Shown here: positions 1-46,574 of the stretch, piece after piece
Position numbering within the stretch: position 1 is the stretch's first letter
Layout of the letters: every line of letters begins with the position of its first letter
Assembly: GCA_020721225.1 (NCBI GenBank)
Contig: DYNE01000015.1
Coordinates: 1 to 46,574 of the forward strand
Reading direction: 5' to 3'
From: Pelodictyon luteolum
GTDB lineage: Bacteria > Bacteroidota > Chlorobiia > Chlorobiales > Chlorobiaceae
DNA length: 46,574 nt
The notes under the pieces: model-generated
What the model was told of the DNA's origin: nothing
What the model saw: only the letters and a program-made list of their open reading frames with translations
The model's database searches: none
Program-made: the position numbers and the translations under genes

Positions 1-27
1 CCTATACCTGTAACCAGTTGAATTTAT

Positions 28-56
28 TTGACTTATAGTTGGACAGTAGTGATAAT
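28..56 (+). promoter_or_regulatory. sigma70-like promoter of the CsmB/F-type gene
   Basis: TTGACT at 28-33 and GATAAT at 51-56 each match the sigma70 consensus at five of six positions, with the ideal 17-bp spacer. Transcription would start near 62-64, leaving a leader of about 20 bases before the ATG at 84. No strong Shine-Dalgarno sequence is visible in that leader. This is the best promoter match I see in the window and it fits an abundant structural protein. Confidence 0.65.
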
Positions 57-83
57 CTCTATAAAACATAAACCATTACAGCG

Positions 84-311
84 ATGGCTAACGAAACATC
101 AAACGAGTACACGACCGCAGTCAACAACCTGATGGATTCTGTTGGAAAGATTGGTCAAATGCAGGTAGATCTGGTTACCAATGGCATTAAATCGGCGATT
201 TCGGTTTTCGAACCGCTGGGCAAATCATCCATTGAGCTTGCCGGTAATGTTGTGAATGACATTAATCAGGTATTACAGAACCTGTCGTCAGCAATCGCTC
301 CAAAAAAATAA
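84..311 (+). CDS. csmB: Chlorosome envelope protein, CsmB/CsmF family
   Basis: This 75-residue protein is a small amphipathic helix-rich chain without a signal peptide. Its length, the central stretch LVTNGIKSAISVFEPLGKS, and the end in AIAPKK fit the CsmB/CsmF family of chlorosome envelope proteins of about 7.5 kDa. These sit in the lipid monolayer around the bacteriochlorophyll aggregates of green sulfur bacteria. The protein shares the basic PKK ending with CsmC of this window (28348-28767). Gene and promoter form a compact unit, with no terminator visible directly after it. Telling CsmB from its paralogue CsmF needs alignment with both; I chose csmB because the length fits and no csmH lies next to it. 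The family call is firm and the exact paralogue is not. Confidence 0.75.
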   Translation: MANETSNEYTTAVNNLMDSVGKIGQMQVDLVTNGIKSAISVFEPLGKSSIELAGNVVNDINQVLQNLSSAIAPKK

Positions 312-355
312 GAGCTGTCAACTATGAGGAAAGCACCTTATGCCTTCGGTATTGG

Positions 356-727
356 GTGTTTTCCTGGAATTTTACATCACATTTTAACATTATGATGCTA
401 CCCATGTCCGGATCAGATACGTTGCAAGTTCAGGTTCCCTCCGATGGTATAAAAGGTCTGGCTATGATGGCCCCCGTGGTCTGTCTGCCCTTTTTGTTGC
501 CTGCCGTTGCCGGAGCCGTTATCGCAGGGGTTGGTTTTGTGGCGGTTTCATCCGTTGTGTCACCCTTTGCCGGAAAAATTTTGCAGGCGACAAGAGGCCT
601 CATTGCCGGGCCTTCTGCTGGTGTCGGCAAAGCTCTTCCGGAGTTTTCTGTTCCCATTACGGTTGCCGGGAAGGCGCCGGCAGTCGGAGAAGGCTGCGCC
701 CTGCAGGTTGATGCGGTCATCATGTGA
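356..727 (+). CDS. Small hydrophobic membrane protein, unrecognised
   Basis: I do not recognise this protein. Read from the GTG at 356 it has 123 residues. It has one long hydrophobic, Gly/Ala-rich segment (about residues 37-68) with small-xxx-small spacing typical of packed membrane helices, then a Pro/Gly/Val-rich soluble tail. The start is unsure: ATGs at 392, 404 and 464 are in frame, and only the one at 464 has a plausible ribosome site (AAAGG seven bases before). The 464 start would give about 87 residues beginning MMAPVVCLPFLL, close in length and pattern to the protein at 1339-1581, to which it looks distantly related. It lies just downstream of the chlorosome gene. A role at the chlorosome or cytoplasmic membrane is only a guess. 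Confidence 0.5.
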   Translation: MFSWNFTSHFNIMMLPMSGSDTLQVQVPSDGIKGLAMMAPVVCLPFLLPAVAGAVIAGVGFVAVSSVVSPFAGKILQATRGLIAGPSAGVGKALPEFSVPITVAGKAPAVGEGCALQVDAVIM

Positions 728-762
728 TGATAATCGCAAGACGCCATTTGTGCGATATCTAA

Positions 763-1049
763 ATGCTTAAAAAAAAAGCCATGTCAAGAATTTTATGGAT
801 GCAGGCGGTCAAGGGGGCATGGACTTCATACGTGAGAAAGATGAACAAAAGTATGAAGCCGTATAAAATGGAGAATTACCTCTGTCAGGAAATCGATATG
901 GGCATGACGCTCGAAGAGTTCGCCGAGATCGTTTTTATTGAAGGCTTTGTTGCCGGAGAAAAGTATGGCCGGACGCTGACGATAGGAAGCCGGAAATGCG
1001 AGCACAAGCTAAACTGATCGACGAAGCGCTGCAGAGAGTCTATGGTTGA
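763..1049 (+). pseudogene. Small hypothetical protein with apparent frameshift
   Basis: The frame opened at 763 runs to a stop at 1015-1017 (84 residues). Its middle (MTLEEFAEIVFIEGFVAG, then EKYGR) looks like real protein, but its end TLTIGSRKCEHKLN does not. Shifting frame at the CGG near 976-980 gives a far more protein-like ending, DADDRKPEMRAQAKLIDEAL then QRVYG, stopping at 1047-1049. One missing G in that CGG would explain it. The N-terminus is also unclear: ATGs at 781, 841 and 868 are possible and none has a good ribosome site. I treat it as a broken or mis-sequenced gene of about 60-95 residues. The family is unknown. Confidence 0.4.
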
Positions 1050-1102
1050 GCGGTTTCCATTCTTAAAAACGGGTTTCCGGGAAAAAAATATCAGGAAGCA
1101 TC

Positions 1103-1231
1103 ATGGTATCGGATCGCAGGAGAGTGCGGCAGTTATGGTTCGCATGGTATTGCATTAAGTGGCTGCTGTTTGAGAGAGATTATGTTCACTATCTCTTCAC
1201 GAGCCGACAGAGAGAAAGGGAGATGTTCTGA
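1103..1231 (+). CDS. Possible 42-residue basic aromatic peptide
   Basis: An ATG at 1103, preceded by AGGAAG about five bases upstream, opens a 42-residue frame ending in TGA at 1229-1231. The peptide is rich in Arg, Trp, Tyr and Phe, with a short hydrophobic centre (WFAWYCIKWLLF) flanked by basic ends, as in small membrane-associated proteins. It lies between two other small hydrophobic genes. No family is recognised, and short frames arise by chance, so this is tentative. Confidence 0.3.
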   Translation: MVSDRRRVRQLWFAWYCIKWLLFERDYVHYLFTSRQREREMF

Positions 1232-1338
1232 TGGGTGACCGGTATGTGTCCCGAGGCAGCTCGTTCCAGTGTTGGTTATCCGGTCTGGCCAGCTTGTGAA
1301 ATTCGATATTTACTAACAGGAAAAAGGAGATTGTCGAA

Positions 1339-1581
1339 ATGGGCCCACATGATACAGCGAATATGGTGAAAAAAGCCGTCGGAGTTGCAGGAGGGGCAGC
1401 GCTGCTTGCTCCTGTCGCACCACCTCTCCTGCATGGGCTTGCCGGTCTCGCCGTGGTGGGACTCGGGATTTTTACCGCAGGGTCACTTGTTTTCAAGGCC
1501 GCCGAAGCTTTTCAGGGGATGGAAAATCCGTTGAAGCCAAAGGAGAGAGCCCGAAGATCCAATGAGTCCGGAATTGCATAA
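1339..1581 (+). CDS. Small hydrophobic membrane protein, unrecognised
   Basis: This 80-residue protein starts at an ATG with AAGGAG nine bases upstream. A hydrophobic Gly/Ala-rich segment (about residues 10-54) contains the pattern LLAPVAPPLLHGLAGLAVVG and is followed by a charged tail (KPKERARRSNESG). It resembles the core of the protein at 356-727 in the order of prolines, leucines and small residues, so the two may be diverged copies. I do not recognise a named family. Four small genes in tandem after a chlorosome gene suggest a lineage-specific membrane or chlorosome gene set. Confidence 0.6.
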   Translation: MGPHDTANMVKKAVGVAGGAALLAPVAPPLLHGLAGLAVVGLGIFTAGSLVFKAAEAFQGMENPLKPKERARRSNESGIA

Positions 1582-1971
1582 CTTCCGGTTTACCAGGTAC
1601 AAGGAGATCCAGACAGTTGTATGCATGAACTTCTTCCGCCAAGCTGGAAGCGGATAGACCGTTTCCGCCCGGTTTACCGTGACATCAGCCTGCCTTTTTC
1701 CCGAACCCGATTAATTGCCTTGCCTCACACCTTGTGCAAAAGTTGAAGTATCCTGCTATGATCCTCGTTGATCGCCTCGAAGGGTATGGGAGCTGCAGAT
1801 AAGGAACGATGCTGTTCAGGAACGCTCTGGTATAGGCACAAGAGTGCATATCGTCATGTCGCAGAGGAAGCGGCAACAAGATTTTTCGAGGAAGAGTTCG
1901 CTCATTGCCGCCTATTTTCCAGATGTTCATGCTCATCGCTACAATTTCAAGCGGATGCCGTCGGGTATTTT
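1582..1971. other. Intergenic stretch, no gene seen
   Basis: These 390 bases lie between the convergent small-protein gene and the YidB-like gene. Short frames exist on both strands but lack ribosome sites and protein-like composition. I see no clear hairpin terminator, tRNA or repeat. Confidence 0.5.
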
Positions 1972-2412
1972 TCAGAACAGCTTTTTCGCAGAATCGAGCA
2001 TTCCGCTGAGTCCCCCGAAGTTTCCGGCCAGATCGCCGAGCAGGGAGCCGTCAGGGCTTGCCTTGTCGAACATGACGGGCAGTGCGTCGGCTACGGCATT
2101 TTTGGCGCTCACTTCGGAAATACCGAGTTGAGCTGCGAACTCCTTGATTTTATCGATGCCGATGACGCCTGACAGAGCATCGGGTGAAACCGCCTGGTTC
2201 GCTCCTTTTCCGAGCCATGAGGCCGCGATCTCTCCCAGACCAGCGGTCTGAAGGTTGGAAAGGAGGGCGCCTAAATCGGGTTTGCCGTTTTGTCCTCCAA
2301 GCAGCCCGGAGAGTGCGGAACCAAGTTTATCGAGCGGTATGCCGGTCGTGGTTTTGTCGCTGTTTCCCCGGATGACCGAAGCGCCAAGTTGAAGCAGTGA
2401 TGAAAGATCCAT
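1972..2412 (-). CDS. YidB-like protein (DUF937 family)
   Basis: The 146-residue product has the YidB/DUF937 layout. A Gly/Leu-rich N-terminal part (LSGLLGGQNGKPDLGALLSN) is followed by the core NLQTAGLGEIAASWLGKG, then a Pro-x-x-Leu-type segment and IKEFAAQLGISEVSAKNAVA. Escherichia coli YidB is 132 residues long and has the same order of motifs. The function of the family is unknown; no catalytic residues stand out. It is transcribed away from the HAD gene at 2573, and the 160 AT-rich bases between them probably hold both promoters. Confidence 0.8.
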   Translation of the reverse strand: MDLSSLLQLGASVIRGNSDKTTTGIPLDKLGSALSGLLGGQNGKPDLGALLSNLQTAGLGEIAASWLGKGANQAVSPDALSGVIGIDKIKEFAAQLGISEVSAKNAVADALPVMFDKASPDGSLLGDLAGNFGGLSGMLDSAKKLF

Positions 2413-2572
2413 GTTTATCGGGTTGGATGGTTTGTCAGGAGTATCGAATGTTGCAGGTTATTTCACTACGTATAACTATACAGCATTTTATATTATTTAA
2501 TTTCTGAATATTGCTCAAGAAAATAATATAATTGCGTTTTTATTTCTTGAACGGTCTTAAACTGAATGGCTC

Positions 2573-3163
2573 ATGAGCGTCGTTCTTCTTGATATCGGTA
2601 ATGTGCTGGTCGATGTCGATTTCACGGTTTTCTGCAGGAAAGTATCACTGCATGGCGAAAACGGAGCGGAGGAACTCTATGGCCGGTATTGCGTGAGTGA
2701 GTTTAAAGATCTGTTCGATAAAGGCGCGATCGCTCCGACCGACTATCTCGAAACGATTGCCGGCGATCCGGAAACCCGACCCATGACGATCCGGGAGCTG
2801 AAAACGGAATGGCAGGATATTTTTTCCCCTAAAAACGAGGCTCCGGAGTCGGTGCGTGAGATCATGCTGAGCCATAGGGTCTGGATCATGAGCGACACAG
2901 ATCCGCTCCATTTTACCGCTCTCCTTAATATTTTGCCGGTACTGAGAACCGCCGAACGTTACTGCCTCTCGTTTGAACACGGTTATCTCAAGAGGGAGCC
3001 GGGTGCGTTTCATGAGGTGCTTTCCTGTTCCGGACAGAACGCAAAACAGTTCGTGTTGATCGATGACCGTGAAGAGAACTGCCGGTGCGCCGAATCATGC
3101 GGCATAAAGGCAGTTCATTTCAGGGAGTGGAGGCAGGCTCTTCTGGAGCTGCAGGATTTATAA
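2573..3163 (+). CDS. HAD-superfamily phosphatase, YihX-like
   Basis: The 196-residue protein carries the haloacid-dehalogenase motifs in order. These are nucleophile Asp7 in LLDIGNVLVD, the SDT-type second motif (WIMSDTDPLHF), the lysine region YLKREPGAF, and the acidic VLIDDREENC motif near the C-terminus. The DxGNV form of motif I, the N-to-R/H pattern of motif II and the length match the YihX type of subfamily IA enzymes, which remove phosphate from sugar phosphates such as glucose 1-phosphate. The substrate here is inferred from family only. It is followed closely by arfB on the same strand, and the two may be co-transcribed. Confidence 0.8.
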   Translation: MSVVLLDIGNVLVDVDFTVFCRKVSLHGENGAEELYGRYCVSEFKDLFDKGAIAPTDYLETIAGDPETRPMTIRELKTEWQDIFSPKNEAPESVREIMLSHRVWIMSDTDPLHFTALLNILPVLRTAERYCLSFEHGYLKREPGAFHEVLSCSGQNAKQFVLIDDREENCRCAESCGIKAVHFREWRQALLELQDL

Positions 3164-3192
3164 ATATTTCAGGGTTAGAGGTGCCTTGGCCG

Positions 3193-3606
3193 ATGTTTTT
3201 TATTTCACCATCCATTCAGATACCGGAGAGCGAGATTGAGCTGCATCCCATGCGATCGCAAGGCGCTGGTGGCCAGAACGTCAACAAGGTCGAAACCGCA
3301 GTGCATCTGAGGTTCGATATTTCGGGTTCTTCTCTCCCGGAAGAGATCAGGGAGCGGCTGTTGCAGATGAAAGACCGCCGTATTACCTCGGAAGGGGTCA
3401 TCATCATCAAGGCACAATGCTTCCGCAGCCAGGAAAAGAACCGGGAGGATGCGATGCGCCGCCTCCAGGAACTGCTGCAGCGGGCCCTGCATGTGCCCGT
3501 TGCAAGGAAGCCGACCAGGCCTGACCGGAATTCCAGGGAAAAACGCCTCGACATCAAGAAACGGCGTTCGGAAGTGAAGACAATGCGGAAGCGAATCGAT
3601 ACATAG
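3193..3606 (+). CDS. arfB: Alternative ribosome-rescue factor / peptidyl-tRNA hydrolase ArfB
   Basis: From the ATG at 3193 the protein has 137 residues, close to E. coli ArfB (140). It has the class-I release-factor signature with GGQ at residues 26-28 inside AGGQNVNKVETAVHLRF, where the Gln would drive hydrolysis of peptidyl-tRNA on stalled ribosomes. The C-terminal tail is strongly basic (RPDRNSREKRLDIKKRRSE), which in ArfB enters the empty mRNA channel. The usual SGPGGQ is SQGAGGQ here, a mild change. An upstream in-frame GTG at 3181 is possible, but the ATG gives the family length. AGAGG lies about 12 bases ahead. Confidence 0.88.
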   Translation: MFFISPSIQIPESEIELHPMRSQGAGGQNVNKVETAVHLRFDISGSSLPEEIRERLLQMKDRRITSEGVIIIKAQCFRSQEKNREDAMRRLQELLQRALHVPVARKPTRPDRNSREKRLDIKKRRSEVKTMRKRIDT

Positions 3607-3630
3607 GGGAGCACGGCATGCCGTGCCCCT
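3605..3630. repeat. Palindromic hairpin after arfB
   Basis: The palindrome GCACGGCATGCCGTGC (3611-3626) is extended by AGGG/CCCT arms with a small bulge. It overlaps the arfB stop codon and sits between the convergent arfB and M23 peptidase genes. There is no T-run, so it may be a mobile REP-like hairpin rather than a classical terminator. Confidence 0.5.
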
Positions 3631-3679
3631 GCATTACCACCCATCACCATCAACCGTCAACTGGTTGCAGTCTACCGGC

Positions 3680-5041
3680 CTACAACACCGGGGTCTGTTT
3701 TTTCGCCGTTCCTGCAGCCAGCATCCTGTTGTTGTCAAGCTGTGTTTTCAGCACCGATATTTCTGCCAGCAGGCTGTTTTTTTCCTGCCTTGAAAGTCCC
3801 GGCTCCGGTTTCGAAGCTGAAAGCGCCGTAAGCGGATTGACAGGCTTTCCGTTATGGATCATACGAAAGTCAAGGTGCGGGCCGGTCGAGCTGCCTGTCG
3901 AACCAACATAGCCGATAATCTCGCCCTGACGTACCCTGATGCCGTTACCCGCTTTCGGGGCATAGCGGCTCAGGTGCAGGTATTGGCTGTGGTATCCTCC
4001 CGGATGTTTCAGGGTAACCATGTTGCCGGCTCCGCCTTTGCTGCCTCTGAAAATGACGGTTCCGTCAGCGACCGCTTTCACCGGAGTTCCGGAGCGTGCG
4101 GCCATATCCACTCCGCCATGGAAGTGGCGCGTTCTGCTGATAGGATGAACCCTGTAGCCGTAGCCGCTTGAAATTCGGGAATAACTGCAGGGCTGAACAA
4201 ACTGCGCAGTTTGTTCAGGTGCTTCGAGCGCATTTCCTTTTTCGTCGTAATATCCGGTTTTGCCTTTAGAGTCGGTGTACCGGTATGCGGTATAGTTCTT
4301 TTTGTTTACCGAAATCTCGGCGGCAATGATTTTCCCGGTGCTGATAAATTCGTCGTCAAGCCATTTCTCTTCGAAAAGCAGGCGGAATTTCGAGTCGGGT
4401 TTGATGTCCCGCTTGAAATCGAGGCGTCCGGCAAACAGCTTTCTTGTCGGCCGCATCAGCCCGGACCGTTCTTTTTGGGCGAGTTCCGAAGCGAGGGTTT
4501 CAGACACCGACCCTTCGATGACGGCAAGGCGGGTTTCATATTCCTTCGCGTCGCGCCGTACCTTCAGGTCACCGCTTCCGCTTTCACGTTCGATATGTAT
4601 GGTTACGGCGCGGTCCTGAAAATAGGTGAAACGCTGAAAAAGACCTTCGCCGTTTTTTTCTATTTCATAATTCTGTCCGGGGCGGAACCCGCGGATTGAA
4701 AAACTTCCCTTGAGCTGTCTGGTTATGGCGTCGACATCCTTTGGCGTGAGGCCGTTCGAAGTGAGAATGGTGTAGAGCGATTCGCCGGGTTGTATGGTTT
4801 TTTTATCTATGGCTGGTTTTTTAATTTCGGATTCATCCTCGATGACAACGTAATCGCCGTCGCCGGTAAAGCCGAGTTCGTCGATATAGGTGCCGGGTGC
4901 TGAGCTGAGAATGGTGAATATAAAAAAGATCATAACAAGAGAGGCTGCGGAAAAGGGGAGCCAGAACGAGCGATCGGCGCGGCTCAGATAGTGTTTAAGC
5001 TGGACGGCTGCAGCTGTCAGGAACGGTTTGAGTGTTTTCAT
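3680..5041 (-). CDS. M23-family murein endopeptidase, membrane-anchored
   Basis: The 453-residue protein has one N-terminal membrane segment (about residues 27-47), then a LysM-like/OapA-like region (IQPGESLYTILTSNGLTP), a linker, and a LytM/M23 zinc peptidase domain (about 285-400). Metal ligands are visible: His308 and Asp312 in HFHGGVDMAA, His356 in YLHLS, and His389 in GPHLDFRM. The last motif reads HxD instead of the common HxH, a variant I recall from Bacteroidetes and Chlorobi relatives, so it is probably still active. The family cuts peptide cross-links in peptidoglycan for cell growth or division (compare MepM). The gene is single, and convergent with arfB. Confidence 0.85.
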   Translation of the reverse strand: MKTLKPFLTAAAVQLKHYLSRADRSFWLPFSAASLVMIFFIFTILSSAPGTYIDELGFTGDGDYVVIEDESEIKKPAIDKKTIQPGESLYTILTSNGLTPKDVDAITRQLKGSFSIRGFRPGQNYEIEKNGEGLFQRFTYFQDRAVTIHIERESGSGDLKVRRDAKEYETRLAVIEGSVSETLASELAQKERSGLMRPTRKLFAGRLDFKRDIKPDSKFRLLFEEKWLDDEFISTGKIIAAEISVNKKNYTAYRYTDSKGKTGYYDEKGNALEAPEQTAQFVQPCSYSRISSGYGYRVHPISRTRHFHGGVDMAARSGTPVKAVADGTVIFRGSKGGAGNMVTLKHPGGYHSQYLHLSRYAPKAGNGIRVRQGEIIGYVGSTGSSTGPHLDFRMIHNGKPVNPLTALSASKPEPGLSRQEKNSLLAEISVLKTQLDNNRMLAAGTAKKQTPVL

Positions 5042-5240
5042 GCGTAAGTGTTTTCAATACCGGATTCGGCAAAAAAGTATTCATAGGTTAACAGCCCTTA
5101 AGTTAAGCATATGTTTTTATAAAAATAATTCAGTTACTTTTAAAATACGGTTTCGGGGGGATTTTTTCTTCCTGGCGGTATGTTATCAATGCTTTCACGT
5201 CCGACTCGTGTGGGGATGAGCCATTTTAAAACGTAAAAAC

Positions 5241-5918
5241 ATGCCTCTTTCCAAAAGCTTCATACCGGAAATAGACCGGTATTGCGACCGGTGGTGCGAG
5301 CGCTGCCCCTTTACGTCGCGGTGCCGTCACTATTACCTCGAACAGCAAGCGCCGCCGCCGGGCGTTTCCGGTGAACTCGATATTTTCAATGCGGAATTCT
5401 GGATGCGGATGCAGCGGGAACTCTCCGCAGCCGTGCATCGCATAAACCTGCAACCCGAAGCTCAGCCGTTATCGCCTGACGACGTGCTTTTCTCTTTTCA
5501 TCGTTCGGCTCGCGAGCACCCATGTTCCCTTAAAGCGCTCGAATATGCCGGACTGCTCGATCAGTGGAAGAATTCCGATCGGATATGGCCGCTTCTTCCA
5601 GAAGAAGCCGGGGAAATAATCCGGCAATATCACTATTTTCTCTATCCGAAACTGGTACGGGCTATCGAAGTCGGCCTGACATCCGGTGTCGGTTCTCCTC
5701 CCGGAGAGGCAGCGGAGGGTACGGCCAAAACGGTACTTATCGCCATCGACCGTTCTCTTGCGGCATGGGGGCTCGTGTACCAGGCATATCCCCGGTATGA
5801 GGATGATGTACTTCGGCTGTTGCTCCATCTCGACCGTCTCCGGAAATCGGTGGAGGCTGTTTTTCCTGATGCAAGGGCTTTTCATCGTCCCGGTCTGGAC
5901 GATTATGTAACTCTATAA
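5241..5918 (+). CDS. Hypothetical protein with N-terminal cysteine cluster
   Basis: I do not recognise this 225-residue protein. Near the N-terminus it has a tight cysteine cluster, CDRWCERCPFTSRC (residues 14-27, spacing C-x3-C-x2-C-x5-C), then His-Tyr-Tyr. That cluster could bind zinc or an iron-sulfur centre. The rest is predicted helical, without membrane segments, and contains aromatic-rich stretches (EIIRQYHYFLYPKLVRAIEV). The next gene, encoding a DUF4438 protein, starts 15 bases downstream, so the two are probably one operon. I would expect a soluble cytoplasmic protein; no function can be given. Confidence 0.65.
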   Translation: MPLSKSFIPEIDRYCDRWCERCPFTSRCRHYYLEQQAPPPGVSGELDIFNAEFWMRMQRELSAAVHRINLQPEAQPLSPDDVLFSFHRSAREHPCSLKALEYAGLLDQWKNSDRIWPLLPEEAGEIIRQYHYFLYPKLVRAIEVGLTSGVGSPPGEAAEGTAKTVLIAIDRSLAAWGLVYQAYPRYEDDVLRLLLHLDRLRKSVEAVFPDARAFHRPGLDDYVTL

Positions 5919-5933
5919 TAAACGTTGTTTATC

Positions 5934-6848
5934 ATGCTGAAAACCAATGAATCCGCTCTTGTCGAATTTCTTCTGCAATGCCAGCCCGGTCATCCGAGAA
6001 CGCGGGGCAACTGGGAAGTCGATCATCAGGGGAATCCGTTTCTGCTTCCTTCTATCGGCGGGATCACCCTCAACGTGCAGGTCGGCGATCCGGCTTTCGG
6101 TTTGGCAGGCGATCATGTCGAGCCCGGTGTCAGTTGTACCGCAGATACCCATAAACCATTTGAGCATCCCAATGTGGGACTGCAACTATACTCGTGCGTT
6201 GGTAATACCGCTGTCGTAACATCCGGAGAAGCGAAAGGGGAGACCGGAACGGTTATCGGCCACCACGGAGGGTCCGAACATCTCATCGTGGAATTTGCCC
6301 GTTCGGTCAAGGAAAAAATGACTTACAGCGATACCATCATGATCAGGGCGAAAGGACAGGGCTTGAGACTGACCGAATATCCCGCCATAACGCTTTTCAA
6401 CCTCGATCCCGATCTTTTGAAGAAGCTGAAAATCCGCGAAGCCGGAGACGGGACGCTCGAAGTTCCGGTAACTACCGTGGTTCCGGCAGTCTGCATGGGT
6501 TCCGGTATCGGATCCGCCCATGTGGCCAAGGGTGATTACGATATCATGACCAGCGACCCCGAAACCGTCAGGGAATACGGTATCGACAGGATCCGTTTCG
6601 GCGATTTCGTTGCGCTCATGGATCAGGACAACCGGTACGGCAGGGCGTACCGCAAAGGCGCTGTCTCCATCGGCATCGTCGTGCACAGCGACTGCCTCGA
6701 AGCCGGTCACGGGCCCGGTGTGACCACCATCATGACCTGTGCTGAATCTTCAATCAGGCCGGTGATCGATCCGAATGCCAATATCGCAGATCTGCTCGGC
6801 ATCGGGAGTGGCGTGGGCCCTGTCGGCAAGAAGAAAAAGAAGGTATGA
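5934..6848 (+). CDS. DUF4438 domain protein
   Basis: Starting at the ATG at 5934 the product has 304 residues; an in-frame TTG at 5925 is less likely. The sequence matches my memory of the DUF4438 family: an N-terminal Pro/Arg-rich segment ([12 protein letters not shown]), [20 protein letters not shown], the central [12 protein letters not shown], and late motifs [19 protein letters not shown] and [15 protein letters not shown]. The family is thought to be a beta-rich fold related to SAM-binding or small-molecule-binding proteins, but its role is unknown. Conserved His, Asp and Cys residues suggest a ligand or metal site. The basic tail GKKKKKV is unusual. It sits in an apparent operon with the Cys-cluster gene. 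Confidence 0.72.
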
Positions 6849-6989
6849 TTGTTTTTATGGTATCAAGACTTTCAATCCCTGAATTAAGTTGGTTTATCCC
6901 TGCGGTATAGGGGAATTTTTTTTACTGCATTTTGGTTCCCTTAAATTGGTGGTTACTTATTTAAATGATTTTAAAATGGAGAGTAAGCC

Positions 6990-7409
6990 ATGTCATTAAA
7001 GCTATATGGAAGAGACCCGTTAAAGATGTTGGAGGATGTTTTTAACGACAAGGTATCGCCTTTTTTTTCTTCAATGATTACCCCTTCCTTCAAGGTCGAT
7101 ATCAGTGAGGATGACAAGGCTATCTATGTGTCTGCCGATATGCCGGGCATCGTAAAGGAAGATGTCAAGGTTTCCATGGAAGATGATGTTTTGTGCATAA
7201 GTGCGGAGCGGAAGCAGGAGGAGGAGGAGAAGAAAAAAGGCTATCACCGCATCGAACGTACCTGGGGAAGTATGAGCAGAAGCTTCACGGTAGGCGATAA
7301 CGTGGATGCCGAAAACATCGATGCCGCATACGATAATGGGGTTCTGAAAATTACGCTTCCTAAAAAGGAGCCCGAGCCTAAAAAAGGCAAGGAGATCGAG
7401 GTGAAGTAA
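6990..7409 (+). CDS. Small heat-shock protein, Hsp20 family
   Basis: The 139-residue protein is a typical alpha-crystallin-type holdase. The core beta-sandwich runs from about residue 30 to 125 with the conserved motifs VSADMPGIVKEDVKVSMED and YDNGVLKITLPKK, the second being the A-x-x-x-G-V-L signature. Such proteins hold unfolding proteins for later refolding. GGAG lies about nine bases before the ATG. The 141-base leader region is AT-rich; no CIRCE element is visible. The gene converges on bchE and ends at a strong shared terminator. Confidence 0.93.
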   Translation: MSLKLYGRDPLKMLEDVFNDKVSPFFSSMITPSFKVDISEDDKAIYVSADMPGIVKEDVKVSMEDDVLCISAERKQEEEEKKKGYHRIERTWGSMSRSFTVGDNVDAENIDAAYDNGVLKITLPKKEPEPKKGKEIEVK

Positions 7410-7425
7410 GTGACAATGGAACATG

Positions 7426-7465
7426 AAAACAGAAAACCTCCGGAACCCCGGAGGTTTTCTGTTTT
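7426..7465. terminator. Bidirectional terminator between hsp20 and bchE
   Basis: A perfect 18-bp stem (7426-7443 with 7448-7465) closes a four-base loop, AACC. The outer ends are A-rich on the left and T-rich on the right on both strands, so it can stop transcription from hsp20 and from bchE. Confidence 0.88.
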
Positions 7466-7487
7466 CTGATGATAAGGCCTGCCGTAA

Positions 7488-9128
7488 TCAGCAGTTTCGT
7501 ACGGTCGATGAGGTACGATCCTTGATGGTGGTTTCATCGAATGCATCCCAATCGTGTTCGTCGTGCTCGCGCTGGTATCCTGCTTCCTTCAGACCAAAGC
7601 TCATATCGGCAACCATTTCCGGACGCAGTTCCTTCAGGTTTTTCACCTCGTCCTGAGTGAGGATTCTCGACTTGTCGAATCCAAGGTCGATCTCGATCTT
7701 GCGGTTCTTGGTCTTCACGCGATCGATATCGTAGAAACGTTTGGTGATGGTGGTTTGCGCGAAAGCTTTCAGACATCCGAGCATGTATTTACGGACATAC
7801 GGGTCCTTGATCCAGGGATAGCCGAAGAATGTTTTACGCGCATAGAAGCGGGCATAGGATTTCAGCACGCCTTTGAGCACATCTTCTCGCTCCATGTTGT
7901 CCGGCTTGATGATGGGCGATACGAAGTTATATTTGGAATAATCGCGTACCTCCACCTTGTCGCCGAGCTCCTTGAAGAGATCCGAAAACGGCCACGGGGT
8001 GTAGATGGTCCAGTTCGCCATATCGGGATCCCAGTCTTTGCAGAGCTGATAGGTTTCCTCGATGGTTTCCGGCGTTTCATGTTCGAGCCCCATAACGAAC
8101 TGCGCTTCGGCAACGATTCCGTTTTTCTGCAGCAGCTTGATGGCAAGTTTATTCTCGTCAATCGTGGTTTCCTTGCGGAAACGGTTCAGGTTCATCTGGC
8201 TTGCCGCTTCGGTGCCGAGCGAGACGTGCACCAGTCCGGCCTTGCGGAAGAACGGCAGCAGATCTTCATCGCGCATGATGTCCGTTACCCGGGTGTTGAT
8301 ACCCCAGGTAACGCCGAGCTTGCGGTCGATAAGTTCTTGGCAGAGCGCGACGAACTTCTGTTTGTTGATGGTTGGTTCTTCATCGGCAAGGATAAAGAAA
8401 CCAACATTGTATTTCTTTACCAGAATTTCGATTTCATCAACAAAATGCTTCGGACTGCGCGCGCGGTAACGGCGCCAGAACTGCCATTGCGAGCAGAAGG
8501 TACAGGTAAAGGGGCACCCTCTTGCAAAGTTAGGTACCGCAAGGCGGCAGTTTAGAGGCGTATAGATGTACTTATTCCAGTCGTACAGGCTCCAATCGGG
8601 AGTCAGGGTATCAAGGTCTTCAATCACAGGGTGAGCCGGAGTAGCAAATACCTTGCCGTCATTGTCGATATAGGCAATACCGGTAATGTCAGCACGGTTT
8701 TCTTTGTCGGTTCCCGCTGCAATCTGCTTTACGAGGTTCACCGCAATTTCTTCACCCTCCCCACGAATGACATAATCGGTTTCGGGCGCTTCGCTCAGTA
8801 CCTGCGGGTACATGAATGTCGAGTGAATACCTCCCATGATCGTCCTGATTTTCGGATCGACCTTCTTGGCGATTTTCATGATATCCTGCGCCTTGAAAAT
8901 GGAGGGCGTGATATTGGTTGCCATCACAATATCCGGTTTGTTCTGCCGGATAATTTCCTCGATCTGATCATCCGGGAGGTCGTCGGCCATGGCGTCAACA
9001 AAACGTATTTGATCGAACCCGGCCTGTTTCAGGGCGCCACCGATATAGGCAACCCAGCTTGGCGTCCAGTTACCGGCAATTTCAGCTCCACCTGAATGAT
9101 AATTAGGCTGAATCATCAGTATTTTCAT
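7488..9128 (-). CDS. bchE: Anaerobic Mg-protoporphyrin IX monomethyl ester cyclase BchE
   Basis: The 546-residue enzyme has an N-terminal B12-binding-type domain (about 1-140) and a radical-SAM core with the CxxxCxxC cluster Cys205, Cys209, Cys212 in GCPFTCTFC. BchE closes the isocyclic fifth ring of bacteriochlorophyll using water as the oxygen source, with cobalamin, SAM and a 4Fe-4S cluster, which suits a strict anaerobe. GGAGG lies about nine bases before the ATG. It is the last gene of a bchH-bchM-bchE order, following the pathway (Mg insertion, methylation, cyclisation). The family also has BchQ/BchR methylases and other B12 radical-SAM enzymes; the length and position next to bchM support BchE. 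Confidence 0.92.
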   Translation of the reverse strand: MKILMIQPNYHSGGAEIAGNWTPSWVAYIGGALKQAGFDQIRFVDAMADDLPDDQIEEIIRQNKPDIVMATNITPSIFKAQDIMKIAKKVDPKIRTIMGGIHSTFMYPQVLSEAPETDYVIRGEGEEIAVNLVKQIAAGTDKENRADITGIAYIDNDGKVFATPAHPVIEDLDTLTPDWSLYDWNKYIYTPLNCRLAVPNFARGCPFTCTFCSQWQFWRRYRARSPKHFVDEIEILVKKYNVGFFILADEEPTINKQKFVALCQELIDRKLGVTWGINTRVTDIMRDEDLLPFFRKAGLVHVSLGTEAASQMNLNRFRKETTIDENKLAIKLLQKNGIVAEAQFVMGLEHETPETIEETYQLCKDWDPDMANWTIYTPWPFSDLFKELGDKVEVRDYSKYNFVSPIIKPDNMEREDVLKGVLKSYARFYARKTFFGYPWIKDPYVRKYMLGCLKAFAQTTITKRFYDIDRVKTKNRKIEIDLGFDKSRILTQDEVKNLKELRPEMVADMSFGLKEAGYQREHDEHDWDAFDETTIKDRTSSTVRNC

Positions 9129-9276
9129 CGGTATCCACCCTCCAGATATGTGTGTTTTTTACGAAATAGGAGATCTTCTCGTGAAACAGTATCAACCGGC
9201 ATTGTCCCAATAAAAAATCCCCGAATGATTAATTTACGATTTATTTATAAAATAGTCATAGGGTTTCTTTGTCCAT

Positions 9277-9975
9277 TCAGCGGCGCGCCGTGTTCATCAG
9301 CATGGTGTGATAGAAGCCCCAGCTGATTTTTTCACTGTTTCTGGTAACCATTCTGTTTTCGGTCATGGCTTTTTCCATCTCTTCGGCGCGGATCATCTGA
9401 ATGGTGGTTCTGCGTTCTTTTTTTGGAAAGTAGCCGCCCAGCCAGTGCTGAAAGGCAAGAATGTTGTTGTATGGCGCATAGGTGAAAATTACCGATCCTC
9501 TGGTCAGGCTGCTCAGGTTGGAAAATGCCTGCCGGAATCCTTCCGACGGGTAGTGAATGAGTACGTCAAAACAGACAACGGCGTCGTAGGTGCCTTTGAC
9601 CGATTCGATGGTGTTGACCTCGAAGTCGATATTGTTATTGACGCCCTGCATTGTTGCGTCGGCTTTTGCCTTTTCAACCATCTGTGAGGCAATATCAACA
9701 GCCTTGACTTTGTACCCCTCTTTGGCAAGTCTGATGCTGAACAGGCCGGTTCCGCACCCTGCATCGAGTATTGTGGCCCCTTTCGGAAGGTTGAGCTGCT
9801 GCAGCCAGCTGAACGCCTTGTCCATCATAACCGCATGGCCCTGACGGACGGTATTGCGTACGGTAGAGAGTTTGTCGTCGCCGTAAATCGAAGCCCAGCG
9901 CTGAAAGCCCTGGCCGTTGAAATACGAGCGAAGCATGTTTTTGTGTTCTTCGGCGTTGAAAGAGGAGCTGCTCAT
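9277..9975 (-). CDS. bchM: Mg-protoporphyrin IX O-methyltransferase BchM
   Basis: The 232-residue protein is a class I SAM-dependent methyltransferase, with the SAM-binding loop [16 protein letters not shown] (residues 69-84), the acidic VKAVDIAS strand end and the CFDVLIHYP motif. BchM methylates the ring C propionate of Mg-protoporphyrin IX, making the substrate of BchE. The motif [20 protein letters not shown] matches the BchM/ChlM family. It lies 45 bases after bchH and 148 bases before bchE, so the three are probably transcribed together. Confidence 0.92.
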
Positions 9976-10020
9976 GTTTGGTTTGTTAGACGTTGATCTT
10001 TTTTGACTACTTGATATCGT

Positions 10021-13000
10021 TCAATCCTGTACGTCGACGATGCCCTCTACTCTCGATTCGAGGTCTTCATACAGTTGCCGCAGTTCTTCAATGGTTTTCT
10101 CATCGGTTTTCCAGAACCCTCTGGCATTGGCTTCCAGGAGTCGCTTCGTCATGGCGGTTACCGCATGAGCGTTAAGTTTCGTAAGCCGTTCGAGCATTGC
10201 AGGGTCCTGCAGGAACGTTTCATTGAACTGCTGATAGGTCCAGTCTCCGACTGCAGAAGCCGTGGCGCTCCAGCCGTAGGTGTTGCTGAGGTGCGATTCT
10301 ATCTCCCTTACGCCCTCGTAACCATGCTCCAGCATGGCTTCATACCATCTCGGATTGAGCAGTTTCGTACGGGCTTCAAGCGCCACCATTTTCTCCAGAG
10401 GACGTATTTTCTGTTTTGTCCCGAATCCATTGACGTCGCCAAGGAGAATGTCGGGTTTCGACCCGCTGATGCGCTCTACAGTTTTTGAAACTCCGCCAAG
10501 ATACTCATAATAATGATCAATATCCGAAATCCCGATTTCATAACTGTCGATATTCTGGAAAGTCAACGTGACATTTCGCAGGGCGGAACGCAGTGCTTCG
10601 GGGCACTCTTTCCAATCGCCGGTTTCGGTGGCGGCAAAGCTTTTTCGATTGACAAACGCATCGGCAAGCTGCTGTTCTTCTTCCCATGAACTGCTTTCGA
10701 CCAGATGATTGACGTTCGCGCCATAGCTTCCCGGAGCGTTGGAAAATACTCTGTTCGATGCATCGGTAAAAGAACAATTTTTTTCCTGCATTTCAAGCAG
10801 CACATGTTTTCTGACAAAGTTCATGTCGGGAGGTTCGTCTGCCGATGCCGCCATCCTTGCCGCTTTGTCGAGCAGTTTGACCTGAGGGGCGAGCAGATCG
10901 CGGAAGATGCCGCTGATAGTGATAACGACATCGATTCTCGGACGGCCAAGTTCTGCAAGAGGGATGAGTTGCACATCGCTGGTTTTGCCGAGCTCGTCGG
11001 TCATGGGTTGTGCACCCATCAGGGCAAGGGCCTGGGCAATTCCTTCGCCATCGCTTTTGAGGTTGTCGGTTCCCCAGAGAATCAGGGCGATCGATTCGGG
11101 GAGGGCGCCGTGCTTTTGCCGGTACTGTTCGAGCAGTTCTTCTGCCGAGCGGCGTCCGGCCTCGCGGGCAAAGGCGGATGGAATGCTGTAGGGATCGAGA
11201 CTGTGCATGTTCCTTCCTGTCGGTACAATATCCGGATTACGGACGAGGTCGTTTCCCGGAGACGGCGGAATGTATGTGCCGTCAAGGGCTTGCAGAACGG
11301 CATGGATCTCGTTGTTTTCGGCGATATTTCCCAGAACGACATTAAGGAACGTCCAGAGTTTCTGCAGTTCGCCGCTCTTGACGCCGGCTTTGCTGTGGAG
11401 ATAGCTGTCCGCTTCGGAAATTCTTACCGGAAGGCTGTTTTCGAGAAGCTGCCGGATGCCCGGATTTCCTGTAATGCCGGACGAGGAAAGATGTCCGGTG
11501 AAAATTCTGACAGCTTCCCGCGTGAGGGCAAGGATCTCCTGCCATGTCTGCAGGGCTGTCCGGTCGCTGTCGAGAGTGTCGGTAAGCCTCGCATAATCCA
11601 GTTTTTTGTGTCCGCAAATAATCTCGGGAAGCGAACGGTTATCGAGTTCCGGGCGGCTGTGCGATACGAGAAGCGCGAGGTGATCGACAAGGCTCTCTAT
11701 CGACGGGGCTTCACCCATGATATGCAGGCCCAGCGGGATCATTCGTTCTTCGATGAAATAGAGCTCGCTGCTGAGTCCGGCAAGATACTCTTCGGAGGAT
11801 ACCTCCTCTTTTTTCGTGTTGATTTCAAGTTCGGCAGCCAGCGCTTCTATTTCAAGCATGAGCTCCCCGTCCGGATGTTTCAGTGCCGAGGCAAGCAGTT
11901 CCTTCAGTTTCCGCAATCCTTTATAAAGTCCGGCCTGTTCGAGCGGTGGCGAGAGATAACTGACAAGCGTCGCAAATCCCCTGCGTTTTGCTATTGCGCC
12001 TTCGCTTGGATTGTTGACGCAGTAACAGTAGAAATTCGGAAGGGTACCGATCAGTTTTTTCGGCCAGCAGAGCGAAGAGAGTCCGGCCTGTTTGCCTGGC
12101 ATGAACTCCAGCGCTCCGTGCGTACCGAAATGCAGCACGGCATCAGCGTCGAAACAGTGTTCGAGCCAGGTGTAAAAAGCCGCAAATGCATGATTCGGTG
12201 CTGCATCCTTTGCCATCAGCAGACGCATCGGGTCACGCTCGTAACCGAAAGATGGCTGCTGGCCGATAAAGATATTGCCGAATGAGCAGCCGAGAACGTG
12301 GAATCCGTTACGGTCGGTCAGGATTTCGCCGGGAGCGTCTCCCCAGAACGGTTCGATGCCGCTGCAGGCCGGAAAGAGCTTTCGGTACTCTTCCGTGGAG
12401 AGATGGGCGGCAACATTGCCGTCCGTTCCGTAAATCAGGCGGTTGCCTTCAAGAAGGCGATCCTTGAGTTCTTCAATATCGGCAGGCGGTTCCACATGAT
12501 AGCCGGCACGCTGCATTTCTTTGAGAAGGCGCATCAGGCTCTCAAAAACGTTGAGGTAAGCGGCCGTACCTGCATTGCCGAGATTCGGCGGAAAATTAAA
12601 GAGGATGATGGCGATTTTTTTATCGGCAGAAGGTTTTGCCCGCAGACGGAGAAACCGGTCGATTCTGCCGGTAATGTCCCGTATTTCACGTTCGAGCGGG
12701 ATGGTTCGGTCATTGCCTGTGCCCGCATAGACATGAGGCTCTATGGTGCCGTCAAGTTCAGGTACCGCTACGCAAAGCGCTGTCTGTAACGGAGTGAGGC
12801 CGTGGCTGTTGTTTTGCCACTGCTCGACAGGCTGAAAGGAGAGCGGGATGAGATTGTAGCAGGGGACATTGAGTTTTTTCAGCGCCGCAATCGCTTCTTT
12901 GGCCTTGTTTTCTGCCGGTCCGCCAACCAGAGAGAATCCGGTGCCGTTGATCAGGAGTTCCGGTTTCATGGAACCGGGTTTTTCGGGATCGAAAAACCGG

Positions 13001-13854
13001 TCGAGCACCGGACGAAAATCAAGGCCACCGCAGTAGGCGATACAGGCGCTTATTCCTTTTGATTCCAGATCGCGGACAAGGTAATCGAGATGGTGCATAT
13101 TTTTGCTCAGCACTGTCGATCGCATGGCAAGAATGGCTACCGGACCCTTGTTCAGCAACGGTTTCCGCTTGCTTTGCCATGCATCGAAAGCTCCGGCTGA
13201 AAGAAACGGCCCGGAAGCGTCAGGGTGGCAGAGCGAGGCATCCGGATAAAAGACCGGGTCCTCCTGAGGGAGCTTTCCTTTCCAGCCAGGTACATAACGG
13301 TCCGCTATAAGGCAGAGGAACCTTTCCATATTTTCCTGCGAACCGTTCAGCCAGAACTGGTGCGCGGCGATGAACGTATGTATATCCCGAGCTCTGCCGG
13401 GGATGTACTTCATGATTTTGCCGATATTGCGGGCAATGGCGAGCTGTCTCTGGCTTTCGCCGTGACTGTTTTTAGGTTTCAGCTTTGCCGCCCATTGCCT
13501 GAAAATGCCGGATTCCTTTTCTGGATTTCCCGATTTCCTGAGCGAGAACTTTCCTATTCTTGTCCGGGTGAGGAGGGCCGGATTACTGGTAATGATGCAG
13601 ATCTGGGAAGATGCATCTTCAAGGAGTTGTTCAAGAGGGCGTACAATTTCCTCGCTGAAGAGCATCGAACCGAAAATAAAATCAGCCGAACGGAAGGCTT
13701 TTTCCAGTTTTTCCCATTGGGGAGCGTCGTGACGGAGACCAAGATTGAACAGCGAAACCTCAAGACCGAGATGATATTTCCGATTCAGTTCTTCAGCAGC
13801 GCTTTTCAGGGCGCTGTTGTTGGTGGCCTCCATGGTAAGGAAAACAAAATGCAT
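10021..13854 (-). CDS. bchH: Magnesium chelatase large subunit BchH (porphyrin-binding)
   Basis: The 1277-residue protein is a full-length BchH/ChlH/CobN-family subunit, which binds protoporphyrin IX and inserts Mg with the BchI-BchD AAA+ motor. Family blocks are seen in order: [20 protein letters not shown], GMxGxxEF-type [17 protein letters not shown], the [13 protein letters not shown] segment and a C-terminal [20 protein letters not shown]. The first block, ending in [20 protein letters not shown], resembles plant ChlH more than the neighbouring paralogue does. That, together with adjacency to bchM, makes this the canonical BchH, as in Chlorobaculum tepidum, where bchH lies next to bchM. 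No bchI or bchD is in the window. Confidence 0.88.
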
Positions 13855-14419
13855 GGGTCAACCTTTTTTTACAGGGCTGTTTTTCAGAAAAAACGTAATG
13901 GAAAACATGCCTCTTTTCCTCAGCAAGCCTGCTTGCCGAGGTTCTGTTGGCTTCATACGCTGAGGACCGATACGTACGAAAGCTGTCAACGGTTGATGCT
14001 TAAATCAGCAGTATGGCATTTTGCTGGAAAAGATTTCGGGGTAACACCGTGAAGATCGAAGGAAGCGGAGATACAACGCTCAGGGAAGAGAGTGCTTGAG
14101 GTCGTATATGCAGTACATGGTTATGGTCATTGCCGTTTCGAAACTTTTCATGGGTATCGGGAGCGGCAATCTGAGGCGGGGCCTGAAAGAGCGTATGGCT
14201 TGCGGGAAACCAGACGGAACCGTTGCCTGTTCCCTGAAGAAGAGAGCGGGATTTCAGTTTGGCGTTAAGATTTGTCGTCTTGGCACAGAAATTGAAACCA
14301 ACTACCGAGATAACAAAAAAGAGCAGTATCTCAAAAAAACGCCAGACACTTCGCGATATGTTGCACTTGCCTGCCTGCATAAGCATATTTTATGCAATAT
14401 AGCAAACGGAACACTGAAA
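13855..14419. other. Leader and intergenic region of bchH
   Basis: This non-coding stretch separates the bchS/T-type terminator from bchH. It should hold the promoter of bchH-bchM-bchE on the minus strand. I could not pick a convincing -35/-10 pair. A hairpin lies at 13918-13941. No tRNA and no cobalamin riboswitch boxes were recognised. Confidence 0.45.
13918..13941 (-). promoter_or_regulatory. Hairpin in the bchH leader
   Basis: CCTC-A-GCAAGC, a two-base loop, GCTTGC-C-GAGG forms a nearly perfect palindrome 63 bases upstream of the bchH start codon. It has no T-run. It could be an operator for a dimeric regulator or an RNA structure in the leader; the sequence alone does not decide. Confidence 0.35.
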
Positions 14420-14457
14420 AAGAAAAGGCACAGTGTGGTTGCACCATGCCTTTTCTT
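14420..14457 (-). terminator. Terminator after the bchS/T-type gene
   Basis: AAGAAAAGGCA (14420-14430) pairs with TGCCTTTTCTT (14447-14457), and a small inner TGGT/ACCA stem stacks within the loop. Read on the minus strand it is followed by a T-rich run. It lies 20 bases after the stop codon of the upstream paralogue and probably separates its transcript from bchH. Confidence 0.75.
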
Positions 14458-14476
14458 CAAGCGGGTATGTATCCGT

Positions 14477-17400
14477 TCAGATCTCGATTCCTTCCAGACG
14501 GTCTTCAAGGTCTGAATAGATCTCCTGAAGCTTCTCGATCATCTCGGGGTCTGCGCTCCACATGCCGCGTCCGCTTGCTTCGAGCATACGGCCGACGATA
14601 TTCTTGAAAGCTTTCGGGTTGACCTTCATCAGGCGTTCCCGCATTTTCGGATCCATCGCATACGTCTGGGCGGCTTCCTTGTACACCCAGTCATCAACGC
14701 CTTTGGTGACGGCATCCCATCCCAGCATGTAGGTAAAGCGGTTGCTGATTTCCGTCGCACCGCTGTGGCCCTGTTCGAGCATGGTTTCAAACCATTTCGG
14801 ATTGAGCAGCTTGGTGCGGAATTCCACCTTCAACGCTTTGTCGGCGTCGTCGATTTTGACATCTGCCGTAAAGGTCTCCACATAGTTCAGTTTGACGTTG
14901 TCACCTTTCGGGTTGCGGCGGCGGGCAGAAAGCTGCAGGGCACCCGAAGAGGAGAAGTAGCGGTCGATATCTGAAATACCGAACTCCGCCGAGTCAACCT
15001 GCTGCACTACACGGTCAACCGTGCTGAGCAGTCCTTTGAGAATATCGGTCTGCTGGTCGCCGTAGCGGTTGCCGCCATAGGCGAACCCGGTACGCTTGAC
15101 GAACATGTTGTCGAGATCTTCTTCCGATTCCCATGCGGAATCCTCTACCAGTTCCTCGACCTGTGAACCGTATGCTCCGGGAGCCTGGGTGAAGAGTCGC
15201 GAAGTAGCGCTTTCGAAATCCCTGCCTTCGCTCATGGCCGCATCGACATGTTTTCTGATGTGGTTCATTTCATGCGGTTCGACGGCTCTTGCCGCATCTT
15301 TTACGAGCTTGTCGAGATGATCGACCAGTACGCCGAAGGTATCGCGGAAGATCGAGCTGATCTGAATCAGCACGTCGATTCTCGGCCTGCCGAGTCTTTC
15401 AAGGGGTATGAGCTGATAGTGGCTGATTTTGCCCTGGGCATCATAGGCCGGTTCGGCGCCCATCAGGTGGATGATGACGGCAACTGCTTCGCCCTTGCTC
15501 TTGATGGTGTCGAGACCCCACAGTACCTGCGCGATGGTTTCGGGATATTCGCCGTTGTTCTCTTCGCAGTGCCGCCTGATGATGGTTTCGGCAATTTGTT
15601 TGCCGCGCTTGAACGCCAGTTCCGAAGGGATGCGCCACGGATCGATGGCATGGATGTTGCGCCCGGTCGGCAGAATTCCTGCCCCGTCGCGCACGAGGTC
15701 GCCGCCCGGTCCTGAAGGCAGGTATTCACCGCGAAGCGCACGGACGAAACTGTTCATCTCGTTGCTGTTGTCCTGAAGCGCAAGCTTCATGGCTATACCT
15801 TCTTTCAGCGATTCGTTGATGGATTCGGCAAGTTCCTGCGACACTTTCGCTCCGCCGGTCAGGACGTTGAAGACTGCGGTCGGATTGGATTTTTCAAAAA
15901 CGGTCTGATTGATAAAGTCGCGGGTGAGATCGTCGATCTTTTCGCGCACTTTCATTGCGGCTTCCTCTCCCTTGCGGGCCCTCGTTGCAAGCGCGGCATA
16001 GTCGCCATAGACAGAGCTTTCTCCGATGGCATGCATTATGATGGATGGCAGCGATTTTTCGTTGCCTCGTACCTTGAGGTACTCCATGATGGTGGTTACC
16101 TGGGTTTCCGGCAGGGGAGTCTGGCCGAACACATGCAGCGAGTTCGAAATGAGGCGGCTTTCCAGCTCCATCATGTAGGTGTAAAGCCTGCTGATGTAAT
16201 TGGTGAACGGTTCATTTTCGATACGCGGACAGTCATCGGTAAGATTGAGCTGCCGTGCCTTTTCGATTATAGCTTCTTCGGTTTCGATATCGACTATTTT
16301 CTCCAGACCACGTTCGCGGTAGTCGTTCAGCATCTCCTTGAAGGCCGGAAGCTCCTTGTAAAGACCCGCTCTGGAAAGCGGCGGGATATTGTGCGAAATC
16401 ATGGTTGCATAACCACGGCGTTTTGCAATGTTGGCCTCGCTCGGGTTGTTGATCGGATAGATATAGAAATGAGGAACTTCGCCAAGCAGCGCATCGGACC
16501 AGCAGTCGCCGGTAACGCCGAGCTGCAGGCCCGGCATCCATTCAACGGTGCCGTGCATGCCGACGTGCACAAGGGCATTCGCTCCGAACTCGCGGCTGAT
16601 CCAGCGGTAAAAGGCGATGTACTGATGGTGCGGCGTGTTCTCCTTGTCGAAGAGCAGCCTCATGGGATCGCCCTGTATGCCGAGGCGAGGCTGTACGCCG
16701 ATGAAGATGTTGCCAAGCTGCAATCCGCCGATAAAGAGCTGCCCGGTGCCTACCGGGACGATGTCGCCGGGGAATCCGCTCCAGCGGCCCTCGATGCGTT
16801 CGCGCTCCCTGTCGCTGGTAATTCTGTTGTAGGTTTCCCGGTCGATCGAGAAGTTGTCCTGTTCGTGAGCCTGGATTTCGTAATCGGTTGCCCGGTCGAG
16901 CATGGCAAGCAGCGCTTCGGGGGACTCAGGCAGTTCGCCGGTATTGTACCCTTCGCCCTTCAGGCGTTCGAGCATTTTATAGAGGCTTTTCGGGACATCG
17001 AGCAGAGCGGCGCTGGCTTTTTTGCCCATGCCCGGAGGATAGTCGTACACCACAAACGCAACCTTCTTGTCCTTATTGGCAAGGGTGCGGAGGTCGGAGA
17101 ATTTTTTCGCGATTCCTGAAAGCCTTTCCAGACGGTCGGGCACGGTCTGCAGACGTCCGTCCTTGATGGCACCAAGTACTACCGGGCAGACTGCACCGTC
17201 CATTTCCGGCAGGGAGTAGGTCATTGCGGACTGCAGCGGCACGACGCCCTGTGATTTCCATGAATTGAAGTCCTGGATAAAGAGCGGCTGCGAAACAACG
17301 TAAGGCGCGTTGATCTTGCCGAGAATTTCATCGCGGGCGGCCGCTGAGGCTCCCGGTGTCGTTGCGCCTGCAGGTCCGCCGACAAAGCCGAAGCCCATCA

Positions 17401-18280
17401 TGTTGATGAGCATGTCGGGGTTTGCATGGGTAAACCATTCGCGGGCGGCGACGTGGCCTTCAACGCCCATAACGAAAACCGGAAGGGGATTGAGTCCCTT
17501 CTTTTCGATGGCGCGGATGGTGTTGTCGATATATTCCTTTTCCTGCAACAGGTGCTTGCGGAAGAAGAGCATGGCGATGTTGCGCTTTTTCGATGCGCTC
17601 CTGTCGCGCTTCTGCAGCCATTTTTCGTAGTGGTGCAGATCTTTCAGGTATTCGGGTGCATCAGGATGGTAGAAGCCCATGGTGGGCACTTCCTGTACTT
17701 TTTCGGCCTTGACGCCGACCTCAAAATATTCCGCCATGATGTAGTTGAACATCGAGGCGAGGTTATCGGTCGTGGGATGCATCCAGTAGGTGTATACCTG
17801 CATCCAGTTCTTGAAATCCTTCGCTTTTTTCGGAATCAGCGGCAACATGGTGCGCATGATCTTGAGCAGCTTCATGTAGCCGTAAAGCGCATCTTCATCG
17901 CGTCCCTTTACCAGCATTTTCGCTACTTTTTTGACGATATCCGGCATGCCGCTGCCGTCGCCTGACACCACGTAATTGCCTACCCTGGTCATTTGCATGA
18001 CTTCCGGCATCGACTCGTAGGCAAAAACCGTTGTTACTTTAGATTGTTCAATCTGTTCCTGTAGCCAGTCTGCCTGACCCTTGAACTGAATAAGGGTGGT
18101 GAAAATACAGTCGGCATTGTGGATCGCTTCTGCTGCTTCGGGATTCTGATGTTCCAGATCCTGATCGGTCCATTGGGTCAGTTCAGCATGAGCGCCGATT
18201 TTTTCCCTGACTTCACGCCAAACCCGCTGGTTGCATTGCTCCATCCCGACAATAGCGGCAATTCTGATTTTATCGTGCAT
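14477..18280 (-). CDS. bchS: Magnesium chelatase large-subunit paralogue, BchS/BchT type
   Basis: The 1267-residue protein is a second full-length member of the BchH family, with the same blocks: HVGMHGTVEWMPGLQLGV, INNPSEANIAKRRGYATMIS, RGEYLPSGPGGDLVRDGAG and the C-terminal GRGMWSADPEMIEKLQEIYS. Its N-terminal region (AAIVGMEQCNQRVWREVREK) and the block MQVYTYWMHPTTDNLASMFN differ clearly from canonical BchH. Green sulfur bacteria are known for three paralogues, BchH, BchS and BchT, thought to partition Mg insertion between chlorophyll a, bacteriochlorophyll a and the abundant antenna bacteriochlorophylls c/d/e. Position upstream of bchH matches bchS of C. tepidum; bchT cannot be excluded. 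It ends at its own terminator. Confidence 0.8.
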   Translation of the reverse strand: MHDKIRIAAIVGMEQCNQRVWREVREKIGAHAELTQWTDQDLEHQNPEAAEAIHNADCIFTTLIQFKGQADWLQEQIEQSKVTTVFAYESMPEVMQMTRVGNYVVSGDGSGMPDIVKKVAKMLVKGRDEDALYGYMKLLKIMRTMLPLIPKKAKDFKNWMQVYTYWMHPTTDNLASMFNYIMAEYFEVGVKAEKVQEVPTMGFYHPDAPEYLKDLHHYEKWLQKRDRSASKKRNIAMLFFRKHLLQEKEYIDNTIRAIEKKGLNPLPVFVMGVEGHVAAREWFTHANPDMLINMMGFGFVGGPAGATTPGASAAARDEILGKINAPYVVSQPLFIQDFNSWKSQGVVPLQSAMTYSLPEMDGAVCPVVLGAIKDGRLQTVPDRLERLSGIAKKFSDLRTLANKDKKVAFVVYDYPPGMGKKASAALLDVPKSLYKMLERLKGEGYNTGELPESPEALLAMLDRATDYEIQAHEQDNFSIDRETYNRITSDRERERIEGRWSGFPGDIVPVGTGQLFIGGLQLGNIFIGVQPRLGIQGDPMRLLFDKENTPHHQYIAFYRWISREFGANALVHVGMHGTVEWMPGLQLGVTGDCWSDALLGEVPHFYIYPINNPSEANIAKRRGYATMISHNIPPLSRAGLYKELPAFKEMLNDYRERGLEKIVDIETEEAIIEKARQLNLTDDCPRIENEPFTNYISRLYTYMMELESRLISNSLHVFGQTPLPETQVTTIMEYLKVRGNEKSLPSIIMHAIGESSVYGDYAALATRARKGEEAAMKVREKIDDLTRDFINQTVFEKSNPTAVFNVLTGGAKVSQELAESINESLKEGIAMKLALQDNSNEMNSFVRALRGEYLPSGPGGDLVRDGAGILPTGRNIHAIDPWRIPSELAFKRGKQIAETIIRRHCEENNGEYPETIAQVLWGLDTIKSKGEAVAVIIHLMGAEPAYDAQGKISHYQLIPLERLGRPRIDVLIQISSIFRDTFGVLVDHLDKLVKDAARAVEPHEMNHIRKHVDAAMSEGRDFESATSRLFTQAPGAYGSQVEELVEDSAWESEEDLDNMFVKRTGFAYGGNRYGDQQTDILKGLLSTVDRVVQQVDSAEFGISDIDRYFSSSGALQLSARRRNPKGDNVKLNYVETFTADVKIDDADKALKVEFRTKLLNPKWFETMLEQGHSGATEISNRFTYMLGWDAVTKGVDDWVYKEAAQTYAMDPKMRERLMKVNPKAFKNIVGRMLEASGRGMWSADPEMIEKLQEIYSDLEDRLEGIEI

Positions 18281-18386
18281 AAGGATAACGAAGATGTGCT
18301 GTGATTGTGGTTTTTACAGGATTGGGAAATGTAAGAAAATCCTTCGATGAATACTAACGGCAATTGTTTTCAGTAGGCGGGGGGAA

Positions 18387-18481
18387 GGAGTATCGAGCAC
18401 GTTGTGCTCGGGAGTATTGCTTGCTTCGCAGGAGTATCGCTCACTTCGTTTTGCGGGAGTATCGCAGCTTTGCTGCGGGAG
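18387..18481. repeat. Tandem hairpin repeats led by GGAGTATCG
   Basis: Four copies of GGAGTATCG or GGAGTATTG begin at 18387, 18411, 18431 and 18456, with a partial fifth (GGAG) at 18478. Each is followed by a short palindrome of different sequence: the first has CGAGCAC/GTGCTCG and the fourth CGCAGC/GCTGCG, with weaker ones in the middle. Unit length is 20-25 bp. A related single unit lies at 44819-44840. The array is in the 435-base space between the bchS/T-type gene and the TonB receptor gene. Confidence 0.7.
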
Positions 18482-18656
18482 CAGTTGAGACGCTGGCAGT
18501 GAGCCGGGATATGGTTTTGTCTGACACAGGTACGCCCTGCTCCTCGGGTTTTGGGTTTTATTAGTCCTGTCAGGCCTGTTTTTCAGCTCCGTAGCGTCGG
18601 CGAGCTCCCCCAAAAAAAACTGGTTTCCCTTGTCGTCCTTTTCTTCTGAAAATAAA

Positions 18657-18681
18657 GCAGGCCCCTCGGGGAGGGGCCTGC
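18657..18681 (-). terminator. Terminator after the TonB receptor gene
   Basis: A perfect 11-bp GC-rich stem, GCAGGCCCCTC with its complement, closes a GGG loop. On the minus strand it is followed by TTTATTTT. It lies 35 bases past the stop codon of the receptor. Confidence 0.88.
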
Positions 18682-18715
18682 AAAAGAACTGTGCGATGCG
18701 CCTGTTTGTTTCAGA

Positions 18716-21226
18716 TCAGTAGGTCAGGTCAACACCGAGTACAAAGCTTCTGCCCGGAGCACGGAACCATTCGGCTTCTTCATACTGCACGTTGCCGATA
18801 TTCCTGACGAGGAAGTTCAGGCCGATATTGTCGGTTGCCTGATACTTCGCACCGGCATTGAACACCACGAAGTCGCCGGGGTAGTTCTCGCCTTCGGGGT
18901 TCGGATAGGAACTGACGGCCTTGTACTTACCGACATAGCGTCCGGTGAGGTTAAGGGCGAGCTTCTCTACAGGCTTCCATGTTGTACTGACTGAACCAGT
19001 GTGTTCTGGTCGATAGGCAAGCCATTCCGGATCAGGGTTCTGGTTACCAGCAAGTGCCGCGGCATCGCCGGTCTTGTCCTTTGCATTCATGTAAGCATAG
19101 CCCAGGCTGAAATTCCACTGCGGATTGGGACGGTAGTTCAGGCTGGTTTCGATGCCCCAGATACGAGCTTCAGCAATGTTCTGATAGAGAAACACAATTG
19201 GATAACCAGATGGATTGATGTTTCTTGATTCAATCAAGTTTTCATAATCATTCAGGTATGCAGCAACATCAAGAGATACCTTCTCCCCGAACTGTTTGTA
19301 AACGCCGATTTCATATCCTGTCATGGTTTCTTTGTCAAGCAAAGGATTCGGGTTGCCCATAAAAATGCCTGCATCGCGTACGAAGCGTTCGGCAATTGTA
19401 GGTGCCCTGAAGCTTTTGCCCCACGAAGCGCGGAAACTCATGTCGTCCATAGCCTTGTAGTTCAATGCAACTCTGGGACTCAGAGCGTCTACTGACTGAT
19501 TTTCAATAGGGGTATTCAGTACATAGGTGAAAGGAGGTATCATATCCCTGTGATCCTGATAGGAAACCACGTCAGCATCAATACCGTTCCAGTCATATCG
19601 TAATGAAAGCAGAGCTGTTAATCTGTCAGTGATTTTCCATTCATCCTGAACGAACGCAGCAAAGTTTTTCTCTTGTATTTCTCCGAATTCGCCCGGGGAG
19701 GGAAGATCTGCTGAGTATTGTGTTGATTCAACGTTTACGATATTGCCGTCAATACCGAAAAGCACCCGGTGGTTATCATTGATTCGCCAGTCAAGTTTAA
19801 GCCCTGCGCCATAACGGCTGGAACGGTTTTCATTGAATTCTCCAGGCTCCCTGTCATATGGATTAATGGAAAGACTGAAAGGAGGGAAGGGAACAGGGAA
19901 GTCGAAACCGAAAACTTGCCGGGAGTCTGTCGGATTGTAATCAATTCTGTACTTGTTATAGGTATAATACACTCTTGCATCTAAAGTCAATTTATCAGAA
20001 AGCATATTGACGTAGTTCAAACCGGCAAGAGCATCTTTTCTTTTGACGATATCATCCGTGTAAACCCAATCTGCCATATCATAGGCCCTGTCCGGATAGG
20101 GAGTGTAGTTTATTGATGGCGGATTAGTGAAAAACGAAACATCAATGTTATAGGGCCATGTGCTGACGTATCCGGCTTCCGTTTCGTTGTATGATGCAGA
20201 AAGCTGCAGATATTGTTTTGCATCGATGTCGTAACGGGCTTTCAGCTTCAGGTCGTTCAGCAGAGTCTGTGAATTACTCCTGTAGCCGTCGTCGTCACTA
20301 TGCGTATAGAGCAGGTTGTAGCTGAGTTTTCCCGTTTTGTTTCCGATACCTACGTAGCTGTTCCAGAACCATGGAGTATAGCCATCGCGGTAAACGCTAT
20401 TGTCGCTTGACGGAGGTGCATCGTAAAAACCGCCGCTGACGCCGGCCTTCACTTCGAATTTGTCGGGTAGATAGCCGTAAACATTGACAACGCCTCCCAT
20501 AGCGCCTGAACCGTAGAGAGTGGTCGATGCGCCTTTAACCACTTCCATTCTGTTTGCCGAGTTCATGTTGATGTTGGTCCAGACGATACCACCGGTTTCA
20601 GGCGTGCTTAGCGGGATGCCGTCATAAAAAGCCGCTACACGAGTACCGATTCCTCCGCCCTGGAAGGTGTTGGAGCCGCGGATCTGTACTGTCGATGCGC
20701 TGTATCCGCTCGAGCGGTTGATATTGACGCCGGGCACGGTTTCCAGCGTCTTGTCGAGAGAAGGATTCGGTTCCTCCTTGATCTTTTCAGCCGAGACCAC
20801 GTTTGTCGTTGTCGGCACGTCAAGGCGATCCTGTTTGTAGAGTGCGGCGCCAACAACCACTTCCGAAGCCATGATGGTGGTCTGGCCGAGCGAGAGGTTA
20901 ACTACTGCAGTCTGGCCGGCGCCAACGCTGACAATCTGGCTCGCCGGGGCGTAGCCTACGATGGAAACAGCGATTTTTTGCTGTTTCGCGGGTACACCGC
21001 TCAGGTTGAAGTTGCCGTTCATGTCGGTAGCTGTACCGATTGTAGTTCCGGCAATGGTCACGGAAGCTCCATAAACGCCTTCGCCGTCAGCTTTGTCTGT
21101 GATTTTGCCTTTTACCGACCCGGTATCAGCTCCGTATGACGGGAGAGGCACCAGAAGCGCCAGCAGGCAGAATGCAGAAAGCACAAAACGGACAAGGGGG
21201 TACGCTTGCGCATGTTTTGTTTTCAT
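18716..21226 (-). CDS. TonB-dependent outer-membrane receptor
   Basis: The 836-residue protein has a signal peptide (about 1-33, ending PLPSYGA), then a carboxypeptidase-regulatory-like beta domain (VKGKITDKADGEGVYGASVT), a plug domain with PGVNINRSSGYSASTVQIRG, and a 22-strand-type barrel ending in the outer-membrane signal VLGVDLTY with a terminal aromatic residue. Such receptors import large or scarce nutrients (siderophores, cobalamin, haem, glycans) with energy from TonB-ExbB. The ligand cannot be read from sequence. Proximity to the bacteriochlorophyll block, whose BchE needs cobalamin, makes cobalamin or a metal chelate an attractive guess. No cobalamin riboswitch was found in the 280 bases upstream, and no TonB box was identified with confidence. 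Confidence 0.88.
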   Translation of the reverse strand: MKTKHAQAYPLVRFVLSAFCLLALLVPLPSYGADTGSVKGKITDKADGEGVYGASVTIAGTTIGTATDMNGNFNLSGVPAKQQKIAVSIVGYAPASQIVSVGAGQTAVVNLSLGQTTIMASEVVVGAALYKQDRLDVPTTTNVVSAEKIKEEPNPSLDKTLETVPGVNINRSSGYSASTVQIRGSNTFQGGGIGTRVAAFYDGIPLSTPETGGIVWTNINMNSANRMEVVKGASTTLYGSGAMGGVVNVYGYLPDKFEVKAGVSGGFYDAPPSSDNSVYRDGYTPWFWNSYVGIGNKTGKLSYNLLYTHSDDDGYRSNSQTLLNDLKLKARYDIDAKQYLQLSASYNETEAGYVSTWPYNIDVSFFTNPPSINYTPYPDRAYDMADWVYTDDIVKRKDALAGLNYVNMLSDKLTLDARVYYTYNKYRIDYNPTDSRQVFGFDFPVPFPPFSLSINPYDREPGEFNENRSSRYGAGLKLDWRINDNHRVLFGIDGNIVNVESTQYSADLPSPGEFGEIQEKNFAAFVQDEWKITDRLTALLSLRYDWNGIDADVVSYQDHRDMIPPFTYVLNTPIENQSVDALSPRVALNYKAMDDMSFRASWGKSFRAPTIAERFVRDAGIFMGNPNPLLDKETMTGYEIGVYKQFGEKVSLDVAAYLNDYENLIESRNINPSGYPIVFLYQNIAEARIWGIETSLNYRPNPQWNFSLGYAYMNAKDKTGDAAALAGNQNPDPEWLAYRPEHTGSVSTTWKPVEKLALNLTGRYVGKYKAVSSYPNPEGENYPGDFVVFNAGAKYQATDNIGLNFLVRNIGNVQYEEAEWFRAPGRSFVLGVDLTY

Positions 21227-21507
21227 TTGTGATTTGTTGTGTGGTTGCTGTAAAAAAGAACAGGAGTAAAATTTTTTTATGTTTCTGCCAATATTTTTAC
21301 GCGCATGATCATCATAACATCATCAAACGAGTTCATAATCGGTTCTTTCCGTGGTGTGTATATTATCTGGAAATCTATTAAAAAAAAACACAAAAGAGCA
21401 AGTAAATAAAGTTAAAGAATGGATATAGGAGTGGAAACCGAGGAGTGACAGAGAAGGGTAAGCAAACTCGCACCGGCATGGTTTGCCGGTACGGCTCAGG
21501 CATGGGC

Positions 21508-22722
21508 TTAGATCACGCCGAGTTCTTTGCCTATCGTGCAGAATTCGGTGATGACCTTGTCGAGGTGATGGCGTTCATGGGTGGCCATGAAGCTGGTGCG
21601 GAGCGCTTCGTGGCCCGGCATGACGCCAGGGCGGATAAAGGCGTTTACGTACACGCCGGCATCGAACAGTTTTTTCCAGAATACCAGGGTTTTCATCTGG
21701 TCGCTGATGAGTACGGTAACGATGGCCGTGCGTGACGGCATGAGCTTGAATCCTGCCTTGAGCAGTCCCTGGCGCACGTAGTCGGTATTTGCGACCAGGC
21801 GTACCATGAGTTCGGGTTCATGGTGCAGAATGTCGAGCGTGGCAAGCACCGCAGCAACGCTTGCCGGGGTGGGCGAAGCGCTGAAAATAAGAGATGATGC
21901 GTTATGCTTGATATAGTTGATGACTGACCTGTCGCCGACCACATAGCCGCCGAGAGAGCCGAATGTTTTCGAGAAGGTGCCCATGATGAGGTCAACTTCA
22001 TCGACGAGACCGAATTCGGAAGGAGTTCCTCTTCCGCCTTTTCCTATAACCCCTACGGCGTGAGCATCATCGATAACGGTTCGGGCATTGTATTTTTTTG
22101 CCAACGCGACAAGAGCCGGAAGATCGACGATTTCACCTGAAACGGAAAAAACACCGTCGGAAACGATCATTCTTCCTGCCGATTCCGGAATTTTCTGAAG
22201 CACCCGCTCCAGATCTTCCATGTTGTTGTGATTATAGCGGACAAGGTTGGCTCCTCCGCCCTGCGCCATAATCGAGGCGGCAACAAGGCTTGCATGGTTA
22301 TCGCGATCCGAAACGATGTATTCCCCCCTTTGCACCAGAGTCGGTATAATGCCCTGACCGGTCTGATAGCCGGTGCTGAAAAGCAGGCAGCGCTCTTTTT
22401 CGAAATAGTCGGCAAGTTTTTCTTCGAGTTCAATGTGCAGGTTTACGGTGCCGGTCATGTAGCGCGATCCGCTGCAGCTGGTGCCGTATTTGTTTATGGC
22501 ATTGATCGATGCCTGCTTGACTCGTGGATCGGAAGTCAGACCAAGGTAGTTGTTGGAGCCGGCCATGACCAGCTTGCGGCCGTTGAAAGAGACGACCGGG
22601 CCTTCGGTTTCATCGATAGGATGAAAAAAAGGGTATATCCCCTGAGCCTTTACTTCGTCGGCCAGGGTGAAATCAAAACATTTCTTAAACAGATCTTTCG
22701 GTTTATCCACAGGAATGCACAT
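21508..22722 (-). CDS. Serine palmitoyltransferase-like alpha-oxoamine synthase
   Basis: The 404-residue PLP enzyme belongs to the alpha-oxoamine synthase family (BioF, KBL, HemA, SPT). It shows [22 protein letters not shown] with the PLP-stacking His143, DDAHAVG (Asp219, His221) and the Schiff-base Lys252 in [18 protein letters not shown]. The GTFSK-x-F-x-SLGG form, followed by [19 protein letters not shown], is the pattern I know from bacterial serine palmitoyltransferases of the Bacteroides type, which condense serine with an acyl-thioester to 3-ketosphinganine. BioF and KBL usually have different residues there. The divergent neighbour encodes an NAD-dependent epimerase like the ceramide reductase CerR. 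An aminoglycosphingolipid has been reported from Chlorobium limicola, so a sphingolipid role is reasonable. The substrate is inferred. Confidence 0.75.
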
Positions 22723-22937
22723 TTACTTCAGCTCTCTTGAGTACTGGAATTTCTTGATTTATACGGTATTTTGCTCGAAGGCAACCGATTTTTTAACTGG
22801 CGTTTTCCGCCCTGAAATCAAAATGTATTAAAAATTTTGTTTTTTTTTAAAGGCGACGGTTGATTGTTTTTTTAAAGCATCTGTTTCCTTACTGTTAAAG
22901 GCTATGGGCGATTCCGGAAAGAAGTTAATTATGCGAT

Positions 22938-23948
22938 ATGGGTAAAGGTGCGGGTGTTGAAAGAGTGCTGGTTACCGGTTCGACCGGGTTTATCGGAAAA
23001 CGGCTGGTTGCGGCCCTGCAGGAAAAAGGTTTCGTCGTCCGGGTATTTCTTCGCAACGAGAGCGTTTCGGAAGGTCTTTTTTCGGAATCAGTAGCGGTGG
23101 TGCGAGGCGACTACCATGACCGGGCAGCTCTTGCTGCTGCAGTTGACGGCGTTCAGCGTATCATTCATCTTGCCGGGGTTACCAAGGCTGCCGATGAAGC
23201 CGGTTTTGATTCCGGCAATGTTTACCCTGTACAACAGATGCTTGATGCCGTGAAGCGGCACAATCCCGATTTGAAGCGTTTTCTGCTGGTATCGTCTCTT
23301 GCTGCGGCGGGTCCGGCACGTGAGGGGAGTGTCGGCCTCAGGGAGAGCGATCCCCCTCTGCCGGTGAGCGCTTATGGACGAAGCAAGCTCAGAGGCGAGG
23401 AGGTTTGCCTGAAAAGTTCGGGCTCCTTTCCTGTAACCATTATCCGGCCACCGGCAGTGTATGGTCCGGGAGACCGCGATATACTGCAGATTTTTCAGAT
23501 GATGCAGAAAGGCATGCTTGTTTCCGCCGGCAATGCATCGAGGCAGCGTTTCAGTATGATCTATGTCGATGATCTTGTCGCCGGTATCATCGATGCGGCC
23601 TGCGCGGAAAAGGCGGCAGGTCGTATATATTACCTGGCGGCTCCCCGGTCGTATTCGTGGGAGGATCTCATTGCTGCGGTAAAGCCGGCCATGGGGTTCA
23701 GTCGACTGATGAGAATTACGCTTCCAAAGCCCCTGGTGTTTGTGCTTGGCGCCATTCTAGGTGCATTCGGAACCATAACCGGAACCTTGCCGCTGATCAA
23801 TCGCGATAAAGCCAATGAACTTGTTCAGGATTTCTGGGTCTGTTTTCCCGGGAGAGCGGCAGCGGAACTTGGTTTTCATGCGGAAACCACCCTTGAAGAG
23901 GGTGCGGCAAAAACGGTTGCCTGGTATCGGGATAAGGGGTGGATGTAG
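22938..23948 (+). CDS. NAD-dependent epimerase/reductase, CerR-like candidate
   Basis: The 336-residue protein is an extended short-chain dehydrogenase, with the Rossmann motif TGSTGFIGKRLV near the N-terminus, an SSLAAAGP catalytic Ser region and the Tyr-x3-Lys pair in YGRSKLRGE. A hydrophobic stretch near residues 260-285 (LPKPLVFVLGAILGAFGTIT) suggests membrane contact, as in 3-beta-hydroxysteroid-dehydrogenase-like and lipid-acting members. It is divergent from the SPT-like gene. In Caulobacter the enzyme CerR, which reduces the 3-keto group of ceramide, is of this superfamily and works with Spt. I infer the same pairing here; a sugar epimerase is the main alternative. Confidence 0.7.
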   Translation: MGKGAGVERVLVTGSTGFIGKRLVAALQEKGFVVRVFLRNESVSEGLFSESVAVVRGDYHDRAALAAAVDGVQRIIHLAGVTKAADEAGFDSGNVYPVQQMLDAVKRHNPDLKRFLLVSSLAAAGPAREGSVGLRESDPPLPVSAYGRSKLRGEEVCLKSSGSFPVTIIRPPAVYGPGDRDILQIFQMMQKGMLVSAGNASRQRFSMIYVDDLVAGIIDAACAEKAAGRIYYLAAPRSYSWEDLIAAVKPAMGFSRLMRITLPKPLVFVLGAILGAFGTITGTLPLINRDKANELVQDFWVCFPGRAAAELGFHAETTLEEGAAKTVAWYRDKGWM

Positions 23949-23954
23949 AAGAAT

Positions 23955-23996
23955 GTGTTAGGTGTTAAGGGTTAGGTGTTGGGTGTTAGGTGGGAG
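23955..23996. repeat. Six tandem copies of a 7-bp unit
   Basis: GTGTTAG, GTGTTAA, GGGTTAG, GTGTTGG, GTGTTAG and GTGGGAG lie head to tail just after the stop codon of the epimerase gene. Such a short tandem array can vary in copy number by slippage. Confidence 0.8.
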
Positions 23997-24085
23997 TGTG
24001 ATTTGTGAGTCTTTTCACGAAATGGTAAGAGGGGGGAAAGATTGTTGAAACCATGTGAGCGATTTTGTTCTTTGATTGAACGCGG

Positions 24086-25132
24086 TTACGCTTTTCCGAG
24101 GATTTTTTGCATCAGGCGGAGCAGCAGGTACCGTTCGTCGGAGTAGGGAAGAAGCCCTTTGAGCGCCGCATCGGTTTCCCTGAGTGCAAGGATTGCCGAC
24201 TCTGTCTGCTGTTGTGAAAATACCTTCACGTAGCCGAGATAATTCCGTACGAAGTATTCCTGTTTTCCGTACATGCCGAGAATGCGGGCGATTTCCGCCG
24301 GAGGCAACTGCCGTACTTCCGGGACGGAAAGCTTCCAGACCCGCGTAAAAAAAGTTGTCATATAGCGGACAATGCTTCCAAGACCCTCTTTTTGTCCTTC
24401 CCGATCCATTATCATGAGCGAAATGCCGCTGCAAAGCCGCAGGTTACGTTCCGCCAGAGCTTTTTCAAGTTCAAAGACATTGTATGTTTTCGATATGCCG
24501 ACACAGTCGTAGATATCTGCCGCAGTTATGCTGTTTCCCTGATGCTTTGATGATGCGTACAGAATTATTTTGTCGATTTCGTGAGCTATTTCCCGTGCAG
24601 AGGGCTGAATATAGGCGGTCAGGAGTTTAAGCGCGTCAGGTTCGAATTCCCATCCGGCGGCTTTTGCCTGTTCGGTTGCGAAGAGATCGGGATTGCGGAT
24701 AGCCGGAAAGTCGATTCTGACATGTTTCAGCTCTTTGAAGGGTGATTTGTCCAGTTCTTTTTTATCGGCAGAGTCGGTATCGAGTATCAGAACCGTGAAA
24801 TCGGCTGGATGAGCTATGTATGCGGCGAACTTGTTATCGTAATGCTTTTGCTGTTCTCGCGATCCTGTCCGTTTTATTTTTTCGAACTGCCTGACAACGA
24901 TAAGCTTTTTTTCGGTGAACATGGGATACTCCGAAGCTTTTGACGCCAGCTCGCCAAGGTTCAGATCCGATCCGTAAAAAATGGTTGTGTTGAAAGCGGC
25001 ATCGGCCTCCGAAGGAAAAAGAGTGCCTTTTATGAGGCCGATGAGCTCTTCCTTGAGATAACCTTCCGGACCGGCGAAAAAATTAACGGCATCGATTTTT
25101 CCGGAAAGGATTTTTTTCTTCAGAGCTTCCAT
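24086..25132 (-). CDS. holA: DNA polymerase III delta subunit
   Basis: The 348-residue protein matches HolA. The N-terminal region (VNFFAGPEGYLKEELIGLIK) corresponds to the usual FLLxGxExxL motif, the central part has the delta AAA+-like fold (FEKIKRTGSREQQ, AREIAHEIDKIILY), and the C-terminal helical collar carries VFELEKALAERNLRL and AILALRETDAALKG. Delta opens the beta sliding clamp in the clamp loader. The family lacks functional nucleotide-binding residues, as here. It follows ssb on the same strand after a 75-base spacer with a hairpin. Confidence 0.88.
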   Translation of the reverse strand: MEALKKKILSGKIDAVNFFAGPEGYLKEELIGLIKGTLFPSEADAAFNTTIFYGSDLNLGELASKASEYPMFTEKKLIVVRQFEKIKRTGSREQQKHYDNKFAAYIAHPADFTVLILDTDSADKKELDKSPFKELKHVRIDFPAIRNPDLFATEQAKAAGWEFEPDALKLLTAYIQPSAREIAHEIDKIILYASSKHQGNSITAADIYDCVGISKTYNVFELEKALAERNLRLCSGISLMIMDREGQKEGLGSIVRYMTTFFTRVWKLSVPEVRQLPPAEIARILGMYGKQEYFVRNYLGYVKVFSQQQTESAILALRETDAALKGLLPYSDERYLLLRLMQKILGKA

Positions 25133-25157
25133 ATTGTTCTTGTCTGCAAACCATTGC

Positions 25158-25201
25158 GCGATGAAAGGCCGTAGCCGTTAAGCGTTTCAGCCTTTCATCG
25201 C
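25158..25201. repeat. Inverted repeat between ssb and holA
   Basis: GCGATGAAAGGC (25158-25169) and GCCTTTCATCGC (25190-25201) form a perfect 12-bp stem around a 20-base loop. There is no T-run on either strand, so it may act as an RNA-processing or attenuation structure between ssb and holA rather than as a full terminator. Confidence 0.55.
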
Positions 25202-25207
25202 CGACGT

Positions 25208-25705
25208 TCAGAACGGCAGGTCGTCTTTTTCATGTTCAATAGCCGGCCCCGATGGCTGTGAAGAGAAATCTGCCGGGTTTTGTCTTGTTTCGCGCGGCAT
25301 CTGATTGTACTGGGGGCGATCGAAAGATTGCCCTGCATCACCATAGCCGCTGTTGCTTCCCGGCTCTTTCGGAGAGCCGAGCATCTGCATGTCGGTACAG
25401 ACGATTTCAGTGGCATATCGCTTTTCGCCGCTTTTGCTGTCGTCCCAGCTTCTGGTCTGCAGACGCCCTTCGATATAAACCTGCCTACCTTTTTTCAGGT
25501 ATTGATTACAGATTTCAGCAAGTTTTCCCCATGCGACAATCCGGTGCCATTCGGTTCTGTCCTGCCAGTTTCCGGTTGCATCCTTGAAGTTTTCGCTGGT
25601 CGCTACGGTAAAATTCGATACCGATTGACCCGACGCAGTTGTCCTCAGTTCGGGATCGTTGCCGAGGTGGCCGATAAGCATTACTTTATTGAGTCCTTTA
25701 GCCAT
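25208..25705 (-). CDS. ssb: Single-stranded DNA-binding protein
   Basis: The 165-residue protein has a single OB-fold domain (about 1-110) with the SSB motifs [40 protein letters not shown] and [16 protein letters not shown] Gly/Asn/Pro/Gln-rich linker leads to the acidic tip DDLPF that docks replication and repair partners. The length is typical. It is essential in replication and works with HolA-containing polymerase encoded next door, although such adjacency is not universal. Confidence 0.95.
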
Positions 25706-25801
25706 AATGTTGATCTGCTGAAGTTATTGTTTTGACCGGTAAGGGTTTCAAAGACAACAAGTGTCGTTGTCGTTTCCATCTGAACAATACGTCGAACAAA
25801 G

Positions 25802-26599
25802 TTACAAAACAAGACGGTCGGCATCAATGACAGGCCCCTCCCGGCAGAGAAGAATGGATTCAGTTCCTCCTCCGGGAGTCGTGACTTCAACGGAGCAGCC
25901 GTAGCAGATGCCGATGCCGCATCCCATGATCGATTCAAGAGAGACCTCGCATGGGATAATGTGTTTTCGACAGAATGCGGCAACGGCTTTCAGCATCGGG
26001 TTGGGTCCGCAGGCAAACACTTTCAGCCGGCCGTTTTTCTTCATCTGACCGATATTGTGTTCCAGCAGATCCACGACGGTGCCTCTGAATCCTTCCGATC
26101 CGTCATCGGTAGCTATTCTGCAGTTCGAAAGGTTGTAAAGCAGCAGGTCTTCCGATGTCCGCCCGCCAATAAAATTAATGCAGGCGGTTTTCTGTTCGGT
26201 GAGTTTTTTCTCGAGGAAAAACATCGGTGCTGTGCCGATTCCTCCTGAGACAAGCAGAGCTGTGTCGAACGTGCACTCGGAAGTATTGAAGCCGTTGCCA
26301 AGCGGGCCGAGCACCTGCATGGTATCGCCGCATGCGGAATCGGCAAGAATCGTTGTGCCGCAGCCAACCGTTTTGGCCATTATATTTATTGCACTGCCTT
26401 CTACGTTGTGAATTGAAAACGGGCGCCTGAGCAGCGGCTGTGTTGAGGCGTTTACCTTGATATTGACAAAGTTGCCGGGACGTGCCGCCGCGGCTATTTC
26501 AGGGCACTCGAAAGTGATGATCGAGACATCCCTGCTGATTTTCCGCGAAGATGTTATAGTGGCGGGAATGTCGGTGATCGGTACGATTTCTGGCATCAT
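25802..26599 (-). CDS. pyrK: Dihydroorotate dehydrogenase electron-transfer subunit PyrK
   Basis: The 265-residue flavoprotein has a ferredoxin-reductase-type FAD domain ([20 protein letters not shown]), an NAD-binding region ([20 protein letters not shown]) and a C-terminal 2Fe-2S site with Cys227, Cys232, Cys235 and Cys252. PyrK carries electrons between NAD and the PyrD-B catalytic subunit in pyrimidine synthesis. The catalytic pyrD is not in the window. The start at 26599 has a second Met as alternative. It is first in a minus-strand series pyrK-ssb-holA; upstream lies the repeat region at 26681. Confidence 0.9.
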
Positions 26600-26680
26600 G
26601 GCGGTATGCGGTCAAAGGGAGCGAAAAAAGCTGTTTATCAACAGAATAATAACGGAACCAGCAGGCGATTATGCAAATGT

Positions 26681-26750
26681 CGGTAGTCAGTAGCCGGTAG
26701 CCAGTAGCCGGTAGTCAGTAGCCGGTAGTCAGTAGCCGGTAGTCAGTAGC
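26681..26750. repeat. Five tandem copies of a 14-bp unit
   Basis: CGGTAGTCAGTAGC occurs five times in a row; the second copy has one T-to-C change. The array runs on into a G-rich segment and the 63-bp element at 26782-26844. A degenerate version of the unit recurs, inverted, at about 32598-32640. Confidence 0.9.
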
Positions 26751-26781
26751 CGGTGAAGAGGGGGGAGAGTGTGGGCGGTTG

Positions 26782-26844
26782 GCGGGTTTATTTGTCCATG
26801 TCTGTCGGTGTCCGTCCGTGTCAGTCCTTTCAGTGCATTTCGTG
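26782..26844 (-). repeat. 63-bp dispersed repeat, copy A (inverted)
   Basis: This segment is an exact reverse complement, over 63 bases, of 32497-32559. Similarity continues more loosely on both sides, so the whole element is about 180-195 bp (about 26681-26875 and 32460-32640). It occupies most of the 390-base gap between pyrK and the first arsA-like gene. Together the two copies bracket the csmC-csmA block. Confidence 0.9.
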
Positions 26845-26990
26845 AAGAAAGGGGAGAGAGTGGGCAGTGGGTGAAAACGGGGATGGATTTTTAAACGTGG
26901 AGATAAGTGTGTATGTTTCATTCTTTGTAGTGTCCGGGGAGAGTTATATCTTTTGTCTTTGCATTGTATCACAAAACCAACGTCCGGTTC

Positions 26991-28208
26991 ATGCGTATTT
27001 TAACATTTACAGGTAAAGGCGGAGTGGGTAAAACCAGCGTGTCAGCCGCAACCGCTGTCCGTTTATCAGAGTTGGGCCATCGCACACTTGTTCTTTCAAC
27101 CGATCCGGCTCACAGTCTGTCGGATTCATTCAATCTCGCTCTCGGTGCCGAACCAACCAAAATCAAGGAGAACCTGCATGCCATCGAGGTTAATCCTTAT
27201 GTTGATCTGAAGCAGAACTGGCAGTCAGTTCAGAAGTACTATACAAGAATTTTTATGGCTCAGGGCGTTTCAGGCGTCATGGCCGACGAAATGACCATTC
27301 TTCCCGGTATGGAAGAACTGTTTTCTCTCCTGCGAATCAAACGGTATAAAACCGCCGGACTGTACGATGCGCTTGTGCTCGATACCGCTCCGACCGGTGA
27401 GACCCTTCGCCTTCTCTCTCTGCCCGATACGCTTTCGTGGGGCATGAAGGCCGTTAAAAATGTCAATAAGTATATAGTCAGGCCACTCAGCAAGCCGCTG
27501 TCGAAAATGTCCGACAGGATTGCTTACTACATTCCTCCCGAAGACGCCATCGAATCGGTCGATCAGGTTTTTGACGAACTTGAGGATATTCGGGAAATTC
27601 TTACCGATAATGTGAAGTCGACCGTTCGGCTTGTCATGAACGCCGAGAAAATGTCTATCAAGGAGACCATGAGGGCTCTCACCTATCTGAATCTTTACGG
27701 CTTCAAGGTCGATATGGTTCTGGTGAACAGGCTGCTTGATACCAATGAAAACAGCGGATACCTTGAAAAATGGAAGGGTATTCAGCAGAAATATCTTGGT
27801 GAGATAGAAGAAGGGTTTTCTCCGCTTCCGGTCAAGAAGCTGAAAATGTACGAGCAGGAAATCGTCGGCTTGAAGGCTCTGGAGATGTTTGCCCGCGATA
27901 TGTACGGAGATACCGATCCCTCGGATCTCATGTACAACGAGCCGCCGATCAAGTTTGTTCGGAATGGCGATATTTATGAAGTGCAGCTGAAACTCATGTT
28001 CGCCAATCCCGTCGATATCGATGTTTGGGTTACCGGCGATGAGCTTTACGTACAGATCGGCAATCAGCGTAAAATCATTACGTTACCGATCAGCCTTACA
28101 GGTCTCGAACCAGGCGATGCGGTCTTCAAGGATAAATGGCTTCATATACCTTTTGATCTCAACCATCAGGGGAAGCATCAGAATCAGAAAGAGTTCAACA
28201 AAGTGTGA
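26991..28208 (+). CDS. ArsA/Get3-like ATPase with C-terminal Hsp20-like domain (copy 1)
   Basis: From the ATG at 26991 the protein has 405 residues; an in-frame TTG at 26964 would only add a poor leader, and the second copy also begins MRI. The deviant P-loop [16 protein letters not shown], switch I STDPAHSLSDSFNL and switch II DTAPTGETLRLL are intact. About residues 320-395 (FVRNGDIYEVQLKLMFANPV, VWVTGDELYVQIGN) form the Hsp20-like domain known from bacterial ArsA homologues. The CxxC of eukaryotic Get3 is absent and so are arsenite-site cysteine patterns, so arsenic export is unlikely. Get3 relatives carry hydrophobic proteins to membranes. With csmC and csmA following, a role in chlorosome protein delivery is inferred. 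Confidence 0.85.
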   Translation: MRILTFTGKGGVGKTSVSAATAVRLSELGHRTLVLSTDPAHSLSDSFNLALGAEPTKIKENLHAIEVNPYVDLKQNWQSVQKYYTRIFMAQGVSGVMADEMTILPGMEELFSLLRIKRYKTAGLYDALVLDTAPTGETLRLLSLPDTLSWGMKAVKNVNKYIVRPLSKPLSKMSDRIAYYIPPEDAIESVDQVFDELEDIREILTDNVKSTVRLVMNAEKMSIKETMRALTYLNLYGFKVDMVLVNRLLDTNENSGYLEKWKGIQQKYLGEIEEGFSPLPVKKLKMYEQEIVGLKALEMFARDMYGDTDPSDLMYNEPPIKFVRNGDIYEVQLKLMFANPVDIDVWVTGDELYVQIGNQRKIITLPISLTGLEPGDAVFKDKWLHIPFDLNHQGKHQNQKEFNKV

Positions 28209-28265
28209 CCTTACAGCTGAAAGGCCGTTTGTTTGATGAGGGAATTTTATTAATTTTTATCATCA

Positions 28266-28282
28266 GTCAGACATTGTCAGAC
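28266..28282. promoter_or_regulatory. Direct repeat upstream of csmC
   Basis: GTCAGAC occurs twice at 28266-28272 and 28276-28282, ten bases apart (one helical turn), and a related GTCAGAA is at 28312-28318. Same-face spacing is typical of activator or response-regulator sites. It lies 65-80 bases before the csmC start. No good -10 box follows at the expected distance. Confidence 0.4.
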
Positions 28283-28347
28283 GTAATTTAAAAAACCCGA
28301 AAACGGGGCTCGTCAGAAGCGGCGCCTCAATTAAACTGGAGATAAAC

Positions 28348-28767
28348 ATGTCAGAATCCTATCAGAAACTTCGCAAAGACTTTAAAGAGCTTGATTTTAC
28401 CGATCGCCTCACCTTTCTTGCCGAGAGCGTCCTGTTGACCGGCCAGAGTGCCGTCGTTGGTGGTCTCGAGCTTGCCGGAAGTGTGGTTGAAACCGTTACC
28501 GGCACAGTCGGTTCTCTTATTGATGCATCGGGAGTGGGCAATATGCTTGGCCGTACCGGTGGCGTTGTCGGAGAAACCATCGACAGGGTTGCCATTACAG
28601 TCAAGGACGTTTCCCGTTCTGCCGGTGAACTGTACAGCGATGCTGTGAAAAATGTCGAGAATGTTACCGATAACGCAGCCAAAGCGATCGGCGATGCAGG
28701 AGTCACAGCTTCGGAAGCAGTCAAGAATATCGCAGGTTCTTTCCAGAAAGGCGCACCGAAAAAATAA
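28348..28767 (+). CDS. csmC: Chlorosome envelope protein CsmC
   Basis: The 139-residue protein has a charged N-terminus ([20 protein letters not shown]), a Gly/Val-rich hydrophobic middle ([20 protein letters not shown]) and an Ala/Val-rich amphipathic tail ending PKK. Size (about 14 kDa), composition and position before csmA match CsmC. It is a non-pigment protein of the chlorosome envelope that affects chlorosome shape. GGAG precedes the ATG by about nine bases. In C. tepidum csmC and csmA form one operon, and the 128-base spacing here agrees. CsmC and CsmD are paralogues; position makes CsmC the choice. Confidence 0.88.
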
Positions 28768-28800
28768 GGGAATCGTAACAAGGATTAATAAATTCTTTGT

Positions 28801-28839
28801 TTGTGTTTTTCTGTTTATTCCCGTAAATTAGCTTATAGT
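28801..28839 (+). promoter_or_regulatory. Possible internal promoter for csmA
   Basis: The csmC-csmA gap has TTGTGT (28801) with TAAATT (28824) at a 17-base spacing, and a better -10 box, TATAGT (28834-28839), with a weak -35 partner. A separate csmA transcript would explain the very high level of this baseplate protein. An RNA-processing site between the genes is an equal alternative. Confidence 0.35.
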
Positions 28840-28895
28840 TTCTATTTCCTAATTTCAGGTGGATTTCCAATAATTAAATTCCAAAAGGAGGAATT

Positions 28896-29141
28896 ATGAG
28901 TGGTGGAGGTGTATTTACCGATATCCTGGCAGCAGCTGGCCGTATTTTTGAAGTTATGGTCGAAGGTCACTGGGAAACCGTTGGGATGCTGTTTGATTCA
29001 CTGGGCAAAGGTACCATGAGAATCAACCGCAATGCTTACGGAAATATGGGCGGCGGTGGCGGAAGCCTTCGCGGATCATCGCCTGAAGTTTCAGGTTATG
29101 CTGTTCCAACCAAAGCAGTTGAATCAAAGTTTGCAAAATAA
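28896..29141 (+). CDS. csmA: Chlorosome baseplate protein CsmA (pre-protein)
   Basis: The 81-residue precursor is plainly CsmA. It begins [20 protein letters not shown] and carries the bacteriochlorophyll-a ligand His25 in VEGHW. The mature form is about 59 residues and binds one BChl a plus carotenoid, forming the paracrystalline baseplate that passes energy from the chlorosome to the FMO protein. The C-terminal 20 or so residues (from about SSPEVSG to SKFAK) are removed in the mature protein of relatives. A perfect AGGAGG lies seven bases before the start, the strongest ribosome site of the region. A strong terminator follows. The protease for the tail is not obvious here. Confidence 0.97.
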
Positions 29142-29166
29142 GCAGACTCTTGATACTGTGTTTAAC

Positions 29167-29203
29167 AAGGCAGTGTAAAGCTCAGGCTTTCACTGCCTTT
29201 TTT
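29167..29203 (+). terminator. Terminator after csmA
   Basis: AAGGCAGTG (29167-29175) pairs with CACTGCCTT (29191-29199); an inner AAAGC/GCTTT stem closes a TCAG loop, and a run of T follows. This is a textbook intrinsic terminator and should end the csmC-csmA message. Confidence 0.93.
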
Positions 29204-29402
29204 GTTTTCCCTTTTTCTGCGCAGTCATGTTATTTTCTTTTTTCCGCTATAGGCAGGGGGATGCGTTTTTTGTTCCCTGTTTCGGAAGAAGCTCTGTGAT
29301 CATCAGCAAGAATCAGTTTGCGGTGGAGTTTCACTTTCTTCGCATATTTTATTAGATTTAAAGTTCAATTGGTAATAAGTGTAACGCGATCGGATACGGG
29401 TA

Positions 29403-31199
29403 ATGGCCACTATTTCTTTATATATTTCCGGGCAGACAGAACTGAACGACGTCAATGAGTTTTTTCAGAAGAACCTCATGAATGCCGGTGAAAATCCTAT
29501 AGCTTTTTTTGATGGGGTTTTTTACGAATCTCATCAGGAGCGGGTAGGCAATATTGTTTTTCAGGATTATCTGGTCTACACCGATAAGGCTGTTTACCTC
29601 TGGGCAAGAGGCGCAAACAAGGATTATCTCGATCGATTCAATCTCGGGACCGTTTCAGTCAACAGCAGGAACAAGGACAGCGCTTTTGCAACGCTCAATC
29701 TCAAGGTCAGGCGTGAAGAAAAAGAACCTGTGTATGTGATTTTCGACATGGTCGAAATACAGGAGGCTGAACTGATTACCAGGCTGCATACGATTATCGA
29801 GTCAACTATTGAAGAAGCGCTTGGGGTCAATTACCGCAAGGATATTCCTGATGCCATTGCCGGGAGAATTCTTCAGGCAGGCAGAGGGATCTGTCCTCAG
29901 CAATCGATTTCAATCGCTTTTGATCAGGGAGCTGCCGTACATCAGGAGAGCAATATCGGCTACGGTCAGGATCTGCTCGAACAGTACAAGGCTTCCATTG
30001 GGTATCCACCTTCGGAAGAGAAGCCGGAACAAGCTCCCCGGCAGCAGCGCCCATCTTCTCAGGGCCATTCAGGCTCTCCGTTTTCGGGAAATCCTGCGGC
30101 TGATGCGCTCAAAGGTCTCGAAAATATTCTTCCTGCCGATCCGGCAGCTCTCAAGCGGATTGCCTCCTCTATAAAAGATATGGTCGGTGAAGCTCCCTTC
30201 AAGCTTCGCGATCAGGTTATGAAAGATCTGCAGCACGTTCCGGGAGATGTCGCTACGGTACTGACGGCGCTTAATGAATTGCTTGCCAATATTGCAGGGA
30301 ATCCGCAGGCCGAGCGTTTCGTCATGACGGCCATTACCACGGCGGTCAGAAATGACGGAGTATTGGGCTCTATCGGAAAAATGCTCAAGCTTACCACAGG
30401 TTTCGGTTCAGGCGGAGGTAAAAAGCAACCATCAAGGCAGGCGTCGGAAAATGACCGGCATGGGCGTGATACCGATTCGTCGCGCAACGATCGGCGCTCT
30501 TCTTTTGATGATGGGGATGACAACTCGACTATCCGCAGAAAAAAAATAACGATCAAGGACGATTCGTCTTCGCATGGTTCCGGTATGTTTTCCGGCGATC
30601 TTCCCGATGATGAGGGTTTGCCTCTTCCAGGTGATCGAAGCCACCGGAACATTGCTTCGGATAATGATGCAGAGAGCGGTATAAAACGTAAAAAAATCAG
30701 CATCAAGGCTGACGACAGTTCAGCATCGGCACTCGTCAAAGATATGATGGCCATGGACACCCCTCCGTCAGAAGCTGTATTTTCACCGGTACAGCCCGGA
30801 GAGGAGCCGCCGGTTCGCCGTAAAAAAATTACTATTGTTGCTGATACCGCTGAAACGGCAGGAAAGGGTTCATTATCCGATTATTCGGAAACATCGGAGG
30901 TACAAGCGCCAATCGCTGATTCCATTCCGGAAGAACGTCCGGTTCAGCGCAAAAAAATAGCTATAGTAGTCGAGAAACCCGAAGACGATGAGACTGGTAT
31001 TTCTGAAGAGATGCTTGCCGGTGTACTTGGCGAATCAGCCGTCGGTCAGGAACGTGCAGTGGTTTATACAACCATAGAGTCCGACAGCTCAGTTGATATG
31101 GAAAATCAGGCAGAGTCAGGCAGTTCCGGCGCCGATAATACAACGGCATCCGATGAACCGCCCATGAATCGTACAATCAAGATCAAGTCTACTCAATAG
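29403..31199 (+). CDS. PH-like domain protein with repeated RKKI basic motifs, unrecognised
   Basis: The 598-residue protein is not a family I can name. Residues about 1-140 resemble the bacterial PH-like fold (beta-rich, [18 protein letters not shown], ending in an amphipathic helix). Residues about 230-345 form a helical domain ([35 protein letters not shown]). The C-terminal half is acidic and probably disordered. It carries five short basic beta-like motifs at about residues 376, 425, 469, 512 and 588: [36 protein letters not shown] and NRTIKIK, roughly 45 residues apart. No signal peptide is seen. It lies between csmA and the second ATPase gene, so an adaptor or scaffold for chlorosome or membrane assembly is inferred. 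Confidence 0.65.
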
Positions 31200-31212
31200 T
31201 TCTGTAAACAAC

Positions 31213-32367
31213 ATGAGAATTATTCTTTATCTAGGGAAGGGAGGGGTTGGAAAAACCACCGTCTCAGCTTCAACGGCAACTGCAATTGCCCGTCGTGGAG
31301 AGCGTGTGCTGATAATGAGCACCGATGTGGCCCACAGCCTTGCTGATGCGTTCAGCGAGGAATTAAGCCAGAATCCGATTGAGGTAGAAAAAAACCTTTT
31401 TGCCATGGAGGTAAACGTTCTTGCTGAAATCAGGGAGAACTGGACGGAACTCTATTCCTATTTTTCGTCGATTCTTATGCATGACGGGGCCAATGAGGTC
31501 GTGGCAGAAGAGCTTGCCATCGTGCCGGGCATGGAAGAGATGATCAGCCTCCGTTACATCTGGAAAGCGGCGAAGTCAGGAAATTACGATGTCATTATTG
31601 TCGATGCGGCCCCAACCGGTGAAACCATGCGTTTGCTGGGTATGCCTGAATCTTACGGTTGGTACTCTGATAAGATAGGCGGCTGGCACTCAAAGGCGAT
31701 AGGCTTTGCCGCTCCTCTGCTTTCAAAGTTCATGCCGAAAAAGAACATCTTCAAGCTGATGCCCGAGGTCAACGAGCATATGAAAGAGTTGCACGGCATG
31801 CTTCAGGATCAGAACGTCACCACATTCCGCGTTGTGCTCAACCCCGAGAATATGGTCATCAAGGAGGCTCTTCGGGTGCAGACCTATCTGAATCTGTTCG
31901 GGTATAAGCTCGATGCAGCCGTGGTGAACAAAATTCTTCCCGAAAGCTCCGCCGATCAGTATCTGCAGAGCCTGATCGACATTCAGCAGAAATATCTCCG
32001 GGTCATCGATAACTGTTTCTATCCGGTACCGATTTTCCGGGCTCATCAGCAGACAGCCGAGGTGATCAATACCGACCGTCTTCATGTTCTGAGTCAGGAG
32101 ATTTTTGGCGATAAAAATCCCTCCGCGGTTCTCTACAGCAACGACAAGACTCAGACTCTCGAAAAAATAAACGGAAAATATGTTCTCAGCCTCTATCTTC
32201 CGAATGTCGAGGTCAAGAAGCTCAATGTCAACATCAAGGGAGATGAACTGCTTGTCGATATCAATAATTTCCGCAAAAGCATTATTCTTCCGAACGTGCT
32301 CGTCGGCAGAAAAACCGAAGGAGCCGATTTTGCGGCCGGGAACCTGAATATCACTTTTGCCAACTGA
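31213..32367 (+). CDS. ArsA/Get3-like ATPase with C-terminal Hsp20-like domain (copy 2)
   Basis: The 384-residue protein has the same design as copy 1: deviant P-loop [16 protein letters not shown], switch [13 protein letters not shown] (Pro of DPAH is Val), switch [18 protein letters not shown], and a C-terminal Hsp20-like domain ([20 protein letters not shown]). Like copy 1 it lacks the zinc CxxC of Get3. Its helical client-binding region differs markedly from copy 1 ([20 protein letters not shown]), so the two may bind different clients or form a heterodimer. It starts 13 bases after the repeat-protein gene and is co-transcribed with it. Confidence 0.85.
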
Positions 32368-32496
32368 TTTTTCCCCGAACATTTTTTTCACTCCACACTA
32401 CCTGCAGCGGGCAGCATCCTTACGGAATGCTGCCCGTTTTATTTGCAACGTGTGGGCGTCGGCTCATAGCCCACGACCCACACTTTCTCCCCTCTG

Positions 32497-32559
32497 CACG
32501 AAATGCACTGAAAGGACTGACACGGACGGACACCGACAGACATGGACAAATAAACCCGC
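32497..32559 (+). repeat. 63-bp dispersed repeat, copy B
   Basis: Exact reverse complement of 26782-26844. It lies between the second ArsA-like gene and folK. The flanking T/C-rich and ACTGGCTACTGAC-type sequences also match copy A loosely in inverted order. The tail of folK is written in this element. Confidence 0.9.
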
Positions 32560-32611
32560 ACACCGCTCAAACTCTTTCCCTCTTCCCCGAATACCGGCTA
32601 CCGAATACTGG

Positions 32612-33193
32612 CTACTGACTTCCGGTTTCCGGCTCACGGCTCACATCCCTCATCGCTATCCGCTCGCGCAGTCTGATCAGAACCGAACGGTCAGGACAGA
32701 CGTCGAGGAGAGAGGATGCCGGGCAGTGGAGCTGTGGATGTTCGGGATCGGCAAGATCGAGCAGAGGTATCAATACAAACATCCGGTTAATCAGCTCCTT
32801 ATGAGGGATGCAGAGTACGCTGTTTTCTAAGGTAAGATCATCGTAGAGCAGAATATCCAAATCGATTACCCTCGGACTCCACCGGATATACTGTTCAGGC
32901 CTGCCGAGATTGTGTTCTATGGCTTTGCAGTGTGTCCGCAGGTTTTCAGGTGAAAGTCCGGTTTCGAGCCGCACCACTCCGTTATAGAACCGTTCCTGTT
33001 CCGTGACGCCGACCGGTTCGGTTATGTAGATTCCCGATATTCCGTTTACCTCCGTATTCGGCAGCCGGTTCAGCAGGTCAACCGCCTCCTGAAGATGTTT
33101 GAGTCGATCGCCGATATTGGAGCCTATGCCGAGGTAAACCGTATGGCGCGGCGCTGGTTCAGCTTCGTGCCGCTGAGAAGCATGCTTCTGCAT
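32612..33193 (-). CDS. folK: 2-amino-4-hydroxy-6-hydroxymethyldihydropteridine pyrophosphokinase
   Basis: The 193-residue enzyme transfers pyrophosphate from ATP to the pterin in folate synthesis. It has the HPPK motifs [15 protein letters not shown] at the N-terminus and the signature [19 protein letters not shown] with the Mg-binding Asp pair in DLDILL. The substrate segment [19 protein letters not shown] follows. It overlaps folB by 35 bases, so the two are coupled. The last ten or so codons (SREPETGSQ) run into the dispersed repeat, which supplies the stop codon; the end of the gene is therefore probably altered from the ancestral form. Confidence 0.92.
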
Positions 33194-33536
33194 AATCGCA
33201 AATTCCGTTCAGGGGAGGATTCCTTTTTCGTACCTTTATGGAGGCTCCCTCAAGAATAGGGAACTCCGAAAGAAGTTCATAAACAATATCACAGGCGACC
33301 GCCTCTATCAGGTAGTAGCGCTTCTGGGTCAGGACGGCCTTGATTTTCTGATAGACTATGCCGTAATCAATGGTTTTTCTTATGTCGTCCTGCGCAGCAG
33401 CTTCATTGAAGTCAAAAACCAGTTCAGCATCGACCTCATATTTCGCTCCTACTGTATGTTCCTCTTTCATTACGCCATGGTGCGCATAAAAGACCAGATT
33501 GACCAGCCTGACCGATGAGCGGGTTGTGATATTCAT
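33159..33536 (-). CDS. folB: Dihydroneopterin aldolase
   Basis: The 125-residue protein fits Fol[21 protein letters not shown] near the N-terminus with the conserved His-His-Gly and Glu, then the [20 protein letters not shown] helix and the substrate-Glu segment [12 protein letters not shown]. It cleaves dihydroneopterin to the pterin substrate of FolK, the next gene. The pair folB-folK overlaps and forms a short folate operon on the minus strand. Confidence 0.92.
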
Positions 33537-33709
33537 AAGTTGTGTTTGTTGATGACCCAGACATGCAATGTCAGCAACAAACAGCTAAACTCAAAATGCT
33601 CTCTCTACAAAGCTATTCTGCCAAGGCTTGATTCATGGAAAAATGTTACCTTATGGTTACGTTGATGCAAATTCATATGATGCCTTTGAATAGCAATTAC
33701 TGATACTCT

Positions 33710-34585
33710 ATGCCGCACACGCTATCTGATTTTTATGCAGGATGCCGTTCACGTGCAGTCATTCTCGCTCTCGAAGAAGATCGTTATACAGGAGATATTA
33801 CCACTCTTGCAACCATTCGGCAAGGCCAGCAGGGGTGCGCTGTCATCAAAGCCAAAGCCGAGGGTGTCCTTGCGGGCGCTTCAGTTGCCGAAGAGGTGTT
33901 CAAAGCCTGCGATCCTGGCCTGACAATAGATTTTTTCAGTAACGATGGCGATCACGTCAAGAGGGGCGATACCGTTCTTGAGGTATCCGGAGGTATCGCA
34001 TCGCTGCTTATGGCTGAGCGTACCGTTCTGAATTTCATGCAGCGCATGTCAGGCATCGCTACGCGTACGAACGCGTATGTGAGTAAAATCAGCCATACCG
34101 GCACCGCGATACTCGATACGCGAAAAACCGTGCCGGGGTTACGTTATTTCGATAAGGAGGCTGTGCGTATCGGTGGCGGGAAAAACCACAGGTTTGGTCT
34201 TTTCGATATGATACTCATCAAGGATAATCATATCGACGCTTCAGGCGGCGTAGGCAATGCTGTCAGGGAAGCGATTGCATACCGTAAAAATAACGGACTT
34301 GATGTGCAGATAGAAACCGAGGTGCGTTCATTGGAAGAGCTTGCCGAAGCGCTGTCCTGTGGTCCGGATATCGTGCTCCTCGACAATCTTTCCGTCGAGA
34401 TGTTGCAGCAGGCGGTTGCTTTCGCTCGCGCAGAAGCGCCGACGGTAAAGCTCGAGGCATCCGGAAACGTAGGTCTGCACAATGTCGCGGCAATAGCCGA
34501 AACGGGTGTTGACTACATATCGATTGGTGAACTTACGCACAGCGTGATGGCCCTCGACCTTTCCATGACGATAGCATTCGTCTGA
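33710..34585 (+). CDS. nadC: Nicotinate-nucleotide pyrophosphorylase (quinolinate phosphoribosyltransferase)
   Basis: The 291-residue enzyme makes nicotinate mononucleotide from quinolinate and PRPP in NAD synthesis. It shows EDRYTGDITT near the N-terminus, MQRMSGIATRTN, the catalytic block LDTRKTVPGLRYFDKEAVRI, GGGKNHRFGLFDMILIKDNH, and the phosphate-binding LEASGNVGLHNVAAIAETGV. These are in the family order and the length is typical. It is followed five bases later by acpS on the same strand. Confidence 0.95.
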   Translation: MPHTLSDFYAGCRSRAVILALEEDRYTGDITTLATIRQGQQGCAVIKAKAEGVLAGASVAEEVFKACDPGLTIDFFSNDGDHVKRGDTVLEVSGGIASLLMAERTVLNFMQRMSGIATRTNAYVSKISHTGTAILDTRKTVPGLRYFDKEAVRIGGGKNHRFGLFDMILIKDNHIDASGGVGNAVREAIAYRKNNGLDVQIETEVRSLEELAEALSCGPDIVLLDNLSVEMLQQAVAFARAEAPTVKLEASGNVGLHNVAAIAETGVDYISIGELTHSVMALDLSMTIAFV

Positions 34586-34590
34586 AGCTT

Positions 34591-34971
34591 ATGGAAATAG
34601 GTGTTGATATCGTAGAGCTTGAGCGGATCAGAAATGCCTGGAATCGATACGGTATGGCCTTTCTGAAACGCTTTCTGACTACCAGCGAGATTGCGTACTG
34701 CCTGCAGAAAAATGATCCGGTGCCGTCTGCTGCCGGGAGGTTCGCCGCGAAAGAGGCGCTGGTAAAGGCTCTTGGTACCGGAATTTCCGGAAAGGTGCAC
34801 TGGAAAAGTTTTGAGATTCTTAATGACGCAAAGGGAAAACCGGTTGCTTATATCACTTGTTCCGACCTCAGCAGTCTGGTCCGATCAGCCAGGGTATCTA
34901 TTTCCCACGACCGTCACTCTGCAATAGCCATGGCGATTATCTGTCTGGAGCCGGCAGGGAGTAGGGAGTAG
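34591..34971 (+). CDS. acpS: Holo-acyl-carrier-protein synthase AcpS
   Basis: The 126-residue protein attaches phosphopantetheine from CoA to the acyl carrier protein. It has the two metal-binding motifs GVDIVELERIRN (Asp6) and FAAKEALVKALGTG (Glu55), and the conserved VSISHDRHSAIAMAI near the C-terminus. The length matches AcpS. It is five bases after nadC. The last residues (GSRE) and stop codon lie in a short G/A-rich direct repeat, GGGAGTA, occurring twice. Confidence 0.93.
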   Translation: MEIGVDIVELERIRNAWNRYGMAFLKRFLTTSEIAYCLQKNDPVPSAAGRFAAKEALVKALGTGISGKVHWKSFEILNDAKGKPVAYITCSDLSSLVRSARVSISHDRHSAIAMAIICLEPAGSRE

Positions 34972-35025
34972 GCTAATAAAAAACTCTGGGGGATTTTATT
35001 TTTTAGTCTTTTTGTCACTTTTCAG

Positions 35026-35069
35026 ACAACAAAAAAAGCAGAGGTGTTTCCCTCTGCTTTTTTTGTTGT
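35026..35069. terminator. Bidirectional terminator between acpS and tig
   Basis: A perfect 19-bp stem (35026-35044 with 35051-35069) with a six-base loop carries an A7 tract in the left arm and a T7 tract in the right arm. It is a two-way terminator for the convergent acpS and tig genes. Confidence 0.93.
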
Positions 35070-35087
35070 GACTACTGTCAGTCATGC

Positions 35088-36371
35088 TCAGTCCTTTCGG
35101 GCCGGAATCGGTGTCGGTTCTTCGGTGATGGTGACCTGCGACTTGATGATGTCATACACCTTGTCCTTGAGAATGGAATCGGTGATGTAGTCCCGGAACT
35201 CGGTCGACATATAGGTGCTGATTACCTGTTCTAAGCTCAGCGTCGGGTTTTTTTCGGCTTCTTTTTCTGCAAACGCCCTGATGTCGTCATCGGTTACGCT
35301 GAGGTTGCTGATCTCGGCTATTTTCTGACTGATAAGGAGCCAGCGGGCATGCTTTTCGGCGTTGGGTGCCATTGCCTGAGCGAACTGGCCGGCATCGAAC
35401 CCTTTAGGGAAGTTGCCGCCCATCTGCCGTTTTGCATTTTCAACCAGCATGTTGGCAAATGATGCGATTATGGTTTTGGGAGCCGAAACCGGATTTTCCT
35501 CGATGAGTTTTGCCGAAATGGACTCAAGCAGCTCATCTTCGGATTTCATGGTGAAATGCTGTTCAAGCTGCAGACGGACATCGCTGGTAAAATCAGCGGC
35601 ATTCTCAAAACGCTGACCTGAAATTTCCTTGACCAGTTCGTCGGTAAGTTCCGGCAACTCCAGGCGTTTTACTTCCTTTACGGTTATCCGGTAGAGTTGG
35701 GCAGGCGTTTCCTCGTCCTTTGGCTCTGTTGTGACATCGGCAATTTCTCCGGCTTTTTTGCCGGTGAGAGCAGAACGGAACGGGTTTTCTTCGGGAAGAT
35801 ATTCAAGATTGAAGTGGTGGTTTTCCATGGCGGAACCTTCTTCGGTTTCGCCTTCGGTATTCAGTCTGATAACATCGCCGATAACGGTATCCGTTGCCGA
35901 TGCAGCGTCATCGATGCTGATGAGCGTTCCATGCCCTTTAAGGATGAGATTGATCTCTTTCCGGACATCCTCATCGGTTATGGTATAGCGCGGCAGGGTG
36001 AAGGTATAGCCTTCAAAGCTTTTCAGTTCGAATTCCGGGTGAATCTCGTAAGAGAGCTTTATGCTGAGCTGGTTGTCATCAAAGCTGAAGCTTTCGATAG
36101 CTGCCCGGCTTGCCGGTTTGATGTTTTCTTCGTCGGCAATGGCAGAGAAATGCTTCGATGCCATTTTTTCTGCAATCGATGCTTCGATTGCAGGACCGAC
36201 AAGCTTCTTGATCATTCCTGCAGGAACATGACCTTTTCTGAATCCCTTGATCTGGACAGTTCTTTTTGCCTCTTCAAGTTCCTGATTGTATTCTGTTCCG
36301 AATTCTTCAGCGGAAAGAATTATTTCCAGTTCCTGTTCGGTATCGCTGATTTTCGTAATGTTCTTTTGCAA
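35088..36371 (-). CDS. tig: Trigger factor
   Basis: The 427-residue chaperone shows the ribosome-docking signature [17 protein letters not shown] (about 43-59), a middle domain in the place of the FKBP prolyl isomerase, and a long helical C-terminal domain. The middle domain lacks the clear FKBP aromatic motifs, so isomerase activity is doubtful. Trigger factor meets new chains at the ribosome exit. The start is a TTG (MQKNITKI...), supported because the usual family N-terminus begins exactly there; no good ribosome site is visible, so an upstream start cannot be ruled out. Confidence 0.93.
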
Positions 36372-36470
36372 GGCAGTCTTGGTTTGTTGATGAGAATAAT
36401 TGTCAAAAACTAAAAGTTTATAAGATACAAAACAATCATCTTATTTAAAACATCCTGCCGGTATTGCCGG

Positions 36471-37748
36471 TTATCGCATGGGTTTGAATACGAGAGTCGA
36501 GAGCGGAACTTCTTCAAGAAGCATACGGGCCGACGTTGTTATATCCGTTATGGTTACGCTCTCTATGGCGGTGGTTTTCTCTTCGAGCGGGATATATTTT
36601 CCGAAATACGAGAGATCGGTGGCCAGATGCGACATGCGGCGCGTCATTTTTTCCGTGCCCATCAGGAACGATCCGAGCAGTTTTGATTTTGCCGATCGCA
36701 GCTCTTCTTCGGCAGGAGTCATAAGTTCAGGGCTTTTCATGACAGATGCAAGGACGTCGAGTGTCTGCGTGATTTTATTGCTGTCGGTTCCCGCATAGAT
36801 ATTCATGACAGTCAGATCATCATAAAATGCAATCGATGAATAGGTACTGTAAACAAGGGCAAGCTTTTCGCGCAGTTCAAGGTTGAGTATCGAGCTCATT
36901 CCGCTGCCAAGCAGGGTGTTCAGTACCATCAGGCTGTAAAAAGACGTGTCGTGACGGGCAACTGCTGAGCCAAGTACGATCTGGGCCTGATGGGCTCTTT
37001 TTTTGACTGTCCGGGTGAACGCTTTGTATTGTCCTGGAAGAAAGGGTTTTCTTTCAGGGGCGGGGACAATGCTTTGAGATAGCGTTGAAAAACAGCGTTC
37101 CGCCAGTTTTACGAGTTCCGCGTGACGGATGTTGCCGGTTGCCGTTAAAAACATGTTTTCAGGTCGGTAAAAGTCGGCCATGAAATCGGTTAGATCGCTG
37201 CCTGCCAAGCTGCTGATGCTTTTGTCCGTTCCAAGAATAGGGGTTCCGAGCGGGTGACGACGGAATAGGTAGCGGTCAAAATCTTCGAAAACGACCTCTT
37301 CCGGCGTGTCGTTGATGCTGCTGATCTCTTCGAGAACCACCTCTTTTTCTTTTTCGATCTCCTCTTCGGGAAATACCGGGTTGCAGACCAGATCGGCCAG
37401 AAGATCGAGAGCGGGTTCGGTAAACCGGTCGAGGCATCGCAGGTAGATACAGGTCTGTTCCTTTGTCGTATAGGCATCGAGATAACCGCCGTTGCGTTCG
37501 ATTCCGCAGGCGATTTCGATATAGTCGCGTTTTTTCGTCCCCTTGAAGACCGCGTGTTCAAGAAAATGGGCAAGACCGCTTTTTTTATCAGGATCGTCCC
37601 GGGAGCCGACGTCGATATGAATTCCGAGGGTGACGCTCTGTACCCAGGGGACATGATCGGTTACCACTCGAAGGCCGTTTTTCAGGGTGCTGCTTTGAAT
37701 TCCTTCCACAGGAAATCCCTGATGATGCGCTTGATCTGCCTCGGACAT
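36471..37748 (-). CDS. M16-family zinc peptidase
   Basis: The 425-residue protein has the inverted zinc motif HFLEH (His61, Glu64, His65) in SGLAHFLEHAVFKGTKKR, and the second-glutamate region EEEIEKEKEVVLEEISSIND about 75 residues later. This is the M16B processing-peptidase family (PqqL/YmxG type). Residue Glu64 is the catalytic base. Bacterial members degrade or process peptides, often as homodimers. I cannot name the substrate. One candidate in this window is the C-terminal tail of CsmA, but that is a guess. The gene is divergent from the epimerase gene at 37916. Confidence 0.88.
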   Translation of the reverse strand: MSEADQAHHQGFPVEGIQSSTLKNGLRVVTDHVPWVQSVTLGIHIDVGSRDDPDKKSGLAHFLEHAVFKGTKKRDYIEIACGIERNGGYLDAYTTKEQTCIYLRCLDRFTEPALDLLADLVCNPVFPEEEIEKEKEVVLEEISSINDTPEEVVFEDFDRYLFRRHPLGTPILGTDKSISSLAGSDLTDFMADFYRPENMFLTATGNIRHAELVKLAERCFSTLSQSIVPAPERKPFLPGQYKAFTRTVKKRAHQAQIVLGSAVARHDTSFYSLMVLNTLLGSGMSSILNLELREKLALVYSTYSSIAFYDDLTVMNIYAGTDSNKITQTLDVLASVMKSPELMTPAEEELRSAKSKLLGSFLMGTEKMTRRMSHLATDLSYFGKYIPLEEKTTAIESVTITDITTSARMLLEEVPLSTLVFKPMR

Positions 37749-37915
37749 ACGGTGAAAAATTTATGATGGTTGGAATTGAGTGCAATGTAGTTTTTATTCG
37801 TATTTTTACGAACAGACAACTCTTTGATATCGTTGCATGAATACGGTTCAAAGAACCGGACGTGCGGATGCAGACAGCAGATGCCGTAACGGCTGAATGA
37901 TACGGTTTTCTCTGA

Positions 37916-38905
37916 ATGGCTACGACATCCATACTCATTACCGGGGCAACCGGATACATAGGTTCACAGGTAGTTCTGGAGCTTCTTGAGCGCTATGGCA
38001 GCAGGATCAGGCTTAAAGCAATTGCGAGGCCTTCCTCGGACTGTGCCTTTCTTGCCGATCTTCCTGTCGATATCGTCAGAGCGGATTTGCTCGACGTTAC
38101 TTCCATGACGGAAGCGTTTGCCGGTGTCGATACGGTTTTTCATTGTGCCGGCCTTATTTCCTATACCAGACATTTTCGGTATCGGTTGTATGACGTCAAC
38201 GTTCTTGGCACGCGCAATGTCGTTAATGCCAGTCTTCGTCATCAGGTGCGTCGTCTTGTCATGACCAGCTCGATTGCCGCCGTAGGTGTCTCCGACGACG
38301 GTTCCCCGGCAACGGAATCGATTCCTTTCACGGAGTGGCAGCGGCGAAACGGGTATATGGAGGCAAAGCACCTCGCCGAACTGGAAGCGCTGCGCGGTGT
38401 AGCTGAAGGGCTTGATACCGTTTTGGTCAATCCCGGTGTCGTGATCGGCGTGGACAGGCAGAATCCTGCGTCCATAAGTTCTTCCAATGAGGTTCTCCGG
38501 ATGATCTACAGGGGAAAAATTTCGTTCTATCCTCCTGGCAGCAGCGGCTTTGTTGATGTCCGTGATGTCGCAGCAGCCCATGTGGCGGCATGGGAAAAGG
38601 GGCAGACGGGCAGAAGATATATCGTTGTAGGCCATAATCGTACTTTTGCGGAGGTGTTTGAAGCCCTGCGGCATGTTTCCGGCAGTTCGATGAAAAAACT
38701 CTATCCCCTTTCGGGGGCGGCAGCGTTTCTTGCCGGGATCGGCGGTGAGCTCTGGTCGCTTTTTCTTGACCGACCTTCATTCATCAGTTTCGACAGCCAC
38801 CGGATGGCCGCAGCGAAGCTTGTTTACAACAACAGCAGTTCAATTCGGGAGCTTGGTATGTCCTACCGTGCTTTTGCAGATACTTTGCAAAGCGTCGTGC
38901 AGTAA
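37916..38905 (+). CDS. NAD-dependent epimerase/dehydratase family protein
   Basis: The 329-residue protein is an extended short-chain dehydrogenase with the nucleotide motif TGATGYIGSQVVLELLE, HCAGLISY, the catalytic Ser in VMTSSIAAVG and the Tyr-x3-Lys pair in GYMEAKHLAE. The extended C-terminal region suggests a lipid- or sugar-linked substrate as in dihydroflavonol-reductase-like and HpnA-like members. It differs from the CerR-like candidate at 22938 and is only loosely similar. It lies ahead of recA and seems to be a separate gene. The substrate is unknown. Confidence 0.78.
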   Translation: MATTSILITGATGYIGSQVVLELLERYGSRIRLKAIARPSSDCAFLADLPVDIVRADLLDVTSMTEAFAGVDTVFHCAGLISYTRHFRYRLYDVNVLGTRNVVNASLRHQVRRLVMTSSIAAVGVSDDGSPATESIPFTEWQRRNGYMEAKHLAELEALRGVAEGLDTVLVNPGVVIGVDRQNPASISSSNEVLRMIYRGKISFYPPGSSGFVDVRDVAAAHVAAWEKGQTGRRYIVVGHNRTFAEVFEALRHVSGSSMKKLYPLSGAAAFLAGIGGELWSLFLDRPSFISFDSHRMAAAKLVYNNSSSIRELGMSYRAFADTLQSVVQ

Positions 38906-38942
38906 ACGGGCGTAATTTTTATTTAATATTTATGAAGGTGCA

Positions 38943-39995
38943 ATGAATATGGATACTAACGATAGAGAGAAAAAAACCGAAGGGATCGATCCAGCAAAGC
39001 TCAAGCAGCTGAACCTTGCGGTTGATGCCCTTGAGAAGCAGTTCGGCAAGGGAGCTATCATGCGTTTGGGAGACGGTTCCGCAGTCATGCAGGTGCAGTC
39101 TATTTCTACCGGTTCCATGACCCTTGATTTCGCACTCGGCGTGGGCGGTCTGCCGCGCGGCAGGGTTGCAGAAATTTACGGGCCTGAATCGTCGGGAAAA
39201 ACAACCCTTGCCCTGCATGTTATTGCCGAGGCTCAGAAAGAGGGCGGTATAGCGGCCATTGTCGATGCCGAACATGCTTTCGATCCGTCTTACGCCCGTA
39301 AACTCGGTGTGGATATCAACGCGCTGCTCATCAGTCAGCCGGAGTCGGGCGAACAGGCGCTTACTATTGTTGAGACTCTCGTCAGAAGCGGAGCTGTTGA
39401 CGTTGTCGTTGTCGATTCCGTAGCGGCTCTCGTTCCGCAGGCTGAACTCGAAGGAGAGATGGGCGACAGTGTCGTCGGCCTTCAGGCGCGTCTTATGAGC
39501 CAGGCCCTGCGCAAACTGACGGGCGCGATATCCAAATCGAGCTCGGTCTGTATTTTTATCAATCAGCTTCGCGACAAGATCGGGGTGATGTACGGTTCGC
39601 CTGAAACCACAACCGGCGGAAAAGCATTGAAGTTTTATGCTTCGATACGTCTTGATATCCGCAAAATCGCTCAGATCAAGGACGGCGATGAAATAGTCGG
39701 AAACCGCACCAAGGTGAAGGTTGTCAAAAATAAGGTCGCTCCTCCGTTCAAGAGCGCCGAGTTCGATATTCTCTATGGTGAAGGCATTTCCGCAATGGGC
39801 GAACTGGTCGATCTTGCTGTGGAGTTCGGCGTTGTGAAAAAATCCGGCTCATGGTTCAGTTTCGGTCAGGAGAAGCTCGGGCAGGGCAGGGAGTCGGCTA
39901 AAAAGTCTCTTCGGGAGGATCATGCGCTTTTCCAGCAGATTTATATACAGGTGCGGGAGCTTATGACCGGAACGGCGGAAATTATCAATGGCTGA
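38943..39995 (+). CDS. recA: Recombinase RecA
   Basis: The 350-residue protein is RecA: Walker [10 protein letters not shown] (residues 80-88), [19 protein letters not shown], the Walker B-like [10 protein letters not shown], the L2 region and [17 protein letters not shown]. It coats single-stranded DNA for strand exchange and triggers LexA self-cleavage. It begins at an ATG behind GAAGG. No clear LexA box was recognised in the short 37-base leader. dusB follows after two bases, so the genes are translationally linked. Confidence 0.98.
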
Positions 39996-39997
39996 GA

Positions 39998-41041
39998 ATG
40001 AAGATTGGTTCGATTGACATAGATCGTCCCGTTATTCTCGCTCCGATGGAGGATGTGACCGACCGTGCTTTCCGACAGCTCTGCAAGCGCTGCGGGGCGG
40101 ATATTGTCTATACCGAGTTCATCAGCGCCGAGGCTTTGCGCAGAGGGGTCGAAAAGACCATGCGCAAACTTGCCGTCGATGAGATCGAGCGACCCGTTGC
40201 CGTGCAGATTTTCGGAAGTACGGTCGAGTCGATGATCGAGGCTGCGGCCGTGGCCGAAACCTACAGCCCGGATTTCCTCGATATTAATTTCGGCTGTCCG
40301 ACAAAAAAAGTGGCCGGAAAGGGTGCGGGAGCCGCTCTGCTCCGGGAGCCTGAAAAAATGCAGGCCATAGCGGAAGCCGTCGTCAAAAGCGTCTGCATAC
40401 CGGTTACGGCTAAAACCCGGATCGGCTGGGATCACGATTCCATAAATATTATTGAGGTGCTTCACCGGCTTGAAGATGCCGGTATCAGTGCGCTTGCCAT
40501 TCATGGCCGTACCCGAAGCGATATGTATAAAGGCAAGGCTGACCGGGAGCGGATTGCCGAGGCGAAGCGGCAGGCATCGATTCCGGTGATTGCCAATGGC
40601 GATATCTGGTCGGCGGAGGATGCTGTTGCCATGTTCGATCAAACCGGTGCCGACGGGGTCATGATCGGCAGAGGGTCAATCGGTAATCCGTTTATATTCA
40701 GTCAGGCAAAGCACCTTATCCGAACAGGTACACCGGCTTCTCCGCCGGGATTTCAGGAAAGGATACATGCTGCGATAGAACATCTCAAACTCTCTGTTCA
40801 GTATAAAGGCGAGAAATACGGTAATCTCGAAATGCGCAGGCACTACGCCACCTATCTTAAAGGGTTGCCGAAAGTGTCGCAAGTGCGCAATAAACTCGTT
40901 CGTGAAGATGGATGGGAGCAGATTGTCGAAATTCTTCTCGCCTATGAAGTCGAATGTGAAGGGTATGCGAAGGAGGGCCGCATCAAAGAGTATGCGGAGT
41001 ACCTCAACGACCATTCCGGAAAACTTGTTTTGAATTATTAA
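39998..41041 (+). CDS. dusB: tRNA-dihydrouridine synthase, DusB-like
   Basis: The 347-residue flavoenzyme reduces uridine in tRNA D-loops. It shows the family motifs LAPMEDVTDRAFRQLCKRCG, the catalytic Cys100 in INFGCPTKKVAGKGAG, TAKTRIGWD, the tRNA/FMN loop IHGRTRSDMYKGKAD and IANGDIWS with MIGRGSIGNP for FMN phosphate. The order and length fit the Dus family; DusB assignment rests on the GCP-x-KKV and general pattern. It starts two bases after the recA stop. A downstream asd gene follows after 19 bases. Confidence 0.9.
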   Translation: MKIGSIDIDRPVILAPMEDVTDRAFRQLCKRCGADIVYTEFISAEALRRGVEKTMRKLAVDEIERPVAVQIFGSTVESMIEAAAVAETYSPDFLDINFGCPTKKVAGKGAGAALLREPEKMQAIAEAVVKSVCIPVTAKTRIGWDHDSINIIEVLHRLEDAGISALAIHGRTRSDMYKGKADRERIAEAKRQASIPVIANGDIWSAEDAVAMFDQTGADGVMIGRGSIGNPFIFSQAKHLIRTGTPASPPGFQERIHAAIEHLKLSVQYKGEKYGNLEMRRHYATYLKGLPKVSQVRNKLVREDGWEQIVEILLAYEVECEGYAKEGRIKEYAEYLNDHSGKLVLNY

Positions 41042-41060
41042 AGAACCATTGAAACTACGT

Positions 41061-42089
41061 ATGAGCAGTTCAGATTTCCGCTACCGTGTAGCGGTGCTCG
41101 GAGCGACCGGACTTGTCGGGCGCACCATGATCCAGGTACTCGAAGAGAGGAATTTTCCCGTCGATGAACTTGTCCCTCTGGCCTCTCCGAGAAGCGCCGG
41201 TCAGATTGTACGGTTTAAAGGCAGGGAGTTCATTACCACAGTACCATCCGAGGATATTTTTCGCAATGTCGATATCGCGCTTTTCTCTGCCGGGGCGTCG
41301 GCAAGCAGAGAGTGGGCTCCTGTCGCTGCGGCTGCCGGGGCGATTGTTATCGATAACTCTTCGGCATACCGTATGGAGCCCGGGATCCCTCTTGTTGTGC
41401 CCGAGGTCAATCCTGAATCTATATTCAAGGCAGACGGCACTCCCGAGAGCATCATCGCCAATCCCAATTGTTCAACCATTCAGATGGTGGTTGTACTCAA
41501 GCCGCTGTACGACCGGTACGGCGTAAAGCGAGTGGTCGTTTCAACCTATCAGTCTGTAACCGGCAAAGGCAAGGCAGGCAGGGACGCTCTGGAAAGCGAG
41601 CTTGCCGGAGAGGAGCAGGAGCAGTTCACTCATTTCCACCAGATAGCTTTCAACGCCGTTCCGCAGATCGATACCTTTACCGAAAACGGCTACACGAAGG
41701 AAGAGATGAAAATGGTTAACGAGACCCGAAAGATCATGGGCGATGAAGCTTTGGCGGTTTCTCCGACCACGGTGAGAATCCCGGTTTACGGCGGACACGG
41801 CGAGTCGTTGAATATCGAGCTTGAAAACGAGTTCGATATCGACGAGATTCGCACTCTTCTCGCTTCGTCTCCCGGTATCATTCTTCAGGACGATCCTTCG
41901 GCGCGCATCTATCCCATGCCGCTTACCTCTTACGAACGCGACGAGGTGTTTGCCGGACGAATACGGCGCGATTTCTGGAATCCGAAGACTCTGAATATGT
42001 GGATTGTTGCCGACAATCTCAGAAAAGGTGCAGCTACCAACGCAGTGCAGATTGCCGAGGTTATTGCCGCAAGGCAGGAGAAGGCCTGA
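41061..42089 (+). CDS. asd: Aspartate-semialdehyde dehydrogenase
   Basis: From the ATG at 41061 the protein has 342 residues; the in-frame TTG at 41049 is less likely. It has the NADP-binding VAVLGATGLVGRTMIQVL, IDNSSAYRM, the catalytic Cys137 in NPNCST and the substrate-binding segment VSTYQSVTGKGKAG. It reduces aspartyl phosphate to the semialdehyde, the branch point to lysine, methionine, threonine and diaminopimelate for the cell wall. It lies directly after dusB in the recA-dusB-asd series. Confidence 0.95.
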   Translation: MSSSDFRYRVAVLGATGLVGRTMIQVLEERNFPVDELVPLASPRSAGQIVRFKGREFITTVPSEDIFRNVDIALFSAGASASREWAPVAAAAGAIVIDNSSAYRMEPGIPLVVPEVNPESIFKADGTPESIIANPNCSTIQMVVVLKPLYDRYGVKRVVVSTYQSVTGKGKAGRDALESELAGEEQEQFTHFHQIAFNAVPQIDTFTENGYTKEEMKMVNETRKIMGDEALAVSPTTVRIPVYGGHGESLNIELENEFDIDEIRTLLASSPGIILQDDPSARIYPMPLTSYERDEVFAGRIRRDFWNPKTLNMWIVADNLRKGAATNAVQIAEVIAARQEKA

Positions 42090-42196
42090 GTCGTATCGTT
42101 CCGCAGGGGCGATCTGTCAGGCAGAGTGGCGCTCCTTCTGAAAATGGGGTCGCCCTCTCCGAAAAATATTTTTTCACCTGGGGAAAGAGGGCTGCG

Positions 42197-43057
42197 TCAG
42201 TTTTCGAGAGCCATCACGGCGGTACGGATGGCTTTTACTGCCGCTGAAGACCTGCAGGCTGAGCTGTCCCGTCCAGAAAAGAGTACACCATCGGGAAGAC
42301 CTGGCGGTACAACATGGCAGGAGGTTTCTTTTTCGAGCAGGGTGGTCATGGCTTTATCGAAAAGAGTGCCTCCGGCCTGAATAGCACTGTCACGGATGAG
42401 CAGGTTGCTCTGCAGTTCGTGAATCGCAAAGTATTCGGCTTCTTTTCTCTCCTTCACCGGGTGACAGTTGAAATATTCCAGTTTTCCTTTTTTGGCCACG
42501 GTAAGCACGACGTGGCTGTTTTCAAGATCAAGAAATGCTGTTTTTTCTTTAATTGAAAGCGAGTGATGCAGTGCGGGAATAAGTGGAGATCCGCTGAAAA
42601 GAAGGGGGTGCCGTTCCGCGAATCCGATGGAAAGGGTTTTGAAGGGTTCGGCATGGTAGAACAGCACAAGGTGCTTTTCAAGATTATTTTTTGCTGCAGA
42701 ATCGGCATATGCGGTATGATCATGCAGATACTCTTCAGGCCGGTCCAGAAAATGTGCCGCTTCGATACGGCAGTAGTCCTCGCAGGCTTCTTTCGGTGCG
42801 TTGCACGGGAAGTAGGCATGCAGCGGGAAATAGGTGCTTGGACAGAAACAGAGAACCAGAGCCTCTCCCCGCCACTCGTCAGTAAGCGCGAGAAGCTTTT
42901 TCAGGGAACGCGCCTGTTTTTTCCCTTCGAACGCTTCCGTTCCGAGCGGCAGGACTTTGCAGGCAGTAACCACATAACTGCCTGAACCGGAAGATTTTAT
43001 CCGTACAAAAGCACTACTGGTGTTTCCTATTGCACAGGCTAGTTGACTTCTACTCAT
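42197..43057 (-). CDS. Actin-fold-like protein, DUF3822/PilM-type candidate
   Basis: The 286-residue protein is not a named enzyme. The order of segments (AFVRIKSSGSG, then AFLDLENSHVVLTVAKKGKL, then YFNCHPVKERKEAEYFAIHE) resembles DUF3822 proteins of Bacteroidetes, which have an actin/PilM-like fold and often lie near methyltransferase or pilus genes. The ATG immediately follows the TAA of the comEA-like gene (TAAATG), so translation is coupled. A structural or assembly role is inferred. No Walker motif or membrane segment is seen. Confidence 0.55.
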   Translation of the reverse strand: MSRSQLACAIGNTSSAFVRIKSSGSGSYVVTACKVLPLGTEAFEGKKQARSLKKLLALTDEWRGEALVLCFCPSTYFPLHAYFPCNAPKEACEDYCRIEAAHFLDRPEEYLHDHTAYADSAAKNNLEKHLVLFYHAEPFKTLSIGFAERHPLLFSGSPLIPALHHSLSIKEKTAFLDLENSHVVLTVAKKGKLEYFNCHPVKERKEAEYFAIHELQSNLLIRDSAIQAGGTLFDKAMTTLLEKETSCHVVPPGLPDGVLFSGRDSSACRSSAAVKAIRTAVMALEN

Positions 43058-43609
43058 TTACTCAAGCGTAAGATGCTTTTTTAGGATTTCCAGTTTCTTT
43101 TTTCCTATACCCTTGACTTCCAGCAACTCTTCATGCCGTTCTATTCTGCCGCCTTTGGACGCCCTGAACATAACGAGTCGTTTCGCCATAACCGGTCCGA
43201 CTCCTGAAATCTGCTGGAGCTGTTTCTCCGAGGCTTTGTTGAACGATATGGTTCCGCTGAAAACCTTTTTTCCGGAACGTCGTGCCGTTTTCTTTTTCTG
43301 TGGCTGTTCTTCTTCAAACTCTCCGGCGTAGATATCTTCACCAGAATTGGTCAATGCTTCGGGAGTGTCGGGAGTTCCTGCTGCAGAAAGGTTATTTGCA
43401 TAACCTGACGCTATGGCGAGCATGCTGTCGGTCTCTCTTTCGGAAAACTGTTCCCGTTCTTTTTGTTTTACAAGAATATCGGCATCGCGTACCGACCGGA
43501 AATTTCTGACTGCCTCGCCCAGCACGAGAAAGATTACGAGAATGGATATGACAGAGATTTCAGCTCTGGTCAGGCTCAGCCTGACAGCAAGCCTGTCAAG
43601 GGGATTCAT
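43058..43609 (-). CDS. ComEA-like helix-hairpin-helix DNA-binding protein
   Basis: The 183-residue protein has one N-terminal membrane segment (SVISILVIFLVLGEAV), a charged linker with a basic KKKTARRSGKK stretch, and a ComEA-type double helix-hairpin-helix at about residues 120-183 (FNKASEKQLQQISGVGPVMA, HEELLEVKGIGKKKLEILKK). ComEA proteins bind incoming DNA during natural transformation, but many helix-hairpin-helix proteins of this form have other roles. It sits between alr (upstream, 21 bases away) and the coupled DUF3822-like gene. Confidence 0.82.
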   Translation of the reverse strand: MNPLDRLAVRLSLTRAEISVISILVIFLVLGEAVRNFRSVRDADILVKQKEREQFSERETDSMLAIASGYANNLSAAGTPDTPEALTNSGEDIYAGEFEEEQPQKKKTARRSGKKVFSGTISFNKASEKQLQQISGVGPVMAKRLVMFRASKGGRIERHEELLEVKGIGKKKLEILKKHLTLE

Positions 43610-43630
43610 GATTGCGGAACGGTTGTTGCT

Positions 43631-44755
43631 TCAGATAAAAACACGGGTGACTCTGTTCGATACCGAACAGAGCACTTCATAGCTGATACTTCCGATACTT
43701 CCTGCAATGTCGTCGGCCGTAGGGCCTTCCCATCCGAATAATATAGCTTTATCCCCGGTTTTTACATCATGTTCCCTGCCGAGATCGATCATGATCTGAT
43801 CCATGGTCACCGTGCCGACCTGCGGGTAGGTTTTTCCTTTGATAACGACACTTCCCCTGTTGGAGAGAGCTCTGGGATAGCCGTCAGCATATCCTGCGGC
43901 AATGGTTGCGATACTTCGGGATTCGGGAGCTCTCCATGTGCGGTTGTAACTGACGGAGCTTCCTGGCGCGACGGTTTTGATGAAAACCACACGGGCCTCC
44001 ATCTGCATGACAGGGGTTACGGTTATCGGGGAGGGCATGCATGGATCCGGCAGATACCCGTAAAGCAGAATTCCGGGACGTACCATATCGAACCAGGCAT
44101 CCTTTCTGCAGAGGATCGCTCCGCTGCTTGCCGCATGTTTACAGACCGTTGTCCCGCTTTCCGATTCATATTGCGTCACCAGATTCCGGAACTCCTCGAT
44201 TTGCCGCCCTGTGTATCCCTCGGGCTTCGAGGCCTCGGCGAAATGAGTATAGATACCCTTGAGTTCGATTTCGGGCGACCGGTTGATTTTTCTGAGAAGT
44301 TCCATGGTTTCGAGCGGCTGAAGGCCGAGGCGTCCCATGCCTGTATCTACTTTTACCTGTACAGCGAGCTTTTTGCCGTAAGCGGAGGCTTTTTCTCCGG
44401 CAGCGCGGAGAATATCGAAACTGCAAACCGTCATCTCGATGTCGTGCTGCAGATACCCGTCGATCTGCGGCTCGAGCGGTGAGGAAAACGCAAGAATGGA
44501 GGCCGGTTTTTTCAGCGCGCCTCCGGTTCTCAAGGCGATGGCTTCCTGAATATTCGCAACGCCGAAATCACTGACGCCGGCCGATTCGAGGGTTTCGGCG
44601 ACCCGGTGGGCGCCGTGGCCGTATGCATTGGCTTTGACAATACCCATGATACGGAGCTTTTTTCCCGTCCATTGCCGGATATGCCGGATATTCCCCTCGA
44701 TGTTCGATAGCTTGATGCTGGCTTCCGCCATGGGGAGTGGAGTCAAATCGGTCAT
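43631..44755 (-). CDS. alr: Alanine racemase
   Basis: From the ATG at 44755 the enzyme has 374 residues. It carries the PLP-lysine motif VKANAYGHGAHRVAE (Lys41), VDTGMGRLG in the first barrel part, the conserved ATIAAGYADGYPRALSN and the catalytic Tyr region SVSYNRTWRAPE. It converts L- to D-alanine for peptidoglycan. A TTG at 44812 would lengthen the protein by 19 poor residues, and I reject it because those residues run into the GGAGTATCG-type repeat. The gene leads alr-comEA-DUF3822. Confidence 0.93.
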   Translation of the reverse strand: MTDLTPLPMAEASIKLSNIEGNIRHIRQWTGKKLRIMGIVKANAYGHGAHRVAETLESAGVSDFGVANIQEAIALRTGGALKKPASILAFSSPLEPQIDGYLQHDIEMTVCSFDILRAAGEKASAYGKKLAVQVKVDTGMGRLGLQPLETMELLRKINRSPEIELKGIYTHFAEASKPEGYTGRQIEEFRNLVTQYESESGTTVCKHAASSGAILCRKDAWFDMVRPGILLYGYLPDPCMPSPITVTPVMQMEARVVFIKTVAPGSSVSYNRTWRAPESRSIATIAAGYADGYPRALSNRGSVVIKGKTYPQVGTVTMDQIMIDLGREHDVKTGDKAILFGWEGPTADDIAGSIGSISYEVLCSVSNRVTRVFI

Positions 44756-44818
44756 GAGCTGAACAGTCTTCTTGATATTTTGGAAACAACCGCTCCGTTT
44801 TTCGAAACCCAACTTACG

Positions 44819-44840
44819 GGAGTATCGTCTCAGGACGGGG
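44819..44840. repeat. Single GGAGTATCG hairpin unit
   Basis: GGAGTATCG followed by CGTC/GACG around a TCAG loop and closing GGGG. It has the same design as the units at 18387-18481 but a different stem sequence. It lies upstream of alr. Confidence 0.6.
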
Positions 44841-44944
44841 AAAACGTCCAGTAATTAAACATTTTTTGCCGTTGATTATCAAGCCGGAAGTTTATCCGTT
44901 TATGCAAGTCGATGATATGACGGAGGAGGTTGCCCTCTGCGGAC

Positions 44945-44992
44945 GTTTCCTGCCGATCGTCTACTACAGTTCGGGAGTGATCGGCAGGAAAC
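44945..44992 (-). terminator. Hairpin after the CBS-domain gene
   Basis: GTTTCCTGCCGATC (44945-44958) pairs perfectly with GATCGGCAGGAAAC (44979-44992), with a 20-base loop. It lies three bases after the stop of the gene at 44995. There is no clear T-run, so it may be a terminator of weaker type or a processing hairpin. Confidence 0.6.
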
Positions 44993-44994
44993 AC

Positions 44995-46368
44995 CTATTT
45001 ATGTGTCAGGGCATCAATAAGATCTGATTTTGTAAGCAGTTGTAGCCTTCCATCCGAAAGGCTGATAAGTATTCCCGAAGCACTCTGCTGCAGCTTGTCC
45101 GACAGTTCCGAAATGGTTGCATCGGTCTGACAGACAGGAAAGGGTGGCTCCATGAATCCCACAACTTTTGCATTCATGGCTTCATCGTTTTCGATGAGAA
45201 TCGAGAGAATCTTGTTTTCGCTGATGCTCCCGATCGGAGTGCCATAGGAAACTATGGGAAGCTGCGACACATCGTTTTGTTTCATCATTTCAAAGACTTC
45301 AGCAAGCGTGGCTTCCGGATTGGCGAAAATGAGATCCTTTCGCGCCTTGAGCTGCAGGATGTCTTCGGCGGTAATCTGTTCGAGAGCGGTTTTTGCCTTA
45401 CGATAGTATCCTTTCTGTTTCATCCAGCCGTCACGGAACATTTTACTGAGATAGTAGCCGCCGAAATCGTTCAGTACGGCAACGATGCAATCGTTCTCGC
45501 CGCAAGCGGCAGCCGATTGGAGCGCGGCAGCCATAACCGCTCCGGACGCTCCTCCTGCAAAAATCGCTTCAGCCCTCAGGAGGTCCCTTCCGCAGTTGAA
45601 TGCATCATTATCACTGATTTGTACAATATCGTCGATAACCGACGGGTCCCAGAATCCCGATGGCTCCAGTGCGCCGATCTCTTCGAGTTCATATGCTGCA
45701 GGTTTATCCGGAGCGCCTTTTCTGAAAAGGCTCTGGTATATCGATCCCTCAGGTTCTACGCCGATGATTCTTATCGAGGGTTTTTCGGACTTGAGCAGGT
45801 GCCCGATTCCGGAAATCATGGCTCCGGAAATCATGGGAACAAAAACATGCGTTACTCGGTTCTCCGTCTGTTGGAGAATCTCCCGGCCGGTTGAGTTCGA
45901 ATGGACATCCCTGCTCACAGGATTTTCGTATAAATTGGCAAAAAAGGCGTTGGGAATGTTTCTGACCAGACTTTCAGCAACTTTCATGCAGCTTCTCGGT
46001 TCTTCAGGCAGCGCATCCGAAGGGGTGATCACTATTTCGGCGCCAAGCGCCTTGAGCACATCACGTTTTTCGTTCGATATTTTGTCAGGGGCCGCCAGAA
46101 GCAGCTTGTATCCCCGACTTACTCCTGCCATCGCAAGCGCGATGCCGCTGTTGCCGTAGGTCCAGTCCACGAGCGTCATGCCGGGATGAATCAGCCTCCG
46201 CTCCTCCGCATCGCGGATTACCGCCGAAGCCGCACGGTAGTAGTGCGAACAGGCAGGATTCATATACTCCAGCTTGGCCATGACCTTCGCCTTGAGATGC
46301 CGGGCCATCTGCCCGATATATACAAGAGGAGTCTCGGTTGAAATTCCGAAAATATCGTGATTCGACAT
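44995..46368 (-). CDS. Cystathionine-beta-synthase-like protein with CBS domains, probable pseudoenzyme
   Basis: The 457-residue protein has a type II PLP-fold domain (about 1-325) like cysteine synthase/CBS, then two CBS domains (about 335-457) that usually bind adenosyl ligands. Conserved fold landmarks remain (KLEYMNPA, KISNEKRDVLKALGAEIV, SKMFRDGWM). Cofactor residues are changed: the PLP lysine of S-V-K-D-R is Tyr43 (CSHYYR), the TSGNTG loop reads TYGNSG with Tyr71, the phosphate loop GTGGT reads ISGAM (180-184), and the Ser that binds the PLP ring nitrogen is Phe302 (NDFGGYY). The reading frame is intact, so this looks like a retained non-catalytic paralogue. A regulatory role is inferred. 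Confidence 0.8.
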   Translation of the reverse strand: MSNHDIFGISTETPLVYIGQMARHLKAKVMAKLEYMNPACSHYYRAASAVIRDAEERRLIHPGMTLVDWTYGNSGIALAMAGVSRGYKLLLAAPDKISNEKRDVLKALGAEIVITPSDALPEEPRSCMKVAESLVRNIPNAFFANLYENPVSRDVHSNSTGREILQQTENRVTHVFVPMISGAMISGIGHLLKSEKPSIRIIGVEPEGSIYQSLFRKGAPDKPAAYELEEIGALEPSGFWDPSVIDDIVQISDNDAFNCGRDLLRAEAIFAGGASGAVMAAALQSAAACGENDCIVAVLNDFGGYYLSKMFRDGWMKQKGYYRKAKTALEQITAEDILQLKARKDLIFANPEATLAEVFEMMKQNDVSQLPIVSYGTPIGSISENKILSILIENDEAMNAKVVGFMEPPFPVCQTDATISELSDKLQQSASGILISLSDGRLQLLTKSDLIDALTHK

Positions 46369-46574
46369 GATGAAGGTGATAATATGTTACCTGTCGTGCG
46401 TTACACGGGCGCACTTGTACTCTAAGATATACATTAATAGACGAATCTCTGATTTGCAAGGGATTCCGGCAGTTGATTTTTTCCCTGCCGCAAGCGCGAC
46501 TGACGGGCATAAGAGAGAATTAAGGGAACCTCTATAAATTCTGATTTCCGAAAACGAGTCGACGAGAATATCTG
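46369..46574. other. Terminal intergenic region
   Basis: The last 206 bases hold the upstream region of the CBS-domain gene. No coding start, tRNA or clear promoter was recognised on either strand. Confidence 0.4.

Follow-up and report, generated by a model that had tools for sequence, protein, structure and literature searches.

A csmA-linked gene cassette of Get3d-type ATPases and a protein with a predicted PH-like domain as candidate chlorosome-assembly machinery

The chlorosome genes csmC and csmA of Pelodictyon luteolum lie in a five-gene cassette with two Get3d-type ATPases and a PH-like repeat protein (RPT), and csmA has partners of the same kinds in a second phylum. The recurrence of this csmA-adjacent arrangement in two distant phyla suggests dedicated machinery, and we consider it probable that the cassette serves the assembly of the chlorosome envelope and baseplate. 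In the window, that is, the whole stretch of DNA analysed (46,574 nucleotides of contig DYNE01000015.1), all five genes occupy the plus strand in the order given by the first-pass annotation (ATPase 1, csmC, csmA, RPT, ATPase 2; Table 1). ATPase 2 starts 13 nt past the RPT stop, and the genes flanking the cassette lie on the opposite strand on both sides. Models of chlorosome biogenesis compete, budding versus aggregation, and CsmA is said to be the only chlorosome protein that the three phyla share (PMC9316378); the other chlorosome proteins are reported to be poorly conserved (PMC10972752). Its retention beside csmA in two phyla makes the cassette a source of named candidates for assembly factors, open to knock-out, and gives Get3d, which plant chloroplasts have also kept (PMC10248533), a testable role. 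Our literature search, mostly outside subscription journals, found no published link between chlorosomes and Get3/ArsA ATPases.

Table 1. Features of the cassette and its 3' flank in the window
Feature	Positions	Strand	Evidence
ATPase 1, Get3d-type (Get3/ArsA fold and alpha-crystallin domain), 405 aa	26991..28208	+	PF02374 E 9.4e-118; PF17886 E 4.9e-20
csmC, chlorosome envelope protein C, 139 aa	28348..28767	+	PF11098 E 9.9e-73
csmA, baseplate BChl a-binding protein, 81 aa	28896..29141	+	PF02043 E 3.1e-36
RPT, 598 aa: predicted PH-like domain, helical part, low-complexity tail with KKIxI repeats	29403..31199	+	model, fold, profile match
RPT residues 1-172, PH-like fold	29403..29918	+	predicted model
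RPT residues 237-332, low-confidence predicted helices, align with Chloroflexota homologues	30111..30398	+	
RPT tail motif 1, KKITI	30540..30554	+	
RPT tail motif 2, KKISI	30690..30704	+	
RPT tail motif 3, KKITI	30822..30836	+	
RPT tail motif 4, KKIAI	30951..30965	+	
RPT terminal motif RTIKI, variant form	31170..31184	+	
ATPase 2, Get3d-type paralogue, 384 aa	31213..32367	+	PF02374 E 8.5e-84; PF17886 (ArsA_HSP20) E 2.4e-18
Intrinsic-terminator-like hairpin and T run, 3' of ATPase 2	32406..32440	+	-24.1 kcal/mol

Both cassette ATPases are of the Get3d type, an already published family; ATPase 1 was assigned by sequence and by model, ATPase 2 by sequence only, and the two are 36% identical. The first-pass annotation had described a retained P-loop and switch motifs, a missing Get3 zinc CxxC and an Hsp20-like C-terminus, all of which were borne out. 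The P-loop GKGGVGKT and the switch motifs STD.AHSL and D.APTGET vary little or not at all across the aligned orthologues. Cysteine is absent from ATPase 1 and occurs once in ATPase 2, which makes CxxC impossible in either, and PF17886 matches both proteins. The AF2 model of ATPase 1 shares the full-length fold of the Get3d structures (Barlow et al. 2023, PMC10248533), including the alpha-crystallin domain, aligning with NosGet3d (8egk) over residues 1-391 (Z 31.5, 350 residues aligned) and with AtGet3d (8elf) at Z 26.6. Archaeal TRC40 (3zq6) tied with 8egk against this model (Z 30.6), but its match ends at residue 309. In sequence, archaeal Get3/TRC40 is closer to the window ATPases than those Get3d structures are, as PMC10248533 says of some Get3d: phmmer ranked archaeal Get3 above plant and cyanobacterial Get3d. 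The NosAFP equivalog model NF050088 (cut-off 325 bits) was missed by both, at 142.7 bits for ATPase 1 and 142.3 for ATPase 2. What sets the genes here apart from published Get3d is their linkage to csmA, RPT and, within Chlorobia, csmC; the main text of PMC10248533 mentions neither chlorosomes nor gene neighbourhoods. With eukaryotic Get3/TRC40 of the GET pathway the ATPases share the core and a proposed handling of hydrophobic clients, but the zinc CxxC dimer interface is missing and the likely clients are not tail-anchored. Because CsmA is not tail-anchored, and neither, judged by eye, is CsmC, canonical GET delivery is not simply applicable.

The arrangement is conserved in Chlorobia. The window has the five genes in intact order, and so do 70 of the 75 further csmC loci in Chlorobiaceae and 9 of 11 csmA loci from three more families of Chlorobia. 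Of the seven exceptional loci, six lie at the end of a contig. The seventh, genome G088, lacks ATPase 2 at this place: the 1,006 bases 3' of RPT hold no ATPase, and two other ATPase fragments fetched from this genome are nearer to other paralogues. RPT was present in 73 of 77 Chlorobia and in none of the 315 other Bacteroidota sampled. The expectation that the ATPases would be absent from non-phototrophs was not borne out in that form, as 11 full-length Get3d-type ATPases came from 14 genomes of other Bacteroidota, chosen mainly for strong PF17886 matches. PF17886 was discarded as a Get3d marker in Bacteroidota: it matched 321 of 392 genomes, but also 7 of 14 controls, including B. subtilis, and its weak matches, probably ordinary Hsp20, were left out of the counts. 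The restricted element is the csmA-linked set, above all RPT, rather than Get3d as such.

A similar set accompanies csmA in Chloroflexota. A gene of the ATPase 1 type lies directly upstream of csmA (67-513 bp) at all 29 loci, and RPT and another ATPase follow downstream in 27 of them. Two genomes of a third, Chlorohelix-type lineage carry ATPase 1-csmA-RPT-RPT, with no adjacent second ATPase. Among 158 Chloroflexia, 35 had both csmA and RPT, 122 had neither, none had csmA only, and one, the draft G440, had RPT only. The link to chlorosomes proposed from the window is supported: the cassette goes with csmA throughout Chlorobia and, as ATPase 1-csmA-RPT, in Chloroflexales and the Chlorohelix-type lineage. 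These three lineages, in two phyla, were the chlorosome lineages sampled; Chloracidobacterium (Acidobacteriota), the fourth, was absent among the 80 of 106 contig-scan matches listed. In trees that contained no plant or cyanobacterial sequence, the ATPase 1 proteins linked to csmA formed one group across the three lineages (bootstrap 90, SH-aLRT 69), a moderately supported clade. We had expected the second ATPase to be orthologous across both phyla and rejected this, the joint clade having a p-AU of 0.0003. The sister of Chlorobia ATPase 2 is a paralogue that Chloroflexota carry away from their cassette (100/99). The second ATPase of the Chloroflexota cassette pairs instead with a paralogue of its own genome, located on contig C107 (100/100), although its long branch was flagged.

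RPT gave no match in Pfam or NCBIfam up to E 0.1, while its profile matched the Chloroflexota homologues at E 7e-14. The model of residues 1-172 has seven strands and a helix, with pLDDT above 90 in 15 of 17 ten-residue blocks, and in this predicted structure the N-terminus has a PH-like fold, a seven-strand barrel capped by a C-terminal helix. PDB PH domains aligned with the model at VIA Z up to 9.9; Foldseek E-values were modest (best 4e-4), and a sequence search of solved structures returned nothing below E 0.07. The predicted fold is common to the PH-domain superfamily, for example bacterial 3b77, but RPT differs from PH proteins in the helical part and motif tail outside this domain. The label "PH-like repeat protein" was accordingly apt, the fold being that of the model and the repeats being short KKIxI motifs of the tail. 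The motif [KR][KR]IxI occurs 175 times in 82 Chlorobia tails versus 5.7 in shuffles (largest of 1000: 14) and 45 times in 27 Chloroflexota RPTb tails versus 1.5 (largest 6), an enrichment of about 30-fold for a pattern picked after the tails had been inspected. The Chloroflexota RPTa proteins have no copies of the basic-IxI motif. As I/V-x-I/V motifs outside folded domains, the tail motifs resemble, in sequence, the IxI ligands of small heat-shock proteins. The cassette combines an alpha-crystallin domain, in the ATPases, with repeated basic I-x-I/V motifs in a second protein, which resembles the pairing of sHSPs with BAG3, whose IPV motifs dock in the beta4-beta8 groove (PMC6212398). In contrast to sHSPs, the alpha-crystallin domains of Get3d are reported as non-oligomerising (PMC10248533), and docking of RPT on them is putative.

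We infer from these observations a chaperone role for the cassette. Both Get3d-type ATPases would be ATP-driven holdases or delivery factors for sticky amphipathic envelope and baseplate proteins; CsmC may be among those delivered, and CsmA would be the foremost client, since csmA is the sole constant gene partner. RPT may be the platform that assembles the ATPases at sites of chlorosome growth, its N-terminal domain touching membrane or protein and its basic-IxI motifs holding the alpha-crystallin domains of the ATPases, analogous to the filling of the beta4-beta8 groove in sHSPs. More tentatively, a multivalent complex is conceivable in which the RPT repeats bind several Get3d dimers through their alpha-crystallin domains and concentrate client-loaded ATPases at the membrane patch that receives CsmA and the envelope proteins. 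If true, no chlorosome assembly machine spanning phyla would precede this one; two conserved families would join CsmA, formerly alone on the list, and the complex would give a function to the Get3d alpha-crystallin domain, whose role is stated to be unclear. Two Get3d homologues, one from a plant and one from a cyanobacterium, are reported to bind a tail-anchored protein and to hydrolyse ATP (PMC10248533). An assembly factor is also favoured by the report that CsmA and BChl a are insufficient to rebuild the baseplate in vitro, but the same paper also argues for CsmA/BChl a self-assembly (PMC4992139). Other reports stand against the proposal: csmC is described as dispensable (PMC12214013), and Barlow et al. 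(PMC10248533) state that alpha-crystallin oligomers were not found and that the domain is unnecessary for client binding. The csmA gene, for its part, is reported to be essential. We also counted against the assembly reading the unlinked paralogues, Get3d elsewhere, the non-orthologous second ATPase, its absence beside RPT in G088 and at the Chlorohelix-type loci, the lack of tail anchors in CsmA and CsmC, the moderate support for the ATPase 1 clade, the motif pattern picked from the tails themselves and the motif-free RPTa.

An unlikely alternative is that the hydrophobic chamber of Get3d loads lipid, quinone or bacteriochlorophyll into the growing monolayer, RPT providing the membrane contact and no Csm protein being the cargo. 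A lipid monolayer forms the envelope of the chlorosome (PMC9316378), the predicted PH-like fold of RPT is compatible with membrane contact, and density consistent with phospholipid is described in the AtGet3d chamber, although its authors regard this lipid as possibly nonspecific (PMC10248533). Protein clients are, however, the best-known cargo of Get3 relatives (see also PMC10248533), and the constant neighbour of the cassette genes is a protein gene, csmA.

We give still less credence to the view that Get3d proteins are general phototroph chaperones whose linkage to csm genes is an inherited or transferred block lacking functional coupling. All cyanobacteria and green bacteria are reported to have Get3d (PMC10248533), a single block transfer could account for the cross-phylum order, and most paralogues of the window genome lie away from csm genes. 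Seven full-length Get3/ArsA ATPases were found in that genome, two flanking csmCA and five away from it; of the five, one has a csmE-type gene some 3 kb away and the other four have neighbours that look unrelated by eye. A link on the csmE side is anecdotal: at 6 of 9 csmE-type loci, several of them chosen for an ATPase on the same contig, the fetched stretch contained a Get3-type ATPase. Against a fortuitous linkage, almost all chlorosome bearers examined retain the block though the surrounding genes differ between lineages, and the near-perfect co-occurrence of RPT and csmA speaks against mere inheritance. The slot of the second ATPase is filled by different paralogues in the two phyla, suggesting that the slot matters.

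Very unlikely, in our judgement, is a role in positioning or segregation, with deviant-Walker ATPases patterning chlorosomes on the membrane in the manner of ParA or McdA and RPT as adaptor. McdA/McdB is a precedent, and a ParA-like P-loop, an organelle gene as partner and a multivalent tail are compatible with it. Both ATPases, however, score best with Get3/ArsA models and weakly with MinD/ParA models, and the ATPase 1 model fits NosGet3d over its full length. We know of no counterpart of the alpha-crystallin domain in ParA-type positioners, which also counts against positioning. Arsenic resistance, suggested by the Pfam family name, anion-transporting ATPase, and already thought unlikely in the first-pass annotation, is rejected: each protein has one ATPase domain and falls far short of the 650-bit cut-off of the ArsA pump model TIGR04291 (118.4 and 95.2 bits), and inspection by eye of the ORFs in 22-38 kb revealed no arsB, arsC or arsR, three neighbours being covered by a Pfam scan.

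A promoter scan gave no more sites than shuffled sequence, and no Rfam family reached its gathering score in 20-40 kb. The hairpin downstream of ATPase 2 is absent from the 14 sites of a pattern scan; its folding energy has a z of -5.5, and none of 200 shuffles was equally low.

The five genes lie on one strand in the order that the first-pass annotation had given, as the gene coordinates confirm, and Pfam bears out its claim that both ATPases end in an Hsp20-like domain. The gap between RPT, an unnamed 598-residue protein, and ATPase 2 is 13 nt; the remaining intergenic gaps are 128–261 nt. Since the genes flanking on the left and right are on the opposite strand and the unit ends on its 3′ side in a T-run hairpin (-24.1 kcal/mol, z -5.5), the five genes read as one block, hereafter the cassette. 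The genome comprises 144 contigs (2.6 Mb), and its csm genes place it in Chlorobia.

Coordinates of the cassette genes in the window and of related features in other loci (L)
Feature	Location	Strand	Remarks
ATPase 1	window 26991-28208	+	Pfam: ArsA/Get3 + HSP20-like architecture
csmC	window 28348-28767	+	CsmC confirmed by Pfam
csmA	window 28896-29141	+	CsmA confirmed by Pfam
RPT	window 29403-31199	+	no family match
ATPase 2	window 31213-32367	+	Pfam: ArsA/Get3 + HSP20-like architecture
csmE-type PF02043 gene and Get3d paralogue, window's genome	L018 3432-3689 and 6809-8035	opposite strands	
ATPase 1 duplicate near csmB/F-like, csmE-like genes	L157 (G027) 3584-7620		
C42-type Get3d copy near csmB/F-like, csmE-like genes	L158 (G045) 4090-7532		
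Degenerate ArsA-fold protein	L162 14132-15247, plus equivalents		without P-loop
Stretch past RPT	L144 (G088) 5268-6273		
Third RPT-type protein	L288 (G498:C2) 6351-8294		647 aa

Both ATPases fit Get3d (Get3/ArsA fold plus alpha-crystallin domain, without CxxC), a family reported in Barlow et al. 2023 (PMC10248533). We filed them as Get3d-type by architecture because, compared with the two solved Get3d proteins, they are closer by sequence to archaeal Get3/TRC40, and our trees included no cyanobacterial or plant sequences. When the AF2 prediction for ATPase 1 (mean pLDDT 79) was compared with solved structures, its best match was NosGet3d (Z 31.5, residues 1-391 aligned), tied with archaeal TRC40 (Z 30.6), whose coverage extended to the ATPase part alone. 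Seven full-length PF02374 genes, ATPase 1 and ATPase 2 included, are present in this genome. The paralogue on contig C130 is 88% identical to ATPase 1; it and three more have neighbours that, judged by eye, are unrelated to chlorosomes. Given the Get3d fit and these seven genes, most of them away from csmA, the ATPases alone count as a known family, found outside chlorosome bearers too; what matters is the tie to csmA. A Get3d paralogue on contig C63 and a csmE-type gene are separated by about 3 kb, and similar spacing occurs in several relatives. In two Chlorobiaceae genomes, Get3d paralogues are about 0.8–2.1 kb from small csmE-like genes and from others that we take, by eye, to be csmB/F-like.

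csmC was present in 76 of 86 Chlorobiaceae genomes. The expectation that Chlorobi genomes always keep both ATPases and the repeat protein with csmCA was borne out, in order and on a single strand, at 70 of 75 Chlorobiaceae csmC loci (the window's own left out), the other five missing genes only at contig ends. In three other Chlorobia families, csmA occurred in 11 of 12 genomes and the whole set in 9, and in G096 the cassette is divided between two contigs. The expectation failed in G088, where the first four genes are followed by 1,006 bases without an ATPase up to the contig end; because two further ATPase fragments of G088 are also closer to the C12/C42 paralogues, this genome seems to lack ATPase 2 at the cassette position. 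ATPase 2 is the least constant member, and this exception leaves the overall odds as they were. The G088 locus is the sole Chlorobia locus with 1 kb past RPT but no ATPase 2, and an ORF there bears a weak likeness to what lies downstream of ATPase 2 in L147 and L148. Three of the ten csmC-negative Chlorobiaceae genomes are at least 90% complete (G015, G048, G066), and these miss RPT as well, through loss or assembly gaps. Identity to the window ATPases was 87–98% inside Chlorobiaceae and 63–71% in the other families; for RPT it was 51–74% (83% for one truncated copy) and 32–38%, respectively. At least five of the eight listed outer-family loci (L141, L142, L144, L147, L151) carry an extra small gene between csmC and csmA, encoding 70–133 aa with an N-terminus that is Csm-like by eye. 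A 3.3-kb contig labelled Latescibacterota (L234, JAFGMP010000227.1) holds ATPase 1-csmC-csmA at 97–98% identity to the window and is most likely a mis-binned Chlorobiaceae contig.

When named genomes were scanned with an alignment of CsmA, 106 matches were confirmed, and 29 of the 80 listed were from Chloroflexota (Chloroflexus, Oscillochloris, Chloroploca, Viridilinea and MAGs without genus). All 29 have an ATPase 1-type gene 67–513 bp upstream of csmA, its product 48–50% identical to ATPase 1. In 27, csmA is followed by one or two genes detectable as RPT homologues, and by an ATPase; the two RPT-less loci end shortly past csmA. Profile comparison supports homology between the Chlorobia and Chloroflexota RPT proteins (E 7e-14 and 1.9e-11). 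In 25 of the 29 loci the cassette ends with a third ArsA-fold protein, which is degenerate and possibly a pseudo-enzyme partner. A third lineage, the Chlorohelix-type pair G498 and G499, has ATPase 1 (52–53% identity), csmA and two RPT genes; an adjacent second ATPase was not found at these csmA loci. G498 encodes a third RPT-type protein on its second chromosome, apart from csmA. The paper PMC10972752 reports for 'Ca. Chlorohelix allophototropha' csmA and only two more homologues of Chloroflexus chlorosome proteins.

Beyond the initial sequence-only reading, the analysis adds two phyla, three lineages and a partner protein, RPT, that tracks csmA. Among 158 Chloroflexia genomes, csmA was found in 35, RPT in 36 and neither in 122, counts that, like the Bacteroidota ones below, are not independent events because the genomes are related. 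RPT accompanied csmA in 35/35 (in G446 as a partial match, E 1.2e-11), and G440 alone had RPT without csmA. The phototroph Roseiflexus is not known to have chlorosomes. Within 392 Bacteroidota genomes, RPT occurred in 73 of 77 Chlorobia and was not found in the 315 others; the anticipated absence from relatives lacking chlorosomes holds for RPT in these Bacteroidota and not for the ATPase family.

The RPT model covers residues 1-345 and is confident at 1-172, where it shows seven strands plus one long helix; the remainder is helical and of low confidence. It matched 167 PDB chains at Z ≥8, most of those listed being PH, PTB, EVH1 and Ran-binding folds (bacterial PH protein 3b77, Z 9.4), and Foldseek returned six matches at E 0.001 or better. 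The pattern [KR][KR][IVM]x[IVM], picked after inspecting the tails, occurs 175 times in 82 Chlorobia tails vs 5.7 in shuffles (73 tails positive), the other nine having KRK or KRR followed by [ST]IxI/V. In 27 tails of RPTb, one of two kinds of Chloroflexota homologue, there are 45 copies vs 1.5 (23 positive); RPTa proteins have none and end in a conserved EIPLRRR. Because each ATPase carries an alpha-crystallin domain, docking of the motif onto these domains is the natural hypothesis. Against it, Barlow et al. (PMC10248533) report that alpha-crystallin oligomers were not observed, that the alpha-crystallin domain of Get3d is little similar to others, and that client binding does not require this domain.

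In a phylogeny of 70 ATPases, csmA-linked ATPase 1 from Chlorobia, Chloroflexales and the Chlorohelix-type pair, with two Chlorobia duplicates, formed a single group with moderate support (bootstrap 90, SH-aLRT 69). Chlorobia ATPase 2 was sister (100/99) to a Chloroflexota paralogue located elsewhere in the genome, and the second ATPase of the Chloroflexota cassette grouped with the C107 paralogue of its own genome (support 100/100, with flagged long branches). Since ATPase 2 copies group differently in the two phyla while ATPase 1 groups together, ATPase 1-csmA-RPT is the stable core, with different relatives filling the second slot. A joint clade of the second cassette ATPases of Chlorobia and Chloroflexota was rejected (p-AU 0.0003).

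We consider it likely that the cassette serves chlorosome envelope and baseplate assembly. The ATPases would hold CsmA and its relatives, driven by ATP, and RPT would be the platform. Counting against an assembly role, the authors of the baseplate study also make a case for CsmA self-assembling with BChl a (PMC4992139). That the ATPases instead carry lipid or pigment in place of Csm proteins strikes us as unlikely.

A 111-nt inverted repeat (26761-26871 and 32470-32580, 87% complementary, arms 5.6 kb apart) brackets the cassette in the window, and no extra copy was found elsewhere in the window, in six further stretches of this genome or in seven loci from relatives. Its left arm adjoins a 14-base tandem repeat (CGGTAGTCAGTAGC) at 26681-26768.

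Follow-up and report, generated by a model that had tools for sequence, protein, structure and literature searches.

The gene at 29403..31199 of the window (forward strand), by which we mean the whole stretch of 46,574 nucleotides from Pelodictyon luteolum analysed here, encodes a protein of 598 amino acids (hereafter MOT) that joins a PH-like N-terminus and a helical middle to an acidic, predicted disordered tail with five short I-x-I motifs, and that stands between the chlorosome genes csmC and csmA on one side and a Get3d-type ATPase gene on the other in every complete locus that we compared. We propose that MOT is a multivalent docking scaffold that holds Get3d-type ATPases through the I-x-I motifs of its tail, a reading that we put at slightly below an even chance.

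The motif protein and its neighbours

The reading frame opens with ATG, and the downstream ATPase gene starts at 31213, 13 bases past its end, in agreement with the earlier note on this DNA, which had given a 598-residue frame at this distance from a second ATPase. That note had also called the protein unrecognised, and our searches bear this out: at E<=1, MOT had no match in Pfam or NCBIfam, and none in the PDB apart from one at E=0.26 that falls in the low-complexity tail. No member was found in the phage collection, and a literature search on Chlorobaculum tepidum CT1940-CT1945, which we take to be the locus numbers in that organism, turned up only csmC, in a vesicle proteome. None of the libraries searched annotates the MOT family; the docking principle itself is already known.

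The five-gene cluster, all on the forward strand, begins with a Get3d-type ATPase that has a C-terminal alpha-crystallin domain (26991..28208, the start taken from orthologues; PF02374 E=1e-117, PF17886 ArsA_HSP20 E=5e-20). It continues with csmC for chlorosome envelope protein C (28348..28767; PF11098 E=1e-72), csmA for the bacteriochlorophyll-binding chlorosome baseplate protein (28896..29141; PF02043 E=3e-36) and MOT, and ends with the second Get3d-type ATPase (31213..32367; PF02374 E=8.5e-84), whose alpha-crystallin (ArsA_HSP20) domain, with its beta4 and beta8 equivalents, lies at 32143..32364 (PF17886 E=2.4e-18). Both flanking ATPases, the proposed partners, have the Get3d architecture of a Get3/ArsA ATPase followed by an alpha-crystallin domain, and a modelled orthologue of the downstream one found NosGet3d (8egk) as its best Foldseek match. 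Compared with its counterparts in the deep families of the class, the downstream alpha-crystallin domain of the window shows 56-64% identity. An inverted repeat lies on both sides of the cluster (window 26692-26871 and 32470-32641; 111 nt at 87% plus a second arm), and a third long copy occurs elsewhere in the genome. The genome (G000) has seven Get3d-like ATPases with ArsA_HSP20 domains (loci L141-L147; L149-L153), and the ATPase of L150 is 88% identical to the one upstream of csmC. At the other Get3d loci of the genome, with five further genes, the stretches read contained no further protein of the MOT kind.

Domain structure of MOT

An AlphaFold2 model built on 23 Chlorobiaceae sequences, which ended at residue 346 and thus short of the motifs, shows residues 1-172 (29403..29918) as folded, with a pLDDT of about 75-95 over most of their length. 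The modelled head has strands at 32-42, 54-60, 63-69, 75-80, 84-92, 95-102 and 110-118 and a long closing helix at 119-140, that is, as a prediction, the seven-stranded barrel with C-terminal capping helix of the PH-like superfamily. The best PDB matches in Foldseek were PH-, PTB- and SsgB-like domains at E about 1e-4 with modest single-match TM-scores, hSac2, the PH domains of kindlin and Vps36 and the PTB domain of CCM2 among them. By sequence the head matched no curated PH family or PDB chain at E<=1 (Pfam, NCBIfam and PDB profile search); it is the predicted topology and the structural matches that lend weight to the earlier description of the N-terminus as PH-like. The alignment then shows a conserved linker segment (residues 185-199; 29955..29999), in which Y187, G188 and L192 are invariant in 31 sequences including the deep families, where the YG..L core is kept, and a conserved block at about residues 230-331 (30090..30395), modelled with low confidence as a middle domain of six helices.

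Five basic motifs had been noticed in the C-terminal half, and we locate four of the form RKKI-x-I, namely RKKITI at residues 379-384 (30537..30554), RKKISI at 429-434 (30687..30704), RKKITI at 473-478 (30819..30836) and RKKIAI at 516-521 (30948..30965), all on the forward strand like the fifth, RTIKI at 590-594 (31170..31184), whose place near the C-terminus matches that of the single motif in most deep-family orthologues. The interval of about 45 residues once given for all of them describes the first four (50, 44 and 43), but not the last spacing of 74. The tail had further been taken as acidic and probably disordered, and residues 346-598 of the window protein indeed hold 51 D+E against 32 K+R, merely 12 of the latter outside the motifs, while disorder is predicted from the tail of the orthologue L052, with an AlphaFold2 pLDDT of 22-36. 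Several of the I-x-I motifs are followed by another short motif, LVKDMMxMD or IARKLMSYDE, which resembles a small amphipathic helix, in the window protein at about residues 440-455 and also in Chlorobaculum tails.

Motif conservation and the I-x-I reading

A DNA pattern for [R]KKI-x-I has four matches in the window against 0.06 expected, and all four lie inside the MOT gene. Across the whole genome there are ten matches, of which four are in MOT and six in reading frames of 23-87 codons; no other open reading frame of more than 100 codons in this genome has the strict motif. The tails of 85 orthologues together hold 263 motifs, compared with 2.6 expected after residue shuffling, and none occurs within residues 1-330 of the orthologues. 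On the window, genome and shuffled-tail counts, we reject a chance origin of the motif. Its consensus is [RK]-K-[KS]-I-x-[IV]-K-x-[DE]-[DE], and throughout the 85 tails both I positions are restricted to I/V/L, the middle position is variable and the flanks are basic.

Because two aliphatic residues stand one apart around a variable middle in a flexible, basic segment, as they do in I-x-I ligands and here in the 263 motifs of the 85 tails, we read the tail motif as an I-x-I motif. Alpha-crystallin domains bind such motifs in the groove between beta4 and beta8, and small heat-shock proteins (sHsps) are proven acceptors (PMC6212398). The reading is supported by the sHsps of this lineage, whose tails end in K-x-K-E-I-x-V-K (KKGKEIEVK in the window sHsp, KKTKEISIR in the second) and so come close to RKKISIK, and by the alpha-crystallin domains in both neighbours of MOT. 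MOT itself matched neither PF00011 nor PF17886; it has no alpha-crystallin domain by these profiles and does not qualify as an sHsp.

Distribution, gene order and motif number

MOT is a single-copy protein family of the class of green sulfur bacteria: 89 of its 98 genomes, from nine of nine genera, have the gene, and about 300 genomes from elsewhere in the phylum all lack it. We do not regard the nine class genomes without MOT as counter-examples: in seven of them csmC is missing from the assembly too, and in the other two the contig ends nearby, within 300 bases after csmA in G017 and 214 bases from csmC in G072. Among 88 distinct orthologues, 79 loci contain all five genes, and all 79 have them on one strand in the order Get3d-csmC-csmA-MOT-Get3d, with a gap of 7-123 bp between MOT and the downstream ATPase. 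The link to csmCA and the ATPases, first suggested for a single locus, is therefore conserved; every complete orthologue also keeps the motif, and its number varies from 1 to 8 copies while the motif stays constant, as had been predicted.

In the deep families, where ten orthologues are complete (L062 is cut by a contig end), nine of the ten proteins have just one motif, at the C-terminus or close to it, such as ...KKKIKIRIE or ...RKKIKINIG, and L054 has a second one, RKKVKV at 428, ahead of its terminal KRKKVKI. Chlorobium and its relatives mostly have 2-5 motifs and Chlorobaculum-like genomes 4-8, in counts that vary with the pattern used; L057 carries a looser motif, KRIKI. In the locus L044 (6129-6591) a 93-bp unit that carries one KKIRI motif is present in five copies in tandem, a repeat that marks a recent expansion of the tail and from which we conclude that motif copies arise by tandem duplication, with the motif kept. 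The longest orthologue found, of 1036 residues with seven motifs, occurs in L049 and L067.

Proposed docking on Get3d-type ATPases

We favour the ATPases as the partner of the tail because its I-x-I motifs, a feature that the earlier note had not named as such, match the alpha-crystallin domain that both of them carry. In either flanking ATPase, the beta4/beta8 groove of this domain would accept any of the [RK]-K-[KS]-I-x-[IV]-K elements as an additional strand, and several motifs per chain would gather several Get3d dimers, or both kinds. The PH-like head would position this assembly, probably at the inner membrane or the nascent chlorosome, where Get3d could take charge of hydrophobic proteins of the chlorosome, CsmA and CsmC among them. 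We infer the docking, the choice of ATPase bound and the role at the chlorosome, the last of them solely from the gene neighbourhood.

The beta4 and beta8 strands that such a partner needs are indicated by PF17886 in both neighbours and by the profile of the downstream domain, which aligns with the lineage sHsps over beta3, beta4, beta8 and beta9 and leaves a gap where the beta6 loop would be, though as a weak match (hhalign E=0.003, probability just 9.8%). In Get3d the alpha-crystallin domain, which is without a beta6 loop, is packed against the dimer of the ATPase (PMC10248533), so the groove may not be free. When the five-motif tail of L052 was modelled with AlphaFold2 as read through into the ATPase, the ATPase took the Get3d fold and no motif was placed as a strand, which lowered our confidence in docking, even if a single monomeric chain with a shallow alignment and an ATPase at only about 75 pLDDT makes a weak test. 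The earlier idea of multivalent docking of a partner, for instance an ATPase or the chlorosome surface, is partly supported: the motifs fit the ATPase domains, but the fusion model showed no docking. The weak sHsp profile match also counts against a scaffold of this kind, as do the five other Get3d genes without a MOT-like protein nearby.

The sHsps, as acceptors of the I-x-I type, could be what the motifs bind instead of Get3d, in which case MOT would recruit or cap sHsps near the chlorosome. An HSP20 protein is present in all 41 class genomes tested, most of which have two, and the sHsp tails resemble the motif, but sHsp genes were not found beside MOT (that of the window, at 6990-7409, lies 22 kb upstream), whereas the ATPases are neighbours of MOT in all complete loci. 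The residue before the first I, moreover, is mostly E in the sHsp tails and K or S in the MOT motifs, and we consider this alternative, which would resemble BAG3, unlikely. Just as improbable in our judgement is a role with no protein groove involved, in which acidic lipid or pigment of the chlorosome envelope would be the ligand of the basic patches, or the patches would make the protein self-associate or condense. Basic motifs in an acidic, disordered chain next to chlorosome envelope genes would suit such a role, but charge needs no I/V/L at two alternate positions, and the constraint on I-x-[IV] is no weaker than that on the basic residues.

The linkage of csmC and csmA to MOT is as tight as that of the ATPases, and the motifs might dock another protein, for example CsmA or CsmC, with shared regulation as the only link to the ATPases; CsmA and CsmC, however, have no known peptide-binding groove, and the recognised acceptor fold is in the ATPases, which leaves this option a shade less credible still. 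The motifs might also bind MOT's own PH/PTB-like head, in cis or in trans, and so cause autoinhibition or build polymers, head to tail, on the membrane or the chlorosome. In favour of this, PTB-like folds take up peptides by strand addition, the Foldseek matches of the head include PTB domains, and head and tail always occur together in the aligned orthologues. Such binding would leave the strict pairing with two alpha-crystallin ATPases unexplained, however, and of the alternatives we hold it the least probable.

Docking on the Get3d-type ATPases, if it occurs, could make MOT part of a larger and, in our view, rather doubtful picture: a lineage-specific, GET-like hub, in which a scaffold whose alpha-crystallin-docking motifs have grown in number from one to eight would bring Get3d together for the insertion or assembly of chlorosome envelope proteins. 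The partners of Get3d and the role of its alpha-crystallin domain have been stated to be unknown, and binding of tail-anchored proteins is reported for AtGet3d and NosGet3d only (PMC10248533). Such a hub would give the domain its first function and the green sulfur bacteria a dedicated pathway of chlorosome assembly. MOT is a testable candidate partner for Get3d, being obligately linked to it and having motifs of the kind that such domains bind, and it offers a first handle on the route of CsmA and CsmC to the chlorosome.

Comparison with known systems

The C-terminal I-x-I tails of sHsps share with MOT a basic stretch followed by I-x-[IV]-K, which is C-terminal in the deep-family orthologues too; unlike them, MOT has multiple internal copies and no alpha-crystallin domain, so that its motif would act in trans. 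NosGet3d and AtGet3d (8egk, 8elf) have the same Get3 plus alpha-crystallin architecture as the flanking ATPases, but their structures come without an identified partner, whereas MOT is proposed as one here. In the eukaryotic GET pathway, the Get4/Get5 hub resembles MOT in that MOT, too, would serve to organise an ATPase of the Get3 family as its partner, and the Get4 site on Get3 is the one taken in cis by the alpha-crystallin domain of Get3d (PMC10248533); the architecture of MOT is different, however, with no sequence match to any PDB chain beyond the low-complexity one given above. The eukaryotic co-chaperone BAG3 scaffolds sHsps by two IPV motifs (PMC6297355) and, like MOT, is a disordered scaffold with more than one motif of I-x-I/V type, proposed in the case of MOT to hold alpha-crystallin domains. 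MOT differs in being bacterial, in having no BAG domain match, 1-8 motifs and a PH-like head, and in that its proposed acceptor is fused to an ATPase, and its docking would carry multivalent I-x-I scaffolding, of which BAG3 is the example found, over to bacteria.
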